NCBI GenBank assembly: GCA_017481875.1
Contig: JAFUOP010000048.1
Location: forward strand, 1 to 60,200
Source: Bacteroidaceae bacterium
Lineage (GTDB): Bacteria > Bacteroidota > Bacteroidia > Bacteroidales > Bacteroidaceae
Direction of reading: 5' to 3'
Length of the DNA: 60,200 nucleotides
Shown here: positions 1-60,200 of the stretch, one piece after another
How the letters are laid out: each line of letters starts with the position of its first letter
Numbering within the stretch: position 1 is the stretch's first letter
Notes under the pieces: generated by a model
Database searches by the model: none
What the model saw: only the letters and a program-made list of their open reading frames with translations
What the model was told of the DNA's origin: nothing
Translations under genes and position numbers: made by a program

Positions 1-2123
1 TGAAACACTTGTTGTTTGTGGCTGTTGCCGGCGTTTTTATTGGTGCAGCGTTCAGCAATGGTATGATGGAGGTTGCCCGTAGTGGAATTTTTAACCCATC
101 GGAGTTCTACTTTTCCGAAGTTATGTGCATTTTCCTTGCCGTGATGGTGAGCGATGTCTTTTTGCTCGACCTCTTCAACTCGCTTGGCTTGCCCACATCT
201 ACCACTGTGTCGTTGGTATTTGAGTTGCTTGGTGCAGCCTTTATAGTGGCAATAATAAAAATGTTCAGCGGTGGTGCCGATATGGATATTGTAAACCTGC
301 TCAATACCGACAAAGCATTGGTAATGATTATTTCCATATTCCTTTCGGTGGCAATAGCTTTTGTCTTTGGCCTTGTGGTGCAGTGGATTGCACGTCTTAT
401 CTTTACATTTCATTTTCGCAGGAATCTTGGTCGTAAAATAGGAATCTTTGGCGGTATTGCTGTTACCTCCATAGTATATTTTATGCTCATCAAGGGGTTG
501 AAGGGTACCACTATCGTGCCGGCCGATATAAAAGATTTTATAGATAATAACTTACCCTTGGTGTTAGGTGGTTGTTTCCTCTTCTTTACACTGCTTATGC
601 AGTTGCTCCATTGGTGCCGGGTGAATGTTCTTAAAGTAGTTGTGCTCATTGGTACATTCTCGCTGGCACTTGCCTTTGCGGGTAACGACTTGGTGAACTT
701 CATTGGCGTTACCCTTGCCGGCTTCGATTCATTCATTACATATACGTTCAACAACCCTGCCGGTCTTTCTGCCGATCAATTTACTATGGAGTCGCTTGCA
801 GGTGCAGCAAAAACGCCTGTCTATTTCCTCTTTGGTGCCGGTGCGGTGATGGTAATTGCGCTGTGCACCAGTAAAAAGGCATTGAAGGTGTTGCAGACAT
901 CTATTGACCTATCTACTCAGAGCAACGAAGAAAATGAGATTTTCGGCACATCGCCCATTGCGCGTAACCTTGTGCGTGCAACCACTAAGGTTGCCGATGC
1001 GGTAGTGCGTGTTACTCCGCAGTTTGTGAAAAATTGGGTAAACAAACGTTTTACCCCGTTGGAGGAGCGTGAGGATATTGCCTTCGACCTTGTGCGTGCA
1101 TCGGTGAATCTGGTTCTTGGCGGCTTGCTCATTGCCGTGGGTACATCGCTAAAATTGCCCCTTTCCACTACATATATTACATTTATGGTGGCTATGGGTA
1201 GTTCACTTGCCGACCGTGCCTGGGGGCGCGAAAGTGCAGTGTATCGTGTAACCGGTGTTATTTCGGTTATAGGTGGTTGGTTTGTTACCGCAGGTGCTGC
1301 CTTTATATTGGGTGCCTTGGTGGCTGCAATTATGTACTACGGTGGCATAGTGGCAATGTATGCAATGATTGTGCTTGTAATATACCTGCTCATACGCAGC
1401 CATATAAAATATAATAAGAAGAAAAAAGAGGAGCAGTGTGATGTTACTATGCAGGTGGTGTTGCGTAGCGACGATGAGGCTGAGGTGTGGGCTGCATTGC
1501 AGGAACGTACTGCAAAAACTCTCTCTTCTTCGCTCACTTTCTCGGCCGATACATACAAATGTATGTTTGAGGCTTTTGCCAAAGATTCGTTGCGCCCACT
1601 TAAATTGTCGCTCATAAAAATAGTGGAGGAGAAGGCGAAGCTAAAAAAACAGCGTCGCTTGGAGACACGCGGCTTGCAGCGCATAGACCAGCAACTGTCG
1701 TTTGAACGTAGCACTTGGTATCACCTCTGTACCAACAGCTGCCAGCAAATGCTCAATACCCTCACTCGCATAGGTGAGCCTATGAAAGAGCACGCCGGCA
1801 ATAGCTTTTCTCCGCTTTCGAGAAACTACATCGAGGAGTTCTCCCCCTATTGTCGCAATGTATATAATGTACTTATGGATATAAACCGAATGGTTGAAAG
1901 CGGTTGTTACGACAATGCCGACGAGGTTTCGGCACGTGCCAAAGATCTGAAGCACGCGCTTGCCGCACTGCGCAAAACACAGACAAGGCGTTTGCAGGAA
2001 AACAAAGGGAGCCTGCGTATGGATTTTGAGTATCTCAATATAATACAGGAGAGCCACGAGCTGTTGAGCGAGGTGCGCAACTTGTTGCGTGGTAGTAATA
2101 AATATTTTGCTCCGGTGGTGTAA
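1..2123 (+). CDS. PiT-family inorganic phosphate transporter (5' end cut off)
   Basis: Membrane phosphate permease of the PiT/PHO4 family. The frame is open from the first base of the window; by comparison with the paralogue at 2461 about 48 N-terminal residues are missing. About ten hydrophobic segments are visible, with the second PiT signature (FAGNDLVNFIGV, coded near 680) between them. After the last membrane helix (near 1400) comes a soluble, charged C-terminal part of about 220 residues that is helical and PhoU/DUF47-like. The protein is very similar along its whole length to the next gene, so the two are a tandem duplication. PiT proteins move metal-phosphate coupled to protons or sodium; which ion is used here cannot be seen. 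A strong hairpin terminator follows. Confidence 0.9.
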   Translation, partial: KHLLFVAVAGVFIGAAFSNGMMEVARSGIFNPSEFYFSEVMCIFLAVMVSDVFLLDLFNSLGLPTSTTVSLVFELLGAAFIVAIIKMFSGGADMDIVNLLNTDKALVMIISIFLSVAIAFVFGLVVQWIARLIFTFHFRRNLGRKIGIFGGIAVTSIVYFMLIKGLKGTTIVPADIKDFIDNNLPLVLGGCFLFFTLLMQLLHWCRVNVLKVVVLIGTFSLALAFAGNDLVNFIGVTLAGFDSFITYTFNNPAGLSADQFTMESLAGAAKTPVYFLFGAGAVMVIALCTSKKALKVLQTSIDLSTQSNEENEIFGTSPIARNLVRATTKVADAVVRVTPQFVKNWVNKRFTPLEEREDIAFDLVRASVNLVLGGLLIAVGTSLKLPLSTTYITFMVAMGSSLADRAWGRESAVYRVTGVISVIGGWFVTAGAAFILGALVAAIMYYGGIVAMYAMIVLVIYLLIRSHIKYNKKKKEEQCDVTMQVVLRSDDEAEVWAALQERTAKTLSSSLTFSADTYKCMFEAFAKDSLRPLKLSLIKIVEEKAKLKKQRRLETRGLQRIDQQLSFERSTWYHLCTNSCQQMLNTLTRIGEPMKEHAGNSFSPLSRNYIEEFSPYCRNVYNVLMDINRMVESGCYDNADEVSARAKDLKHALAALRKTQTRRLQENKGSLRMDFEYLNIIQESHELLSEVRNLLRGSNKYFAPVV

Positions 2124-2153
2124 AACTCGCATTGCGTTGTAAATAAGGTTATT

Positions 2154-2199
2154 AAAAATTTAACAAAGGAAAGTGCACTTTCCTTTGTTAAATTTTTTT
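2154..2199 (+). terminator. Long perfect hairpin terminator after the first PiT gene
   Basis: Perfect inverted repeat with 22-bp arms (2154-2175 and 2176-2197) and no loop bases of its own, flanked by A and T runs. It should work in both directions. Confidence 0.85.
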
Positions 2200-2205
2200 G
2201 TCCCT

Positions 2206-2238
2206 TTTGTTGAAATATAAAATATTTATCTATTTTTG
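2206..2238 (+). promoter_or_regulatory. Promoter of the second PiT gene
   Basis: TTTG (2206-2209) and TATTTTTG (2231-2238, fits TAnnTTTG) are separated by 21 bases, the arrangement of the Bacteroidetes primary sigma factor promoter. Transcription would start near 2245, leaving a leader of about 215 nt before the ATG at 2461. Confidence 0.55.
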
Positions 2239-2324
2239 TGATAATTTAGCACTATTCCGTTTAGAAGGCGGGTATAGTAACTATGATGCAAAGATAGAAG
2301 TAATATATAGCCATAAAGTTTATT

Positions 2325-2395
2325 TGTCATTCAGAACCTTGCGTGAGGATTCTTAAAAAGACTATTGAGATATCTCACTTTTGTTCGGTATGACA
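2325..2395. repeat. REP/MITE-like imperfect palindrome in the leader of the second PiT gene
   Basis: A 71-bp element whose ends are imperfect inverted repeats (TGTCATTCAGAAC at 2325-2337, GTTCGGTATGACA at 2383-2395) and whose inside again pairs (GTGAG...CTCAC). Ends of the GTCATTC/GAATGAC type are common on short intergenic repeats in this phylum. It lies in the transcribed leader. Confidence 0.5.
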
Positions 2396-2460
2396 TTAAT
2401 AAGAATTGGTGAGCGATTAACTGCATAAATAAAACATAATATAAATTAAAAATATCGATT

Positions 2461-4722
2461 ATGGATATTGCGTATCTATTGGTAGTCATCTTTATGTTCT
2501 CGCTGGCAATACTCGACTTGACAGTTGGTGTGAGCAACGATGCCGTAAACTTTCTAAGTTCTGCAGTCGGTAGTAAGGCTGCAAAATTAAAACACGTGCT
2601 TATGGTCGCCGCTTTGGGTGTGTTCATCGGTGCGACATTCAGTAGCGGAATGATGGACGTGGCGCGCCACGGAATCTTTGCTCCGCAGTATTTCAGTTTC
2701 AGTCAGGTTATGTGCATCTACTTGGCGGTGGTCATCAGCGATGTCTTTCTGCTCGATCTCTTCAACTCGCTTGGCTTGCCTACATCTACCACGGTTTCTA
2801 TGGTGTTCGAGTTGCTCGGTGCTGCATTCATCACTGCGCTCATCAATTCAAGCACAACCACAGCAAGTTTCATGGAGATGCTCAATACCGATAAGGCGTT
2901 GACAATTATTATTTCAATCTTCCTTTCGGTGGCCATAGCCTTTGTGTTTGGTCTCATTGTGCAGTGGATTGCGCGTGTTATATTTACTTTCCATTATCGC
3001 AAAAATCTGTCGAGCAAGATTGGAATTTTTGGCGGTATTGCAGTTACATCAATCATATACTTTATGCTCATTAAGGGATTGAAAGGCAGTGCGTTGGTAA
3101 CAAATTCCGTGAGGGCATATATTGACGAGCACACTGTTCTTATCCTTTTTATTGCATTTGTGTTCTTTACAATATTTATGCAGTTGCTTCACTGGTGCAA
3201 GGTGAACGTGCTCAAGGTGGTTGTGCTCATAGGTACATTTTCTTTGGCATTCGCCTTTGCGGGTAACGACTTGGTGAACTTCATTGGTGTTACATTGGCT
3301 GGTTTTGAATCGTTCAAGGATTTCACGGCCAATGGTGCCGGTATCTCTGCCGATAGTTTTATGATGGATTCGCTCAACGGCTCGGCAAAAACTCCCGTAT
3401 ATTTCCTCATTGGAGCGGGTGCAGTTATGGTTTTTGCACTATGGACAAGTAAAAAGGCTCGCAAGGTGCTGCAGACATCAATCAATCTGTCGAGCCAGCA
3501 GAACGACGATGGCGATATTTTCGGAACATCGCCCATTGCCCGTAACCTTGTGCGTGCCACAACCAAAATGGTCGATGGAATTTCGCGTGTAACGCCGCAG
3601 AGTGTTAAGGACTGGGTGAACAAACGCTTTACTCCGTTAGAGGAGCGTGAAGATGTTGCTTTCGACCTTGTGCGCGCTGCCGTGAACCTGGTGCTTGCGG
3701 GCTTGCTCATTGCAATTGGTACATCGCTTAAACTGCCCCTCTCAACAACCTATGTTACATTTATGGTGGGTATGGGTTCTTCGTTGAGCGACCGTGCCTG
3801 GGGGCGCGAGAGTGCCGTGTACCGTGTAACCGGTGTGGTTTCGGTAGTGGGCGGTTGGTTCATCACAGCCGGTGCTGCATTCATAATTGCTGCTTTTGTG
3901 GCATCGATAATGAACTATGGCGGTATCCCTGCAATGTATGTGATGATTGCCCTGGTTGTCTATCTGCTCATTCGCAGCCACATACAGTATAATAAGAAGA
4001 AGGATAGTGAGAAGGCAGACGAGGATATGATGGTTATTCTCCGTTCCGAGGACCAAAAAGAGGTGTGGAATAAATTGCAGGCACATGCTGCAAGCACCCT
4101 CACACACTCGCTCACCTTCTCGGCCGATACATACAAACGTCTCTTTGAGTCGTTTGCAAAAGATGAGCTACGCCCATTAAAGTCGTCGCTCATAAAGATA
4201 GTAGAGGAGAAGGCCTATTTAAAAAAGGAGCGTCGTTCCGAAACACGTGGCATGCAGCGCATAGACCAGCAGCTTGCTTTTGAGCGCAGCACCTGGTATC
4301 ACCTTTGTACCAACAGTTGCCAGCAGATGTTGAATACGCTTACCCGCATAGGTGAGCCTATGAAGGAGCACGCCGACAACAGCTTCTCACCCTTGTCGAA
4401 GAACTACATTGAGGAGTTCTCTCCCTATTGTCGCGACGTATATAACACGCTTAAAGACATTAACGACATTATAACAAGCGGTAACTACGAGGCATCGCAC
4501 GAGGTATCGGAGCGTGCAAAAGACCTCAAGCATGCGCTTGCCAACCTGCGCAAAACGCAAACAATGCGTCTGCACCAAAGCAGCGGCAGCCTGCGTATGG
4601 ACTTTGTATATCTGAACCTTATTCAAGAAAGTCACGAGCTCATCAGTGAGGTGCGTAACCTCTTGCGTGGTGGTAACAAGTTCTTTGCCTCATCGGCAGT
4701 GAAGGTTGCTCCTGCTGAATAA
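2461..4722 (+). CDS. PiT-family inorganic phosphate transporter
   Basis: Complete 753-residue paralogue of the first gene. Both PiT signature repeats are visible: GVSNDAVNFLSSAVGS (about residues 23-38) and FAGNDLVNFIGVTLAG (about 265-280), the two family half-sites. Hydrophobic helices run to about residue 515, followed by a soluble PhoU-like tail of about 220 residues that probably sits in the cytoplasm and may gate the channel. The ATG at 2461 is the first start after the leader and gives the expected N-terminal helix. It has its own promoter and a 16-bp hairpin terminator, so it is monocistronic. With a PhoB/PhoR-like pair 1 kb downstream, control by phosphate supply is plausible but not shown. 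Confidence 0.93.
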   Translation: MDIAYLLVVIFMFSLAILDLTVGVSNDAVNFLSSAVGSKAAKLKHVLMVAALGVFIGATFSSGMMDVARHGIFAPQYFSFSQVMCIYLAVVISDVFLLDLFNSLGLPTSTTVSMVFELLGAAFITALINSSTTTASFMEMLNTDKALTIIISIFLSVAIAFVFGLIVQWIARVIFTFHYRKNLSSKIGIFGGIAVTSIIYFMLIKGLKGSALVTNSVRAYIDEHTVLILFIAFVFFTIFMQLLHWCKVNVLKVVVLIGTFSLAFAFAGNDLVNFIGVTLAGFESFKDFTANGAGISADSFMMDSLNGSAKTPVYFLIGAGAVMVFALWTSKKARKVLQTSINLSSQQNDDGDIFGTSPIARNLVRATTKMVDGISRVTPQSVKDWVNKRFTPLEEREDVAFDLVRAAVNLVLAGLLIAIGTSLKLPLSTTYVTFMVGMGSSLSDRAWGRESAVYRVTGVVSVVGGWFITAGAAFIIAAFVASIMNYGGIPAMYVMIALVVYLLIRSHIQYNKKKDSEKADEDMMVILRSEDQKEVWNKLQAHAASTLTHSLTFSADTYKRLFESFAKDELRPLKSSLIKIVEEKAYLKKERRSETRGMQRIDQQLAFERSTWYHLCTNSCQQMLNTLTRIGEPMKEHADNSFSPLSKNYIEEFSPYCRDVYNTLKDINDIITSGNYEASHEVSERAKDLKHALANLRKTQTMRLHQSSGSLRMDFVYLNLIQESHELISEVRNLLRGGNKFFASSAVKVAPAE

Positions 4723-4740
4723 CAGGTGGTAAAAATAAAA

Positions 4741-4792
4741 ATGAGTAGCTGCAGAAAGATAGAAAAATTCTTCTGCAGCTACTCATTTTTTT
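4741..4792 (+). terminator. Hairpin terminator after the second PiT gene
   Basis: Perfect 16-bp arms at 4741-4756 and 4771-4786 with a 14-nt loop, followed by a run of seven T. Confidence 0.9.
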
Positions 4793-4793
4793 G

Positions 4794-4801
4794 TAAATTT
4801 G
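4794..4801 (+). promoter_or_regulatory. -7 element ahead of endonuclease IV operon
   Basis: TAAATTTG fits the TAnnTTTG -7 box and lies 26 nt before the ATG at 4827. The -33 position falls in the preceding terminator stem and has no clear TTTG. Confidence 0.4.
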
Positions 4802-4826
4802 CCGTAAATAATATAATAGGAAAGTT

Positions 4827-5660
4827 ATGAAATATATTGGAGCGCACGTATCGGCAAGCGGTGGAGTGGAGAACGCACCGCAGAATGCAGTGGCTATAGG
4901 GGCCAATGCATTTGCCCTCTTTACAAAGAATCAACGCCAGTGGGTGTCGGCACCTCTCACAGAAAAGAGCATTGCTCTCTTTAAGGAGCGTTGCGCGGCA
5001 GGTGGCTTCGATGCTCGTTACATATTGCCGCACGACAGTTACCTCATAAACCTTGGCAACCCCGACGATGAGGCTATACAAAAGTCGCGTGCAGCCTTCC
5101 TCGATGAGATGAAACGTTGCGAGCAGCTTGGGCTCACAATGCTCAATTTCCACCCAGGCAGTCATTTGAATAAAATATCGGTGGAGCAGTGTCTCGATGC
5201 CATTGCGGCCAATATAAACCTGGCTCTTGCACATACCAACGGTGTAACTGCTGTTATTGAAAACACAGCGGGGCAGGGCAGCAACGTGGGTAACCGTCTC
5301 GAGGAGATACGTTACATAATAGACCGCATCGATGATAAAAGCCGTGTTGGTGTGTGCATAGATACCTGCCACTTCTATTCTGCCGGCTACGACATTGTAA
5401 ACGACTACGAAGGCTCATTTGCTGCGTTAGACAATATCATAGGGCGTGAGTATCTGCTTGCAATCCACTTGAACGATACCAAGAAGCCCTTGGGCTCGCG
5501 TGTCGATAGGCACGAAAGCATTGGGCTAGGTTTGTTGGGCTTGGATTTCTTCAAACGTTTTATGAAGGATTCCCGTTTCGATAATATACCAATAATCCTT
5601 GAAACACCCGACGAAAGCCGTTGGGCCGATGAGATAAATTTATTGCGTAGTTTCGAATAA
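4827..5660 (+). CDS. nfo: Endonuclease IV (AP endonuclease)
   Basis: Zn-dependent DNA repair enzyme that cuts 5' of abasic sites in base-excision repair. The 277-residue length is normal for the family. Metal-ligand and active-site motifs in order: the start [49 protein letters not shown], and the signature [11 protein letters not shown], then ILETPDE. The next gene follows after 6 nt, so endonuclease IV heads a run of four co-directional genes with the two-component pair and the acyltransferase. Confidence 0.97.
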
Positions 5661-5666
5661 AAGAGT

Positions 5667-6365
5667 ATGGAAAGAATACTTGTAGTAGATGACGAGCCCG
5701 ATTTGTGTGAGATTCTCAAGTTTAATCTCGAAAACAGCGGCTACGAGGTAGATACCGCAAACTCAGGTGGGGAGGCTCTTGAAAAAGATGTGGCTTCCTA
5801 CAATATGTTTCTGCTCGATGTTATGATGGACGATATGAGTGGTTTCACTCTTGCAGCGTGCCTGCGTAAGATACCACAAGTGTCAAATACCCCCATAATA
5901 TTCATTACGGCTAAGGGTGATGAAAACGATGTGCTCAAGGGCTTCAATGTGGGTGCCGACGACTATATACACAAGCCTTTCCGCATAAGCGAGGTTATTG
6001 CCCGCGTGAAGGCGGTGTTGCGTCGCCACGAGGCCGTTGCCCTGCCCGTTGCACAGGCTGGCGAGCTGCTGGTGGGTTCTCTTGCATTGAACCCCGAAAC
6101 CAAGCGTGCAACCATCGACGGCGAGGATATATCGCTCACAAAAAAGGAGTTCGAGGTGTTGCATATGTTGCTGTTGAGGCCCGGCAAGGTATATTCGCGT
6201 GAGGAGATTCTTGCACGTGTGTGGCCCGACGACGTGAACGTGCTCGAGCGCAGCATAGACGTGAATATGACACGCTTGCGCAAGAAGCTTGGTCCTTATG
6301 CCTCAAATATAGTGTCGCGCAGTGGCTATGGTTATTGTTTCATTTTAGACCGTAACGAACAGTAA
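5667..6365 (+). CDS. OmpR/PhoB-family response regulator
   Basis: 232 residues. The N-terminal receiver has the acidic pair (D8/D9), the phosphoacceptor D51 in LLDVMM, the switch Thr81 and K103 in HKPF. The C-terminal winged helix (about 130-230) has the OmpR pattern LTKKEFEVLHMLL...VYSREEIL...LERSIDVNMTRLRKKL...SGYGYCF. It starts 6 nt after endonuclease IV and ends 4 nt before the sensor kinase, so the pair is co-translated. PhoB-like by architecture; the phosphate genes upstream make a Pho role attractive, but the DNA target is not known from sequence. Confidence 0.93.
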   Translation: MERILVVDDEPDLCEILKFNLENSGYEVDTANSGGEALEKDVASYNMFLLDVMMDDMSGFTLAACLRKIPQVSNTPIIFITAKGDENDVLKGFNVGADDYIHKPFRISEVIARVKAVLRRHEAVALPVAQAGELLVGSLALNPETKRATIDGEDISLTKKEFEVLHMLLLRPGKVYSREEILARVWPDDVNVLERSIDVNMTRLRKKLGPYASNIVSRSGYGYCFILDRNEQ

Positions 6366-6369
6366 TAGT

Positions 6370-8004
6370 ATGCCCTCCTCGTTTGCAAAGTTCTTTTTCC
6401 CTCTTGTGGTGCTGTTGCTTCTTCTTGTTGGTTGCAGCATATACTACTACCACGATCGTGAGCGTCAGCTTGCCGAGCTGCACTTGCAAGAGGCTCTGCG
6501 CAACGTGAACGAGAATGTGTACGACCTGCTGCGCATACGTGGCGAGAATGAGTACAGCGAAGATATGGCCCTGTATATGCAACGCTACATTGCTCATTAC
6601 GACAGGCGCGGTCTGCGTCTCACACTCATTTCACCAGCAACCGGCAATGTGCTTTATGAGTCATCGGCCTTGGCAGGCGATGCTTGGATAAACAGTGAAA
6701 ACCACGCAGCCCGCCCCGAAGTGTTGCAGGCCAAAAGCGATGGCGTGGGCTATGCTGTGCGTCGTCTCTCCACTGCAACCGGCAAGGAGTATTTTTATGT
6801 GGCAACCTACGATGAAGAGTTTAATTTTATTGTGCGAAGTTCAATGCCTTATGAGTTTGTCTATACGCACAACACCGCCAAGCATTTGGTTGTTTTCCTC
6901 TTTGCAGCCTTTCTTGTCGTGTTGCTCATTATAATAATGTATCGTGTGGTGCAGGTGGTTGGCAGTAAAGAACTTGCAACGCAAAAATTGCTTATGCATT
7001 TGAGTATAGCGCAGGAGGGGCTTGCCTTTTTCGACCATCGCAAACGCCTGCTTTTTGCAAACAGTCTCTTCAGAGAGTATGGCGATTTTATATCGGCAAA
7101 GCATCTGGCCGACACAGGTAATATCTTATCCCAGCCCGAATTCCACAAAATAAAGCGTTTTATAGATAACGACGGCTACTTGAATAACACTACGCGTGAA
7201 AGTACCATACACGACAAGGTTGAAATCTCGGGGCGTACATTCTCTTTGCGTTGTGTGCTGTTCAACGATGGTAGTTTCGAGGTTTCTATTAACGATATAT
7301 CCCGTGCCGAGGAGCAGAGCCGTGTGGAAAAACAACTGACACAGAATGTGGCACACGAGTTCAAAACACCGGTATGCAGTATTCAAGGCTACTTGGAAAC
7401 AATATTGGAAAACTATCCCGGCAACCTCACCGCCGAGCAGATGATGCACTTTCTGCAACGTTGCTACTCGCAAAGCAACCGCCTCAATACCTTGGTGCAG
7501 GATATGCAGAGCCTCAACAGTATGAACGATACCTTGCAAAAGATAAATAAAGAGTCGGTGGATATAGCACAGGTAGTCGGCGGTATTCAGCAGGAGATAG
7601 AGAACAAGCTTGCCGAGCAGGGAATGAGCGTGCAGAACAAACTGCCTGCGCAACTGTTGCTTATGGGCGATGCGGGTAAAATATACTCCATCTTCCGCAA
7701 CTTGTTCGACAATGCCGTTGCCTATGCGGGGCAGGGTGCGGTTATTACAGTAAGCTGCTTTCGCAGCGATGCCGAGTACTACTATTTCAGTTTCAGAGAT
7801 AATGGCGCGGGAGTGCCGCAAGAGCATCTGTCGCGTATATTCGAACGTTTCTATCGTGTGGATAAAGGGCGCAGCCGCAAGCTTGGCGGTACAGGCCTTG
7901 GGCTTGCCATTGTAAAAAATGCGGTGGCATTGCACGGTGGCACAATATCGGCACGCGAGGCACAGGGTGGTGGGCTTGAGTTTGTATTTAAGCTGCGTCG
8001 ATGA
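6370..8004 (+). CDS. Membrane sensor histidine kinase (PhoR/ResE-like)
   Basis: 544 residues. A first membrane helix (about 10-28) and a second (about 170-192) enclose an extracytoplasmic sensor of about 140 residues. A PAS-like linker follows, then the dimerisation/phosphoacceptor helix with H329 in VAHEFKTP, the N box (NLFDNAVAYA), the G1 box (DNGAGVP), and the F and G2 boxes (FERFYRVDKG, GGTGLGLAIVK). All catalytic motifs are intact. It should phosphorylate the regulator encoded directly upstream. The ligand is not readable; the architecture resembles PhoR, which senses phosphate through the transport machinery. Confidence 0.93.
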   Translation: MPSSFAKFFFPLVVLLLLLVGCSIYYYHDRERQLAELHLQEALRNVNENVYDLLRIRGENEYSEDMALYMQRYIAHYDRRGLRLTLISPATGNVLYESSALAGDAWINSENHAARPEVLQAKSDGVGYAVRRLSTATGKEYFYVATYDEEFNFIVRSSMPYEFVYTHNTAKHLVVFLFAAFLVVLLIIIMYRVVQVVGSKELATQKLLMHLSIAQEGLAFFDHRKRLLFANSLFREYGDFISAKHLADTGNILSQPEFHKIKRFIDNDGYLNNTTRESTIHDKVEISGRTFSLRCVLFNDGSFEVSINDISRAEEQSRVEKQLTQNVAHEFKTPVCSIQGYLETILENYPGNLTAEQMMHFLQRCYSQSNRLNTLVQDMQSLNSMNDTLQKINKESVDIAQVVGGIQQEIENKLAEQGMSVQNKLPAQLLLMGDAGKIYSIFRNLFDNAVAYAGQGAVITVSCFRSDAEYYYFSFRDNGAGVPQEHLSRIFERFYRVDKGRSRKLGGTGLGLAIVKNAVALHGGTISAREAQGGGLEFVFKLRR

Positions 8005-8026
8005 TTGGTTGTAAAAACAACACAAT

Positions 8027-9169
8027 ATGGCACAAAACGAAAAAATAAATATAGGTTGGATAGATATGCTACGCGTGGCAGCCTGTTTCTTTGTGGTCTT
8101 TTCGCATAGCTGCGACCCTTTCGTGGCACATTTCGATGCCAACCGCGAAATGTTCGTTACAGGTGTGTTTGCAGGCAGTCTTATGCGCCCTTGCGTTCCT
8201 CTTTTTGCAATGATGACGGCCGTGCTGTTGCTGCCTATAAAGCAGGGAACCACGCTTAACGAGTTCTATCGCAAGCGCATAGGGCGTGTGCTGAAGCCGC
8301 TTCTCTTCTGGTCGTTGGCACTTCCGCTTATGGCGTATTTCTACTTCACGGTGGTGAGTCCCCATACCCCCAACCCCCAATTGTCGGTGGCTGACTACAC
8401 TCCTGCAACATTGCTGCAACGGCTATATACCTTCGTCTTCAATTTTAATTTCGACACCACACCGCTATGGTATCTCTATATGCTCATAGGCTTATATTTT
8501 GTTATGCCCATAATAAATAGCTGGCTTGTGCAGGCAACGCAAAAAGAGATAAAGACAGTGCTTGGCGTGTGGGTGGTAACACTCTTTTTGCCATATATTA
8601 AAATGGCAGCTCCTTTATTGGGTTACGCGGGTAACTATGGCCATATGGGGCTTTTGGGCGAGTGCGATTGGAATGTATATGGCACCTTCTACTATGTGTC
8701 GGGCTTTGCGGGCTACCTTGTACTGGCCTACTATCTTAAAAAATACCCCCTTCAATGGAGCTGGGGCAAGATGGCTGCAATAAACCTGCCTATGTTCATT
8801 GCGGGCTATGCCATAACCTCGGTGGGCTACATTGTTACAAACAGCTATTTCCCCGGCAACTATGCCTATTTGGAAATCCTGTGGTACTTTGCCGGCATAA
8901 ATGTGTTTATGATGACCTTCCCCGTTTTTGTGACTATTCAGAAACTCAACGCAAAGCCACGCCCGTGGCTCTCGCAGGCGGCCAAGTTCACGTTTGGCAT
9001 ATATCTGTGTCATTTCACGTTCACATTCCTTAGTTACGACCTTTACAACACCCCCTCGCTGCCCTATGTAGTGCGCATAGTGCTTGCGGCCATAACCACC
9101 ACGGCTGTCAGCGCACTGCTTGTGTGGCTGCTGTCAAGAAATAGATTTACAAGGGTGCTGGTGGAGTAG
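8027..9169 (+). CDS. Acyltransferase family 3 membrane protein
   Basis: 380 residues, about ten membrane helices, starting with the family hallmark WIDMLRVAACFFVVFSHS (the His near residue 27 is the expected catalytic one). Such enzymes transfer acetyl or succinyl groups onto cell-surface glycans, O-antigen or small molecules. It starts 22 nt after the kinase and could be the last gene of the operon. The acceptor is unknown. The gene ends just before a repeat region and the prophage left end. Confidence 0.85.
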   Translation: MAQNEKINIGWIDMLRVAACFFVVFSHSCDPFVAHFDANREMFVTGVFAGSLMRPCVPLFAMMTAVLLLPIKQGTTLNEFYRKRIGRVLKPLLFWSLALPLMAYFYFTVVSPHTPNPQLSVADYTPATLLQRLYTFVFNFNFDTTPLWYLYMLIGLYFVMPIINSWLVQATQKEIKTVLGVWVVTLFLPYIKMAAPLLGYAGNYGHMGLLGECDWNVYGTFYYVSGFAGYLVLAYYLKKYPLQWSWGKMAAINLPMFIAGYAITSVGYIVTNSYFPGNYAYLEILWYFAGINVFMMTFPVFVTIQKLNAKPRPWLSQAAKFTFGIYLCHFTFTFLSYDLYNTPSLPYVVRIVLAAITTTAVSALLVWLLSRNRFTRVLVE

Positions 9170-9170
9170 G

Positions 9171-9374
9171 GGGATTGGCTTCGCTTTGCTCGCCCATCCC
9201 TTTTTGTGGTTCCTTTGCAAGAAACAAGAACGCTGTCGCGTTTCTTCTAATTTCCTTTTCTCGTCAGCCGGTAAGCGAGCTTCCCGCTGCCGTGTTTGTT
9301 CGGGATTGGCTTCGCTTTGCTCGCCCATCCCTTTTTGTGGTTCCTTTGCAAGAAACAAGAACGCTGTCGCGTTT
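9171..9374. repeat. Pair of 73-bp exact direct repeats
   Basis: Bases 9171-9243 and 9302-9374 are identical (73 bp, offset 131). Between and after them lie related, partly matching GC-richer bits (around 9270-9290 and 9400-9420). The region has open frames on both strands but no plausible start or family, so I treat it as an intergenic repeat. It ends at the terminator next to attL. Confidence 0.8.
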
Positions 9375-9431
9375 TTCTTGTTTTGTTTTTTACTCGCTTT
9401 GTGAGCAAGCTCCCAAGCGGGCATAAAACAA

Positions 9432-9458
9432 AACAAGAGAACTTTCAGTTCTCTTGTT
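9432..9458 (-). terminator. Hairpin next to attL, probable original tRNA-Ser terminator
   Basis: Perfect 10-bp arms (9432-9441 and 9449-9458) around a 7-nt loop, followed on the minus strand by a T-rich run. It lies 4 bases outside the attL core on the chromosomal side. Before integration it would have stood just downstream of the tRNA-Ser 3' end. Confidence 0.7.
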
Positions 9459-9462
9459 TCTT

Positions 9463-9477
9463 GCGGAGAGGGAGGGA
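9463..9477. other. attL core
   Basis: 15-bp copy of the tRNA-Ser 3' end sequence (GCGGAGAGGGAGGGA), identical to 46487-46501. To its left is chromosomal DNA with the old tRNA terminator, to its right phage DNA. Confidence 0.9.
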
Positions 9478-9597
9478 GTATTTTGTAATTTTTCCCTCTT
9501 ATCCTTGCGGAGCAACTCCTTGCAATTCAATGCAGTATAAAAAGCGACCATTGCATCTTTTGTCGCCCTATGTCCGTATCTCGTCCTTAGGGATTGT

Positions 9598-9966
9598 TTA
9601 TTTTTTGCTCTCTAACTGCTTCATCAGCATTTCGTTGACTGCTTCGAGGAGTGCAATCCTCTTGTCTTTTTCCTCTATCAATGCCTGTAAGTTCGCTGTT
9701 TTTTCTTCAAGTGCGCCTACTGAATAGCAGGCAACATTGTTGCTGCTTCCCACAACGCTGATGTGTGGTAATTTATTCCTTATAAAGAATGTGTCCATAG
9801 ATACTCCGAAGAAATCCGCCACTTGTTCAAGGCGACTTGCTTTTACGTCTCTATCGACTAATGGGCGCAATCCTCCATCGCCGTCAAGCCCTAATGCTTC
9901 TAAAAGGTCTTTAGCACGCAAGTTGCGTTCTTTTAGCAGTGCTTTAATTATGTCTCCATTATACAT
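9598..9966 (-). CDS. Putative phage repressor (short XRE-type HTH plus coiled coil)
   Basis: 122 residues. The N-terminal 57 residues have the spacing of a helix-turn-helix domain (IIKALLKERNLRAKDLLEAL ... ASRLEQVADFFGVSMDTFF). The C-terminal third (about 80-118) is a charged coiled coil, likely for dimerisation. It is the only leftward gene at the left end and is divergent from the early operon, the position of a lysogeny repressor. There is no LexA/CI-type peptidase domain, so RecA-driven self-cleavage is not expected. Specific function is inferred from position. Confidence 0.7.
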   Translation of the reverse strand: MYNGDIIKALLKERNLRAKDLLEALGLDGDGGLRPLVDRDVKASRLEQVADFFGVSMDTFFIRNKLPHISVVGSSNNVACYSVGALEEKTANLQALIEEKDKRIALLEAVNEMLMKQLESKK

Positions 9967-9969
9967 ATT

Positions 9970-10068
9970 CCGTCAAATTAAGAATAATTAACAAAACAAA
10001 CCCGTCAATAATGACGGATATAATATTTTTTTATCATACTTTTGTAGCATCAAAAATATGATATTTTT
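9970..10068. promoter_or_regulatory. Divergent control region (candidate phage switch)
   Basis: Between repressor and early operon: a CCGTCA half-site (9970-9975), an inverted repeat CCGTCA-ATAA-TGACGG (10002-10017), a rightward -7 box TACTTTTG (10037-10044), and a palindrome AAAAATAT-G-ATATTTTT (10052-10068) just past the expected start point. Two kinds of palindrome suggest two DNA-binding proteins. The AT-rich palindrome is related to sites at 16982-17014. Confidence 0.5.
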
Positions 10069-10097
10069 TATTGTCTAACAAATAAATCTTCTTGATT

Positions 10098-10280
10098 ATG
10101 GCAGAAATGGTTATTAAGAACTACTACGACGGACTAACAACCGAGGAGAGGACGGATTTCATTTACAGCGCTTGCAAGCTGTGTGATATGAGTATTCCAA
10201 CCTTTTATAAGAAGTTGCGTACCGACACATTCAAAAAGAGTGAAGAGACACTTATTGTGGAAAAATTGATATGTGCATAA
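10098..10280 (+). CDS. Small early phage protein, possible HTH regulator
   Basis: 60 residues from the ATG at 10098 (a TTG two codons earlier is less likely). The middle (TDFIYSACKLCDMSIPTFYKKL) reads like a short recognition-helix region of the kind that selects DNA, and the gene is first in the rightward early operon, the place of a Cro- or Cox-like factor. No firm family match by eye. The next gene starts one base after its stop codon. Confidence 0.6.
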   Translation: MAEMVIKNYYDGLTTEERTDFIYSACKLCDMSIPTFYKKLRTDTFKKSEETLIVEKLICA

Positions 10281-10281
10281 T

Positions 10282-10827
10282 ATGATTGCCAATATTGAAT
10301 TTTACACAACACCGGATGGTGATGTTTGTTGTAAACCTCTTGAAGGACCAATGTTTATCCTCGACGAGAGTCGCAAAGAACTCATCGCAGAAATGATGGT
10401 GGCCATCAAAGAACTTTATCCGGGAGCCTTTGCGGCACTCTCGGAACTCTACTCCAAAAGTTCGCTAAACCAGAACTACTATCATTATAAGATAGTACAT
10501 AGGTTTATTCGCTGCAACTTTGGAGAATACGATGCTTTGTCAATGGATGTTGGCGGTTCCGGTCAATTCCGTATGGAAGATGTCAGGTGTCCGTTGCGCG
10601 GAGAGTGCAAATTTGACAGGTTAATCTGTCACGCACGACTGGAAACTAAACTTAGCGAAAGGGAACAGCAGGTGGCAAATCTTCTCGGTAAAGGATACTC
10701 GACTGAAGAGATAGGGGAAGAACTGCATATATCTCCCTACACCGTAAAGCGACACATTGCTAACATCAAGACCAGGCTTAAACTTACACACACAAATCAG
10801 ATAATCGCAAAATTTTCTAAGGAATGA
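10282..10827 (+). CDS. LuxR-type HTH transcription regulator
   Basis: 181 residues from the ATG at 10282 (a GTG at 10273 would add three). The last 65 residues are a clear LuxR/FixJ HTH: SEREQQVANLLGKGYSTEEIGEEL, then ISPYTVKRHIANI. The N-terminal 115 residues have no recognisable receiver or autoinducer domain; a Cys pair in CPLRGEC and another in DRLICH may bind metal. Second gene of the early operon, so a likely activator of later phage genes. It overlaps the next gene by 4 nt. Confidence 0.8.
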   Translation: MIANIEFYTTPDGDVCCKPLEGPMFILDESRKELIAEMMVAIKELYPGAFAALSELYSKSSLNQNYYHYKIVHRFIRCNFGEYDALSMDVGGSGQFRMEDVRCPLRGECKFDRLICHARLETKLSEREQQVANLLGKGYSTEEIGEELHISPYTVKRHIANIKTRLKLTHTNQIIAKFSKE

Positions 10828-11081
10828 AACAGGTTAAAGTGAGAAGACAAGTTAAAATAAAAGCCCAACCAATATGCGATTTGGAGGAGAATGATATCGG
10901 GAAGAAAATTACCATCGTAGATATAAATAGAGAGTTTTATACTGGCACATTTAAGGAGATAGTTGACGACAATGTGATACTGCAGAATCCTGGCGAATTG
11001 ATTGGTTTAGGACTTCCTCTCAAATCAGTTATATGCTTTTTCTATGGTAAACTGGAGGATGCAATTAAAAAAACATATTAA
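10824..11081 (+). CDS. Small early phage protein of unknown function
   Basis: 85 residues, basic N-terminus (KQVKVRRQVKIKA), then a beta-rich part with an SH3/OB-like feel (GKKITIVDINREFYTGTFKEIVDDNVILQNPGE) that could bind nucleic acid. The ATG overlaps the stop of the LuxR-type gene (ATGA). No family recognised. Confidence 0.65.
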   Translation: MKQVKVRRQVKIKAQPICDLEENDIGKKITIVDINREFYTGTFKEIVDDNVILQNPGELIGLGLPLKSVICFFYGKLEDAIKKTY

Positions 11082-11099
11082 TAATAAATAAGTACAGCT

Positions 11100-11855
11100 A
11101 TGAAACAGTATTATGAATATCTTTCTCAATTTTACGGTGACAAAGGGATGCTTGGCCTCTTTTATTTAGCAAGCACAAAATTGCCTAAATTGGATAACTA
11201 TTTCAGTGCACCTATTCTGTATATTTACGGCGAACAGGCTACAGGAAAGACTGAATTTGTGAATTTTATATTTAGAGAGTCGTTTGCTCGAAAATCCTTT
11301 AAGCATACAAGTACACCTACTTTTAGAGCCTTATTAAAGACTAATACGGATTTGATTATGCATCTTGATGATATTGATTCGGAGTTGGATTTGGAATGGA
11401 AGGAAAATATAAAGAGTTCATATGACAGGGTGCAATCAGAAAGAAGATTGATAATTTCCGGACGAGGATTGACAAAGGATGTCGCATTCATTTCAAGAAC
11501 TATTTTTATTGACTTATCTCGCGTTTTCCCTTTTACTGAAGAACAAGAGTGTATGTTCAAAGCAATGTCTTTTATACGCGATAAGGCTTCTTTATGGACA
11601 TATGAGTACAAAAAAGATGAAGCTAGGGCCATTCGGTCATTATTAAAAGCTGATAAAATCATTGAAAGCAGATGTGAAAATGCAGAACATAGGTTAAAGG
11701 AAAATTACAAGACCTTGTTAACCGCCTACTTCTATTTTGAAGATCTTTTCCCGGTTAGTGAATCCAAAGCCGTCGATATTGTATTAAGGAATTTGGAACT
11801 ACAAGAACTGATGCTTTATGAAGACAAAAAAGAGGATGACCAAGAAGAGGAGTAA
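11100..11855 (+). CDS. Stand-alone AAA+ ATPase resembling the primase-helicase ATPase domain
   Basis: 251 residues. Walker A GEQATGKT at 44-51, Walker B-like LIMHLDDID (about 86-94), a sensor stretch RRLIISGRG and an arginine-finger candidate in FISRTIF. The order and wording of these motifs match, block for block, the C-terminal ATPase of the primase-helicase encoded just downstream (GPKGSGKTE, ALVHLDEY, VIVSGQE, LFSRMVF). It lacks primase and zinc domains. It may load, block or cap that helicase; role unknown. The C-terminus is very acidic. Its end overlaps the next gene. Confidence 0.7.
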   Translation: MKQYYEYLSQFYGDKGMLGLFYLASTKLPKLDNYFSAPILYIYGEQATGKTEFVNFIFRESFARKSFKHTSTPTFRALLKTNTDLIMHLDDIDSELDLEWKENIKSSYDRVQSERRLIISGRGLTKDVAFISRTIFIDLSRVFPFTEEQECMFKAMSFIRDKASLWTYEYKKDEARAIRSLLKADKIIESRCENAEHRLKENYKTLLTAYFYFEDLFPVSESKAVDIVLRNLELQELMLYEDKKEDDQEEE

Positions 11856-12237
11856 AACCGTACGACGGATAATCCGACATTTAGGGAATATCAATCAAGC
11901 AGCTGCCGCCTCTTGTAAATCTTTTGATGAGATAGTGGAGCATCTGGGAAGAGTTAGTAAGATTTTAACAGATAGAACAATGATAACACACATTGAAAAA
12001 CAAAGAGTTCACTGCGTACTGCATCAGACACTGAACGGCTTTATGCTGAAGACCAGTTTCAATCCCTTCGAGAATATGAGGTTCCTTGAGGAGATGGACA
12101 AGCGCTTCCACGTCACTGGTGTTGAGAATACTCTTGAGAACGGTGTCAATGCCGTTGTATTCAACACCCGGGAGTATAAGACTGAGAACATCTTGGAGAC
12201 TATCCAAAATGTTCTTGAGGAGACTGTTTTTAATTGA
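11836..12237 (+). CDS. Early phage protein of unknown function
   Basis: 133 residues from the ATG at 11836 (an in-frame ATG at 11818 would add six). Strongly basic N-terminus (MTKKRSKTVRRIIRHLG), then helical. Overlaps the end of the ATPase gene by 20 nt, so it is probably translationally coupled to it. No family recognised; a helicase accessory or DNA-binding role is only a guess from position. Confidence 0.6.
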   Translation: MTKKRSKTVRRIIRHLGNINQAAAASCKSFDEIVEHLGRVSKILTDRTMITHIEKQRVHCVLHQTLNGFMLKTSFNPFENMRFLEEMDKRFHVTGVENTLENGVNAVVFNTREYKTENILETIQNVLEETVFN

Positions 12238-12250
12238 AGTTTTGTCTTTT

Positions 12251-12281
12251 GTACAAAGGTCTGAAAAATAGACCTTTGTAC
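12251..12281 (+). promoter_or_regulatory. Perfect hairpin just upstream of the primase-helicase start
   Basis: 12-bp arms at 12251-12262 and 12270-12281 with a 7-nt loop; no T run follows, so not a classical terminator. It ends 17 nt before the ATG at 12299 and could control translation or mRNA processing. Confidence 0.5.
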
Positions 12282-12298
12282 GCCAAAACACTTATATT

Positions 12299-15200
12299 AT
12301 GATTGATGATAAAAGCATTGAGCAAGTTCTTGCCCGAGCGGACATTGTGGATGTTATAGAATCTTGTGGAGTGCAGCTCAAGAAGAAAGGCGCGCACTAT
12401 GAATGTTGCTGTCCTTTCCATAGCGAGAAGACACCATCGTTCATCGTGGATCCGCGCAAACAAACGTGGTTCTGTTATGGCGCGTGCCAGGAGGGAGGAA
12501 ACTCCATCAGGTTCTTGATGAGATACAAAGCTCTGTCATTTCCCGATGCGGTGGCCGAACTCGCCAAGACATACAACATCGATATACAAAGCGAACAGCG
12601 CACCTTAACTCCTCAGGAACAGCAGGAGCAGGCAAAGAAGGATTCGATGCTAGCAATCAACGAAATGGCGGTGCAGTATTATGTCGGCAATATGGCTCTC
12701 TCATATCCCGAGAATACAGCTGCCATGGGTTATGCTACAAAGCGATGGGATAAGGAGTTCTGTCAGCTCATCGGAATAGGCTATGCCGGGAAAGATTGGG
12801 ACGGACTTTACAAGTACGCGCAGAGCAAAGGCTATTCGACCGACCTCATGGTGGAGATGGGATTGTTGAAGCGCAGTTCAAAAGGCTCGCTGTACGACTT
12901 TTTCCGCAACCGCATAATGATACCTATCCGCGACAAGTTTTCGCGTGTGATAGGCTTTACAGCTCGCAATCTGGGCGAGGACGGACCGAAGTACCTCAAT
13001 AGTTCTGCTTCGGCCATTTATGACAAAGAGAACTCTATCTTTGGCATAAACGTTGCCCTCCGCCAAGGAACAAAAGAGGAGACCTTCTATCTTGTCGAGG
13101 GTGCGCCTGATGTTCTGCGCCTGCAGTGCATAGGTGTTGCCAATGCTGTTGCTCCGCTTGGTTCTGCCTGGACTAAAGCACAGCTGCAGCAACTCAAGAA
13201 ATATGCTTCAACACTCTGCTTTATTCCTGATATAGATGTGCCAAAAGAGGGAGAACATTACGGTACCGGAATAAAATCCGTACTCAAGCACGGTGCGCTG
13301 GCACTCTCTATGGGCTTCAAGGTGAGCGTTATCCACCTGAACAGGACGTTCCAAGGCGAGAATGAGGAGGACATCGACGTGCCTTTGGTAAAGGCTGACC
13401 CCGACAGCTTTATCACGGATAAAGGTATTTGGCAGAGCCTGCTGCAGAAGAAACAGGACTTTATTGTATGGTATGTGCGCCAGCGATGGAATCCCAAAGC
13501 GACTACCGAAGAACGCAAGGATGTCATTGACGAGGTGGCAAAATTCATTGCCCTCATCGATGACGGAGTGCTCGAAAAGATGTACCTCAAGCAACTCCAG
13601 AACTTTGCCCCAAAAGATATATGGAGTACCGCTATTAACGCTGCCAAAAAAGCCACACGCGAACAAGCCAAGAAGAAAGGCAAGACGCTCGACAAGGAAC
13701 TGCTCGACAAGTACGGCTTTTACGAAGAGAATAACTGTTATTTTTCAGTCTCCAATCAAGGAGACTATCAATGGAGTAACTTTGTGATGGAGCCGATGTT
13801 CCATATCAAAGATGCCCTTTCACCAAAACGACTCTACAAAATACGAAATATAAACCGTCAGGAGGAAATCATTGAGCTGAAGCAAGAGGACCTTGTTTCG
13901 TTGGCGAAATTCAAGCAGAAAATTGAAGGTCTGGGCAATTACATTTGGCTGGCCAAAGAGGAACAGCTTACAAAGCTGAAGATGTTTCTCTATGAGCAGA
14001 CTGAGACTGCACTGGAGATAGTGCAGTTAGGTTGGCAGAAGCAGGGCTTTTTTGCATACGGCAATGGTATATATGCTGACAAGAAATGGTACACTACCGA
14101 TGAATACGGCATTGTGCGCCTCGATGACGAGCGCAATTTCTATCTGCCGGCATTCTCCAGGATATACGCTGATGAGCAGAAGCTCTTCCAGTTTGAACGC
14201 CGGTTCGTACACCTCGGCTATTCAGCGATATCACTATTGGACTACTCCAAGAAACTTGTTGCTGTTTTCGGGAATAATGCCAAAATAGGCATCGGTTTCC
14301 TCCTGGCAGCACTATTCCGTGACATTGTCACATCACAGTCACAATTCCCTATATTGAACCTCTTCGGTCCGAAAGGCTCCGGTAAGACAGAACTTGGCAC
14401 CTCGCTGATGTCATTCTTTGTCATCGAGAATAAACCGCCAAACCTCCACAGTTCATCAAAGGCCTCACTCGGTGACACTGTCGCACAGTGTGCCAACGCC
14501 CTTGTGCACCTCGATGAGTACCGCAATGACCTTGAGCTCGAGAAGCGCGAGTTTCTCAAGGCCATTTGGGACGGTACCGGCCGAACACGAATGAATATGG
14601 ACCGTGACAAGAAGCGTGAGACTACCGCTGTGGACTGCGGTGTCATCGTGTCCGGGCAGGAGATGGCCACTGCAGATATCGCACTCTTCAGCCGTATGGT
14701 ATTCCTGACCTTTGACACCAGTGAGTTCACCGCAGAGGCAAAGCGCAAGTTCAATGAACTGATGGAGGAGCGCAAGAAAGGACTTTCGCACCTCGCACTG
14801 CAGATCCTTTCACACCGCAAAAAGTTCGAGGCGGAATATGACGGCAACTACAAGAGTGCCTTCAGTGATATCACAGGACAACTCGAACAGGCACGCATTG
14901 AAGACCGCATACTCCGCAACTGGGTGGTGCCATTGGCCGCCTTCAGAACTTTGTCCGGTGTTCTTGAACTTCCGTTCACATACAACGATTTGCTGAAGAT
15001 AACCATTGAGGGTATCGTGCGACAGAACAGCGAGTGCAAGAGCAACAACGAGTTAGGCAAGTTCTGGGATTTGGTTGCATACCTCCGTCAGAATGGTGAT
15101 ATCTACAACGAAAGCGACTACCGCATTGTATATGTCAATGAGTTCTCCTGCAACTCCCCGGCTGTCAAAATGCAGTTCAAGGAGCAGAAACGTATTCTGC

Positions 15201-15529
15201 TACTCCGCAAGAGCCGCATTTTCCAGCTCTACAAAAAGGAGGCGCGCGCCGTGGGTGAGACCTCGTTGCCTGAAGGCTCTCTCAAGTTCTACCTCGAGAA
15301 GTCTCCCGAGTTCATCGGCACGAAGAACAGTGTCCGCTTCAAGAATGTATCAAAGGGTGTCTTTGATATCACCGTGAAGAAAGATGAACACGGCCGAGAC
15401 GTTACCACCTACAAGCAGACTGTCGATATGGCAATGGCCTTCGACTACGATTTACTGACCACACATTATAACATCAACCTTGAAGTCTCCGACATCTTTG
15501 CACAGGAGGATGAATTCAAGGATAAATAA
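12299..15529 (+). CDS. Phage primase-helicase (CHC2 zinc finger, Toprim, AAA+ helicase)
   Basis: 1076 residues. N-terminus: DnaG-type zinc finger with C38, H41, C59 and C63 (CPFHSEKTPSF ... WFCYGACQEGG); the last pair is spaced by three residues where DnaG usually has two. A primase core follows (RNRIMIPIRDKFSRVIGFTARNL), then a Toprim part (FYLVEGAPDVL ... LCFIPDIDVPKEG, about 260-345). After a long linker, an AAA+ ATPase: Walker A GPKGSGKTE (from about residue 690), Walker B ALVHLDEY, then VIVSGQE and FSRMVFLTFD. It should prime and unwind phage DNA in one protein. Preceded by a hairpin, followed by a terminator at 15566. Confidence 0.9.
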   Translation: MIDDKSIEQVLARADIVDVIESCGVQLKKKGAHYECCCPFHSEKTPSFIVDPRKQTWFCYGACQEGGNSIRFLMRYKALSFPDAVAELAKTYNIDIQSEQRTLTPQEQQEQAKKDSMLAINEMAVQYYVGNMALSYPENTAAMGYATKRWDKEFCQLIGIGYAGKDWDGLYKYAQSKGYSTDLMVEMGLLKRSSKGSLYDFFRNRIMIPIRDKFSRVIGFTARNLGEDGPKYLNSSASAIYDKENSIFGINVALRQGTKEETFYLVEGAPDVLRLQCIGVANAVAPLGSAWTKAQLQQLKKYASTLCFIPDIDVPKEGEHYGTGIKSVLKHGALALSMGFKVSVIHLNRTFQGENEEDIDVPLVKADPDSFITDKGIWQSLLQKKQDFIVWYVRQRWNPKATTEERKDVIDEVAKFIALIDDGVLEKMYLKQLQNFAPKDIWSTAINAAKKATREQAKKKGKTLDKELLDKYGFYEENNCYFSVSNQGDYQWSNFVMEPMFHIKDALSPKRLYKIRNINRQEEIIELKQEDLVSLAKFKQKIEGLGNYIWLAKEEQLTKLKMFLYEQTETALEIVQLGWQKQGFFAYGNGIYADKKWYTTDEYGIVRLDDERNFYLPAFSRIYADEQKLFQFERRFVHLGYSAISLLDYSKKLVAVFGNNAKIGIGFLLAALFRDIVTSQSQFPILNLFGPKGSGKTELGTSLMSFFVIENKPPNLHSSSKASLGDTVAQCANALVHLDEYRNDLELEKREFLKAIWDGTGRTRMNMDRDKKRETTAVDCGVIVSGQEMATADIALFSRMVFLTFDTSEFTAEAKRKFNELMEERKKGLSHLALQILSHRKKFEAEYDGNYKSAFSDITGQLEQARIEDRILRNWVVPLAAFRTLSGVLELPFTYNDLLKITIEGIVRQNSECKSNNELGKFWDLVAYLRQNGDIYNESDYRIVYVNEFSCNSPAVKMQFKEQKRILLLRKSRIFQLYKKEARAVGETSLPEGSLKFYLEKSPEFIGTKNSVRFKNVSKGVFDITVKKDEHGRDVTTYKQTVDMAMAFDYDLLTTHYNINLEVSDIFAQEDEFKDK

Positions 15530-15565
15530 AACTTTCTCATCATAATTTAAATTCAACATCCCCTT

Positions 15566-15598
15566 TCCCCTGGCTGCTGTGAAGCCCGGGGAATTTTT
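15566..15598 (+). terminator. Terminator after primase-helicase
   Basis: Stem TCCCC-T-GGCT / AGCC-C-GGGGA (15566-15592, one mismatch, 7-nt loop) followed by five T. Closes the early operon. Confidence 0.75.
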
Positions 15599-15612
15599 CA
15601 AAAAAACAGCTT

Positions 15613-15963
15613 ATGACAGTATTAGAAGAATTCAAACTATTTGAAAAGACAGTTCTCGAACTTGGCTTCGAGGAGGTCAAACGGCAGACCTTTAGATGGT
15701 ATATCAACCCTATTCTTTATGTTGATATAGAATTTAGATGGACTTATCTGCTCTACAACTGCAATATGAGAATCGGCAAAAAAGATGAGCCGCTGGCTTC
15801 TTTAGAGTACAAGGAAATTGTCTACATAAAGAAAATTTTCAACAGTACCGGAGACCCGATTTGGTGTGATAAAGATTACATCAAGCATATTATAATATCA
15901 CTGTTCACCAAAATGATAAGAGAACACGTCGATATGGCTTGGGGCACGTTTATAATTAAATGA
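15613..15963 (+). CDS. Phage protein of unknown function
   Basis: 116 residues, rich in aromatic residues (FRWYINPILYVDIEFRWTYLLYNC); soluble, mixed alpha/beta by eye. Lies after the early terminator; its own promoter is not obvious. The next gene starts 8 nt later. No family recognised. Confidence 0.65.
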   Translation: MTVLEEFKLFEKTVLELGFEEVKRQTFRWYINPILYVDIEFRWTYLLYNCNMRIGKKDEPLASLEYKEIVYIKKIFNSTGDPIWCDKDYIKHIIISLFTKMIREHVDMAWGTFIIK

Positions 15964-15971
15964 GTTGAACG

Positions 15972-16160
15972 ATGAAAAGTATAATGAGGGATTATTTCCG
16001 AATCTATTTTGTGGTATTCATAGCAGCTATGTTTGCCTATTGTTTTGACTGGATTGACAAAGTTGAGTTATTGCTTTCCGTTATATTCCTGGTTGTGTGT
16101 TATATATTCCTTATTTTATGTCAAATAAAGTCGATTTTAGAGGAAAAATCAAAAAAGTAA
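15972..16160 (+). CDS. Small two-helix membrane protein
   Basis: 62 residues with two hydrophobic segments (about 8-25 and 31-53) and a basic tail (EEKSKK). Could be a superinfection-exclusion or early membrane factor, but nothing in the sequence decides this. Its 3' end abuts the HicA operator region. Confidence 0.55.
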   Translation: MKSIMRDYFRIYFVVFIAAMFAYCFDWIDKVELLLSVIFLVVCYIFLILCQIKSILEEKSKK

Positions 16161-16211
16161 CGAAAAAGTTACTCAAATATTTGCATATAAGTAACGAATG
16201 TGTTACCTTTG
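16156..16211 (+). promoter_or_regulatory. hicAB promoter with two palindromic operators
   Basis: -33 TTTG (16180-16183), 20-nt spacer, -7 TACCTTTG (16204-16211). Two copies of the inverted repeat GTAAC-N6-GTTAC lie at 16157-16172 and 16191-16206, centres 34 bp apart; the second overlaps the -7 box. HicB-type antitoxins repress their own operon through such paired sites. Confidence 0.7.
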
Positions 16212-16240
16212 TTGACGTAAAGATTGAGATCATTGAAGTT

Positions 16241-16423
16241 ATGAAGACAAGTGAATTGACCGCAGCACTGCTCAACGCAGGTTGCTACATTCTCCGCAAT
16301 GGCTCAAGACACGATATCTGGTTCAGTCCGACAACGAACTGCAAATTTCCGGTACCCCGTCACGGAGCAAAAGAAATACCGAAAGGTACGGAGAAGAGTA
16401 TTAAGAAGCAGGCAGGGATTTAA
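16241..16423 (+). CDS. hicA: HicA-type mRNA interferase toxin
   Basis: 60 residues from the ATG at 16241, normal HicA size. The fold markers are present: KTSELTAALLNAGCYILRNGSRHDIWFS with the catalytic His in SRHDIW, then FPVPRHGAKEIPKGT. HicA cleaves mRNA when free; HicB binds and blocks it. The upstream promoter with twin operators and the hicB gene downstream complete the module. In a prophage it can stabilise the element or defend against other phages. Confidence 0.9.
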   Translation: MKTSELTAALLNAGCYILRNGSRHDIWFSPTTNCKFPVPRHGAKEIPKGTEKSIKKQAGI

Positions 16424-16514
16424 TCCCTCCTGCTCTTAAAAAAAACTTGTAATTGTGATTTCTTTGTGTCTCAATCTTTGTTTATGATTATAGTATTATC
16501 AAATATTTGTTCGT

Positions 16515-16913
16515 ATGAAAAAGGTTACTGTTATTATCGAGGTTGCCAATGACGGTGGTTTCAGCTGTTATATGGCAGATGATATCGAGGGCTTAGGCCT
16601 GATGGGCTACGGCGATACAGCCGAAGAGGCCAAGAACGATCTTCTTGTAGCCTATGAGGAAATAAAGGAACTCAATAAAGAGGAAGGCAAGGAGACTCCG
16701 GTACTTGAGTTCAGTTTCAAATACGATATCGCATCATTCTTTGACTATTACAAAATGCTTAATGTGACCGAGGTGGCCCGCCGTGTGGGTATCAATCCTT
16801 CACTTATGCGCCGTTACCGTTCCGGTATCTCACACGCATCACAGAAGCAATATGACAAGCTCAGAGACTACATTCATAGATTAGGCGCAGAGCTTTCTGC
16901 GGCTCAATTCTAA
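16515..16913 (+). CDS. hicB: HicB-type antitoxin with C-terminal HTH
   Basis: 132 residues. N-terminal HicB fold (TVIIEVANDGGFSCYMADDIEG, GYGDTAEEAKNDLLVAYEEI) that masks HicA, and a C-terminal XRE-like HTH (NVTEVARRVGINPSLMRRYRSG) that should bind the GTAAC-N6-GTTAC sites upstream of hicA. The toxin-first order is standard for hicAB. A 91-nt gap separates the two genes, longer than usual. An intrinsic terminator follows at once. Confidence 0.9.
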   Translation: MKKVTVIIEVANDGGFSCYMADDIEGLGLMGYGDTAEEAKNDLLVAYEEIKELNKEEGKETPVLEFSFKYDIASFFDYYKMLNVTEVARRVGINPSLMRRYRSGISHASQKQYDKLRDYIHRLGAELSAAQF

Positions 16914-16931
16914 TTCTCAATCTTTACACCG

Positions 16932-16960
16932 CCCCTCAGCATTTATGTTGAGGGGTTTTT
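16932..16960 (+). terminator. Terminator after hicB (copy 1 of a repeated terminator)
   Basis: CCCCTCA (16932-16938) pairs with TGAGGGG (16949-16955), then five T. The surrounding bases from 16921 are nearly identical to those at 17911. Confidence 0.85.
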
Positions 16961-16981
16961 GTTTTCTTTGCCTTTTATTAA

Positions 16982-17014
16982 ATATCATATTTTTTATGAT
17001 ATATTTTATGATAT
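16982..17014 (+). promoter_or_regulatory. Triple ATATCATA/TATGATAT operator-like site before the exonuclease gene
   Basis: ATATCATA (16982-16989), five T, TATGATAT (16995-17002), then another TATGATAT (17007-17014). A related palindrome lies in the left control region (10052-10068). Probably binds one phage regulator. The exonuclease ATG is at 17051. Confidence 0.5.
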
Positions 17015-17050
17015 TTGTATCTTTACAACCACACACAAACGACAAAGGCT

Positions 17051-17905
17051 ATGAGGATACCGAAAAACTTTACAGCCATCGACTTTGAGACGATGACAGC
17101 AGAAGCCACCAGCGCGTGCGCTGTAGGCGTGGTACAAGTAAACAACGGAGTGATAATGCAAGAGTATTACACCCTTATAAAACCTATTCCTGATGATAGA
17201 GAACATACAAACGAGTTCGTGCACGGCATCACGCCGGCAATGGTGGAGAACGCTCCGAACTTCAAAAAAGTATTTCCTATCATTGCAGAACTGATAGGAG
17301 ACAACACCATTGTTTGCCACAACAGAGGTGCAGATATTCCAATACTCGAAAGTTGTATGAGACATTACCGCTTGTCCGGCATCGATACCGACAAGAACCT
17401 GTGCACATACGAGCTTACAGGCAAGTCTCTTGTTGATGCCTGCGAGGAGTACAATATCAATATGGGCTGTCATCACAACGCCCTCGACGATGCACGCGCC
17501 TGTGCCAATGTGCTGCTTGCACATTCAGGCAAGATTTTCGCCGATGTTTTCGTGATGGACAAAAAGCATATTGCAGAGAAAAAGTTTGCACCAAAGGTCA
17601 AGCGAGAACTGCTCGACCCATTGGCCGACTGCGATGTAGATAACAAGGATACAGTATTCTTCCATTCTAACCTGGTTATTACCGGCACATTCGATGCCTA
17701 CCCGGACAGGAACGCACTTGCCGCGCGCCTTCAGTCTTTAGGCGCGGACATCAATACATCGATATCGGGCAAGACTACAGTCGTTGTTATGGGGCAAGGT
17801 GCCGGGCCATCAAAGATTCAGAAGATAGAAGACTGGATAGCCAAAGGGCACGACATCAAGATAATTCGTGAACGGGAACTCATTGAGATACTCGAAAACA
17901 ACTAA
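17051..17905 (+). CDS. DnaQ-type 3'-5' exonuclease with C-terminal BRCT domain
   Basis: 284 residues from the ATG at 17051 (an in-frame TTG at 17015 lies inside the operator and is unlikely). Exo I motif AIDFETMT, middle DEDDh motifs (IVCHNRGADIPIL), Exo III HHNALDDARAC. The C-terminal 80 residues form a BRCT-like domain (LVITGTFDAYPDRNALAARL, TTVVVMG, KGHDIKIIRERELIEIL), as in NAD-dependent ligase and some DnaQ-like proteins. Suggests proofreading or end processing during phage replication or recombination. The gene lies between two copies of the same terminator and has its own operator region, so it looks like a mobile cassette. Confidence 0.88.
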   Translation: MRIPKNFTAIDFETMTAEATSACAVGVVQVNNGVIMQEYYTLIKPIPDDREHTNEFVHGITPAMVENAPNFKKVFPIIAELIGDNTIVCHNRGADIPILESCMRHYRLSGIDTDKNLCTYELTGKSLVDACEEYNINMGCHHNALDDARACANVLLAHSGKIFADVFVMDKKHIAEKKFAPKVKRELLDPLADCDVDNKDTVFFHSNLVITGTFDAYPDRNALAARLQSLGADINTSISGKTTVVVMGQGAGPSKIQKIEDWIAKGHDIKIIRERELIEILENN

Positions 17906-17921
17906 TCAAATCTTTACACCG

Positions 17922-17948
17922 CCCCTCAGCATATGTTGAGGGGTTTTT
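17922..17948 (+). terminator. Terminator after the exonuclease gene (copy 2)
   Basis: CCCCTCA (17922-17928) pairs with TGAGGGG (17937-17943), then five T; near-identical to 16921-16960. A -7 box (TATATTTG, 17950-17957) for the next gene begins directly behind. Confidence 0.85.
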
Positions 17949-17975
17949 ATATATTTGCACTTTAAACAATATCTT

Positions 17976-18218
17976 ATGAAACAGACATTCAATAACAAAT
18001 GGTTTTACATAATTGAGGAAGGCGATGCTTTTATTCGTATAGCAACCGACAAACCAGTATCCCAGGAGTGGATGGTGGACTTTGCCAGAGAGTACCGGGA
18101 AAAGTATAACGAAATTTATTTTTTAGTAAAACCTTTCGTTGAACGAGGAATGGAAAGGGCGAAATTTATAGGAAACGAACTCCACGATTTTGAAACACTG
18201 GAATTTATACCATTATGA
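17976..18218 (+). CDS. Small phage protein of unknown function
   Basis: 80 residues from the ATG at 17976. Soluble, acidic and aromatic (WFYIIEEGDAFIRIATDKPVS). A -7 box at 17950 lies 26 nt upstream. Overlaps the next gene by 4 nt (ATGA). No family recognised. Confidence 0.65.
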   Translation: MKQTFNNKWFYIIEEGDAFIRIATDKPVSQEWMVDFAREYREKYNEIYFLVKPFVERGMERAKFIGNELHDFETLEFIPL

Positions 18219-18532
18219 ACGAGTCCTACAACAGATACATCAACAAGACAGAAGATGAAATACTTTCGTGTTCCGACATTGTGCAGCTTAGTCAATGGAA
18301 AGGTGTTCTTGAAGAGAAAATCGCACAGGCAAAGATTTCCATCGGGAACATACGGAGCAAAGGCCGGTTGTCCAGCGAAGAACTCTCTCGCGTGAACCTG
18401 CTCATTGAGAACCGGGCAGGGAATAAGAGGTTCCTTTCGCTCATCATGGGGCGAATAAGGGAGATACACGAGGTGGCAGAGGATTACGGCTGGAATATGG
18501 AAAAGGTAAAAGGGGATAAAGTCCGGGAATGA
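18215..18532 (+). CDS. Small phage protein of unknown function
   Basis: 105 residues, mostly helical with coiled-coil character (WKGVLEEKIAQAKISIGNIRSKG). Translationally coupled to the gene upstream by an ATGA overlap. No family recognised. The next 212 bases hold no gene, only hairpins and a terminator. Confidence 0.6.
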   Translation: MNESYNRYINKTEDEILSCSDIVQLSQWKGVLEEKIAQAKISIGNIRSKGRLSSEELSRVNLLIENRAGNKRFLSLIMGRIREIHEVAEDYGWNMEKVKGDKVRE

Positions 18533-18679
18533 GCCGGCGTTGAACAGTTTGTCGGTATCGGTGTACGCTTCTGAAACTTTCGCACTCAAGCCGTAAGGCA
18601 TAAACGAAGGAAAGAGCCTTCGCTATAACCGTAGTCGCACTGGTGTCGCTTTTTGGAATCTGGGAACTCACCCCCTTCA

Positions 18680-18716
18680 GGTGTCGGGGGAAACAAAAAC
18701 CTCCGACACTTTTTTA
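18680..18716 (+). terminator. Terminator closing a structured 150-nt non-coding stretch
   Basis: Stem of about 11 bp with G-U pairs (18680-18690 with 18701-18711) followed by a T run. Upstream, 18533-18680 has no start codon in good context but contains other stems such as CGAAGG/CCTTCG, so a small structured RNA is possible. Confidence 0.6.
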
Positions 18717-18732
18717 TTTCAACAACTTAACT

Positions 18733-18740
18733 TATCTTTG
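18733..18740 (+). promoter_or_regulatory. -7 box very close to a start codon
   Basis: TATCTTTG fits TAnnTTTG exactly but ends only 4 nt before the ATG at 18745, so a transcript started here would be leaderless or miss that ATG. Confidence 0.35.
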
Positions 18741-18744
18741 AGGT

Positions 18745-18978
18745 ATGATACAATTCGCTTTTATATTCGCTCCAGGACACGGCATCTATTGGCTGATAGG
18801 TGTGCTGCTTGTCATCATTATATACAAATGGAAGGCAATACTTTTAGGTTTGTTGAACCTTCTGCTAATACCGTTGATGTTTCCTATAGCTCTTGTTTCT
18901 GCTGTCTTCAATTGGGAACCAAAGTTTGTGAAGAGGTGGGAAAAAGAGATTGAGGAGGCAAAAAAGAAAAATCAATGA
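18745..18978 (+). CDS. Small phage membrane protein
   Basis: 77 residues with two hydrophobic stretches (about 3-25 and 31-53) and a charged tail (EKEIEEAKKKNQ). Sits just before the late operon and is closed off by a terminator. Holin-like in shape, but the lysis genes are at the far end, so a different membrane role is as likely. Confidence 0.6.
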   Translation: MIQFAFIFAPGHGIYWLIGVLLVIIIYKWKAILLGLLNLLLIPLMFPIALVSAVFNWEPKFVKRWEKEIEEAKKKNQ

Positions 18979-18982
18979 CATA

Positions 18983-19013
18983 AAGACCGGAACAGTGATG
19001 TTTCGGTCTTTTT
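18983..19013 (+). terminator. Terminator before the late operon
   Basis: 12-bp stem with one G-U pair (18983-18994 and 18999-19010), GTGA loop, then five T. Confidence 0.85.
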
Positions 19014-19039
19014 AGTATCCCTTTTATTGCTATTTATTT

Positions 19040-19060
19040 GTAGGGTAAATAATACCCTAC
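19040..19060 (+). promoter_or_regulatory. Hairpin/operator directly before the tape measure start
   Basis: GTAGGGTA (19040-19047), AATAA, TACCCTAC (19053-19060), ending one base before the ATG at 19062. A near -7 box (TTTATTTG) overlaps its left edge. Candidate late-operon operator or translational switch. Confidence 0.45.
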
Positions 19061-19061
19061 T

Positions 19062-22000
19062 ATGGCAACTATTAGAGATGTAGCAGAAGTTCTCATCAAG
19101 ATTGATGACAAGGAAGCCCAGAGCAAACTCCCGGCTCTTGAAAAGAAAGCAGATGACCTTAAAAGAAAATTTGAGGAGTGTACCTTAAACGATGACCAGA
19201 AAGGCCTCAAGGAGGCAGAGAAAGGCCTTCGCAAGGTTTACCGGGAAATGGACAACCTGCAGAAGAGAACAATGGATGTCGACAGTGCAATGGCGCACCT
19301 CTCAACGGCGACACCTAAAGAACTCAAGCGTGTTCTTGAGCAGATTAACAGAGAACTCAATTCCGGTGCAATCAAGCGCGGCACAAAGGAGTGGGACGAG
19401 TACAACGATAAACTCAAACAGGTAAAGGCAGAGCTGAAGAAGATTGCCAACGAGCAGAAGGAGGTTACTGACTCGGGGCTTTCTTTTAAGGATATGCTCG
19501 ATATTGGTGGTAATCTCTCTATGATTTTCGGTTCTTTCATTGATATGAAGGATACTGTTGCCGATTTTGTCCGTGACAATGTAAACAGTTACATTGAACT
19601 GGATGCAGAGATGGCCAATGTGCAGAAGTTCACAGGTATGACACGTGAGGGTGTCGAGGAACTGAATGCTGAGTTCAAGAATATTGACACACGCACATCG
19701 GTTATAGAACTCAATAAACTTGCCGAGGAAGCCGGTCGACTGGGTAAGACATCCAAAGAGGATGTTCTAGGATTCGTAAAAGCGGCTGACATAATCAATG
19801 TAGCGCTCGATGACCTGGGCGAAGGTGCAACACTTGAGATTTCAAAATTGACAAACATATTCGGTGACGAGAAGGCTCTCGGTACCGAAAAGTCTATGCT
19901 TGCAGTTGGCTCTGTTATCAATGAACTCTCGCAGAACTGTACTGCTGCTGCACCTTACTTGGCCAACTTTACAAAGCGCCTTGCCGGTGTAGGTTCTCAG
20001 GCTGAAATGACCATACCGCAGATTATGGGATATGCCGCAGTTCTCGACTCTCAAGGCCAGGCCGTAGAGATGTCGGCTACCGCCGTTTCCCAGCTCATCA
20101 CAAAGATGTTCCAGGATCCAACGAAGATTGCAAAGGCCGTCGGTATGGACATTCAAGAGTTCACAAACCTTGTAAAGACCGATACCAATGCCGCATTGCT
20201 TACCTTGCTTGAGAGGCTCAACTCTATGGGCAATATGGATGTTCTTTCACCTATTTTCAAGGAGATGGGCACCGATGGAGCACGAGCTTCGGCTGTGCTT
20301 GCATCGTTGACCGGCAATATCGATATGGTGAAACAGCAACAGGAGGTTGCAACACAGGCCTACAATGAGGCAACATCGGTTGTCAAGGAGTTTACCGTGC
20401 AGAACGAGACCGAGGAGGCAAAGCTTGAGAAGAAGCGCAAGAAGCTCGAGGAGGTGAAGGTCGCCCTCGGAGAGAAGCTGCTGCCCATTATGGGAGGTTT
20501 CACATCGACAGGAACGATGATGATTAAAACGCTCAATGCACTGCTCGATGTGTTTAATGACTACAAGGCGACTATAATTTCTACTGGTTCGGCAGTGCTT
20601 GTATATACGGGCTATATTAAAATAAAAAACCTCTGGACTGAAAAGGAAATGACTTTGGAAAAAGCAAAACTTTTCTTACAGGAAAAATCTCGTGCAATGC
20701 TGAAGAAACTTAAAGTTGCAATGATGAACAACCCTTGGGGTATCGTCATCGTGGCCATCACTGCTGTTATAGGTCTTTTGGTGGACTACAACAGACGTTT
20801 GAACAGGGTTTCTGCGGGTGAGAGAGCACTCGGTAAGATAAGAGAAGAGGCCAACAAAAAAGCTGCTGAGGAAGAGGCAAGATTGAAGGCTCTTGTAAAG
20901 ACTGCCGAAGATGAAAATGCTTCGTTGGAAAGCAGAAAGAAAGCTATCGATGCGCTCAATCAGATTATTCCCGGATACAATGCACAGCTTGATGAGACAA
21001 CAGGCCAGTACACTGCCAATGCCGATGCCTTGACAAGATACAATAATGCTCTGAAGAAGAAGTATGAACTTGAGGGCGCAAAGGATATGCTTGCCGAGAT
21101 GGGTGGCGAGAAAGCGCGTTTGAATATCGAGAAAGCGGAGATTGAAGCCGAGATTGAGAGGCTCAAGGAACAGCAAAGAAATATTGAGTCTGCAAGCACT
21201 TCTACGCAGGCATATGGTACTGCAGGAATGACAATGGGGCAATATAGTGGAGCTTCCATTGCTCCCTTGTTGGCCTCAAAGAAAGTTGAACTTGAAGACA
21301 TAAACCAGGAACTTGATGACATCGCCAAAAAGGAGGCTGTGATATTCGGAGCTTACGGCGAGGACTTGAGTAATTCATTTGCCGATGATGTCAAGACCAA
21401 CAATAAGGGTGGGGGTGGCTCCGGAGGGGGAGACATACCTAAGACTGAGGACAAATTGAAGGAGGAGATAAAGCAGGCTGAGAGGGCTGCCAAAGAGAAG
21501 TGGGTGCTACAGCGTGCCATCGAGGATGCGGCATACTCGCGTGGAGAGATTTCATACCAGGAACACGTCGCACGTCTCCAACAGGCAGAACAGCAGTATC
21601 TCACGGACTGCAAGGCTGCTTATGAACAGCGTAATATGACCGAGGAGGATGGGTATTTCCAGCTGCTTGACAAGGAGAGACAACTCCTTGACAAGAACAA
21701 TAAGGAACTACTCAATTTATCGCTCGAAGACCTGGAACGTCAACAGCAGGCTGAACGGAGTCAGGTGCTCAGTGATTGCTACAACACGAATAGTGTCCTC
21801 TTCGGTAATGAGAAGGTTCGCAATCAGCGTCTCTTTGAGATAAACATCGATTACTTGCGCAGGAAAGCAGAACTTTACCGCCAGGCTGCAATGTCCAAGG
21901 AGGCGCACCAGATTGAACAGCAGATAGCACAGGCCGAGGCTGATGAAGCTATGCGCAAGCAACAGGAGTATGCAGATAAGCTTCAGCAATGGCGAAAGGA

Positions 22001-23078
22001 GTATTCGGGAACATCGGCCAAGATACAGATGAGCGCGGAACTTGCTGTTCTCGATGAGATGCACAAAGCGGGGCTTGTCAAAGAGGAGGAGTATCAACAA
22101 CTACGCAAGGCCATTCAGCAGAAATATGCAATGGGTGGCAAGTTCTCTGATGGCGGATATGGTGATATGCTCACCAATATGTATTCTGCCTTGGATGGAC
22201 TTGTAAACGGCACCACAGACAAGACTGTCTCCAGCATGGAGAAGATTGGCGCGGTGGCGCAATCGACCTGGGCAATCGCCGGCGCTGCACTGGAGCAGTA
22301 CTTGGCATATTCACAGGCTTGCTGTGATGTTGAGGTGGCCGAGATTGAGGCGAAATATGACAAGGAGATAGCTGCTGCAGGAAAGAACCAAAAGAAGGTT
22401 GCACAGCTGGAGGAGCAGAAGGAAAAGGATATTGCCAAAGTCAAGAGCAAATACAACAAACAGGCAATGACAATAGAGATGGCTCAGGCTGTGGCACAGA
22501 CGGCAATGGCTGCCATCAATGCCTATGCTTCAGCAGCTGCTGTTCCTTTTGTCGGATATATACTCGCACCTATAGCTGCAGCTATGGCTGTGGCTGCCGG
22601 CGCACTGCAGATTGCGACAATTAAGAAGCAACACCAGGCACAGCAGAAAGGTTACTATGGCGGTGGTTTTACGCGCCGTTCCTTGAATGACCGCGAAGAG
22701 GTTGGTGTTGTTCACGCAAACGAGTTCGTGGCCAATGCCCGGGCGACAGGCAACAGTGAACTGATGCCGTTTTTCAACCTGCTCGATTATGCTCAACGGA
22801 ACAATACTGAAGGCTCTTTGACTCGTGAGGATGTTATTAGCTCAATGGGTACTGGTGCTGTCGTAAGGGCAACTGCGACATCTGCCGGCGAAGCTCAACG
22901 AAACTCCGCAGAACTGCTCAATGTGGCTGTTTCGGTAGGACAGACGGGTGATACGCTTAAAAGGCTCAACGAGCGTCTTGAGAATGGCATAGAGGCCTTT
23001 ATGGTTATGGATGGCGAACGTGGATTTGACCGAGCTTATACGGAATACAATAAACTTAAAAACAAACCAAGACGATGA
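19062..23078 (+). CDS. Phage tail tape measure protein
   Basis: 1338 residues, the longest gene here. Helical and coiled-coil N-terminus, then a PhageMin_Tail-type core (NVQKFTGMTREGVEELNAEF, GAAPYLANFTKRLAGVGSQAEM-like stretch near residue 310, GTDGARASAVLASL). Hydrophobic segments near 495-515, 560-580 and in the C-terminal AAAVPFVGYILAPIAAAMAV. A Gly-rich linker lies near residue 790, then a long coiled coil to about 1080. Tape measures set tail length and help eject DNA. It is the first gene of the late operon and overlaps the next gene by 4 nt. Confidence 0.92.
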   Translation: MATIRDVAEVLIKIDDKEAQSKLPALEKKADDLKRKFEECTLNDDQKGLKEAEKGLRKVYREMDNLQKRTMDVDSAMAHLSTATPKELKRVLEQINRELNSGAIKRGTKEWDEYNDKLKQVKAELKKIANEQKEVTDSGLSFKDMLDIGGNLSMIFGSFIDMKDTVADFVRDNVNSYIELDAEMANVQKFTGMTREGVEELNAEFKNIDTRTSVIELNKLAEEAGRLGKTSKEDVLGFVKAADIINVALDDLGEGATLEISKLTNIFGDEKALGTEKSMLAVGSVINELSQNCTAAAPYLANFTKRLAGVGSQAEMTIPQIMGYAAVLDSQGQAVEMSATAVSQLITKMFQDPTKIAKAVGMDIQEFTNLVKTDTNAALLTLLERLNSMGNMDVLSPIFKEMGTDGARASAVLASLTGNIDMVKQQQEVATQAYNEATSVVKEFTVQNETEEAKLEKKRKKLEEVKVALGEKLLPIMGGFTSTGTMMIKTLNALLDVFNDYKATIISTGSAVLVYTGYIKIKNLWTEKEMTLEKAKLFLQEKSRAMLKKLKVAMMNNPWGIVIVAITAVIGLLVDYNRRLNRVSAGERALGKIREEANKKAAEEEARLKALVKTAEDENASLESRKKAIDALNQIIPGYNAQLDETTGQYTANADALTRYNNALKKKYELEGAKDMLAEMGGEKARLNIEKAEIEAEIERLKEQQRNIESASTSTQAYGTAGMTMGQYSGASIAPLLASKKVELEDINQELDDIAKKEAVIFGAYGEDLSNSFADDVKTNNKGGGGSGGGDIPKTEDKLKEEIKQAERAAKEKWVLQRAIEDAAYSRGEISYQEHVARLQQAEQQYLTDCKAAYEQRNMTEEDGYFQLLDKERQLLDKNNKELLNLSLEDLERQQQAERSQVLSDCYNTNSVLFGNEKVRNQRLFEINIDYLRRKAELYRQAAMSKEAHQIEQQIAQAEADEAMRKQQEYADKLQQWRKEYSGTSAKIQMSAELAVLDEMHKAGLVKEEEYQQLRKAIQQKYAMGGKFSDGGYGDMLTNMYSALDGLVNGTTDKTVSSMEKIGAVAQSTWAIAGAALEQYLAYSQACCDVEVAEIEAKYDKEIAAAGKNQKKVAQLEEQKEKDIAKVKSKYNKQAMTIEMAQAVAQTAMAAINAYASAAAVPFVGYILAPIAAAMAVAAGALQIATIKKQHQAQQKGYYGGGFTRRSLNDREEVGVVHANEFVANARATGNSELMPFFNLLDYAQRNNTEGSLTREDVISSMGTGAVVRATATSAGEAQRNSAELLNVAVSVGQTGDTLKRLNERLENGIEAFMVMDGERGFDRAYTEYNKLKNKPRR

Positions 23079-25096
23079 CAACATTATACCTTAACGGAAA
23101 AAGGGCTGTAGTAGATGAGGGGCAAGCTCTGAAACTCGTTCGTGAAAATACTTATTTCACAAAGTCTGGAACATATACATACAACATCAGTCTGCCTATA
23201 TGCCCGGAGAACATCGCTATTTTCGGTATGCTGTCAAGAAAAGACATCAACAAAAGTGAGGTTGCTTATAACGCAAGGCTGGTCGTGAAAAACCGCGATG
23301 TGGTGAACGGCACGGCAACTGTCACTAATATCAGCGAAGATGAGATAAAGGTACAGCTGCTTGGAGGTAACAGCGAACTCAACTTCTACAACAAGAATGA
23401 GAACCGTTACATTGATGAACTTCCCCTTGGTACCTGGTATGACGTTGCCGGTGTTACCTCTTCAGATCTAACGATGCGCTCAATGGCAGAAAGGATACGT
23501 TCGCAATTCAATAGCGATGTATCATCGGTCGGTATTGAGGCTGCATACAAAAATCTATGCAACAAAATTTGGAACGAGAACACCAAGGAGGCTCCTGTCG
23601 ATTGGGTGGCCTTGCCGTGTGTCAATGAGAACTTCGATGTCACTTGCAATAATTTTGGGATCAAGACATACACCGACAATAACGGTAATTCCAAAAGATG
23701 CCCGGCAATAAACAACCTCGATAAGGTCTATCTCTCTGCGCAGCCATACCTGGTGCAGATGATAGAACGTGTATTTAATAACTTGGGATATCCTGTTCAG
23801 GAGAATTGCTTGCGTAACAACGAGTTCTTTATGCACCTGGTTATAGTCACAGCCAATAATCGTTCCGCAATCGCACGCGCTCTTCCTCACTGGACAGTGG
23901 CACAGTTTATTGAGGAGATTGAGAATTTGTTCGGTGTGGTTTTCCTCATTAACGAGAGCACCAAAAAGACTCTCATAAAATCAAGGGGTGACTATTTCAA
24001 AGACAATATCGAGTACATTGACAATATACTTGACGAGTATTCCGTATCAATGGAAACTGATGAAACCACCGATATCGCCAACGCCAATGTCGGTTATGCC
24101 GAGGTTACTGATGTGTATGACCGCATCGATGATGATATTCGAGAAGCGGCCAAGGTAGATACAACCTACGACAATGAGGCCGATCTTGCCTATGGCCTGC
24201 AGAACCTTGTCACAAAACTTTCTCAAGACAGAGGTAACGGGCAGACAAGTACAGGCCTTCTAAAGCATAAAGGTACAATATTCAAAGTGTGTGGACACTC
24301 ATATATCATAGAACTTTATGACCATGTTGATGGACAGGGCCGTACATATACCAACCACGCAAGGACTATTGCTATTGATGAGTTCGCAAATCTTATCAAT
24401 GTGAAAGGTAAGAAAGATGTCGATATAGAGCTGAAGATATGCCCGGCAAAGTCAATAAATGATGGAACTGTTGATTTCTATAATGCCGATGGCAGTTTAT
24501 CTTATACAAAGTCTTGCTTTCATTTGGTGAAGGCTGACAATACCGACCCGGCCGGTATTGAGAATGAGACCAACATATACATTGCAGGATTGATATCAGG
24601 AGAAACAGAGAAGGTGGACACAAAAGAGGATATTATGTCCATATGCCTATATGATGGCGGTATGGCCAAGCGTGCCGAGACTGATTACAATGACGGATAT
24701 CCGAGTTCTTTGTTGACACAGGTGGAGAATTTCCTATTTTACCCGGCAGGGTATATCAAAGACCAGTGGCAGGCGAATACATACACAGGTGGTGGTACCA
24801 TTCAGAAATTTGCATACGAGAGCCTGGCACTGAACATCGATTCTACATATAGGACTGTAATCGGCCATAAGTACACATTCCGCACGTTCTATTCCGAGGT
24901 ATTCAAAAGGTTGAAGAAGATTGACACGCAGGTCAAATACTGCTTCAAGTTCATAACAGACAGAATGGACTTACCTGTAAATTCAACATTCATTATCAGG
25001 AACAAAAAGTTTGTCTGTGAGAAATTGGAGTATAACATAAAGGCTGATGGTGTAAGCGAACTTGTTACTGGATATTTCTATGAATTAGAGGAATAG
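23075..25096 (+). CDS. Putative distal tail / baseplate protein
   Basis: 673 residues, beta-rich with many aromatic and Asn/Asp residues, no membrane segment. Opens with MTTLYLNGKRAVVDEGQALK and continues with alternating beta patterns typical of tail-tip proteins. The place directly behind the tape measure (ATGA overlap) is that of distal tail or tail-associated proteins in siphoviruses. No enzymatic motif recognised. A terminator follows, ending a two-gene tail block. Confidence 0.7.
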   Translation: MTTLYLNGKRAVVDEGQALKLVRENTYFTKSGTYTYNISLPICPENIAIFGMLSRKDINKSEVAYNARLVVKNRDVVNGTATVTNISEDEIKVQLLGGNSELNFYNKNENRYIDELPLGTWYDVAGVTSSDLTMRSMAERIRSQFNSDVSSVGIEAAYKNLCNKIWNENTKEAPVDWVALPCVNENFDVTCNNFGIKTYTDNNGNSKRCPAINNLDKVYLSAQPYLVQMIERVFNNLGYPVQENCLRNNEFFMHLVIVTANNRSAIARALPHWTVAQFIEEIENLFGVVFLINESTKKTLIKSRGDYFKDNIEYIDNILDEYSVSMETDETTDIANANVGYAEVTDVYDRIDDDIREAAKVDTTYDNEADLAYGLQNLVTKLSQDRGNGQTSTGLLKHKGTIFKVCGHSYIIELYDHVDGQGRTYTNHARTIAIDEFANLINVKGKKDVDIELKICPAKSINDGTVDFYNADGSLSYTKSCFHLVKADNTDPAGIENETNIYIAGLISGETEKVDTKEDIMSICLYDGGMAKRAETDYNDGYPSSLLTQVENFLFYPAGYIKDQWQANTYTGGGTIQKFAYESLALNIDSTYRTVIGHKYTFRTFYSEVFKRLKKIDTQVKYCFKFITDRMDLPVNSTFIIRNKKFVCEKLEYNIKADGVSELVTGYFYELEE

Positions 25097-25120
25097 GCAA
25101 GCGGTTTTATTTTGCTTTGT

Positions 25121-25150
25121 AAGGGTGCTGGTGACGGCACCCTTTTGTTT
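25121..25150 (+). terminator. Terminator after the first tail block
   Basis: AAGGGTGC (25121-25128) pairs with GCACCCTT (25137-25144), followed by a T-rich tract interrupted by one G. Confidence 0.7.
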
Positions 25151-25207
25151 TATGCCCGTTTCGGGTAAATTTAGAGCAAACGCTGTTTTTTTTCGGGTAA
25201 AACTTCG

Positions 25208-25424
25208 TTCTACATATTCTACATATTCTACAATGTTAATAATAAAGTAGTTATATTGTAGAAATACCACTACAATGGTTCTACAACATTCTACAAAATT
25301 CACTACAACTATTACTTTTCTACAAAAGGACTGTTTTTTCTACAATGTAGAAATATTGAATATAATTTATATTATTGTGTATCAATACAATAGGAGCACC
25401 GTAGAACTTGTAGAAAGTGTAGAA
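25208..25424. repeat. Cluster of 12 TTCTACA / TGTAGAA heptamers
   Basis: TTCTACA begins at 25208, 25217, 25226, 25279, 25289, 25318 and 25338; the reverse complement TGTAGAA begins at 25257, 25346, 25409 and 25418, with a variant CGTAGAA at 25400. The first three are spaced exactly 9 bp, and so are the last three in opposite orientation, so the cluster is framed by mirrored triplets. The 409-nt gap (25097-25505) contains no gene. Looks like binding sites for one protein. Confidence 0.85.
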
Positions 25425-25505
25425 GCTGGAATGTATCCGTCAAAAATGATAGATTTGTTGGCAAATCCGTCATTAATTACATATTTTTGCATAAATTAAA
25501 TACCT

Positions 25506-25988
25506 ATGAGTCAATTCTGTATCTATGTCAAACTGAAGCCTTACCTTGCTGAATGGCTTGTTGATTCTCTTGGAGAACCTGTGCGTTTCCCTGATAACAG
25601 CAACGAGAATGCGGTTATCAGAACATTCATTCGCCAACTCCCACCGGGTGCGGTGCCCGAAGTGAAGGAGGAGGGCGATATCGCTATTGCCATACCGGAC
25701 TCAAGGGCCAAACCTCCTATGCGCTATAACTATATGGGCGAGCGCGGAAAGAAGGCTTTGAAAGAGGCCATCGAGGATCTGTTCATTCAGAACCTATGGA
25801 CTGAAATGAGTATTTGTGCTTTGGCAAGTACCGGCAAGGGAGTGAACTCCTACATCGCTGCGTGGTGCGAAATGCACGGCATTTCTCTTGATCACGTGGA
25901 GACTGTGAGACAAAAGTATTTCCGTCTGCGTAAAGCCTATACGGAAAACAATATTGAATTGAGAAATTTTTCGCGAGAAAAAAAATGA
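25506..25988 (+). CDS. Phage protein of unknown function between two repeat arrays
   Basis: 160 residues, soluble. The C-terminal half looks like a helical DNA-binding domain (EDLFIQNLWTEMSICALAST, GVNSYIAAWCEMHGIS, VRQKYFRLRKAY). The N-terminal half is mixed alpha/beta. The gene lies between the TTCTACA cluster (ends 81 nt upstream of the ATG) and an array of 10-bp tandem repeats (starts 22 nt after the stop). A regulator, partition or packaging factor acting on one of these arrays is a reasonable idea, not shown. Between two late blocks, with a terminator on its left. Confidence 0.65.
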   Translation: MSQFCIYVKLKPYLAEWLVDSLGEPVRFPDNSNENAVIRTFIRQLPPGAVPEVKEEGDIAIAIPDSRAKPPMRYNYMGERGKKALKEAIEDLFIQNLWTEMSICALASTGKGVNSYIAAWCEMHGISLDHVETVRQKYFRLRKAYTENNIELRNFSREKK

Positions 25989-26010
25989 TTGTCTGCCGTT
26001 TTTTCCCGAC

Positions 26011-26090
26011 TTGCGTACTGGTGCGTACTGGTGCGTACTGGTACGTACTGATGCGTACTGATGCGAACTGATGCGTACTGATGCGAACTA
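26011..26090. repeat. Eight tandem 10-bp repeats (GCGTACTG type)
   Basis: Eight units in perfect 10-bp register; consensus [TGA]TGCGTACTG. with variants GTACGTACTG and ATGCGAACTG; the last unit ends in CTA. A 10-bp period puts every copy on the same face of the helix. Not a CRISPR array (no spacers). Starts 22 nt after the 25506 gene and ends 12 nt before the next ATG. Confidence 0.9.
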
Positions 26091-26102
26091 AATATTTATA
26101 TT

Positions 26103-26519
26103 ATGCTTCCACTTCTTAATCACATCAAAAAAGTTGAGTTCATAGAAGCTCGTTTATTGAGGGATTGTACTGTCATTAACGGTGTCGGATTTTTGCTGAA
26201 TGGTTGGCGCAATTGGCAGGAATTACCAACCGTCGGCCTCTCATCAGCAACCGTTTCTTCGAAGATAGTGAAGAAGAACACTATCTACACGGTTAAACTC
26301 ACGGCTACACTCAAGGAGAAATTCGAGCCACTGAACAGGCATCTGTGCTATAGGCTGACAACCGTTACCGGTGGCCAGTTCATTCTCGGTACATTTGATA
26401 AGCCTTATGTCATTTCTACCGTTACGGATAATTATCCGGGAACGGTTACAGAAAAAGCAGGGACAACTCTCACTGCCGAATACTCGAATATATTCGGTTT
26501 ACTCGCCATTTTGGATTAG
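26103..26519 (+). CDS. Phage structural-type protein of unknown function
   Basis: 138 residues, almost entirely beta by pattern (NTIYTVKLTATLKEKF, YRLTTVTGGQFILGTF), Thr-rich, ending LAILD. Fits a small head, tail or Ig-like decoration protein. First gene of the head block; the head protease starts 60 nt later. Confidence 0.65.
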   Translation: MLPLLNHIKKVEFIEARLLRDCTVINGVGFLLNGWRNWQELPTVGLSSATVSSKIVKKNTIYTVKLTATLKEKFEPLNRHLCYRLTTVTGGQFILGTFDKPYVISTVTDNYPGTVTEKAGTTLTAEYSNIFGLLAILD

Positions 26520-26579
26520 TTGAACGGTTTTTGGTCTTTTTAATAGAGGAAATGTATGTTTTTATTTGCGTAAAATATT

Positions 26580-27599
26580 ATGCAAATGGACTATCAACTT
26601 ATTCTTGACTATGTAATCGGGTACGGAAATTGTACCAAGTCTTATGTCCGTGATGTTCTTGCCAAACATAAGGGTAAGCCGGTAAATGTGCTTATCTCAT
26701 CGTATGGCGGTTTGCTGAGCGACGGACTTGACATTATGCAACAGTTCCGCGACCATGGAGACGTTACTGTGTATATTTCGGGCTTTACAGCATCGGCTGC
26801 AACAGTGGTTGCTATGGGTGCCAAAAAGGTCGTAATGGGCAAATATTCAATGTTCCTTATACACAAGTGCTCAAACTACATTGATGCCTGGGGCAGTTAC
26901 AATGCCGACCAGCTTCAGCAATTGATTGATGAACTGGTGGCCAATAAGGAGCAGAACGACAAGATTGATGTTGTTCTTGCGAACCTTTATGCCGACAAGT
27001 GCAAAAAGAGTGTAGAGGATATGAAGACTATCCTCCAGGAGGGCAAATGGCTCAATTCTGAAGAGGCAAAGAACATAGGCTTCATCGATGAGATTTCTTC
27101 TTTTGACGAGAAGATAAATCTTACAGGAAATGAGCGCCGACGTATCATGAACCTGGGCTTGCCGACTGAAGGACTCCCTGCAGAGGACAATCCTTCATGG
27201 TTCAATGCGCTTTTTGAGAGACTCAAGGCTTTCAGTAAGGCTGGCTTACCTGACAATGGCGAAAAACTAAATAATTCCACAACAATGAAGAAAAAGTTCA
27301 ATTCCCTCGGCAAGGTCCTCAACAAGGAGGAATTTGCCACCGCCGATGACGGCGCAGTTACAATGACTGGTGAGGAGATGCAGGCTGTCGAGGATCGTCT
27401 TGCCTCGCTTGAGAACGACATCAACGAAAGGGATACTACCATCGCGCAGCGTGATGAGCGTATCACTGAGCTTGAGTCGCAGATTGAGAACCTGCAGAAA
27501 CAACCCGGCGATGAGACAACAGATGTGCTTCCTGTAGAGGATTCTCTTAGGGTGGCCGAAGAGAGTAAAAAATTGTACGACAAAATTAAAGACCTTTAA
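26580..27599 (+). CDS. ClpP-like head maturation protease fused to scaffold
   Basis: 339 residues. Residues 1-185 are an S14/ClpP-type protease: NVLISSYGGLLSDGL, nucleophile Ser in GFTASAATVVAMGA, catalytic His in MFLIHKCSN. The C-terminal 105 residues are a charged coiled coil (EEMQAVEDRL ... LESQIENLQKQ), as in phage scaffolds. An internal ATG at 27285, preceded by a Lys/Asn/Thr linker and starting MKKKFNSLGKVL, could make a separate scaffold, as lambda C/Nu3 do. The major capsid gene starts 2 nt after the stop. Confidence 0.9.
   Translation: MQMDYQLILDYVIGYGNCTKSYVRDVLAKHKGKPVNVLISSYGGLLSDGLDIMQQFRDHGDVTVYISGFTASAATVVAMGAKKVVMGKYSMFLIHKCSNYIDAWGSYNADQLQQLIDELVANKEQNDKIDVVLANLYADKCKKSVEDMKTILQEGKWLNSEEAKNIGFIDEISSFDEKINLTGNERRRIMNLGLPTEGLPAEDNPSWFNALFERLKAFSKAGLPDNGEKLNNSTTMKKKFNSLGKVLNKEEFATADDGAVTMTGEEMQAVEDRLASLENDINERDTTIAQRDERITELESQIENLQKQPGDETTDVLPVEDSLRVAEESKKLYDKIKDL
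27285..27599 (+). CDS. Possible internal scaffold product (nested start)
   Basis: In-frame ATG inside the protease gene. Would give a 104-residue acidic coiled-coil protein. Bacteroidetes seldom use Shine-Dalgarno sequences, so absence of one says little; the upstream bases are A-rich, as at real starts in this phylum. Confidence 0.35.
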   Translation: MKKKFNSLGKVLNKEEFATADDGAVTMTGEEMQAVEDRLASLENDINERDTTIAQRDERITELESQIENLQKQPGDETTDVLPVEDSLRVAEESKKLYDKIKDL

Positions 27600-27601
27600 C
27601 T

Positions 27602-28570
27602 ATGGCTGAAGAAACTACAAAAGTTAAGATTACGCCAGAAGAACTGGCTACATCTGCACGAAAGTATCGTAAGACACTGCTTATGATGCCTGTTCATGCA
27701 ATGGGAAAGACATTAGCTCATATGACACCTCGTTATGGTATCCGTTATGCTGAAACAATTGGAGAACTTTCAGGTGACATGGAGATGGGTCCTTATTCTG
27801 AAACAAGAGTGGACAACGAAAAAGTTGAGATAAAGGGTAGAACTCTTTTTACATACTTCGGTTCTGTTGTGAAAAACTTCTCTCCTAATAGTGTCGTAGG
27901 TTCTATCTATGATGCTGCGCAGACTAAAGGCGAGGCCCTTAAGCGTACAGAAATAGCACAGAGGGTTGTATCTTTCCTTGCAGCTAAAGTAGGCAAGAAC
28001 CTTAATGCTGCTATCTGGAATGCAGTTCGAAATCCCGAAGGTAGTACTTCTAAAGACTTGTTCAATGGCTTTGACACTATTGCAGCCAATGAGATTTCTG
28101 ATGGCAATATCGCTGTTGCTAAGAAGAATCTCTATGAGTTCACAGAACCTATCACTGTAAACAATGCTGTTGAACAGCTCAAATCATTCTGTCGTGCTGC
28201 AGATTCTGTTCTCCGTGATCGTGATGAACTCAAACTTTATGTATCGCAGGACATCTACGATGCGTATGTAGACGACTACCAGGCTACGGTCGGTCCCATC
28301 GTTTATAACAAGACTTTTGACAAGTTGACTGTTGAGGGTTTTGATAATGTTGAACTTGTTGTCTTGGCCAACAAGAAAAATTCTCCTTTCATTCAGTTGT
28401 CAACCAAAAATAATATGCAGGTAGGATTCAACCAGCGTGGTGAGGAGGAGCATATCGCTATTGAGAAGTACAAGAGCTTTGTGCTTACTTTCGAGGCTAC
28501 AATGTTTATGGGTTGCCAGTATGAGAGCATTTCACCTGAGGTGCTGCTTGTTGGTAAACTCGCATCTTAA
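27602..28570 (+). CDS. Major capsid protein (HK97-fold candidate)
   Basis: 322 residues, of normal size for a phage capsid without a long delta domain (scaffolding comes from the gene upstream). An N-terminal helical part is followed by regularly mixed alpha/beta (LFTYFGSVVKNFSPNS, KLYVSQDIYDAYVDDYQ, VELVVLANKKNSPFIQL, QVGFNQRGEEEHIAIEKY). Position directly behind protease/scaffold supports the call. AT-richer codon choice than neighbours suggests high expression or different ancestry; not measured. Confidence 0.82.
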   Translation: MAEETTKVKITPEELATSARKYRKTLLMMPVHAMGKTLAHMTPRYGIRYAETIGELSGDMEMGPYSETRVDNEKVEIKGRTLFTYFGSVVKNFSPNSVVGSIYDAAQTKGEALKRTEIAQRVVSFLAAKVGKNLNAAIWNAVRNPEGSTSKDLFNGFDTIAANEISDGNIAVAKKNLYEFTEPITVNNAVEQLKSFCRAADSVLRDRDELKLYVSQDIYDAYVDDYQATVGPIVYNKTFDKLTVEGFDNVELVVLANKKNSPFIQLSTKNNMQVGFNQRGEEEHIAIEKYKSFVLTFEATMFMGCQYESISPEVLLVGKLAS

Positions 28571-28580
28571 GAAAGGAGGT
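28571..28580 (+). promoter_or_regulatory. Perfect Shine-Dalgarno sequence
   Basis: GAAAGGAGGT, fully complementary to the 16S rRNA 3' end, 4 nt before the ATG at 28585. Strong SD sites are exceptional in Bacteroidetes, whose ribosomes hide the anti-SD. Confidence 0.8.
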
Positions 28581-28584
28581 AAAT

Positions 28585-29175
28585 ATGGCTACTAAATGTA
28601 ATTCTAAAATATATTCATCGCTTCGTTTCTGCGGTGGCAAGACTGTGCTTCCCGGTATCAAAAGGACCGTTTATTTCATCTCTGCATATGACATTGTGAA
28701 ATGGCCAAAACTGCCGAACATCGAGGACGCTGCAAGTATGGCCGATATTGCTGTGCTTGTGGGTGATTACGGTCTTGCAGCTGACGCTAAGTGGAAACGT
28801 ATGGATGTGCTTACTACTGACTCCGACATCTCTTCTGAGTCGCAGGGTGATGCTCCATCGAAGACCTTCATCAACAAGTGTAACTTGAAGCATGCCGGCC
28901 GTAACGAAGAGGCTACCGGCTTCTGTCGTATGGCCAACAGTGACAACCTTGTTTATCTTGTTGAACAGCGTGATGGCGGTTTCCGTGTTATCGGTAACGA
29001 TATGTTCGAGACAAACACTAAACCTTCACAGGCTTCAGGAGCCAAGGAGACAGATACCAGTGGCACAACCATCGCTATCGAGGTTACTGACCTTTGCCCG
29101 GCTCCTTTCTACAAAGGAAAGATTGAGACCGAGGATGGTGACATCGATGCCTCTACCGGCGAAGCTGCTGAATAA
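28585..29175 (+). CDS. Putative tail tube protein
   Basis: 196 residues, beta-rich, with an acidic Ser/Thr-rich loop and tail. The gene directly behind the capsid, long hairpin behind it and predicted high expression (perfect SD) fit a major structural protein; a tail tube is most likely since tape measure and tip are encoded elsewhere. An alternative is a head decoration protein. No motif decides between these. Confidence 0.55.
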   Translation: MATKCNSKIYSSLRFCGGKTVLPGIKRTVYFISAYDIVKWPKLPNIEDAASMADIAVLVGDYGLAADAKWKRMDVLTTDSDISSESQGDAPSKTFINKCNLKHAGRNEEATGFCRMANSDNLVYLVEQRDGGFRVIGNDMFETNTKPSQASGAKETDTSGTTIAIEVTDLCPAPFYKGKIETEDGDIDASTGEAAE

Positions 29176-29200
29176 TTAAAGTAAAAATCGTTGTGTGTAT

Positions 29201-29244
29201 GGTCGGCAGTTCTGGCAATTTCTTGTTAGTCCTGCCGACCTTTT
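29201..29244 (+). terminator. Hairpin after the tail tube gene
   Basis: GGTCGGCAG (29201-29209) pairs with CTGCCGACC (29232-29240) around a 22-nt loop, followed by TTTT. May partly terminate or stabilise the upstream transcript. Confidence 0.6.
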
Positions 29245-29256
29245 GACTTAAATACT

Positions 29257-30030
29257 ATGGACAATAATTTGACTAAACAGATTCAGGAGTGGCTTGACAC
29301 TCCGGTAAGTGAGAGAAATATTTCTGTCGGCGCAGAAATGCTGCTTAAACTCAACCGTAATCGTATTCTATACCAGAACATCATTCGCCGCGGTGTGAAG
29401 ATGATGGGCAAGCTTGAATACGAGCTCAAGAAGTATCATCGTATGCGCATAGACAACAAGACTGTTGCCGATGTGGTACGTCTCGAAAAGGAGGTTATGC
29501 CCAAAGTGCAGAAGTTTGTTGAGGAGGAGCCTGCCAAGGCTGAACACGCAGGCAAACGCGAGGATCACGATGAACTCCCCGAGGAGATACAGGCTCTATG
29601 GGATGAGAACTTTGAGCAGTATGCCAAAGTGAAAGCTCTCTTTGAGGAGTTGAAGGCGATGGCAAATATGGAGCCTTGCGACCGCTATGAAAAATTGAAG
29701 CTCCTGGACGAGGCCGAGAGCAAATATCGCAAGAACTTAGCGGATTACGATGCTTATCTTAAGGAAAAACCTTTTCCTGAAGATAAGGATGATAAGGAAG
29801 ATAACTTCCCGATGGACCCGGCAGAACTGGCCAAAGAAATCAATAACTCAAGGAAGTATATCTCAAGCAACAAGGATAAACTTGCCGCTTTGATTGAGAA
29901 GGACCAGGAAAAGGCCGAGGCTCTGCGTGCCAAGATGCAGGAGCGAGTTGATACAATACAGTCTGCAGGTGTCCCTTTCTCGCCTGACCAGCAGACCGAA
30001 TTGGAATCTTTGGGCATAATCTTCAAGTGA
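29257..30030 (+). CDS. Phage coiled-coil protein of unknown function
   Basis: 257 residues, very charged and almost all helical; two coiled-coil stretches, one about 50-90 and one about 190-235. No membrane segment. Size and position could suit a tail chaperone or scaffolding partner, but nothing proves it. The next gene starts 1 nt after the stop. Confidence 0.6.
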   Translation: MDNNLTKQIQEWLDTPVSERNISVGAEMLLKLNRNRILYQNIIRRGVKMMGKLEYELKKYHRMRIDNKTVADVVRLEKEVMPKVQKFVEEEPAKAEHAGKREDHDELPEEIQALWDENFEQYAKVKALFEELKAMANMEPCDRYEKLKLLDEAESKYRKNLADYDAYLKEKPFPEDKDDKEDNFPMDPAELAKEINNSRKYISSNKDKLAALIEKDQEKAEALRAKMQERVDTIQSAGVPFSPDQQTELESLGIIFK

Positions 30031-30031
30031 T

Positions 30032-30511
30032 ATGCCTGTAGAGTTGGTAAAGTTCGAGAATAGGCCTTTGCAGGCTTATTTCTCGAACACTACTCAACTT
30101 GCCGATGTCATCGCCTCGATTCTGGAACACATCGGCCCGGCAGAGATTGTGATATCCACCTTCTCTACCAGCGAAGAGTTCCTCAGACGGATATTCCGTT
30201 ATAAACGAGACGGGAAAATAACATCGGCCACTCTCTTTTGTGATTTGAAGGCTGCAAGAAAAACAGTCCATCTTTACAAGTTCATTACGGAACTTTTTGA
30301 TGCTGTATATCTTGCCGAAAACCATTCAAAGGTACTTTTGCTTTCAAATAAGAATTATAAAATATCTGTTGTTACCTCGCAGAACCAAACAAGAGGAGAC
30401 CGCTTTGAGTGCGGTGTCGTTTCATCATCTGCAGAGCTGTTTGATGTACTCGCCAAAGGTTTTGCCTGTATGCAAGAAAAATCATTGCCTATCGATGGAC
30501 TTCTCGGATAA
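30032..30511 (+). CDS. Half-size phospholipase D-like (HKD) protein
   Basis: 159 residues. Shape of a single PLD repeat: a Rossmann-like start (AEIVISTFSTSEEFLRRI), then HSKVLLLSN (H98, K100) and SVVTSQNQTRGDRFECGVV. This is the HxK(x)4D...GSxN motif with Asn where Asp is usual and TSQN for GSxN. Single-repeat PLD nucleases work as dimers. Lies between the tail and terminase genes and overlaps the next gene, so it belongs to the packaging operon. Confidence 0.6.
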   Translation: MPVELVKFENRPLQAYFSNTTQLADVIASILEHIGPAEIVISTFSTSEEFLRRIFRYKRDGKITSATLFCDLKAARKTVHLYKFITELFDAVYLAENHSKVLLLSNKNYKISVVTSQNQTRGDRFECGVVSSSAELFDVLAKGFACMQEKSLPIDGLLG

Positions 30512-30770
30512 TATAATCAATCAAATTCAGGAACTGGCCGAGGCATTAACCCCGGTGAGTGACATTGCAGCTCTGCTCGATATCGATGAGAACGAATTGC
30601 GCGAGGAAATCAACTATGTAAATTCGCCGGTGCGCCGTGCTTACAATAAAGGTAAAGCGAAGACTGCACTGGCTTTGCGTAAGCAGGAACTTGAACTTGC
30701 GCGAGTCGGTTCGCCTCTTGCAGTCCAGCTTACTGCCACTTACATCAAGGATATGACAATCGATGAGTAA
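30495..30770 (+). CDS. Small HTH protein, terminase small subunit candidate
   Basis: 91 residues from the ATG at 30495, overlapping the PLD-like gene by 17 nt. An HTH-type start (IQELAEALTPVSDIAALLDIDENELREEI), then a helix with RRAYNKGKAKTALALRKQELELA, the layout of many terminase small subunits. Two nt separate it from the next gene. Confidence 0.6.
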   Translation: MDFSDNIINQIQELAEALTPVSDIAALLDIDENELREEINYVNSPVRRAYNKGKAKTALALRKQELELARVGSPLAVQLTATYIKDMTIDE

Positions 30771-30772
30771 CT

Positions 30773-31393
30773 ATGCCACTGCCAGCTATCATAGATACCG
30801 CCCGTGAATATTTGTTCAGTGACGTTGCCGATATGACTCTGCACTGTCTGCCTGCAGCTACGCAGACGCACATCCTGCGTCTGCGAGATCTTTATAACTA
30901 CTGGCTGCAGCACCCCAAGGCCGCCGACAAGGAAATAGTCCTGAAACTGCAGAACGATTACTGTTTGGCTAAAAGCCAGGCATACACTGACCTCTCTATC
31001 CTCAAGACTCTCCTGGGCGAACTGCAGAAGACAACCAAGGATTATCATCGCTTTCGCTTCAATCAGATGATTCAAGAGGCCTACGAGTTGGCCCGAGTTC
31101 AGAAGGATGCCAAGGCTATGCAGGCTGCAGCAGCTCAATATGCCAAGTACAATCAGCTGGACAAAGAGGATGCTCTCAACTTCGACTATGAGAAAATAAT
31201 CGTGCAGACTTTCGTGCCGACAGAAGATCCTTCGGTTGCCGGATTCAAACCTATTCCCAACATCCGTGAGAAGATACGCAGTAAGATTGACTTCTATAGT
31301 CAGGACAGTGAGTTTATTGAGGAGATTGAAATTGAAGAGGCTGATTACAATCCCGATGAAATCTTTAATGTGAAAAATGGAGACTCCAAATAA
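30773..31393 (+). CDS. Terminase-associated protein (second small subunit candidate)
   Basis: 206 residues, helical to about residue 145, then an acidic stretch ending DSK. Ends inside the terminase large subunit gene (17-nt overlap), so the two are coupled. A DNA-recognition or large-subunit-binding role is likely from place and shape. Confidence 0.6.
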   Translation: MPLPAIIDTAREYLFSDVADMTLHCLPAATQTHILRLRDLYNYWLQHPKAADKEIVLKLQNDYCLAKSQAYTDLSILKTLLGELQKTTKDYHRFRFNQMIQEAYELARVQKDAKAMQAAAAQYAKYNQLDKEDALNFDYEKIIVQTFVPTEDPSVAGFKPIPNIREKIRSKIDFYSQDSEFIEEIEIEEADYNPDEIFNVKNGDSK

Positions 31394-33005
31394 AGTTTTC
31401 CTGAACGATATTCAACAGGAGGTTATGTATATCGGCGCAAAGGACACTGTCCTTTGTGCTGGTCGTGCGTTGGGTAAGGGTGTCATTCACGCAATGTATA
31501 ACTTGCGTAATTTCCAGAGAATGCCCCGTTCAATTACCGGCTTTGTTGTGGCCAACTGTAAACGTGGTCTTACCAATACGCTTCCGTCAATGTTGGTGCA
31601 CTGGGAGAACTGGGGATTCAAACGTGATATCCATTGGGTTATCGGCAGAAAACCTCCTCGAGCCTGGAAATGGCCAGAGCCTATATTTCGCCCCGAGAAC
31701 TATGACAATGTCATATCGTTCTATAACGGCTCCATCGGATATCTTATCTCTCAAGACCGTTCGGGTACCTCCAACTCGCAGAGTTATGATGCTCTGGATA
31801 TCGACGAGGCAAAGTTCATTGACTTTGCCCAGCTCAAGGATGAAACATTTCCGGCGAATCGAGGAAACAGACAATACTTTGGCAAGTGCTGTTTCCATCA
31901 CGGTATGCTGATAACCTCGGATATGCCTACAACAAAGAAAGGCAGTTGGTTTCTTGATTATTCAACCAAGTGCGACCAGGAATTGATTGATGTCATCAAG
32001 GGTATTGTCTTTGAAATATGGAAAGTAAAGAACCGTATTGCTGAGCTTCAGCGAAGTGGCAAGCCTGTTCCTGAATATACAAGGCAGTATCTCGGCCAAC
32101 TGAACCGCGACCTGTGCCGGTTGCGTTCTGTTGCCGTCTACTACCGTGAGGCTTCAACCATATATAACCTTGCGGTCCTTGGAGAGGCTTTCATCGCCCA
32201 GCTCAAGAGAGATTTACCGCCTCTTACTTTCCAGACATCGGTGATGTGTAGGCGCATCGGTCTGTCACGCGATGGCTTCTATAATTCTTTGACCGAGCGT
32301 AATTATTATTCTTCAACAGATTTCTCTGTACTTGACAACCTGGAGTATCGTTTTGATGATATACAGAATGCCGGCTATGCTATCGATGCGGATGTTGATA
32401 GGTTTGCTCCTATTGCCATTGCGTTTGACTACAATGCCAATATCAACTGGCTCGTTGCCGGGCAAGTGAAAGATGGGAAACTGCGAATCATCAAATCTTT
32501 TTTCGTAAAGTATGAGCGTAAGCTCGTGGAACTGGTTGCTGACTTCTGCAACTACTATCGTCATCACAAACGAAAAGAGGTTATCTTCTATTACGACTCT
32601 ACGGCTCTGGGTAGTAACTATGCTGTGAATGATGAGGATTTCCGTTGGGTAATTGTCAATGCTTTCAAGAAGCAGGGATGGCTGGTGCGAGATACCAACA
32701 CTTACATCGGTAAGCCTATGCACCACCCAGAGAAGCAGCTACTCATTAACCGAATGTTGTCCGGACGTGCACGACTGCAGATCCTGTTCAACCGCGAGAA
32801 CAATGAGGACCTGCTCATATCGATACAGACCGCCGGAGTCTATAATGGCCATAAGGATAAACGCGGTGAGAAGCTTGCCGAGACCGAAGAGGATAAACTC
32901 GAGAGCAGAACCGACGGCAGTGATGCCTTTGATACATTGGCCATCGGCTGTGAACGATTCCCAATCAGTACATACGATGTCGGTATTACCTCCGTGTTCA
33001 AGTAG
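31377..33005 (+). CDS. terL: Terminase large subunit
   Basis: 542 residues. N-terminal ATPase: Walker A-like GRALGKGV (29-36) and Walker B with catalytic Glu in ALDIDEAKF (about 139-147). C-terminal RNase H-like nuclease: first acidic strand PIAIAFDYNANINW, second in VIFYYDSTAL, last in GSDAFDTLAIG. It powers DNA packaging and cuts the concatemer. Followed by a hairpin terminator, then 650 bp of non-coding DNA and cargo, so the packaging operon ends here. Confidence 0.92.
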   Translation: METPNKVFLNDIQQEVMYIGAKDTVLCAGRALGKGVIHAMYNLRNFQRMPRSITGFVVANCKRGLTNTLPSMLVHWENWGFKRDIHWVIGRKPPRAWKWPEPIFRPENYDNVISFYNGSIGYLISQDRSGTSNSQSYDALDIDEAKFIDFAQLKDETFPANRGNRQYFGKCCFHHGMLITSDMPTTKKGSWFLDYSTKCDQELIDVIKGIVFEIWKVKNRIAELQRSGKPVPEYTRQYLGQLNRDLCRLRSVAVYYREASTIYNLAVLGEAFIAQLKRDLPPLTFQTSVMCRRIGLSRDGFYNSLTERNYYSSTDFSVLDNLEYRFDDIQNAGYAIDADVDRFAPIAIAFDYNANINWLVAGQVKDGKLRIIKSFFVKYERKLVELVADFCNYYRHHKRKEVIFYYDSTALGSNYAVNDEDFRWVIVNAFKKQGWLVRDTNTYIGKPMHHPEKQLLINRMLSGRARLQILFNRENNEDLLISIQTAGVYNGHKDKRGEKLAETEEDKLESRTDGSDAFDTLAIGCERFPISTYDVGITSVFK

Positions 33006-33024
33006 GTAATCGGCGAATAGGTAG

Positions 33025-33052
33025 GGCACTCAAATCGAGTGTCCTTTTTTTA
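33025..33052 (+). terminator. Terminator after terminase
   Basis: GGGCACTC (33025-33032) and GAGTGTCC (33038-33045) with one G-U pair, then seven T. Confidence 0.85.
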
Positions 33053-33660
33053 TGCGCGCATTCGCGCTTACCGCCGTTGTCGCTCGGCATATTCCGCTAA
33101 AAATGAAATCGGTAATCGGCGCTCGGGCGGAGGGCGCTGGGGGGTATCCTGACCCTTAACCGCATAAAATGCGGCGGGGCGCTCGCGTAATTGCCCGATA
33201 CTCATTCAATTACGCTCGCGAGGGGCGGAAAAAATCCAAATTTCTCGAATTTTCCCCGTTTTTTCGATAGGTAATTCATTCTTTTTCAAGCGCCTGCAAA
33301 AGGGTGCGCGCGGCGAAATTCCTTTCATTTTTGACATATTTCTTTCAGATATGCAATATGAACAGAATTTCGCGGTTCCGTACCCTGCTTGTATTTTCTC
33401 CGTCTCTTCATCAAGTTTCAAGACCGAATACTGCACGGGTGTTCTTGTTTCTATTGCGATAGCGTTGCTATCTGTTTTTTGCTCTTTTTCTCCCACTTCG
33501 CCTTTTAATTAAATCCTTTGTATAGCGACCGTTCTGTGTTTCCCTTTTTCCGCTGCAAAGGTACTTTCGCCATCTCGCTAATCAAGGTCAGGCCGATGGT
33601 TTCTCAACTCTACACAAGCGGAGACAGCTTTTTTCAGAACAACGGTAATGAGTATGTGAT
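33053..33660. other. GC-rich non-coding stretch with inverted repeats
   Basis: About 600 bases without a convincing gene. The first 180 are far GC-richer than the rest of the phage. Structures: CCGCAT-AAA-ATGCGG (33160-33174); CGTAATTG (33186-33193) facing CAATTACG (33207-33214), with GCTCGCG repeated at both outer edges (33181-33187, 33214-33220); the 10-mer GTAATCGGCG occurs near 33007 and 33111. Adjacent to terminase, so a packaging site or an imported oriT are both conceivable. A minus-strand -7 box (reads TACCTTTG, 33556-33563) precedes a weak minus-strand frame. Confidence 0.5.
33206..33496 (-). CDS. Weak minus-strand frame, possible small cargo gene
   Basis: 96 residues starting MGEKEQKTDSNAIAIE, with a -7 box (33556-33563) about 60 nt upstream. 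Two Cys pairs (FCSYC; PFCRR) but low-complexity basic C-terminus overlapping the inverted repeat. No family recognised. May be non-coding. Confidence 0.25.
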   Translation of the reverse strand: MGEKEQKTDSNAIAIETRTPVQYSVLKLDEETEKIQAGYGTAKFCSYCISERNMSKMKGISPRAPFCRRLKKNELPIEKTGKIREIWIFSAPRERN

Positions 33661-33714
33661 ATGCTGAACGAGTTCGAGATATGGAGACTATGTGTAAAGG
33701 AATTTAGAAAGGTT

Positions 33715-34092
33715 ATGAAACAGATTAGCGAAGAAAAGAAAAAACGCGCCCAGGAGCGCAGACAGCAGTTGAGCGCATTATCGCGCGAATTAAAAGCAGT
33801 GGCCAATCTTACAGGAGAGGCCGACAGCGTGAACGAGTTGCTGAAAGGTTATTACGCGAGCACATACGGCACAACCGACCTCCGCACCTTTGAGGAATGG
33901 AAGAAAGCCGGCTACACAGTGAAGAAAGGGCAACAGTCATATATGATATGGGCAACACCCAAGGCTACCAAATCGGAACGCGAGAGAGTGGCCGAGGCAA
34001 AGGCCAAAGGAGAGCAAGCAACCGAGCGAGAGGATTATTTCCCAGTGTGCCACCTCTTCGATATTAAACAAGTTCATACAATAACAAAATAA
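33715..34092 (+). CDS. ArdC-like ssDNA-binding domain protein (cargo gene)
   Basis: 125 residues from the ATG at 33715, which begins the conserved part (an earlier in-frame ATG at 33661 would add 18). Pattern of the ArdC/DUF1738 N-terminal domain: SVNELLKGYY, LRTFEEWKKAGYTVKKGQQS, YMIWATPK, YFPVCHLFD. No protease part follows. Small proteins of this kind are common on Bacteroidales conjugative elements, so this is out of place in a phage structural operon. Followed by another cargo gene after 52 nt. Confidence 0.7.
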   Translation: MKQISEEKKKRAQERRQQLSALSRELKAVANLTGEADSVNELLKGYYASTYGTTDLRTFEEWKKAGYTVKKGQQSYMIWATPKATKSERERVAEAKAKGEQATEREDYFPVCHLFDIKQVHTITK

Positions 34093-34144
34093 GCGGACAC
34101 CGCGCGACAGGTGTATAGTATTAACTCCTTAAATTTATAGAACT

Positions 34145-34669
34145 ATGGAGACAACAAAAAAGAACATCGAGAGTGCAAACGTAATGAACAACGCAACAGC
34201 AGAGGCTGGCAAAATTATTGTTGCCACCGTGCCTCCAGTGAAAGGCAACGAGGTTGCCCCCTCTGGAACTCCCCCAGCTCCCAAGGCAGAGAAGAAGGGC
34301 AAGGAGGCCAAGCCCAAGAGCGAGGCACAGCGCAAGGCCGAAGAACTACAGCGAGAGATGGAGCGCAAGCAGGCCGAGCTTGCCGAGTGCCTCAAGGTGC
34401 TTGAGGCGAAGAAGGAACTTTCAGCCAAGCGTACAAAGTTTATCGAGACGCTTGACCAAATCAACACCGCAGAAGAGGTGCTCAATGAGGATGACACTTT
34501 CGAGGTTACAAACTACCGCCTCATTTTCGCGAACTCGGGCGCGCCCTCATACCGCGAGGAGAGCATTTTCAAGATATCGAACCGTGAGCTCTTGTTGCAC
34601 TTTGTGGATTTCATCCGCGATAAGATAAACAAGAAAATTGCCGAGATTGAGGCCGAACTCGTTAAATAA
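34145..34669 (+). CDS. Ala/Lys/Glu-rich coiled-coil protein (cargo gene)
   Basis: 174 residues. Disordered Ala/Pro/Lys-rich N-terminus, a long charged coiled coil (about 60-120), then a folded end (FEVTNYRLIFANSGAPSYREESIF). Typical of small accessory proteins on Bacteroidales mobile DNA. A terminator closes the cassette. Confidence 0.65.
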   Translation: METTKKNIESANVMNNATAEAGKIIVATVPPVKGNEVAPSGTPPAPKAEKKGKEAKPKSEAQRKAEELQREMERKQAELAECLKVLEAKKELSAKRTKFIETLDQINTAEEVLNEDDTFEVTNYRLIFANSGAPSYREESIFKISNRELLLHFVDFIRDKINKKIAEIEAELVK

Positions 34670-34686
34670 CGGCCACAGCGAGAAAG

Positions 34687-34717
34687 GGAGTAACGCACAG
34701 CGTTGCTCCTTTTTTTG
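34687..34717 (+). terminator. Terminator closing the cargo cassette
   Basis: GGAGTAACG (34687-34695) pairs with CGTTGCTCC (34701-34709), one G-U, then eight T. Confidence 0.85.
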
Positions 34718-34874
34718 TGCATATTGCCGACTATATGCACAAGGAAGCACGGCCTTTTGTGCACGTTTTCAAAAAATCGCGCCGCCTTACGGCGGCAGGT
34801 GGCGTTCGCTACGGAACGGTTTTGTCTTTTTAGCTTGTGCTGGTGTGGGTTACTTTTGGTCTAAAATAAATTCT

Positions 34875-35900
34875 ATGGCACGTTTTAGCAACATAACTGA
34901 TGGTGTGGCTTTCTCTACCGAGATTATGAATGTAGAGATAAGTGATGCGTATGGAACGGTCACTTTCTCCATTCGTAAAAGTGGTGAGGAGATATTTTCT
35001 TCTGTTTTCACCCCTGATACTGCAGGGAATATATTCATATATGATGTGCGTTCAATTCTTGAAGCGCACATTGATGATGTTTTTGCGGATTTTTCTTTTA
35101 CCGTCGGTAATGAAACAGTGAACTGTCGTGTGTTTAAGGCTTCTGTCACTGTTGCCGAAACTGCCGAACAGTTCCTGCCTTCTTTTTTCCTTTCTCCTAC
35201 AAATAAAAAAAGAACTGCATCTGACCGCTACGAAACGCTGGCTTTCTATCCAGGCGAAGATCCTTGTCGCGTATATGCTCTTGCTTCATACTTTGACGGC
35301 GGTATTGTTACCGAGGAAATCCAGCTGATGAGCGAACAGGATGTTAAACCTGGTTCTATCAACACGGTTGACGTTTCGGCTGGGAGGCTCGTTGATGAAT
35401 CAAAGGGTACTCTTGTGAGCTTCGTTGTTCGAGCCGGGGAACGTTCGTTCTATTATACCGTTGACAACACTCTGCCTGCAGCTGACCCTTCGATATTGTT
35501 CAGGAACTGTTTTGGTTGTTGGGATACGATGTACTTGACCGGTACCAAAGAAAACACTCTTGAAGTAAAGCGCTCTTTTGCGTATGTCAATGGACGTTAT
35601 ACGATGTATGACGTTGATGATACGGAGTCTTTCAAGGCCAACAGCGGTGTGCTCGATGAGTGTTTGATTATACTTGCGAAGGATCTTGCCCGGACGCGGA
35701 GCGTATTCCTTATGGACAAGCTCGGGAACGCGACGTATGAACTTGTGGTTACGGACTCTGAAATCAAATATACCAACGATGATGATAGTCTGCCTACAAT
35801 GGATTTTACATTCCGTCGTACCGAACTTGTTACAGGCTTAATCGTGCCGAACAGACCGCCTAAACTCTTTGATAGTACATTCGATAATACATTCAACTAA
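34875..35900 (+). CDS. Phage structural protein of unknown role
   Basis: 341 residues from the ATG at 34875, chosen because the open frame upstream runs through the terminator and lacks a phage-like sequence. Beta-rich throughout (AYGTVTFSIRKSGEEIFSS, TYELVVTDSEIKYTN), no enzyme motif. Overlaps the next start (TAATG). Probably a head-tail or tail protein. Confidence 0.65.
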   Translation: MARFSNITDGVAFSTEIMNVEISDAYGTVTFSIRKSGEEIFSSVFTPDTAGNIFIYDVRSILEAHIDDVFADFSFTVGNETVNCRVFKASVTVAETAEQFLPSFFLSPTNKKRTASDRYETLAFYPGEDPCRVYALASYFDGGIVTEEIQLMSEQDVKPGSINTVDVSAGRLVDESKGTLVSFVVRAGERSFYYTVDNTLPAADPSILFRNCFGCWDTMYLTGTKENTLEVKRSFAYVNGRYTMYDVDDTESFKANSGVLDECLIILAKDLARTRSVFLMDKLGNATYELVVTDSEIKYTNDDDSLPTMDFTFRRTELVTGLIVPNRPPKLFDSTFDNTFN

Positions 35901-36133
35901 TGAAGAAGACAATACATGTCAAGGATGCCATTACATTGCTGGAGAGCAAGAACCCTGTGGACTTGAGGCTTTGGAAACTCTCCACCGGCGATATTCTGCA
36001 CTACAAGGGTGTACGTTGTATATCTGCCTACAGAAGGGGTGGAACGCACAAGGTGCGCTTTCCTAATGGTGAAATCAGGGAATTTAGAGATATAACTCTT
36101 TTTGAGATTAACAATAAAACCATATACAGATGA
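35900..36133 (+). CDS. Small phage protein of unknown function
   Basis: 77 residues, basic, beta-type (LHYKGVRCISAYRRGGTHKVRF). Coupled on both sides: TAATG with the gene before, ATGA with the portal gene. May assist portal assembly. Confidence 0.6.
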   Translation: MKKTIHVKDAITLLESKNPVDLRLWKLSTGDILHYKGVRCISAYRRGGTHKVRFPNGEIREFRDITLFEINNKTIYR

Positions 36134-37506
36134 AAGAAGAAAAAATACCTTCGCACATTGTGATGCAGGTGAAAGATAATGTCTCCTGTATCGTGGAAAC
36201 CGTTACAGACTCTGCAACTGTCTTTGATGAAGATTTTCACGGTAATGCAATGCCCATTCCTGGCACTAAGGATAGATATATCCCGTTTGGGGTGGATGAC
36301 CAGCTGCCTTATGAAATCATTCATCATATCGGCCGTGATGAGATTATGTCGCAGAATAAGTTCTTCAATGTCTTGACTTGTTATGCTTCGGGCCTCAATT
36401 ATACCGAGTATGCCACCGATAAGCCGACACGTAATCCTGAAATAAGAAAATTCGTGATGCGCAACTCGTTGCCGTCATTCTTTCTTGAGCAATGTACGGA
36501 TATGAAGTATTTCTTCTTCTCTGTGGATGTCGTGATTGTTTCCAAGGATAGGAAACAGATTGTGCAGATACGTCATAAGGAGGCTTGCTACTGTCGCTTT
36601 GAGGAAGCTGACAAGAATGGAAAAATCAATCATATCTTCTACGGAGATTTCCGCGAATCTACTCCTAATATTGACAAACTGGAGAAAATCCGTTTGTTGG
36701 ATTTCAGGGATCCTCTCGGAGAACTTATGGTTCTGATGGGTAGGGAACCGGGTAAAGACGGCAAGTGTGAGGTGAGGACTAACGAGTATAAATTCGCCAT
36801 TGTCTCAAAGTTCCCCACACCGGGCTTGCAGTATTACCCAGTTCCATATTACACCTCTATTTTCCGTGGCCATTGGTATGATATTAAGCAGCTCATCGGC
36901 ATTGGCAAGAAAGCGAAGCTTCGCAACTCCTCAAGCATAAAGTATCACGTTGAGGTACACAAGGACTATTGGGAGCAAATCTGTAGTGCGGAAAATATCT
37001 ATGATCCCGAGGAGAGAAAGAAACGCATTGCAAAGGAGTATGAGAATATCAAGGAGTTTATCAGTGGTATCGATAATCACGGCAAACTTTGGGTGTCGGG
37101 CTTCTATCAAAATCCTGATGGCAAAGAGGTGTCGATGGTTAAAATCAACCTTATTGACTCAAGCAAGGAGGGTGGAGACTGGACCGATGATATACAGGAA
37201 TCATCGAATACCATCTGTTATGCGGACAATATTCACCCCAACCTGGTAGGTGCTACTCCCGGTAAGTCGCAGACAAACAACTCGGGCAGTGACAAACGCG
37301 AATTGTTTACACTCAAGCAATCGTTGGAGAAAGCTCCGCACGATATTCTGTGTACTGTTCACAATGTCGTTATCGCTTTCAATGGCTGGGATGATGTGGT
37401 TTATCCTGATATACCACTCATAATGCTTACAACGCTTGACCAGAAAAACGATGCGAAAAAAGTATCAATGAATAACAACTCTGAAAAAGACCCTAACGAT
37501 GAATAG
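36130..37506 (+). CDS. Portal protein
   Basis: 458 residues, in the normal range for siphovirus portals. Features: an N-terminal part with FGVDDQLPYEIIHHI, central alternation of helix and strand (QIVQIRHKEACYCRFEE), a Trp/Tyr-rich region (PVPYYTSIFRGHWYDIKQL) that resembles the portal stem area, and a polar C-terminal tail. Portals form the 12-subunit ring through which DNA enters; identification rests on size, place and these patterns. Confidence 0.75.
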   Translation: MKEEKIPSHIVMQVKDNVSCIVETVTDSATVFDEDFHGNAMPIPGTKDRYIPFGVDDQLPYEIIHHIGRDEIMSQNKFFNVLTCYASGLNYTEYATDKPTRNPEIRKFVMRNSLPSFFLEQCTDMKYFFFSVDVVIVSKDRKQIVQIRHKEACYCRFEEADKNGKINHIFYGDFRESTPNIDKLEKIRLLDFRDPLGELMVLMGREPGKDGKCEVRTNEYKFAIVSKFPTPGLQYYPVPYYTSIFRGHWYDIKQLIGIGKKAKLRNSSSIKYHVEVHKDYWEQICSAENIYDPEERKKRIAKEYENIKEFISGIDNHGKLWVSGFYQNPDGKEVSMVKINLIDSSKEGGDWTDDIQESSNTICYADNIHPNLVGATPGKSQTNNSGSDKRELFTLKQSLEKAPHDILCTVHNVVIAFNGWDDVVYPDIPLIMLTTLDQKNDAKKVSMNNNSEKDPNDE

Positions 37507-38314
37507 ACTGAAAATAACTCAAGAAATATTTGAGAAACATTGTAGTTCGGCCACAAATTCAAACGATACTGTATTTATGGCCGTTGAATATGGGTTCTCC
37601 TTGTCGGAACAGCGAATTGCAACTTTTTTGGGACTTGAGGTCTTTGAAGAGTTGCCGGGCAATATTCTGCCGCTCTTTGAAAGGGCTGTCTGTCTTGACA
37701 CTTACGCAGAGGCAATCCCTCACCTTGACCTCGTTCTTACCTCTTCCGGTTTCGGTGTTGTCAGCACCTCGAACGTGGCTCCGGCAAGTGCTGATAGAGT
37801 GAACAGGCTTTCAAAGACTCTTCTTGCAGCTCTCGATGATACCATCGATGACATTCTCTCCTTACTCCGTTTTGAAAGTGCCTGGAATGAGACTGCAACG
37901 GCTCATTCTCTTATTTCATCGGTGTTCTGGAGTGGCCGACAACTGCGTAGGTATGGCCTGCCATTGGCGCACCGTTCAGACCTTGTGGCCAATGCTATGA
38001 ACATAAGTACGGCGGAAAGCAAATTGCGTGAGTTCATAGGCGATGAGATTATGATGAAACTCATTTCTTCTATAAGAACCGCCTCAAGCACTCCTAAGGA
38101 ACTGACACTTTTGCAACTCATTGAACACGTTATCGCGGCGAATATCTCCGGCTGTGATGGCCGTGAGTTCAAGACGTTGCTGAATTCTGTGGCCAGATAT
38201 TTGCTAAATAACATTGATTCTTTCCCCGATTTTGCCAATTCTTCAGCTTATGCTGCGCTTAAAATAGTCCGCTATGAAAACAAAAAAGATGACACCTGTT
38301 TCTTCTTTGGATAA
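37499..38314 (+). CDS. Putative head-tail connector (DUF6712-like)
   Basis: 271 residues, mostly helical (FEKHCSSATNSNDTVFMAVEY ... LSEQRIATFLG). Reminds me of DUF6712 proteins found behind portals in Bacteroides phages, from memory. Overlaps the portal by 8 nt and the next gene by 41 nt. Confidence 0.55.
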   Translation: MNRLKITQEIFEKHCSSATNSNDTVFMAVEYGFSLSEQRIATFLGLEVFEELPGNILPLFERAVCLDTYAEAIPHLDLVLTSSGFGVVSTSNVAPASADRVNRLSKTLLAALDDTIDDILSLLRFESAWNETATAHSLISSVFWSGRQLRRYGLPLAHRSDLVANAMNISTAESKLREFIGDEIMMKLISSIRTASSTPKELTLLQLIEHVIAANISGCDGREFKTLLNSVARYLLNNIDSFPDFANSSAYAALKIVRYENKKDDTCFFFG

Positions 38315-39068
38315 AGAACTGAATTTCAAGTTCCCCAAATCGTGGGCAGAACTTACGCAAAAGCAACTCAAGGCTGTGCTTGTGTTCCTTTCGACATACC
38401 CGGCAACAACTGCGCTGGTGCGTATCACCTGCTATTTTGCCAATCTGGTAATTGTCAAGAAGGTCGGTAATGGGCAGTTCAGTTGCAGATTGGCCACACA
38501 TTCAGGAGTTCATACCATTGTTATATCCTCTGTCGAGGTGGCTGCAATGACCGAGGCACTTGAGTGGGTGCTGCAACCTGGTGACACACCAGTGATACTT
38601 GAGGAACTCTATGGTCGTAAGTCTATCGATGCGGAACTGCACGGAGTTGATTTCGAGACATACATTGCGCTTGATAACCTCTATCAAGGTTATTTGATGA
38701 GTAGCGATGAAAATGCGGTCTGCGAAATGGCCAACTTGATTTATCCTTCTAACGTCAAAGATAATGGAGATTGGGACCGTGTAGAGGATATTACCGAATT
38801 ACAGCCGTATGAACTGTTCTCTATATGCCAATGGTTTACTCAAGTGAAAATGCTTTTTGCAAAATCTTTCCCGAATTTCTTCAAGCCTGTGGGTGGTTCA
38901 TCTGAGTGCAGTATGGTTGATGTTATGAATGCGGAAATTCTTGCTCTTACCGGTGGCGATATTACCAAAGAAGATGAGGTTCTGCATAAAGACACTTGGC
39001 GAGCTCTTACATATCTTGATGCTAAGGCCAAAGAGGCTGAGGAATTTCGTAAATCAATGAGTAAATAA
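38274..39068 (+). CDS. Phage tail-assembly-type protein
   Basis: 264 residues, helical: FKFPKSWAELTQKQLKAVLVFL, then LDNLYQGYLMSSDENAVCEMA and a charged end (DAKAKEAEEF). The LPKSWAELT-like opening is common to phage-chaperone-type proteins. Starts inside the previous gene; the next gene starts 2 nt after its stop. Function unproven. Confidence 0.55.
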   Translation: MKTKKMTPVSSLDKELNFKFPKSWAELTQKQLKAVLVFLSTYPATTALVRITCYFANLVIVKKVGNGQFSCRLATHSGVHTIVISSVEVAAMTEALEWVLQPGDTPVILEELYGRKSIDAELHGVDFETYIALDNLYQGYLMSSDENAVCEMANLIYPSNVKDNGDWDRVEDITELQPYELFSICQWFTQVKMLFAKSFPNFFKPVGGSSECSMVDVMNAEILALTGGDITKEDEVLHKDTWRALTYLDAKAKEAEEFRKSMSK

Positions 39069-39070
39069 CT

Positions 39071-39562
39071 ATGGAACTTTTTAATGCTGAGGAATACTTC
39101 AGGAATATTGCCACGACAAACAAGTTGTGTGTCGATGAAGGATTCCACTTTTGTACCTGTTCCGGACTCGAGAACCTGGAGGAAGCCATTGACCAGTTCA
39201 GAAAGGTTAGCAATTTCTTTATCTTCGATGATACGACTGAAGGGCAGGAGTTCAGAGGTGCCGGTGGTGGGTACTACCACAAACGTCTGTTCACTGTGTC
39301 GCTGATGCGCCGTTACCGTCTTGATGATATGGCAGACAGGGCTGAACAGCTCGCTATTTGTCGTAAGCTGTTCAAGCAGATTGTCTCAAAACTCTTGAGG
39401 GATAAGGAGCAAACAGAGAAACTTACATATTTGAAGACGGACAACATCCTTTACAGGGAGTATGACAGAGCTATGTTCAGTGGGTGCACCGGGCTGTTTT
39501 TCATAGTGGAGTGTTCGGAACCTGAAAACTTATGCTATAATAAAGAAGAATGGCTGATGTAG
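39071..39562 (+). CDS. Phage structural protein of unknown role
   Basis: 163 residues, alpha/beta, with LFNAEEYFRNIATTNKL and SLMRRYRLDDMADRAEQLA. Position between connectors and the gp10-like gene suggests a head-tail completion factor. Overlaps the next gene by 13 nt. Confidence 0.6.
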   Translation: MELFNAEEYFRNIATTNKLCVDEGFHFCTCSGLENLEEAIDQFRKVSNFFIFDDTTEGQEFRGAGGGYYHKRLFTVSLMRRYRLDDMADRAEQLAICRKLFKQIVSKLLRDKEQTEKLTYLKTDNILYREYDRAMFSGCTGLFFIVECSEPENLCYNKEEWLM

Positions 39563-39975
39563 AAAAACAAACGCAAAAGGAGTACATCGATGGATGGACC
39601 AAAATGATGATGACTATCTGGAAAGAGAAAATCATCAGGTATGGCATTGTCGATACCGGTCATCTACATGGTAGTTTCAGCGGTGATCCGGATGATAATT
39701 CTGCTTTGCTCAAGTTTGTTTCTTATGGTATTTATCAAGCTATGGGTGTTGGCAACGGGTATAAAAGAGAAAATGGCGGTGATTTGCATTTCCTCGATCC
39801 TGAATATCGCAAGAAACACAAGCTCGGCAAACCTCGCAAGCGCAGGAATTGGTACAGCCCGAAATTATATTCTTCTGTCAAGGTGCTGCAGCGTGCAATG
39901 GCTGAACTATATGCTCACGATGCAGTCAATACAGTTTGCGATGCGCTGGATAATGCTCGTTCTGCGATAAAATAA
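39550..39975 (+). CDS. Head-tail joining / tail completion protein (HK97 gp10-like)
   Basis: 141 residues. IIRYGIVDTGHLHGSFS and the basic NWYSPKLYSS resemble the start and end of HK97 gp10-type neck proteins. Position before the fibre gene is as expected. Call based on pattern, moderate trust. Confidence 0.55.
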   Translation: MADVEKQTQKEYIDGWTKMMMTIWKEKIIRYGIVDTGHLHGSFSGDPDDNSALLKFVSYGIYQAMGVGNGYKRENGGDLHFLDPEYRKKHKLGKPRKRRNWYSPKLYSSVKVLQRAMAELYAHDAVNTVCDALDNARSAIK

Positions 39976-40033
39976 TGTCTTTTTATCTGCTCATCTTTTC
40001 ACTTACTATTGTGGAAACTTTTAATTTATAATT

Positions 40034-42802
40034 ATGAGCAGATTTAATGAACTATTACCGCTTGCAGCGCAAGTGAGGGATGCGACAGAAGAGGGTGAGA
40101 ATACAGGTAAACGTGTCGGAGATCTTTTTGTCAATATTATTCAGAAAACAGAATCCTATTTAACCGAGAATGACGAAGACAAGCGGAACACGAAGAATGA
40201 ATTAATTAAACGTATCCAAGGAAAAAGCGATGATAGCAATCCTTTGACCGACCCGTTTAAGTATATCAGCGCAAATAATAGCGTTGAGCTTGTTAATGTC
40301 CTTAACAATACCTTAAGCAGCGGTCGATACAGGATACGTCTCGGCAATGTTCTGCTCGATTTAGATGTGTTTGAAACAGGCGCGAATACTACGCAATTAC
40401 TACGCGGCTTTGTTACGCCCACAAACGAGGGGTGGACTACTTCTCTCCAATACAACGAGCACCTCCGTACCCATAAAGATGCTTGGGGTGCATGGGAGGT
40501 TATTTCGGGAAAGAGCGTAAAAGAGTTGGTAGATAGTAATACCGCCTACCGCGGTAATTACATAGGTAATTACCCATTTTCGCAAAAAGCACTTGCTAAA
40601 AATGTTGATAAGCTAATTATTACGGGTTATATAGATTTTACATATAACGAAAAACTTGCATATATGTTTTCAGTACTATCAAAAGAAAAACTTAAACTTT
40701 CGTTATATAGCAAGCCAAAAGATGTGTTAAGAAAGGATATGTCAGAACCTCCAAAATTTATTTGTGGGTTCACGGCCTCTAAACTTGACAATTCACCATA
40801 CTATTTTGCGAAGTTTGGTAACTCATGGCTTATTTTAGACTTGGATAAAGTTACTGAATATGATTCGTTATACGACTATGACGGTATAGCATTATCTCCA
40901 TCACTATTCAAAAACGGAGGCATCCCCTTTATGATAACTGAATTATCTGATAGTATAGGTACTATTAACGATAGTATAGGTACTATTAACGATAGTATAG
41001 ACGAATTAACTAAACCTATTTTTGAAAATAAAAAAACACCGTATAACCAATTAGTTCAAGAGTTATGGGTTGCCCCAACCTATATTCGTGATGGAGTTTG
41101 TCGATTTAAGACTTATAATGGTAAATTGTATCTGAGAATTTACCCTACAGAAGGAGATACGACTGTTGCTATATGGAATAGCACAGCAGATATTCCTGAC
41201 GAAACTTATACTAAAACGCCTATTTCTTTAACGGTTAGTACCTCTAACGATGCGACAGTTCCCAAAGGTACAGAAGTTGCCTTTATTGTGCTTAATGATA
41301 TAACCAAAGCAGATAATAGTACAGCACAGGGTGAGAAGGTAAACATCTCCTTTGCTTCGGTAAGAACAAACTCTCCTATCATCAATGAGTATCTTGCAAG
41401 TAAAGAACATACAGAGGCCAAAGAAAGTATTGAGAGTATTTCTACTGACCTTGAAGAGGTCAAAGAAAGTATTGAGAGTATTGACATAATAGATTATTCC
41501 TCAATAATTACGGCACCTGACATTTTCGAGGTTATTGCAGGAGACACCTTGCAAATATTCAAAAGGAGCATCGTGCAATGTTTTAGCCCTTATAAATATG
41601 ACATAAGTTTTTCCTGTGCTGTAGGTAAGGACTATCCTCGTTATTTTACTTATGCTACTAATTTTACTGATGAGGCCAGAACGATTCCTTTAACTATTAC
41701 AGTAAGGAGTGATAATGGTAATATTATATGCCAAAAGGAATCATCGATTAATGTTATTGCGCGACCTGCGGTATCTTCTATTAACAGTAAAAAAATACTG
41801 ATTGTAGGAGCATCATCTATAGAATCTGGACATATTAGTTCCGAACTAAAACGTAGAATTGTAAGTTCCGATGGAGAAACAGTAGAAGGCATGCGAAATA
41901 AGCCATCTAATCCAGCCGGGTTAGGTGCAACAAATATCGAATTTGTCGGGAGAAAGACGGTGAATGGAGTAAATCAAGAGGCTACAGGAGGTTGGTCTTG
42001 GAAGATGTATTCAGGCGAAGGAGTTAAGGCGTATCGATTTTACGTGAGTGATGTATCTCAGTTGTATATGGGCGATAAATATACTTCTAATGGACTGACT
42101 TTTACAATTACAGAGATTAATGTTACCGACGGTAGTGGTAATATTCGTTGCACATATACAGGAAGTGGTACTATAAGCGAAAGCGGAATATTGACACGTA
42201 GCAATGGCGAAGGTGATGCAACTATTACATACAACAACTATATTGATGAGAAGTTTAATCCATTCTATAATAATAGCAAACTCGATTTTAAGAACTACGC
42301 AGACTTGTATTGCAAAAACTCTATAGATATTCTTGTGGCTCATTGCGGGGTAAACGATATGTGGGACAAGAATCGTACAGTAGAAGCTGTTGTATCAGAC
42401 ATAAAAACTTTTATTGAATGTTTCCATGCAGATTTCCCCAATTCGAAATTTGTGTTATCAACTTTACCTCTTCCTGATTGTATGGGTGGTATGGGCGCGA
42501 ATTATGGATGCGCACACCATTATTACACGAAAGCCTTGAAGTTTTGGGAATTGGCGGAGGCCTTTAATAAACTATCTGATGATTTAAGTAATTTGACCGA
42601 TAGTGAAGGAAGCAAATGTGTGTACTGCTCGCAGGTATTGCCTGCATTTGATTGCGAATACGGCTATCCGAAAACTGCAACTTCTGTTAATAATCGTGTA
42701 AGTACCACTGAGGACCTGGGAACCAATGGTGTTCATCCAAGTCAGGAAGGAAGTAAAATGGTAGCGGATAGCTTATTTGCAACAATAGTTAAATTATTAT
42801 AA
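40034..42802 (+). CDS. Tail fibre with C-terminal SGNH-type esterase
   Basis: 922 residues. N-terminal 180 residues (MSRFNELLPLAAQVRDATEEG) are the likely tail-binding part. Next, a shaft with repeats DSIGTIN (21-bp units at 40949-40990) and SIESIS. From about residue 585 a GDSL/SGNH hydrolase: block I ILIVGASSIESG (nucleophile Ser about 594), block III CGVNDMW, block V GVHPSQEG with the His about 901; the canonical Asp two before Val-His is Asn here. Such tips deacylate surface glycans during adsorption. The shaft and tip are AT-richer than the N-terminus, and a remnant of a different esterase tail lies right behind the stop. Confidence 0.85.
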   Translation: MSRFNELLPLAAQVRDATEEGENTGKRVGDLFVNIIQKTESYLTENDEDKRNTKNELIKRIQGKSDDSNPLTDPFKYISANNSVELVNVLNNTLSSGRYRIRLGNVLLDLDVFETGANTTQLLRGFVTPTNEGWTTSLQYNEHLRTHKDAWGAWEVISGKSVKELVDSNTAYRGNYIGNYPFSQKALAKNVDKLIITGYIDFTYNEKLAYMFSVLSKEKLKLSLYSKPKDVLRKDMSEPPKFICGFTASKLDNSPYYFAKFGNSWLILDLDKVTEYDSLYDYDGIALSPSLFKNGGIPFMITELSDSIGTINDSIGTINDSIDELTKPIFENKKTPYNQLVQELWVAPTYIRDGVCRFKTYNGKLYLRIYPTEGDTTVAIWNSTADIPDETYTKTPISLTVSTSNDATVPKGTEVAFIVLNDITKADNSTAQGEKVNISFASVRTNSPIINEYLASKEHTEAKESIESISTDLEEVKESIESIDIIDYSSIITAPDIFEVIAGDTLQIFKRSIVQCFSPYKYDISFSCAVGKDYPRYFTYATNFTDEARTIPLTITVRSDNGNIICQKESSINVIARPAVSSINSKKILIVGASSIESGHISSELKRRIVSSDGETVEGMRNKPSNPAGLGATNIEFVGRKTVNGVNQEATGGWSWKMYSGEGVKAYRFYVSDVSQLYMGDKYTSNGLTFTITEINVTDGSGNIRCTYTGSGTISESGILTRSNGEGDATITYNNYIDEKFNPFYNNSKLDFKNYADLYCKNSIDILVAHCGVNDMWDKNRTVEAVVSDIKTFIECFHADFPNSKFVLSTLPLPDCMGGMGANYGCAHHYYTKALKFWELAEAFNKLSDDLSNLTDSEGSKCVYCSQVLPAFDCEYGYPKTATSVNNRVSTTEDLGTNGVHPSQEGSKMVADSLFATIVKLL
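40949..41001 (+). repeat. 21-bp tandem repeat in the fibre shaft
   Basis: Two full units of a 21-bp sequence beginning GATAGTATAGG (40949-40969, 40970-40990) and a partial third. Codes DSIGTIN repeats; copy number could vary fibre length. Confidence 0.85.
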
Positions 42803-42803
42803 C

Positions 42804-42902
42804 GTGAAGTATGCAAGGGATATTGTGCACCCAAACACTGCGGGCTTCAACCAATTTGCCGATGCTATGCTGGGCTATGCGTATGAGCTAATCAATGGAT
42901 AA
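42804..42902 (+). pseudogene. C-terminal fragment of an older SGNH esterase fibre
   Basis: Translates to 32 residues ending in a stop: VKYARDIVHPNTAGFNQFAD and more. DIVHPNTAGFN is a textbook SGNH block V (DxVHP). It begins 1 nt after the stop of the present fibre and is GC-richer. This is the cut-off end of a replaced tip. Confidence 0.75.
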
Positions 42903-42903
42903 T

Positions 42904-43109
42904 ATGATATTAGGAACTCACAACAGCGCAACGGGTGGCAAGCTGCCTTGGCGGCTTCGCCCGCTTGCTTGGGTAATTAATCCCACAAGCAAGTGCCAAG
43001 ATAAGAGCATTGACGAACAGTTACGCGATGGTGTAAAGCTGTTCAACCTGCAAGTGGCCTGAGAGAGAGTACAACTGATCACTTGATGCTTTATTTTTAC
43101 GAATTATGA
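42904..43109 (+). pseudogene. PI-PLC-type phospholipase, middle deleted
   Basis: ATG at 42904, one nt after the esterase stop, opens a 52-residue frame with the PLC X-box signature (ILGTHNSATGGKLPW ... SIDEQLRDGVKLFNLQ), stopping at 43060. Another frame (43065-43109) reads ESTTDHLMLYFYEL and ends with a TGA that overlaps the next ATG (ATGA), as an intact gene end would. So both ends of the gene survive and its body, including most catalytic residues, is gone. Confidence 0.7.
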
Positions 43110-43655
43110 ATTTCCATTTGAACTTGACACAAGATGTAGGCCACGGCGTCACATTGATATTCATCTGCTTTGTCGTGGTGCTTGCCGCGGTGTTGATTGA
43201 CTTGCTTGTGGCGCTCGTTGCCGAGTACAAGATAGGCCATTCGATAGAGAGCCACAAGTTGCGCAAATCGATAACTAAGGTGATATTGTAACAGCGCACT
43301 ACTATATGGTGTTCTCGTCGATGTAATAGGCCTCGCGTTCACGTGGTATGATATACCGTATGCAGCCATCTTGGCGGGCCTTGGCGCCGTACTAATAGAG
43401 GGCAAGGCTTTGCAGTTTCTTGAGAAATTTGTTGCTTCTATGAACAGTTATCTAGGTATGATGATTCATTATCGTACCTACAAGATAAGGCGCAAGGTCT
43501 ATGAAAATACGAACTCTACATGGTGGCAGTATGTTTATATGGCCAATGACTATAAGAAGTTCGTTATTAAAAAGCAATACCGCCCACTTGAAATGGGAAA
43601 GAAGAAAGTAAAAAGCGGAGAATATAAGAAAATCCTTATGCCGGAGCTTTATTGA
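43106..43655 (+). pseudogene. Frameshifted phage membrane (holin-like) protein
   Basis: Frame one (43106-43291) codes 61 residues, MNFHLNLTQDVGHGVTLIF with membrane helix FICFVVVLAAVLIDLLVALVA, and stops at TAA near 43290. Removing one A there restores a seamless frame: KVILYSALLYGVLVDVIGLA, then a second and third helix, joining the frame that runs to 43655. The first part resembles holin-type proteins of Bacteroides phages. The last 70 residues (from about 43450) look unrelated and may be another join. A different holin gene follows, so function may be taken over. Confidence 0.65.
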
Positions 43656-43686
43656 CATTGCTAAAATTTGTCTTTTTACATAGGTT

Positions 43687-43709
43687 TTGCACATTATACA
43701 TTTGTGCAA
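43687..43709 (+). promoter_or_regulatory. Lysis promoter with overlapping palindrome
   Basis: -7 box TACATTTG (43697-43704) lies inside TTGCAC-N11-GTGCAA (43687-43709). 18 nt upstream of the holin ATG. The arrangement suggests a repressor that blocks the lysis operon. Confidence 0.4.
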
Positions 43710-43721
43710 GTAATTTAGCCT

Positions 43722-44198
43722 ATGAAGAAAATGTTTAGACCTATTTTTACGGCTCTTGGCGCACTTCTTGCATTGATCGAGCCGACACTCCCGTACATTA
43801 TTATTTGCACTTTAGCGATTTTCTATGACTGCTACACGGCGTGGCAATTGGACCGTCGTGTCAAGGCGAAGTATGGTGATAAAGCACCAAAGAACTCCGG
43901 TAAGTTCCGCAGTTCCAATGCCGGCAGAGTCATTCATACGCTGATAAAGGTGTATGCTCTCATCATCCTGGCATACTTTATAAACTTATATATAACTTCT
44001 GGAACTGGTATCGATATGACAAAGGTCGTAGCCGGTGCCGTATGTTTCTGGCAATTATGGAGTATTCTCGAGAACGAGAGTTCCTGCAATAATGCAACCT
44101 GGGCAAAGGTAGCACAGAGGGTACTTGTTGACAAGACTGAGAGGCATCTCGATATCGATTTGTCAATGCTTAAAAAAGATAACAATGAAGATAAGTGA
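43722..44198 (+). CDS. Phage holin
   Basis: 158 residues. Hydrophobic segments about 8-35 (possibly two, LGALLALIEPTLPYIIICTLAIFY is split by Pro) and 73-92, then a soluble charged tail. The pattern LPYIIICTLAIFYDCYTAWQ fits toxin-secretion/phage-lysis holin families. It forms the membrane lesion that lets the lysozyme encoded next pass. Overlaps the lysozyme gene by 14 nt. Confidence 0.75.
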   Translation: MKKMFRPIFTALGALLALIEPTLPYIIICTLAIFYDCYTAWQLDRRVKAKYGDKAPKNSGKFRSSNAGRVIHTLIKVYALIILAYFINLYITSGTGIDMTKVVAGAVCFWQLWSILENESSCNNATWAKVAQRVLVDKTERHLDIDLSMLKKDNNEDK

Positions 44199-44637
44199 AT
44201 ATGCAGAAGAGGTTCTGAAAGAACACGAAGGTTTGCGCCTCAAGGCCTATCGATGTTCTAGTGGAGTGCTTACCATTGGTTATGGCCATACAAGAAACGT
44301 AAAGATGGGAGATGTCATAGATAAGGATACGGCCGAAAGATTCTTTGTAGAAGATGTAGAAGCTGTAGAACGGCTTGTCGATAGAGAACCATTCGCCAAA
44401 GATTTGTCGCAAGGCCAATATGATGCTCTTGTCTCGTTTTTATTCAATGTTAAGTATTCATCATATCAAACCTCTACATTGAGGAGAAAAATTATTAACA
44501 ATGTCAATGATGTTACAATACCAGACGAGTTTCGTCGATGGGTGTATGGTACAGACCCCGTGACAAAAAAGAAAATCAAGTTGCCGGGGCTTGTAAAGCG
44601 CCGTGAATGGGAGGCATCAATGTATGAAGACTTGTAA
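44185..44637 (+). CDS. T4-type endolysin (GH24 lysozyme)
   Basis: 150 residues from the ATG at 44185, nested in the end of the holin gene. Lysozyme active site: E15 in EHEGLRLKAY, T30 in VLTIGYGHT; the position of T4 Asp20 is Cys24, giving the known E-8-D/C-5-T pattern with Cys. C-terminus RRWVYGTDPVTKKKIKLPGLVKRREWE is the usual GH24 end (LPGLVxRRxxE). No signal sequence, so release depends on the holin. Confidence 0.92.
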   Translation: MKISEYAEEVLKEHEGLRLKAYRCSSGVLTIGYGHTRNVKMGDVIDKDTAERFFVEDVEAVERLVDREPFAKDLSQGQYDALVSFLFNVKYSSYQTSTLRRKIINNVNDVTIPDEFRRWVYGTDPVTKKKIKLPGLVKRREWEASMYEDL

Positions 44638-44672
44638 AGAAAACTTGTAAATCTTTACAAGATATACAAGAA

Positions 44673-45137
44673 ATGGAAAGAAATATGAAGATTTTTTACT
44701 TATTTACAACTTTTGTCTTGACACTTTTTGTCATATCGTGCAAGACAGTCAAAGATACATCACAGGAACATCGCTCTGTCATCGATGTTGATGTTAACCG
44801 TATATCTTTTTCAGATTCATTGCACCAGGAACTGAACAAACAGATCCTGAGCATTGAATTTGATAGTCTCAAGATAACGTTGCCGGCGCAGGATGAAAAG
44901 CCTGCAACAACGGCCACGATATACGGTGGTAAACTTGATTCCCATAAAGAGAATGCCGTTATCGATACAGCTTACAAAGAGGTCGCCGACAGCTTGGAAA
45001 GCCATATCGATACGGAGGAGAATGTAACAAAGGAAGTAGAACAAGTTGCAGTGGGCGAGCCTCCCAACCTGTTCTTTCTATACCTTATTATATGTATAGC
45101 ACTTCTGTTCTTTATTTATATAAAATTTATAAGGTAA
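44673..45137 (+). CDS. Candidate one-piece spanin (u-spanin)
   Basis: 154 residues. Lipoprotein signal with lipobox FVISC (Cys about residue 23), a periplasmic stretch of about 105 charged residues, and one C-terminal membrane helix (NLFFLYLIICIALLFFIYIKFIR). A protein anchored in both membranes, lipid at one end and helix at the other, is the defining layout of unimolecular spanins such as T1 gp11, which fuse inner and outer membrane in the last lysis step. It is encoded straight after the lysozyme. Alternatively, a membrane-anchored superinfection lipoprotein. Confidence 0.7.
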   Translation: MERNMKIFYLFTTFVLTLFVISCKTVKDTSQEHRSVIDVDVNRISFSDSLHQELNKQILSIEFDSLKITLPAQDEKPATTATIYGGKLDSHKENAVIDTAYKEVADSLESHIDTEENVTKEVEQVAVGEPPNLFFLYLIICIALLFFIYIKFIR

Positions 45138-45181
45138 TACCGTACTACTGCTTGTCATAATTTTATGTGTTTATTAGGCTG

Positions 45182-45210
45182 GACTGAGTCGTCGTGATGA
45201 CGGCTCAGTC
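45182..45210. terminator. Bidirectional terminator between lysis operon and integrase
   Basis: 12-bp stem (45182-45193 and 45199-45210, one G-T pair), 5-nt loop; T-rich on both sides. Serves converging spanin and integrase transcripts. Confidence 0.8.
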
Positions 45211-45213
45211 TGT

Positions 45214-46362
45214 TTATAAAGCACCGTCAAAATGTTTCGGTTCATTGTGTACCGGGATATCGCGTGAAGAAAGGTATTTATTCGTGGTCGAAACATCGGT
45301 GTGCCTTGCCTGGTCGCGTGCCACAACAATGCCCTCACTGTTGGCGAGGTCTCGAATGCCTGAATCCTTAAGGCTGTAGAACTGGTAAGCCTCCGGCCAC
45401 TTCAATGCTTTGCGTAGTTTGAGCCATTCTCTACGGAAAATCTCGCTTGATGCTCTTTTTTCTGCCGGTTTCATTGACTTACCGAAAAGGTAACAGCCGG
45501 AATGGTGCTCAAATATTTTCAAATCAAGCATCATTCTCACAAGGTTGTCGTTGAGTGCAACCTTGCCGGCTCGTTTGTTCTTGCTTATCTCGGCCGAAAC
45601 ATAAACAGACTGTTCCTTTAGGCTGATGTCTCCAATCTTGATGTTGGAGAGCTCTGTCGGCCTGATGAACGTGTAGTATTCAAACATACAGGCCAAAAGA
45701 AAATAAGGATCCTTTTCGGTCAAGTATGTTTTCAGTTGCTTCAGCGATTCGATGGTTAGAGGTATGCGCTTCTTGGCTGTTTCTTCGACATTCCTTATCT
45801 TTTCGACAGGATTTTCCTTCAGCCAAGCGTGTTCAATGAAGTAGGCCGCCAAAGAACTGCACCAGCCTTTGTAGTTGTTGCGAGTGCGACCTGTGGTCTC
45901 GCGTTCATAATATATATAATCAAGGAAACCGGAAATGAATCCTTTGTCGTACTGATATACATATTTAATAGGTATAGGAAGGCTCGCATTGTACTCGCGC
46001 AGGATATTGACTCTGGACTGATAGCTTTTCTGTGTTTTGTATCGGTCCAGTCGGCTCAAGTATTTTTCATATTTCTCAAGTGCCACATCGAGCAGGGTGT
46101 ATGATGTTGAAGCATTGGCATCCACCCATGGAGACCAGCCTGTACGCAGTAACTTGAGTATCGAGGATATCAGTTCTGCAGCTCGTACACGTCGTTGTGT
46201 CTTGGTTGGGATGTTGTCAAGGGTGTATTTCTTGCGCTTGAGACGGCCTTCGGCTGGATCATAGGCCAAAAAATCGATATACCAGGATTTACCGGTATGT
46301 AATTTAGGGTAAGTGTAACTCTGCAATTCGGCTTGCGAAGAAAGTTTTTTGCGTGAACACAT
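45214..46362 (-). CDS. int: Phage tyrosine integrase
   Basis: 382 residues from the ATG at 46362 (an upstream in-frame ATG at 46395 would add 11). N-terminal arm- and core-binding parts (WYIDFLAYDPAEGRLKRKKY, ALEKYEKYLSRLDRYKT), then the catalytic domain: Arg in FIRPTELSNIKIGDI, YSLKDSGIRDLAN in place of the HxxR box (Lys/Arg retained), ARHTDVSTTNKYL with His and the Tyr nucleophile. It recombines attP with the tRNA-Ser end. Lies 125 bp from attR and reads away from it. Confidence 0.92.
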   Translation of the reverse strand: MCSRKKLSSQAELQSYTYPKLHTGKSWYIDFLAYDPAEGRLKRKKYTLDNIPTKTQRRVRAAELISSILKLLRTGWSPWVDANASTSYTLLDVALEKYEKYLSRLDRYKTQKSYQSRVNILREYNASLPIPIKYVYQYDKGFISGFLDYIYYERETTGRTRNNYKGWCSSLAAYFIEHAWLKENPVEKIRNVEETAKKRIPLTIESLKQLKTYLTEKDPYFLLACMFEYYTFIRPTELSNIKIGDISLKEQSVYVSAEISKNKRAGKVALNDNLVRMMLDLKIFEHHSGCYLFGKSMKPAEKRASSEIFRREWLKLRKALKWPEAYQFYSLKDSGIRDLANSEGIVVARDQARHTDVSTTNKYLSSRDIPVHNEPKHFDGAL

Positions 46363-46440
46363 TTTTTTTACATTTTTCGGCGATGAAAAATGCAAATGGT
46401 TATACTTAGGTTGTCCGTAATTTGTCCGAGTTTTAATTGA

Positions 46441-46485
46441 AAAAGCGACTTAATTCGTTGTTTCACAACTCATTAAATCGCTTTT
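46441..46485 (-). terminator. Phage-supplied hairpin replacing the tRNA-Ser terminator
   Basis: Arms of 14 bp with one mismatch (46441-46454, 46472-46485), with an inner GTTG/CAAC pair; read on the minus strand it ends in TTTTT. It lies 1 nt inside attR on the phage side, directly downstream of tRNA-Ser. Confidence 0.7.
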
Positions 46486-46486
46486 A

Positions 46487-46501
46487 GCGGAGAGGGAGGG
46501 A
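46487..46501. other. attR core
   Basis: 15-bp core identical to 9463-9477; overlaps the last 14 bases of the tRNA-Ser gene, so the gene stays intact after integration. Confidence 0.9.
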
Positions 46502-46572
46502 TTCGAACCCCCGGTACCTCTCAGTACGTCGGTTTTCAAGACCGGTGCAATCGACCACTCTGCCACCTCTCC
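46488..46572 (-). tRNA. tRNA-Ser (TGA anticodon)
   Basis: 85-nt class II tRNA on the minus strand. 5' GGAGAGG pairs with CCTCTCC, discriminator G, no encoded CCA. Anticodon loop CTTGAAA inside stem CCGGT/ACCGG... gives UGA. Long variable arm and T loop GGTTCGAATCC are present. Integration target of the prophage. Confidence 0.95.
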
Positions 46573-46856
46573 AAAAGTGCATATTTCGTTGTTGAAATGT
46601 GGTCTCTTTGTTTAACGAGTGCAAAGGTATAACCAATTTTGAAATTACGCAAGAATTTTGAGAAAAATATTTTGTTCATTGTGCAAAATATGATAAAAAT
46701 ATGATGTTCTGTACTTCTTTTTTTGCGTTTGAATTTTGTTTTTTTGCCGTGGTGTGCTTCCTTTTATCTAAACTCCGGTATTTTTTTTCATTAAACAGCT
46801 TTGTTTTCCTTTTTGTTATAAATTGCAGTATAATTGTTCTGTTTTTTGCTATTGGT

Positions 46857-47645
46857 ATGAACAAGAAGGTTGCATTTGTGGCTTTATACACATTATATGC
46901 TTGTGCATTGGTGGCGCAGAACATATCTAGGCCTTTGGTAGTGGCGCATAGGGGTGGTGCAGGCGAGGGGCTTGAAAATACTTTGTCTTGTATTGAACGG
47001 AGTATTGCGGCAGGTGTCGATGCTGTTGAAATTGATGTGCGTCTCACTGCCGATGGGCATATTGTAGTGTGCCATGATGCTACTGTGAACTCAACAACCA
47101 ATGGTTGTGGTTGTATTTCGGAACTTACTTTGCAGCAGGTACAGGCGTTGCGTGTAACCGATAAAATGGGGGTAGTAACAGGGGAATCTATTCCCACTCT
47201 CGGGCAGGTGCTTTCTCTTGTAAACGGTCGCTGCAGCCTGCTTATCGAAGTGAAGCAAGGAGGGCGTGGAATTGAAGAACTGCTTGTGAGGGAAGTGCTT
47301 GAAGCTGATGCTGCCGGGTGGGTGTCGGTGCAATCTTTTAAAGATGACGTGTTGCATCGTTTGTATGAGATGAATGTTCCTTTTTCATTGGAAAAACTTA
47401 TTGTTTTTAAAATACCCTTTTTACCGTTGGTGTTCGACGGCTCTTTGCGCTATTTCTCTTTTGATAAGTATAGTTTTGTCTCTTCTTTTAATTTTAAAAA
47501 GAGTTTTTTTCCTGTTTCACTTGCTAAAAAAATTCGTTCGTTGGGTAAAAAAGTTAAAGTGTGGACTTTGTCCGGCCCTTCCGATGCTCCGCCGTTGGAG
47601 GTCGATGCTGTAATTACCGATTTTCCTTCGTTGTGGCTTCCCTGA
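46857..47645 (+). CDS. Glycerophosphodiester phosphodiesterase
   Basis: 262 residues from the ATG at 46857; an open frame reaches back to 46701 but codes an AT-driven hydrophobic string. N-terminus KKVAFVALYTLYACALVAQ is a signal peptide. GDPD motifs: VVAHRGGAGEGLENT, EIDVRLTADGHIVVCHD (catalytic His pair and metal acids), LLIEVKQG, WTLSG. It hydrolyses glycerophosphodiesters to glycerol-3-phosphate, here in the periplasm. Length is normal for the family. Monocistronic. Confidence 0.9.
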   Translation: MNKKVAFVALYTLYACALVAQNISRPLVVAHRGGAGEGLENTLSCIERSIAAGVDAVEIDVRLTADGHIVVCHDATVNSTTNGCGCISELTLQQVQALRVTDKMGVVTGESIPTLGQVLSLVNGRCSLLIEVKQGGRGIEELLVREVLEADAAGWVSVQSFKDDVLHRLYEMNVPFSLEKLIVFKIPFLPLVFDGSLRYFSFDKYSFVSSFNFKKSFFPVSLAKKIRSLGKKVKVWTLSGPSDAPPLEVDAVITDFPSLWLP

Positions 47646-47840
47646 ATAGTTCAATAGTTTTACAATTTTGTAATTGTCATTTTTCTATTTTTTTGTTATC
47701 TATTTGCTCAGTATTTTTCGGTTTTCGCTACAATCTCTGTTTTATTGTCTTTGATGCAGTGAAGAATCTTGATTTTTGCGAAAATATAATTGTTTCAGAA
47801 TTGAAACGATTAAAGATATTTATGATTTATCCTCATTCTT

Positions 47841-47897
47841 TTTGCTGTGCTATATAATATATTTTCTTATCTTTGCAGTATATAATAAGATATACTG
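47841..47897 (+). promoter_or_regulatory. pflB promoter with palindrome at the start point
   Basis: TTTG (47841-47844), TATCTTTG -7 box (47868-47875, spacer 23, a little long), then CAGTATAT-AATAAG-ATATACTG (47876-47897) covering the expected transcription start. Likely operator of a redox or carbon regulator. The rest of the gap 47646-47840 shows only AT-rich sequence. Confidence 0.55.
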
Positions 47898-47945
47898 CAC
47901 TTGCAGTTAATAACTAATAGGTAATAATAACTAAATATTAGTAAT

Positions 47946-50174
47946 ATGGAATTGAATCAAATGTTTAAAGATGGCCTTTGGAGCAAGGAGATTAACGTGT
48001 CCGATTTTGTACACGAAAATATCACTCCTTACGAGGGTGATGCTTCTTTCTTGGTGGGCCCTACAGAAAGAACAAAGAAAATTTGGGACAAATGTTTGGA
48101 GGCTCTTGCCGAGGAGCGTGCCAATAATGGTGTACGTTCGCTTGACAATGTAACGGTTTCCACTATTACCTCTCACAAGGCCGGATACATAGACAAAGAA
48201 AACGAACTTATCGTTGGTTTGCAGACCGACGAACTCTTGAAGCGTGCCATCAAACCTTTTGGTGGTATTAAAGTAGTAGAGAAGGCTTGTCGCGAGAATG
48301 GTGTTGAGGTTGATGACAAAGTGAAAGAGATTTTCTATCATTACCGCAAAACTCACAACGACGGCGTGTTTGATGCATATACCGACGAAATACGTATGTA
48401 CCGTTCACTTGGCTTCCTCACCGGTTTGCCCGATAACTATGCTCGTGGTCGTATAATCGGCGACTATCGTCGTTTGGCTCTTTATGGTATCGACCGTCTT
48501 ATAGAAGCTAAGAAAGCCGACCAAAAAGCTTTGCTCAGCCCTATGACCGACGCTACAATACGTTTGCGCGAAGAGGTTTCGGAGCAGATTAAGGCTCTCA
48601 ACGAAATGAAAATTATGGGCGAGTACTATGGTCTCGACCTCAGCCGCCCCGCAAGAACAGCGCAGGAGGCTGTTCAGTGGGTGTATATGGCATACCTTGC
48701 ATCGGTTAAGGAGCTTGACGGTGCTGCAATGTCGCTTGGTAATGTATCTACATTCTTGGATATTTATATTCAGTACGACCTCGACCACGGCAACATTGAC
48801 GAGGTGTTTGCGCAGGAGCTCATCGACCAGTTTGTAATAAAATTGCGCATGGTGCGCCACTTGCGTATGCAGTCGTACAACGACATCTTTGCAGGAGACC
48901 CCACTTGGATTACCGAGGCTATCGGTGGCCGTTTCAACGATGGCCGCACAAAGGTTACAAAGACCTCTTTCCGTTTCTTGCAGACACTTTACAACCTCGG
49001 CCCTTCACCCGAGCCCAATATGACTGTTCTGTGGAGCCCCGAGCTTCCCGAAGGTTTCAAGGAGTTCTGTGCCAAGGTTTCAATAGACACCTCATCTATT
49101 CAGTACGAGAACGATACCCTTATGCGCGAGGTTCGTAACTGCGACGACTACGGTATCGCTTGTTGCGTGTCTTATCAGGCAATCGGTAAGCAGATACAGT
49201 TCTTTGGTGCACGCTGTAACTTTGCCAAAGCTCTGTTGCTTGCTATTAACGGTGGCCGTTGCGAGAACACAGGTACACTCATTGTAAAAGATATCCCTGT
49301 TCTTTCCGGTGAGTTGCTCAACTTTGAGGAGGTTCTTTCGAACTACAAGAAGGTGCTTATGGAGATTGCACGCGTTTACAACGATGCAATGAACATAATC
49401 CACTATATGCACGACAAGTACTACTACGAGAAATCGCAGATGGCACTTATCGACACCAACCCCACAATAAACCTTGCTTATGGTGTTGCCGGTCTCTCTA
49501 TCGTGCTCGACTCGCTTTCGGCTATCAAGTATGGTAAGGTAACCGTTAAGCGCAACGAACTTGGCCTCACCGAGGGCTTCGAGATTGAGAAGGACTTCCC
49601 CTGCTTTGGTAACGACGACGACCGTGTCGATCACCTTGGTGTCGATCTCGTTTACTTCTTCAGCGAGGAGTTGAAGAAACGTCCTATCTACAAGAACGCA
49701 CAGGCTACATTGTCGCTCCTCACCATTACATCAAACGTTATGTATGGCAAGAAGACCGGTGCCACCCCCGACGGACGTGCCAAAGGCGTTGCCTTTGCTC
49801 CCGGTGCCAACCCGATGCACGGCCGCGACAAGAAGGGTGCTGTTGCCTCTTTGAGCTCTGTTGCTAAATTGCGCTACCGCGACTCGCAAGACGGTATCAG
49901 TAACACATTCTCCATTATTCCCAAGTCTTTGGGCGTTGATACAGAGACACGTATCGAGAACCTTGTTACAATGATGGACGGCTACTTTACAAAAGGTGCA
50001 CACCACTTGAACGTGAACGTGCTCAACCGCGAGATGCTTATGGACGCAATGGAGCACCCCGAGAAATATCCTCAGCTCACAATCCGTGTTTCGGGTTATG
50101 CAGTGAACTTCATTAAGTTGAGCCGCGAGCATCAGTTGGAGGTTATCTCTCGTTCTTTCCACGAGCGTATGTAA
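47946..50174 (+). CDS. pflB: Pyruvate formate-lyase (formate C-acetyltransferase)
   Basis: 742 residues, close to the E. coli enzyme (760). Converts pyruvate and CoA to acetyl-CoA and formate in anaerobic metabolism. Active-site C406-C407 in [10 protein letters not shown] and the glycyl-radical G717 in RVSGYAV are intact, as are the pyruvate-binding parts around [10 protein letters not shown]. The activating enzyme is encoded next, after a hairpin. Codon use looks strongly biased, as for abundant proteins; not measured. Confidence 0.97.
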
Positions 50175-50191
50175 TAATTTGTTGAAATATT

Positions 50192-50227
50192 GCTATAAAA
50201 GCCGGCAGCAGTGTCGGCTTTTATAGC
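50192..50227 (+). terminator. Hairpin between pflB and pflA
   Basis: Perfect 13-bp arms (50192-50204, 50215-50227) with a 10-nt loop; only a short T-poor tail follows, so probably partial termination or 3'-end protection of pflB mRNA, lowering pflA expression. Confidence 0.65.
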
Positions 50228-50243
50228 TTAAAATTATTCTAAA

Positions 50244-50972
50244 ATGCTTAGAGTACATTCTTATGAGTCTATGGGCACATTCGATGGCCCCGGGCTTCGT
50301 TTGGTTATATTTTTGCAAGGGTGCAATTTCCGTTGTCTCTATTGTGCCAACCCCGATACGATAGATGCAAAGGGCGAAAGCCAGGAGACAAGTATTGAAG
50401 AAATTATGCGCTTGGCAATGAATGAAAAAGCCTTCTTTGGCAAGAAAGGCGGTGTTACATTCAGTGGTGGTGAGCCCACCGTGCAAGCTGCAGCCCTTAT
50501 ACCTCTTGTAAAGCGTCTGAAGGAGCAGGGTATAAATGTCTGCATCGATACAAACGGCAGCATCTGGAACGATGACGTAGAAGAGCTTTTTCACCTTGTG
50601 GATTTAGTGTTGCTCGATGTAAAGCAGTTCAACCCCGAGCGTCATTGCTTGCTCACATCGCGCAGCAATGAACAAACACTGCGCACCGCTAAGTGGCTGG
50701 AAGATAATGAAAAACCATTTTGGCTACGCTATGTCCTTGTCCCGGGGTACAGTGCCTTTGAGGAGGATATTCGTGCGTTGGGCGAGAATTTAGGCTCGTA
50801 TAAAATGGTGCAGCGCGTGGAGATACTCCCTTATCACACATTGGGTGTTCACAAGTATGAGGCTATGGGTTGGGAATATAAACTTGCCGGTGTAAAAGAG
50901 AATACCCCTGAGCAACTCGATGAAGCAAAAGCTCTATTCGACCAATATTTCTCAACAGTATATATAAATTAG
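50244..50972 (+). CDS. pflA: Pyruvate formate-lyase activating enzyme (radical SAM)
   Basis: 242 residues, normal length. Radical-SAM cluster motif CNFRCLYC (CxxxCxxC), GGE motif in FSGGEPT, and later SAM-binding stretches (CIDTNGS, LLDVKQFN, RYVLVPGY). It installs the glycyl radical on PflB. 69 nt after pflB, 1 nt before the next gene. Confidence 0.96.
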   Translation: MLRVHSYESMGTFDGPGLRLVIFLQGCNFRCLYCANPDTIDAKGESQETSIEEIMRLAMNEKAFFGKKGGVTFSGGEPTVQAAALIPLVKRLKEQGINVCIDTNGSIWNDDVEELFHLVDLVLLDVKQFNPERHCLLTSRSNEQTLRTAKWLEDNEKPFWLRYVLVPGYSAFEEDIRALGENLGSYKMVQRVEILPYHTLGVHKYEAMGWEYKLAGVKENTPEQLDEAKALFDQYFSTVYIN

Positions 50973-50973
50973 A

Positions 50974-51534
50974 ATGAATGCAGAAAAGGAAAAAATGCTT
51001 CGTGGCGAGCTATACGATGCCAACTACGATGCAGGCTTAATTGCCGAACGCAACGCTTGCAAAGAGCTCTGTGCACGCTATAACCGGCTGTCATACGATA
51101 ATTACGAGGAGCGTGCAGCCTTGCTTGCAAAAATAGTGGGGCGTGCAAGTGGCAGCTACACCATTGAGCCCTCTTTTTGGTGCGACTATGGTTATAATAT
51201 ATCACTTGGCAGGAATTTTTATGCCAATCACAACCTTGTTATTCTCGATGCAGCTCCTGTTACCTTTGGCGACAATGTTTTTATTGGTCCCTCTTGTGGG
51301 TTTCACACCGCAGGGCACCCCATAAATGTGGAACAGCGCAATAAGGGGCTCGAATATGCAAAACCAATAACAGTGGGCAACAATGTGTGGATTGGTGCCG
51401 GTGTGCAGGTGCTCCCCGGTGTTACAATAGGCGATAATGTAACCATTGGTGCCGGTAGTGTGGTGGTGCGTGATATTCCTTCGGGTTCTGTGGCTGTGGG
51501 TAATCCTTGCCGCGTTATAAAGCAAGTAGAATAG
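50974..51534 (+). CDS. Hexapeptide-repeat O-acetyltransferase (maltose/galactoside type)
   Basis: 186 residues. N-terminal Mac-type helix bundle (EKMLRGELYDANYDAGL), then left-handed beta-helix turns: YNISLGRNFYANHNLVILD, VFIGPSCGFHTAGHP with the catalytic His in FHTAGHP, NVWIGAGVQVLPGVTIG, NVTIGAGSVVVRD. Acetylates sugars with acetyl-CoA. Starts 1 nt after pflA, so co-transcribed with pfl; the link may be acetyl-CoA supply or chance. Confidence 0.92.
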   Translation: MNAEKEKMLRGELYDANYDAGLIAERNACKELCARYNRLSYDNYEERAALLAKIVGRASGSYTIEPSFWCDYGYNISLGRNFYANHNLVILDAAPVTFGDNVFIGPSCGFHTAGHPINVEQRNKGLEYAKPITVGNNVWIGAGVQVLPGVTIGDNVTIGAGSVVVRDIPSGSVAVGNPCRVIKQVE

Positions 51535-51571
51535 CTTGCTTTTTTTGTAAGGTGTTGCCTATAAATATTAA

Positions 51572-51603
51572 AAGCGGCTGACTATTACGATAGTCAGCCG
51601 CTT
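51572..51603. terminator. Bidirectional terminator between converging genes
   Basis: Perfect 14-bp arms (51572-51585, 51590-51603) with TACG loop, between the acetyltransferase and the DUF2147 gene. Confidence 0.9.
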
Positions 51604-51649
51604 CCTTAACCACTAAAATCAAACCTTACTATATTATTCTATATTTTTA

Positions 51650-52105
51650 TTAGTTAAGTTTTGTCCAGTAAATTGTGGTTCCTATACCCCAAATATTACC
51701 AAACAGTTTAAGTTTCTTTGCATCAACAAACTCGGCTTCTACATTTACGCGTATGCCCTTTGAGGGGTCGTAAATCTTTGCTCCGTTCCACTCGCCTTCG
51801 TTCTTGTCAAATTTCAAACCTTTTACAATAACAACCTTGTCAATATCTACATTGCGCAAGTTTTTGTCGGGGTTTTTAACGTCTTTGCGTTTGTTGCCGT
51901 TTTTGTCCAGCGGTTTCTCAACCCAAAACATTTGTGCTGTATATGTGCCATCGGCGGCTTTTGTTACGCGTACTTTGCTTTTGCTGCCACCACGGTCTGT
52001 TAGGTACTCACCGACAATTTCATCACCATTTTTGTTGATGCTCTGTGCAAATGAAGGTATTGAAAGCACCATTGCGCAGATAAGTGTAAAGATAACTTTT
52101 TTCAT
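51650..52105 (-). CDS. DUF2147 exported protein
   Basis: 151 residues. Signal peptide MKKVIFTLICAMVLSIPSFAQ, then the DUF2147 beta-barrel-like domain (GEYLTDRGGSKSKVRVTKAADGTYTAQMFWVEKPLDKNG ... in pieces; GLKFDKNEGEWNGAKIYDPSKG). Length is normal. Function in the periplasm unknown. A -7 box on the minus strand (52132-52139, reads TACTTTTG) precedes it. Confidence 0.88.
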   Translation of the reverse strand: MKKVIFTLICAMVLSIPSFAQSINKNGDEIVGEYLTDRGGSKSKVRVTKAADGTYTAQMFWVEKPLDKNGNKRKDVKNPDKNLRNVDIDKVVIVKGLKFDKNEGEWNGAKIYDPSKGIRVNVEAEFVDAKKLKLFGNIWGIGTTIYWTKLN

Positions 52106-52131
52106 TTTTTTATTCTTTATTTATTTCTGCG

Positions 52132-52139
52132 CAAAAGTA
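52132..52139 (-). promoter_or_regulatory. -7 box of the DUF2147 gene
   Basis: CAAAAGTA on the plus strand, TACTTTTG on the minus strand, 27 nt before the ATG. No clear -33. Confidence 0.4.
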
Positions 52140-52249
52140 TTATAAAAACTGCACACTTTTCGCCTGTTTGTGCAATAAATTTGGCTGTTTTGCACAAATT
52201 TAAGCTTTGTGTGCAGTTTTTGTCTAAAAAGTGGTTTTAATTTCTTCCT

Positions 52250-53557
52250 TTATGGTGCTTCGCCTTCACGCTCACGTCTCACAATGAGCAGGTTTGTAGC
52301 TGCTTGTTCGTCGCCCATTTCTGCAGCCTTCTCAAACGCTCGTTCTGCTGCGTGCAGGCGATGGCGGCGGTAATCGATTACTCCCTGGAGGTTTATAGCC
52401 CGTGCATCGTTCTTGTATTCTTTTAATAATTGTGCCATTCTGCGGTAGTCCGGGGCAGGGCTATTCATCAGCTCGTTTACAATTTCATTTATTGCAATTG
52501 CAGCACTGTCCGCTTTGTTGTGGTAATAAATTGCGTTCACCGACGTACCGCGTTGCTTGGCAAATGCTACACGTGATAATTCGCGGAATAGTTCTCCATT
52601 ATTGTAGTTGTGAAGTATAATCTCTCGTTTTGTGTTCGAAGGCTCCTTTTGCAGTTGAGAAATAAGGCTGTCGCCACCCGGAATATCAAGCATTGCTATG
52701 TCCTTATAAATAAGTTGCCAATCTCTCCCTCCATTGGCTATCTCAAAAACGGAATCGTGCAGGTGATGATGCTTGCGTATGTGGTCGCGCAGGGCCATAG
52801 CTCTTTTATAGCCGAGTTCTGTATTGTTTTGTTCATTCCCGTCGGGGGAGGTATAGCCCACAAGCTGTACTGCCTCAACCGTAGTACTGCTGTCTGCTAT
52901 AATTCTATTTATTATCGACATAAGCTCTTGAATGGATTGAGAGTTATTCATATAGTTCACATCGAGCAGAGGACTGTTGGTGCGGTATCTTACTATACGT
53001 TTTGCTTCGGGAAGGTTTTTATTACTCTCATCTATCGGTGTATAGTGCTTAATATTTTTCACATAAGGGTGTTCTTGGGCTATGTGGTCGGCAATAGTGA
53101 GCGCAGCATCTACCTTGTGGCAGCTTAGTGGCGGGTTGCCCGGGAGGATAATCTCCATAGTATCCAGGGTAAATGAGATGTCTTTGTTTTCTTTGTTGTA
53201 TTCGCAATAGGTTATTCCCCACAGTGTGTCGCTTGCATACTGTTCGGGCAAGGCTATCACGCATTGGCTGTTCCCGTGATTGTGTAAATTGGGCTGGTAG
53301 CCGTGGCGTTTTACATATTGCTTGGCATATTTTTTACCTTGGAAGTGCTTGGCGGCAGATGTTATGCAGGTGTCGGGGTTGCAGAGATGAGTTATAAGCA
53401 ACATACCATCTTTTGAAGGTATTTTGTCTATCTCATAATCGAGGGTAACATACCAATTACTGTCTTTGTGCTCAATAGAGCAATTCTCCGGTGATATTTG
53501 CGCAGCTATTCTGCCCACAGCCATTAGCACAAAGATAATTGCGAAGATTCGTTTCAT
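52250..53557 (-). CDS. DUF3868/OmpA-like exported protein
   Basis: 435 residues. Signal peptide (KRIFAIIFVLMAVGRIAAQ), an N-terminal beta domain of the DUF3868 kind (about 25-150), then an OmpA-type part (IDESNKNLP ... VQLVGYTSPDGNEQNNTELGYKRAMALRDHI) that usually binds peptidoglycan, and a C-terminal TPR-like segment (AINLQGVIDYRRHRLHAAERAF). Such proteins often accompany fimbrial loci, but no fimbrial genes are near. Confidence 0.8.
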   Translation of the reverse strand: MKRIFAIIFVLMAVGRIAAQISPENCSIEHKDSNWYVTLDYEIDKIPSKDGMLLITHLCNPDTCITSAAKHFQGKKYAKQYVKRHGYQPNLHNHGNSQCVIALPEQYASDTLWGITYCEYNKENKDISFTLDTMEIILPGNPPLSCHKVDAALTIADHIAQEHPYVKNIKHYTPIDESNKNLPEAKRIVRYRTNSPLLDVNYMNNSQSIQELMSIINRIIADSSTTVEAVQLVGYTSPDGNEQNNTELGYKRAMALRDHIRKHHHLHDSVFEIANGGRDWQLIYKDIAMLDIPGGDSLISQLQKEPSNTKREIILHNYNNGELFRELSRVAFAKQRGTSVNAIYYHNKADSAAIAINEIVNELMNSPAPDYRRMAQLLKEYKNDARAINLQGVIDYRRHRLHAAERAFEKAAEMGDEQAATNLLIVRREREGEAP

Positions 53558-53620
53558 AGGGGTTATGGTTTTGGTTATACCACTATAAAACGAAAAAACA
53601 ACTGTTTAGGTTCGCTTTTC

Positions 53621-54340
53621 TTACAACGCGAGCAGAGTGGGGAGCTCCTCGAGTGATTTTATTATAGCCGTGGGGGAGGCATCGGGCATAACAGCCTCTT
53701 CGGCCCAACAAATGTTTTTAAGCCACACCGCCTTGCAACCGAGTGTGCGTGAAGGGTATATGTCTTTGTTGTATGAGTCGCCTATTACCAATATATGCTC
53801 TGCAGGCATATTAAGTGCTTTTACTCCAAGAGCGAACAATGCCGGGTCGGGTTTGCGCAATCCCACAACCGAAGATTCTATGATTTTAGGAAAATATCTG
53901 CTTATCCCGAACTCTTTTAGAACTGTAGGCATATTCCCATAGAAGTTTGTAACCAGCACAAGAGGATAATGTTTAGAGACCTTTTCTATTATATCGAGCG
54001 TGGTTTTCAAAGTCTCTGTTACCTTCCTATAGCACCCGGCAACAATTCCTCTTTCTTGTTCTGTGGTTACTTGGCAGCCATTATTGCGCAACCGGGTTGC
54101 CTGTATTTTTATCTTCTTTTCAAGTAATATGTGGAATGTGTCCTCGGGCTCTATTATAGGGTTCTTGGCAAGTGTACGTTCACCAAAAACATAAGCATCG
54201 CGAAAGAGTTCTTTGCTCGCAGGCACGGCGCAAGCTCTGTACTGCTCCCAAATAACTTCGCCCCAGTGTACTCCGTTGGTGTCTATAGTGCCACCGTAGT
54301 CGAATATTATACCCTTAACAGAATTCATAACCGTCTTCAA
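53621..54340 (-). CDS. HAD-superfamily phosphatase (subclass IA type)
   Basis: 239 residues. Motif I FDYGGTIDTNG (nucleophile Asp), motif II VLVTNFYG, motif III Lys in VGLRKPDP, motif IV VIGDSYNKDI. Overlaps the upstream CDP-alcohol phosphatidyltransferase gene by 26 nt, so tightly coupled. Probably removes phosphate from the lipid or head-group intermediate made by its neighbours; substrate unknown. Confidence 0.88.
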   Translation of the reverse strand: MKTVMNSVKGIIFDYGGTIDTNGVHWGEVIWEQYRACAVPASKELFRDAYVFGERTLAKNPIIEPEDTFHILLEKKIKIQATRLRNNGCQVTTEQERGIVAGCYRKVTETLKTTLDIIEKVSKHYPLVLVTNFYGNMPTVLKEFGISRYFPKIIESSVVGLRKPDPALFALGVKALNMPAEHILVIGDSYNKDIYPSRTLGCKAVWLKNICWAEEAVMPDASPTAIIKSLEELPTLLAL

Positions 54341-55268
54341 TTCTCTTTGTAAGTTCTTTGCAGAGGTTTTCGTGCCTTTTATTCATATATGTGAAAATAA
54401 TCATAAGTATCACAATCTCAAAGAATAGATAGAGGTATAGTTTACCTACAAGCATCGAGAAACAAAGCATTATTGCGCGTGAGTTAAATGTAAGAATGTT
54501 GGTGTACTTCATAAGGGGAAGGCTGCCTTTACGGAATTCTTCGCGCAACTCACGCGGAATGTCTGTTCCATATTTTTTGTGTACGGCAGCTATGAATTGC
54601 TGAAATTTCGGGCTCATTCTTTCTTGGTTTTCCACATATGCTATGTAGAAGGTTAAGAAAAGTTTCCAAAAGAAGTCGGTGCGCCACGATACCAGGGCAT
54701 ACTCCTTACGCTGTATTGCAGAATTATGAAACTCGTTACCGTTTTTTTCATTTATAAAATAGAGGTGTATGTTGCGGTAATAATCGGCCAATTGGCACTG
54801 TGAACCGTGTATCCAGAAACCGCAAAAAGAACAAATTATCCATATTATTACTCCCCATTCGTGTTGCGGTGCAAAGGGAATGGGAGCAAATGTGAGGCGT
54901 ACAGCTATTGCATAATATATGCAGAAGAACCAGCAGTCGCCGGCAAAGCCATCGAGTATGCGCCCCCAACGAGTCTTTTGCCCTGTGATGCGGGCTAGTT
55001 GTCCGTCGGTGCTGTCATAGAGGTTTGCCCACATAAGCAGCAGTATTCCGAGCATATTCCAACGAATGCTTTCTTGGTAGAAACACACTCCCGCAGCTAC
55101 ACCCAAGAATATTGATGCTATAGTTATTACATTGGGGTGAATACCTCTGTTCCTGAAGAATAGTGCACAGTGAAATCCTAATGGGCGGTAGAACCACATA
55201 TCTAAAAACTCTTCCGTGTCTTTAGACTTTATAGATGCTTCGTATATCTCTTTGTCCTCTTCTTTCAT
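54315..55268 (-). CDS. CDP-alcohol phosphatidyltransferase
   Basis: 317 residues, 5-6 membrane helices. Full family motif D-x2-D-G-x2-A-R-x8-G-x3-D-x3-D at LYDSTDGQLARITGQ ... GRILDGFAGD. Transfers a phospho-alcohol from CDP-linked donor to another alcohol, making a phosphodiester such as a phospholipid. Long soluble N-terminal and C-terminal parts compared with PgsA or PssA. Lies 3 nt after the ATP-grasp gene; substrate inferred only from neighbours (CDP-activated by the NTP-transferase). Confidence 0.9.
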   Translation of the reverse strand: MKEEDKEIYEASIKSKDTEEFLDMWFYRPLGFHCALFFRNRGIHPNVITIASIFLGVAAGVCFYQESIRWNMLGILLLMWANLYDSTDGQLARITGQKTRWGRILDGFAGDCWFFCIYYAIAVRLTFAPIPFAPQHEWGVIIWIICSFCGFWIHGSQCQLADYYRNIHLYFINEKNGNEFHNSAIQRKEYALVSWRTDFFWKLFLTFYIAYVENQERMSPKFQQFIAAVHKKYGTDIPRELREEFRKGSLPLMKYTNILTFNSRAIMLCFSMLVGKLYLYLFFEIVILMIIFTYMNKRHENLCKELTKRIEDGYEFC

Positions 55269-55271
55269 CTT

Positions 55272-56072
55272 TTATCTCTTTTCTATTACTAATTTTATTA
55301 TCTCTTTAGCAGCCTCTTGGCGCACTGCGGAGAAACTTGGAAAATCGTTGAAATCTATTATATAAATTTCTCCTTTGGGTGTAATAATGCAATCTCCTCC
55401 ATAAATTTCGAGTCCTATGGCTTTTGCCGCATTAAAAACTGTGTTTTTTAATATTTCCTTGTCAAAAGGGTATCGTTTGGCCACACCATTTACTGTTTCC
55501 CACCCGAATTTCGTTTTTTGAGGGTTGGGGTAGCTATATGTGAAAAAAAAATTCTTTACTCCGTAAAATTTTACAATATCTCCCTCTATGTGTTTGCAAT
55601 ATATGGCACAGCCATTTATATTGGCAACGGCTGTTGCAGCTTCATCGGCGTTTGTAACATATACTACATCTTCCTTTCGTTGCGACCAGCCTTTGCCTTT
55701 TTTCACCCACCCCGGGTATTCAAGCGTGCCGGGTATATTGCAGCCTTGTAGTATATTATACTGTGGTTGCTGAATATTGCTTTCTTGCAGAATTCCCATT
55801 AGACGTGTGCGTGAACAGTTTTCAATAGCCTGCGGGCTGTTTATTACTCTGCAACCATTGGCTTCGGCTTTTTTAAGGCGTTGCAAAGTCTTCTCGCTCC
55901 TCGACATATGGCATATAACGTCGTAGCCACAAAGTTCATCTTCCTCGTTTAAACGAGTAACGTTGTGCCCTATAGCAATGAGCTCTTGTTCAATACAATA
56001 AAGCATCGCGGTGTCGTTCTCCAACATATTGGGGGAGTGGGCCGGGTTACGTGTGATGGTGGCTATTTTCAT
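55272..56072 (-). CDS. ATP-grasp ligase
   Basis: 266 residues. N-terminal Rossmann-like part (KIATITRNPAHSPNMLENDTA), central ATP-binding lid (WVKKGKGWSQRKEDVVYV), and the metal-binding end (GGDCIITPKGEIYIIDFNDFP) with acidic/Asn ligands. Resembles RimK/glutathione-synthetase-like ligases that couple an amine to a carboxylate. 4 nt from the nucleotidyltransferase gene. Could attach an amino acid to the head group; speculative. Confidence 0.82.
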   Translation of the reverse strand: MKIATITRNPAHSPNMLENDTAMLYCIEQELIAIGHNVTRLNEEDELCGYDVICHMSRSEKTLQRLKKAEANGCRVINSPQAIENCSRTRLMGILQESNIQQPQYNILQGCNIPGTLEYPGWVKKGKGWSQRKEDVVYVTNADEAATAVANINGCAIYCKHIEGDIVKFYGVKNFFFTYSYPNPQKTKFGWETVNGVAKRYPFDKEILKNTVFNAAKAIGLEIYGGDCIITPKGEIYIIDFNDFPSFSAVRQEAAKEIIKLVIEKR

Positions 56073-56076
56073 TTTT

Positions 56077-56772
56077 TTATGCTAAAAGAATCTCTGCCTT
56101 TTGAATGTCTGAGGCGTGGTCTATATCTATTATTTTATTAAAAGGGTATGCTTGCAACTTAAGCTCATCGGCTATGAGCATACGCTGGAAGTTGCGCATA
56201 CGGGAGTTGCCCTGCTCTATACACTTTTGCAGAGTGATGAGAGATTTTTGTGTCAGCCCATATATTCCTCCCGATATGTATTTACTGTTAATTTGTCTTG
56301 TGTCGCAGAAGGCTGTAATATTCAATTCTTTGTCTGTTTCCACATATAAAGGCTTTTCGTCGTCTATGTAGTCTGTTACTGCCATAAGCCCGTCGCTTTC
56401 GCTTGCTTTGAATGCAGCAATATATTTTGCAAACTCCTCCTCGCGGAATAGTGTATCTACCGTTGTGAGACAAAATTTTTCATCTCCCTGCAAGTGTGGC
56501 ATAAGTGCATACATGCTATGCATTGAGCTTGGCGTGTCTTTTATCACCAGGTTTATTGGGTAGTTCTTTTGAAGCTCTTGTAGCAGGGACAGTGTCTGTG
56601 GCTGTTGTTCGTTTATAATAATATTTATAGAACTTGCCTCGTAGCGTGTAAATAGTTTTACAAGGCGTTCTATTAATGGAACGCCTTGTATTTTAATCAA
56701 CGGCTTTGGGCTTTTTACCCCCTCTTTAGCAAGGCGTGAGCCTTCACCTGCAGCTATAATTGCATATTTCAT
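56077..56772 (-). CDS. NTP transferase (sugar/alcohol-phosphate cytidylyl- or nucleotidyltransferase)
   Basis: 231 residues, Rossmann-type GT-A fold. Signature AIIAAGEGSRLAKEG ... KPLIKIQG, middle CLTTVDTLF (metal Asp), end FNKIIDIDHASDI. Family of LicC/inositol-phosphate cytidylyltransferases and sugar nucleotidyltransferases. With a CDP-alcohol phosphatidyltransferase in the same operon, CTP is the likely nucleotide. ATGA overlap with pdxA upstream. Confidence 0.85.
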   Translation of the reverse strand: MKYAIIAAGEGSRLAKEGVKSPKPLIKIQGVPLIERLVKLFTRYEASSINIIINEQQPQTLSLLQELQKNYPINLVIKDTPSSMHSMYALMPHLQGDEKFCLTTVDTLFREEEFAKYIAAFKASESDGLMAVTDYIDDEKPLYVETDKELNITAFCDTRQINSKYISGGIYGLTQKSLITLQKCIEQGNSRMRNFQRMLIADELKLQAYPFNKIIDIDHASDIQKAEILLA

Positions 56773-57878
56773 TCTGCCAATTCATTGTCGCTTTGTTGCA
56801 AATTCAAGCGGTTGCTGTCGTCGCGTTTCTCATAATATAACTTGCGCAGAGGGTGGCGGCGTGCGTTGTTGTAGAAATTGCGGTTGCGATAAATATCTAT
56901 AGCGGCATATATTGCTTGGCGGAATGAATTCTCGTCGGCAACACCCTTGCCGGCAATGTCATACGCAACACCGTGTGCAGGTGAGGTGCGTATAATGGGA
57001 AGGCCGGCAGTGAAGTTTATTCCATTATTCATTCCCAGAGCTTTTAATGGTGCAAGTCCTTGGTCGTGGTACATTGCAAGAATAGCATCGAAACGGCAGA
57101 AGTTTCCACTGCCCATAAAACCATCTACCGCAAACGGGCCATAGCAGAATATCTCATTTTCATCGTTCATTTTCTTAATTGACGGAGAGATTATTTCTAT
57201 CTCTTCGCTACCCAATAATCCGTTGTCGCCGGCGTGTGGGTTGAGTGAAAGTACAGCTATTTTGGGCGCATCAATGTTAAAATCCTCTATCAGGCTGCGA
57301 TTGAGAATTGCAATCTTCTCTTCAATAAGTTCCGGTGTTATTGCTGCGGGAACATCACGCAGTGGGAGGTGAGACGTTGCTACCGCTACGCGAATATCGT
57401 CGCTGCATAGCAGCATAAGCGATTTGCACTCCTCTTCGCAGCACTCTTGCAGGTATTCTGTGTGCCCGGGAAAGTGAAACTCCTCATTCTGAATAGTGCT
57501 TTTGTTAATTGGGGCAGTTACAATAACATCAATATTGCCCTCTCTGTAGTCTTTCACAGCCTCTTCCAATGCTTCAAAGGCTGCCCGCCCGGCCTCTTTT
57601 GTTGCATTGCCTAGTTCTATGTGCAAGTCATCGTCGTTGCAATTTATAATATTCAGCTTGCCTTCCTCGGCTTCATTAATATGCTCTATGGCGTTGTAAG
57701 CAACATCTAAGTCGAGTGTCTTGCGGTGGTATGCCGCAGCTTTGGGAGAACCATAAATAACAGGAGTGCATATCTCGAACATTTCCTGTGTGGCAAATGT
57801 CTTTAAAATAACCTCGTAACCTATGCCGTTTATATCACCTTGTGTGATACCGACACGTATCTTGCGTTTGTCGCTCAT
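56769..57878 (-). CDS. pdxA: 4-hydroxythreonine-4-phosphate dehydrogenase
   Basis: 369 residues, normal size. Oxidises 4-phosphohydroxy-L-threonine for pyridoxal phosphate synthesis. Motifs GITQGDINGIGYEVILK, VTAPINKSTI, FPGHTEYL, and metal-binding His in MYHDQGLAPLKALGM and TSPAHGVAYDIAGKG. The C-terminus extends with a polar tail. 14 nt after the DUF4837 gene; overlaps the next gene by 4 nt. Confidence 0.95.
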   Translation of the reverse strand: MSDKRKIRVGITQGDINGIGYEVILKTFATQEMFEICTPVIYGSPKAAAYHRKTLDLDVAYNAIEHINEAEEGKLNIINCNDDDLHIELGNATKEAGRAAFEALEEAVKDYREGNIDVIVTAPINKSTIQNEEFHFPGHTEYLQECCEEECKSLMLLCSDDIRVAVATSHLPLRDVPAAITPELIEEKIAILNRSLIEDFNIDAPKIAVLSLNPHAGDNGLLGSEEIEIISPSIKKMNDENEIFCYGPFAVDGFMGSGNFCRFDAILAMYHDQGLAPLKALGMNNGINFTAGLPIIRTSPAHGVAYDIAGKGVADENSFRQAIYAAIDIYRNRNFYNNARRHPLRKLYYEKRDDSNRLNLQQSDNELAE

Positions 57879-57892
57879 TTCTATTATTTTAT

Positions 57893-58957
57893 TTATTCAT
57901 TATTATCTGCATCGTCAATTACCACTTCGGGTATGTGAACGCTGTTTTCAATATCTTTGTCTGCCGGTAGTTTTAAAGAGAAGAGGGCTGCCTCGAGCTT
58001 GCGTATGAGGTCGCCTTTCTTCTTGTTGGGTGCGTAGAGGAATGTCTCTACCACAATAACGCGGTTGTTCTTCTCATCAACCACCTGGTGTGAAACAAAC
58101 GGGCCACCCATCATATCGTTCTCCATCTGCCACAAACCTTTGGCCACTTGCATATATCTCTGGCGGAACTCTGTGTCAAAAACATCTACAAACATAGTGT
58201 CTGTTGCCATGTAACGGTCGGGGCGGTTGCCGGGAATGTTTATCTTCATCACAGAGTCGCGCTTCTGCATAAAGTTTTCGCGTGAGAAGTTATCGACACT
58301 TGTGTAGGGGTAGCTGTAAACAACATAGTTCTGTATGCTGCTGTTGTTGTTCGAAATGTCCGATGCCCACAAAAAGTCTTTCCCACTCTTTATGCTGCGT
58401 ATGTTCTTGGTTATGAGCATCTCACAGCCGAATTTTTTCTTTATCGAGTCGAGGAAATTCTTGTTGTGGTTCTTTTCCTCCTTCAAATCCTGCAACTCGC
58501 GGTTCATCTCGGCCGATGTAAAGAAGTCGATAATAACCTGAGAGTTCTTTGTAATGTACTCCAGAGCGTCGTCGGCCGAAGGCGACTGTATTGTCATAAT
58601 CATCTGCGGAGCCGCGTATTTGTCTTGGTGGTATTTGAATTTTGTTTGTGTGAATTGGCTCTTGTCTATCTTTACTTCAATAATGTTGCGGAACGATTTA
58701 AGCAGGCGTGTAAAGCCGGCGGGCTCGGTAAACGATACACGGAACGAGCGTTCCGATTGCGGTATTGCAGGTACGTCGCTGTCGAGAACTTCGAACAATG
58801 CTCGGCCTGTGGGGCCTTCCCAAGTGTTCTTGTCGCACACAACGAGTACTTCGTATGCAAGGCCGCTCGACGGGGGTGTAAGCAACGAAGTGTTGCCGTT
58901 GCCACTACAAGCGGCAAAGAGCACGGCTGTAAAAAGTAGGGTGAATAGCTTCTTCAT
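57893..58957 (-). CDS. DUF4837 lipoprotein
   Basis: 354 residues. Lipoprotein signal (KKLFTLLFTAVLFAACSG, Cys about 17). Conserved DUF4837 features: GLAYEVLVVCDKNTWEG, QSERSFRVSFTEPAGF, GPFVSHQVVDEKNNRVIVVE. Bacteroidetes-specific outer-membrane-facing lipoprotein of unknown function, often next to rlmN/pdxA. 17 nt after rlmN. Confidence 0.9.
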   Translation of the reverse strand: MKKLFTLLFTAVLFAACSGNGNTSLLTPPSSGLAYEVLVVCDKNTWEGPTGRALFEVLDSDVPAIPQSERSFRVSFTEPAGFTRLLKSFRNIIEVKIDKSQFTQTKFKYHQDKYAAPQMIMTIQSPSADDALEYITKNSQVIIDFFTSAEMNRELQDLKEEKNHNKNFLDSIKKKFGCEMLITKNIRSIKSGKDFLWASDISNNNSSIQNYVVYSYPYTSVDNFSRENFMQKRDSVMKINIPGNRPDRYMATDTMFVDVFDTEFRQRYMQVAKGLWQMENDMMGGPFVSHQVVDEKNNRVIVVETFLYAPNKKKGDLIRKLEAALFSLKLPADKDIENSVHIPEVVIDDADNNE

Positions 58958-58974
58958 AATATTATCTGTTTTTT

Positions 58975-60024
58975 TTATTTATTCTGTTGCGATTTTTCTT
59001 TTTCGTTCTTCAGTGTCGATAACATTCCGCAGGCTGCAAAAATGTCCTCACCGCGCGATGCTCTTATGGTTGTGAAAAGCCCGTTTTTCGTGAGATAGTC
59101 GCGTAGGTTGGTCATATGCTCGTTATCAACCCCCTCCAATGGCACACCGGGGATTGCGTGGTAGCGTATGAGGTTTATGCGGCAGTCGAGCCCTGCAAGC
59201 AGTTGCAGTAGTTTGCGTGCGTGGAAAGGTGAGTCGTTTATTCCTTTGAATACAATATATTCAAAGGTGAGGCGACGTTGGTGGCTGAAGTCGTACTGCT
59301 TTAGCAACTCCACAATCTCGGTTATAGAGTAACCACGCTCAGCCGGCATTATTTCGCTACGTTTTTCGGGTATGGGGTGGTGCAGGCTTATGGCAATGTG
59401 GTACTCACCTGCGTCGAGCAGGCGTTTAAGCCCCTTGCGCACTCCCACCGAGGAAACCGTCAGGCGGTGAGGGCTCCACCCGAGAGCATAATCGGCCGTT
59501 AGCACCTCAATGGTTTTCAGTATGTTGTCGAGGTTGTCGCACGGCTCACCCATTCCCATAAACACTATGTTGGTGAGTTTGTCGTGTTCGGGCAGTGCAA
59601 AAATCTGGTTCAGTATCTCATTGGCTGTGAGCCCGGCAGTGTATTTCTGCTTGCCTGTCATGCAGAACAGGCAATTCATTTTGCAGCCCACCTGGCAGGA
59701 GACGCATAGCGTGGCACGCTCGCCGTCGGGTATATAAACAGCCTCTACAAAGTGATTGTTTTCTACTGCATAGAGATATTTTACGGTGCCGTCGCAGGAG
59801 CGTGCGGCGTCGGCCGGTGGCTGTTGCCCTACTTCAAAGAGCTGTTGCAGCCTCTCGCGGTTCTTTAGGGATATGTTTGTCATCTCCTCTATGCTGTGCA
59901 CGCGCTTCTTGTAAACCCAGTCGGCAATCTGCTTGGCTGTAAATGCAGGCATACCCGCCTCTTGCACGGCCCCTTTAAGCTCTGCAAGTGTCATACCCAG
60001 CAAATATCTCTTTCCTTCGTTCAT
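58975..60024 (-). CDS. rlmN: Dual-specificity RNA methyltransferase RlmN
   Basis: 349 residues. Radical-SAM enzyme that methylates A2503 of 23S rRNA and A37 of some tRNAs. Cluster motif CKMNCLFC (CxxxCxxC), GMGEP box, SVGVRKGLKRL, and C-terminal catalytic Cys in AACGML preceded by RASRGEDI. First gene of the seven-gene minus-strand operon. Confidence 0.97.
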   Translation of the reverse strand: MNEGKRYLLGMTLAELKGAVQEAGMPAFTAKQIADWVYKKRVHSIEEMTNISLKNRERLQQLFEVGQQPPADAARSCDGTVKYLYAVENNHFVEAVYIPDGERATLCVSCQVGCKMNCLFCMTGKQKYTAGLTANEILNQIFALPEHDKLTNIVFMGMGEPCDNLDNILKTIEVLTADYALGWSPHRLTVSSVGVRKGLKRLLDAGEYHIAISLHHPIPEKRSEIMPAERGYSITEIVELLKQYDFSHQRRLTFEYIVFKGINDSPFHARKLLQLLAGLDCRINLIRYHAIPGVPLEGVDNEHMTNLRDYLTKNGLFTTIRASRGEDIFAACGMLSTLKNEKEKSQQNK

Positions 60025-60046
60025 CGTTTTTCGTCTGTTTCTTCTG

Positions 60047-60054
60047 CAAAAATA
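60047..60054 (-). promoter_or_regulatory. -7 box of the rlmN operon
   Basis: CAAAAATA on the plus strand (TATTTTTG on the minus), 23 nt before the rlmN ATG. No clear -33 at the right distance. The remaining 60055-60200 is AT-rich with no gene seen. Confidence 0.45.
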
Positions 60055-60200
60055 ACGAATATTTCTAAATATACTTAATGTTTATATTAATATTTACGGT
60101 GTGCAATATTTTGTTACTTGGTTTTTGTGTGGTATCTGGTTTTTTATTATTTTCGCATTATTGTAGTGCCATTGTGGCTGCTGCTTGACCTGTAAATTTG

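Follow-up and report, generated by a model that had tools for sequence, protein, structure and literature searches.

Positions 42804–43655 of the window, the whole 60,200-nucleotide stretch of DNA analysed here, probably hold, in a row, the remains of host-recognition modules lost one after another by a prophage lineage of a gut bacterium. The odds that we attach to this explanation rest on gene order and homology. Each leftover piece has an intact relative; the whole row occurs in no single relative. The row lies between the present tail fibre gene and a conserved block of phage backbone, which resumes at about position 43662 and continues through the integrase with 82% nucleotide identity to the prophage of the relative G004. 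The features are as follows.

40034..42802, plus strand: present tail fibre gene, 922 codons (open reading frame; identical copy on contig C15)
40034..40555, plus strand: conserved fibre start (residues 4–87, 38% identity to the G024 fibre; residues 37–155, 28% to a G007 fibre-like protein)
41732..42802, plus strand: SGNH-like tip of the present fibre (homology to the tip of the C18 gene; sub-cut-off Pfam GDSL match)
42804..42902, plus strand: last 32 codons of an older fibre-type gene, SGNH-ended (match the end of the C18 gene)
42904..43062, plus strand: head (codons 1–52) of a PI-PLC-like gene (amino acid identity 85% to L080, 81% to L081, and 90% to L060, all intact relatives)
43062..43106, plus strand: probable tail of the same PI-PLC-like gene past an internal deletion (tblastn, L060 residues 183–197, 60%, E 0.005)
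43106..43400, plus strand: holin relic, broken by frameshift (G022 holin residues 7–63 at 44% and 69–102 at 56%, in two frames)
43398..43655, plus strand: last ~85 codons of a DGR-type reverse transcriptase (79% amino acid identity to residues 368–452 of the G004 reverse transcriptase; PHROG 1423, E 7e-4)
43722..44198, plus strand: resident holin-like gene of the conserved backbone (inside the 82% block shared with the G004 prophage; weak PHROG holin match, E 0.066)
44185..44637, plus strand: phage lysozyme (Pfam Phage_lysozyme, E 8e-34 for the open reading frame that opens at 44125; the homologous 150-residue reading in G004 begins at the MKISEYAE codon)
45214..46395, minus strand: prophage integrase (Pfam Phage_integrase, E 1e-11)

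A first-pass annotation of this DNA had drawn the feature as ending at 42902. The fibre (40034–42802) and the piece behind it are indeed present, but the leftovers continue to 43655.

The window spans the entire contig C38. The draft assembly to which it belongs has 48 contigs, totals 2.0 Mb, and is 76% complete. Contig C15 of the same assembly contains C38 nearly whole (51,030 bases at 99.998% identity and 9,390 bases at 99.94%), and the two differ at about 9.2–9.4 kb. The existence of two prophages, suggested by the second copy of the fibre gene on C15, was rejected; we read C15 and C38 as near-identical, redundant contigs of one assembly. Their sole sizeable difference over the shared stretch falls at 9171–9389 of the window, where the copies of an imperfect repeat of about 90–130 bp differ. 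A draft assembly of metagenome type with redundant contigs might contain chimeric junctions. However, C15 and C38 have the same junctions, though they possibly share reads, and the order of the relics agrees with the natural gene order in relatives; we regard a chimera as very improbable.

Probable remnants of displaced modules and their intact relatives

Of the two fragments that follow the 32-codon piece, the first is the head of a PI-PLC-like gene and the second probably its tail. The tail match, which covers the last 15 codons, was reported for L060 only, of the three relatives L080, L081, and L060. An intact PI-PLC-like relative (G022) matched no Pfam family at an E-value of 0.1. In a model built from ten sequences, the 22 best PDB matches found by Foldseek were all PI-PLC with probabilities up to 0.99, but these fold matches are weak (best E 9e-3, none at 0.001, TM below 0.5, model pLDDT 70). 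The nine named records with a PI-PLC-like relative comprise six Bacteroidaceae, two Bacteroidales, and one Muribaculaceae, mostly from ruminant-gut assemblies. The holin relic matches the G022 holin in two segments (43115–43285 and 43299–43400), and the G022 protein itself passes the Pfam cut-off for Phage_holin_4_1 (32.1 versus 22.2 bits). Fibre, PI-PLC-like gene, and holin stand in this order in G022 (L054). In IMG/VR locus L060, the PI-PLC-like gene comes directly after a fibre end that looks SGNH-like by eye, and no holin was seen immediately downstream of the gene.

PI-PLC-like genes were also observed on chromosomes. A cluster of a small fibre-like open reading frame (by eye), a glycosyltransferase, and a PI-PLC-like gene is present in G000, G014, and G010 (L048:8155–9940, L053:1827–3611, and L066:162–1946), the glycosyltransferase in L048 being of family 2 by Pfam. 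PI-PLC-like proteins with an apparent signal peptide by eye lie in chromosomal surroundings at L072:1327–2076 and L070:1375–2076. The PI-PLC-like family seems to be common to phages and hosts.

The reverse transcriptase relic adjoins the conserved backbone block, which is the position of the reverse transcriptase in G004 and G037; the full-length G004 protein matches RVT_1 (Pfam) and phrog_1423. In these two relatives and in IMG/VR loci L092 and L093, a like anchor starts a fibre of 1803–2194 codons that is followed by two proteins, a small protein, and the reverse transcriptase. The two proteins behind the G004 fibre are of the phrog_4245/Lcl_C type, one of them above the Pfam cut-off. A template-like repeat (TR), which sits before or at the start of the reverse transcriptase frame, pairs with a repeat (VR) that ends the second variable protein. 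Mismatches between the repeats fall at TR adenines in 12 of 14 cases in G004, 12 of 13 in G037, 12 of 12 in L092, and 13 of 19 in L093. TR/VR differences located mainly at TR adenines are the hallmark of a DGR. These four relatives carry a DGR at this place, as judged by the reverse transcriptase and the adenine-directed TR/VR differences. Within the span read, a reverse transcriptase was visible in only two of the eight IMG/VR anchor loci (L092 and L093) and in none of the other six; the DGR is therefore one state among several. A search for an intact reverse transcriptase with TR/VR in the window phage yielded only the ~85 reverse transcriptase codons, and the TR regions of the four relatives had no match in positions 39501–44000 of the window. 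DGRs are described for Bacteroides phages (PMC6199706). The four relatives of the window phage resemble those phages in their reverse transcriptase and adenine-directed TR/VR pairs, whereas the window phage retains the end of the reverse transcriptase only.

These findings suggest a model in which three states followed one another. The ancestor would have carried a long fibre and a DGR, like G004, G037, L092, and L093. An SGNH-ended fibre, a PI-PLC-like gene, and a second holin would then have displaced the DGR, of which the end of the reverse transcriptase remained. Finally, the present fibre would have taken over, either because its distal part was imported or because the second of two tandem fibres was lost. 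This step would have left 32 codons of the old SGNH-ended gene, and the PI-PLC-like gene and the extra holin would have decayed. We infer the order of events from position. The GC content of the pieces (32-codon piece, 46.5%; PI-PLC head, 50.9%; holin relic, 48.1%; reverse transcriptase relic, 37.1%; distal fibre, 36.2%) neither separates nor dates the layers cleanly. The intermediate state, with an anchor fibre, an SGNH fibre ending in the piece, and an intact PI-PLC-like gene, was found in no genome. Alternatively, the entire row could have been imported in an already decayed form. If successive loss of modules is correct, the locus documents how a hypermutating receptor system was abandoned by a phage lineage in favour of enzyme tips, which were changed in their turn. 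Such a history is relevant to the way in which temperate phages keep up with changing capsules.

The present fibre and the piece behind its stop codon

Codons 1–37 of the present fibre share 65% identity with the fibre starts of G004 and G037. We take the conserved region, 40034–40555, to be a virion-anchor type start joined to a knob-like domain. BLAST homology ends at residue 87 in the comparison with the G024 fibre and at residue 155 in that with the G007 protein. The distal part of the fibre had been called AT-richer than its start in the first-pass annotation. GC content does drop from 44.0% to 36.2% at the best change point (40555, near codon 174), but the shift is only borderline because 17 of 300 codon shuffles reached the same likelihood gain.

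The same annotation had assigned the fibre an SGNH end of its own, a claim that holds in part. Residues 567–922 are homologous to the SGNH tip of the C18 gene (24% over 399 columns, E 5e-11) and also match the receptor-binding protein of a Lactococcus phage (22.5%, E 4e-3). However, the Pfam GDSL score of 15.9 bits is under the curated cut-off of 23.6. The motif of SGNH block V is DxxH; the C18 tip has DIVH at this place and the present tip NGVH, the alignment placing another Asp four residues earlier. A single-sequence structure model of the present tip was discarded at a pLDDT of 36. SGNH esterase fibres, including gp63.1 of E. coli phage G7C and fibres of Klebsiella prophages, are treated in PMC13123978, with O-deacetylation of surface polysaccharide shown or proposed. 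In those fibres the SGNH domain ends the protein, as the SGNH-like tip does in the present one; the present tip, a putative esterase, differs from the C18 tip in block V as described above. By analogy with the SGNH fibres of other phages, the present fibre would presumably bind, and may deacetylate, surface polysaccharide.

Relatives of the distal fibre proved scarce. Residues 171–922 matched only their own genome among 295 genomes of the order. The full fibre protein had no tblastn match in a phage collection at an E-value of 1e-3, 8 kb of DNA around the fibre had no match in that collection, and neither the fibre nor the 141-codon gene upstream of it found one in a viral contig collection. 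Among the repeats around the fibre, none was taken for a site-specific switch.

The 32-codon piece begins one base past the fibre stop and in a different frame. Positions 42804–42886 agree with the end of the C18 gene in 82 of 83 bases (E about 2e-36 to 2e-35), and the similarity breaks off abruptly at both sides of the matched stretch. When positions 42795–43720 were searched against 44 genomes of the genus, C18 alone, apart from the redundant contigs, matched the piece strongly. The C18 gene ends in an SGNH domain that passes the Pfam Lipase_GDSL cut-off (30.0 versus 23.6 bits), and the near-identity therefore confirms, at the level of sequence, that the piece is the end of a second SGNH-ended fibre-type protein and not a product of chance. 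In this respect the first-pass annotation was right. It had also anticipated a related prophage whose fibre ends with the piece; none was found, and the match is to a gene in a sugar/capsule cluster.

The frame of the piece is open and begins with GTG, as expected of a conserved small gene or of one half of a working two-piece arrangement. Relatives with the piece as a separate gene, which the first-pass annotation had named as evidence against its own reading, were not found. The DNA search of the 44 genus genomes, in which at most 11 candidates were scored per genome, returned C18 only and no separate-gene copy in the 43 others. A search of 399 family genomes with the tip protein returned nothing beyond C18 and the window except two weak matches (26%) that stop short of the piece, and likewise no separate copy in the 398 others. 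An exact-pattern scan of two collections, from which records very near the window may be absent, found none. A family-wide DNA search also found none, a weak negative in that at most two candidates were scored per genome and C18 itself was missed. Moreover, broken genes come right after the piece. We consider a small working gene extremely improbable. As the end of a displaced fibre-type gene, the piece would be the newest of the leftovers behind the fibre.

Two routes lead to this last step. In one, a new SGNH tip with its own stop replaced the distal part of a single fibre gene and spared the last 32 codons. The new and old tips are both of the SGNH type, and IMG/VR locus L098 joins an anchor and an SGNH-looking tip (by eye) within one gene of 393 codons. 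In addition, the GC change near codon 174 lies past both ends of BLAST homology. On the other hand, the GC shift is borderline, and fibres in general combine a conserved start with a variable tip. Furthermore, none of the inspected anchor fibres (G004, G024, G037, and eight IMG/VR loci, a minority of the anchor places found) lies directly before a PI-PLC-like gene. This route falls just short of being probable. In the other, the present fibre stayed as it was, and all but the last 32 codons of an SGNH-ended second fibre behind it were deleted. Tandem fibres exist in G024 (L049), which also has the closest 141-codon upstream gene found (77% to that of the window), and in L060, where the second fibre precedes the PI-PLC-like gene. 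In G024, the first fibre occupies 9270–10523 and the second starts at 10526, only 2 nt after the stop of the anchor fibre; loss of a tandem fibre therefore explains the piece about equally well. Such a deletion has to begin at most one base from the fibre stop, however, and the start of the second fibre left no visible trace. The first fibre of G024 (417 codons) is also without an SGNH-looking end by eye. We hold this route to be a substantial possibility that stays somewhat short of probable. The single base between the fibre stop and the piece is compatible with both.

The first-pass annotation had proposed that the tip was swapped by recombination, a change of receptor caught in the sequence. 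The end of another SGNH-ended gene was left behind, as this proposal has it, but exchange within the same gene is not established, tandem loss being about equal. A change of receptor is likewise no more than possible. Exchange of receptor-binding tips among tailed phages is modular and well known. The window conforms to it in its conserved virion-anchor start, variable enzymatic tip, and leftovers at the joint. It differs in that leftovers of several displaced modules stand in a row and in that the old tip end has its closest match in a sugar/capsule-cluster gene rather than in a recognised prophage. The layering of the leftovers adds a clear new case to the known exchange of fibre tips.

The C18 gene and a family of fibre-like genes beside sugar genes

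The C18 gene is an intact gene of 858 codons on the minus strand (L047:9864–12440) in the same assembly as the window. Its residues 683–858 match the receptor-binding proteins of three Lactococcus phages (24–25%, best E 1e-6). The neighbours, which lie on the opposite strand, belong to the epimerase, WecG, and hexapeptide transferase families (Pfam). A search for phage structural genes around it found these sugar genes and no match to 13 proteins of the window phage, a test that covers the window phage only and is insensitive to others (it gave zero on L052 and L054, presumed prophages). The anchor start is absent from the C18 gene; within its genome, the anchor profile (E 1e-4) matches only the C15 and C38 copies of the fibre. 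The C18 gene is outside any recognised prophage. Near-identity between the prophage leftover and the C18 tip amid unrelated flanks suggests, from this single case, a recent exchange that may have run in either direction. The match also suggests that the chromosome serves as a pool of tips, in which case a tip would be genetically linked to a capsule type.

The C18 gene belongs to a family whose members have similar starts:

L047:9864–12440 (C18), L143, L146, L147, L166–L172, and L176–L179: fibre-like genes of the family

The first 165 residues of C18 matched at 18 places, spread over 17 of the 44 genomes of the genus, with 49–59% identity in six others and 28–40% in the remaining eleven. In a family-wide sample of 181 genomes that included part of the genus, eight had a match, all of them in this genus. 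At least one neighbour from a sugar/capsule gene set was present in 15 of the 18 places; all 51 of these neighbours lie on the opposite strand. No such neighbour was seen at the three remaining places, where the stretches measure 3.1, 3.6, and 7.3 kb. Pfam searches of selected neighbours identified nine group-1 glycosyltransferases and two Wzi proteins, two others expected to be Wzi being unmatched. Control stretches had a sugar/capsule neighbour in 6 of 24 cases, a rough comparison in that contig C15 alone supplied 11 of the 24, several were taken from PI-PLC-like loci, and two contigs were, judging by length, counted twice (as L052/L081 and as L053/L083). The gene set was partly taken from the test loci, and some matches are therefore of genes to themselves (the one match of G032 is its own Wzi).

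The tips of these genes differ among the five of 18 places tested with Pfam: GDSL in C18, Lipase_GDSL_2 in G031, DUF4886 in G010, and GDPD in G022, with a GDSL match under the cut-off in G021. In a limited survey of titles and abstract starts on fibre genes and capsule loci, none described fibre-like genes from the capsule clusters of the group; the capsule-linked family may be new. One guess is that its members are enzymes that act on the cell's own polysaccharide. It is tempting to speculate that capsule clusters of this Bacteroidaceae genus hold resident fibre-like genes with exchangeable tips (SGNH, GDPD, and DUF4886), that prophages trade these tips, and that the 83-base near-identity is a trace of such trade; we regard this as unlikely. 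If true, host-range tips would travel along with the capsule type on which they act.

Two members showed further features. The G043 locus L176 contains an open reading frame that looks like a terminase by eye. In G007, two tandem fibre-like genes of 481 and 1760 codons lie beside a WecG-like gene on the opposite strand (L147:1240–7970), and no phage genes were seen in the 17.5 kb fetched.
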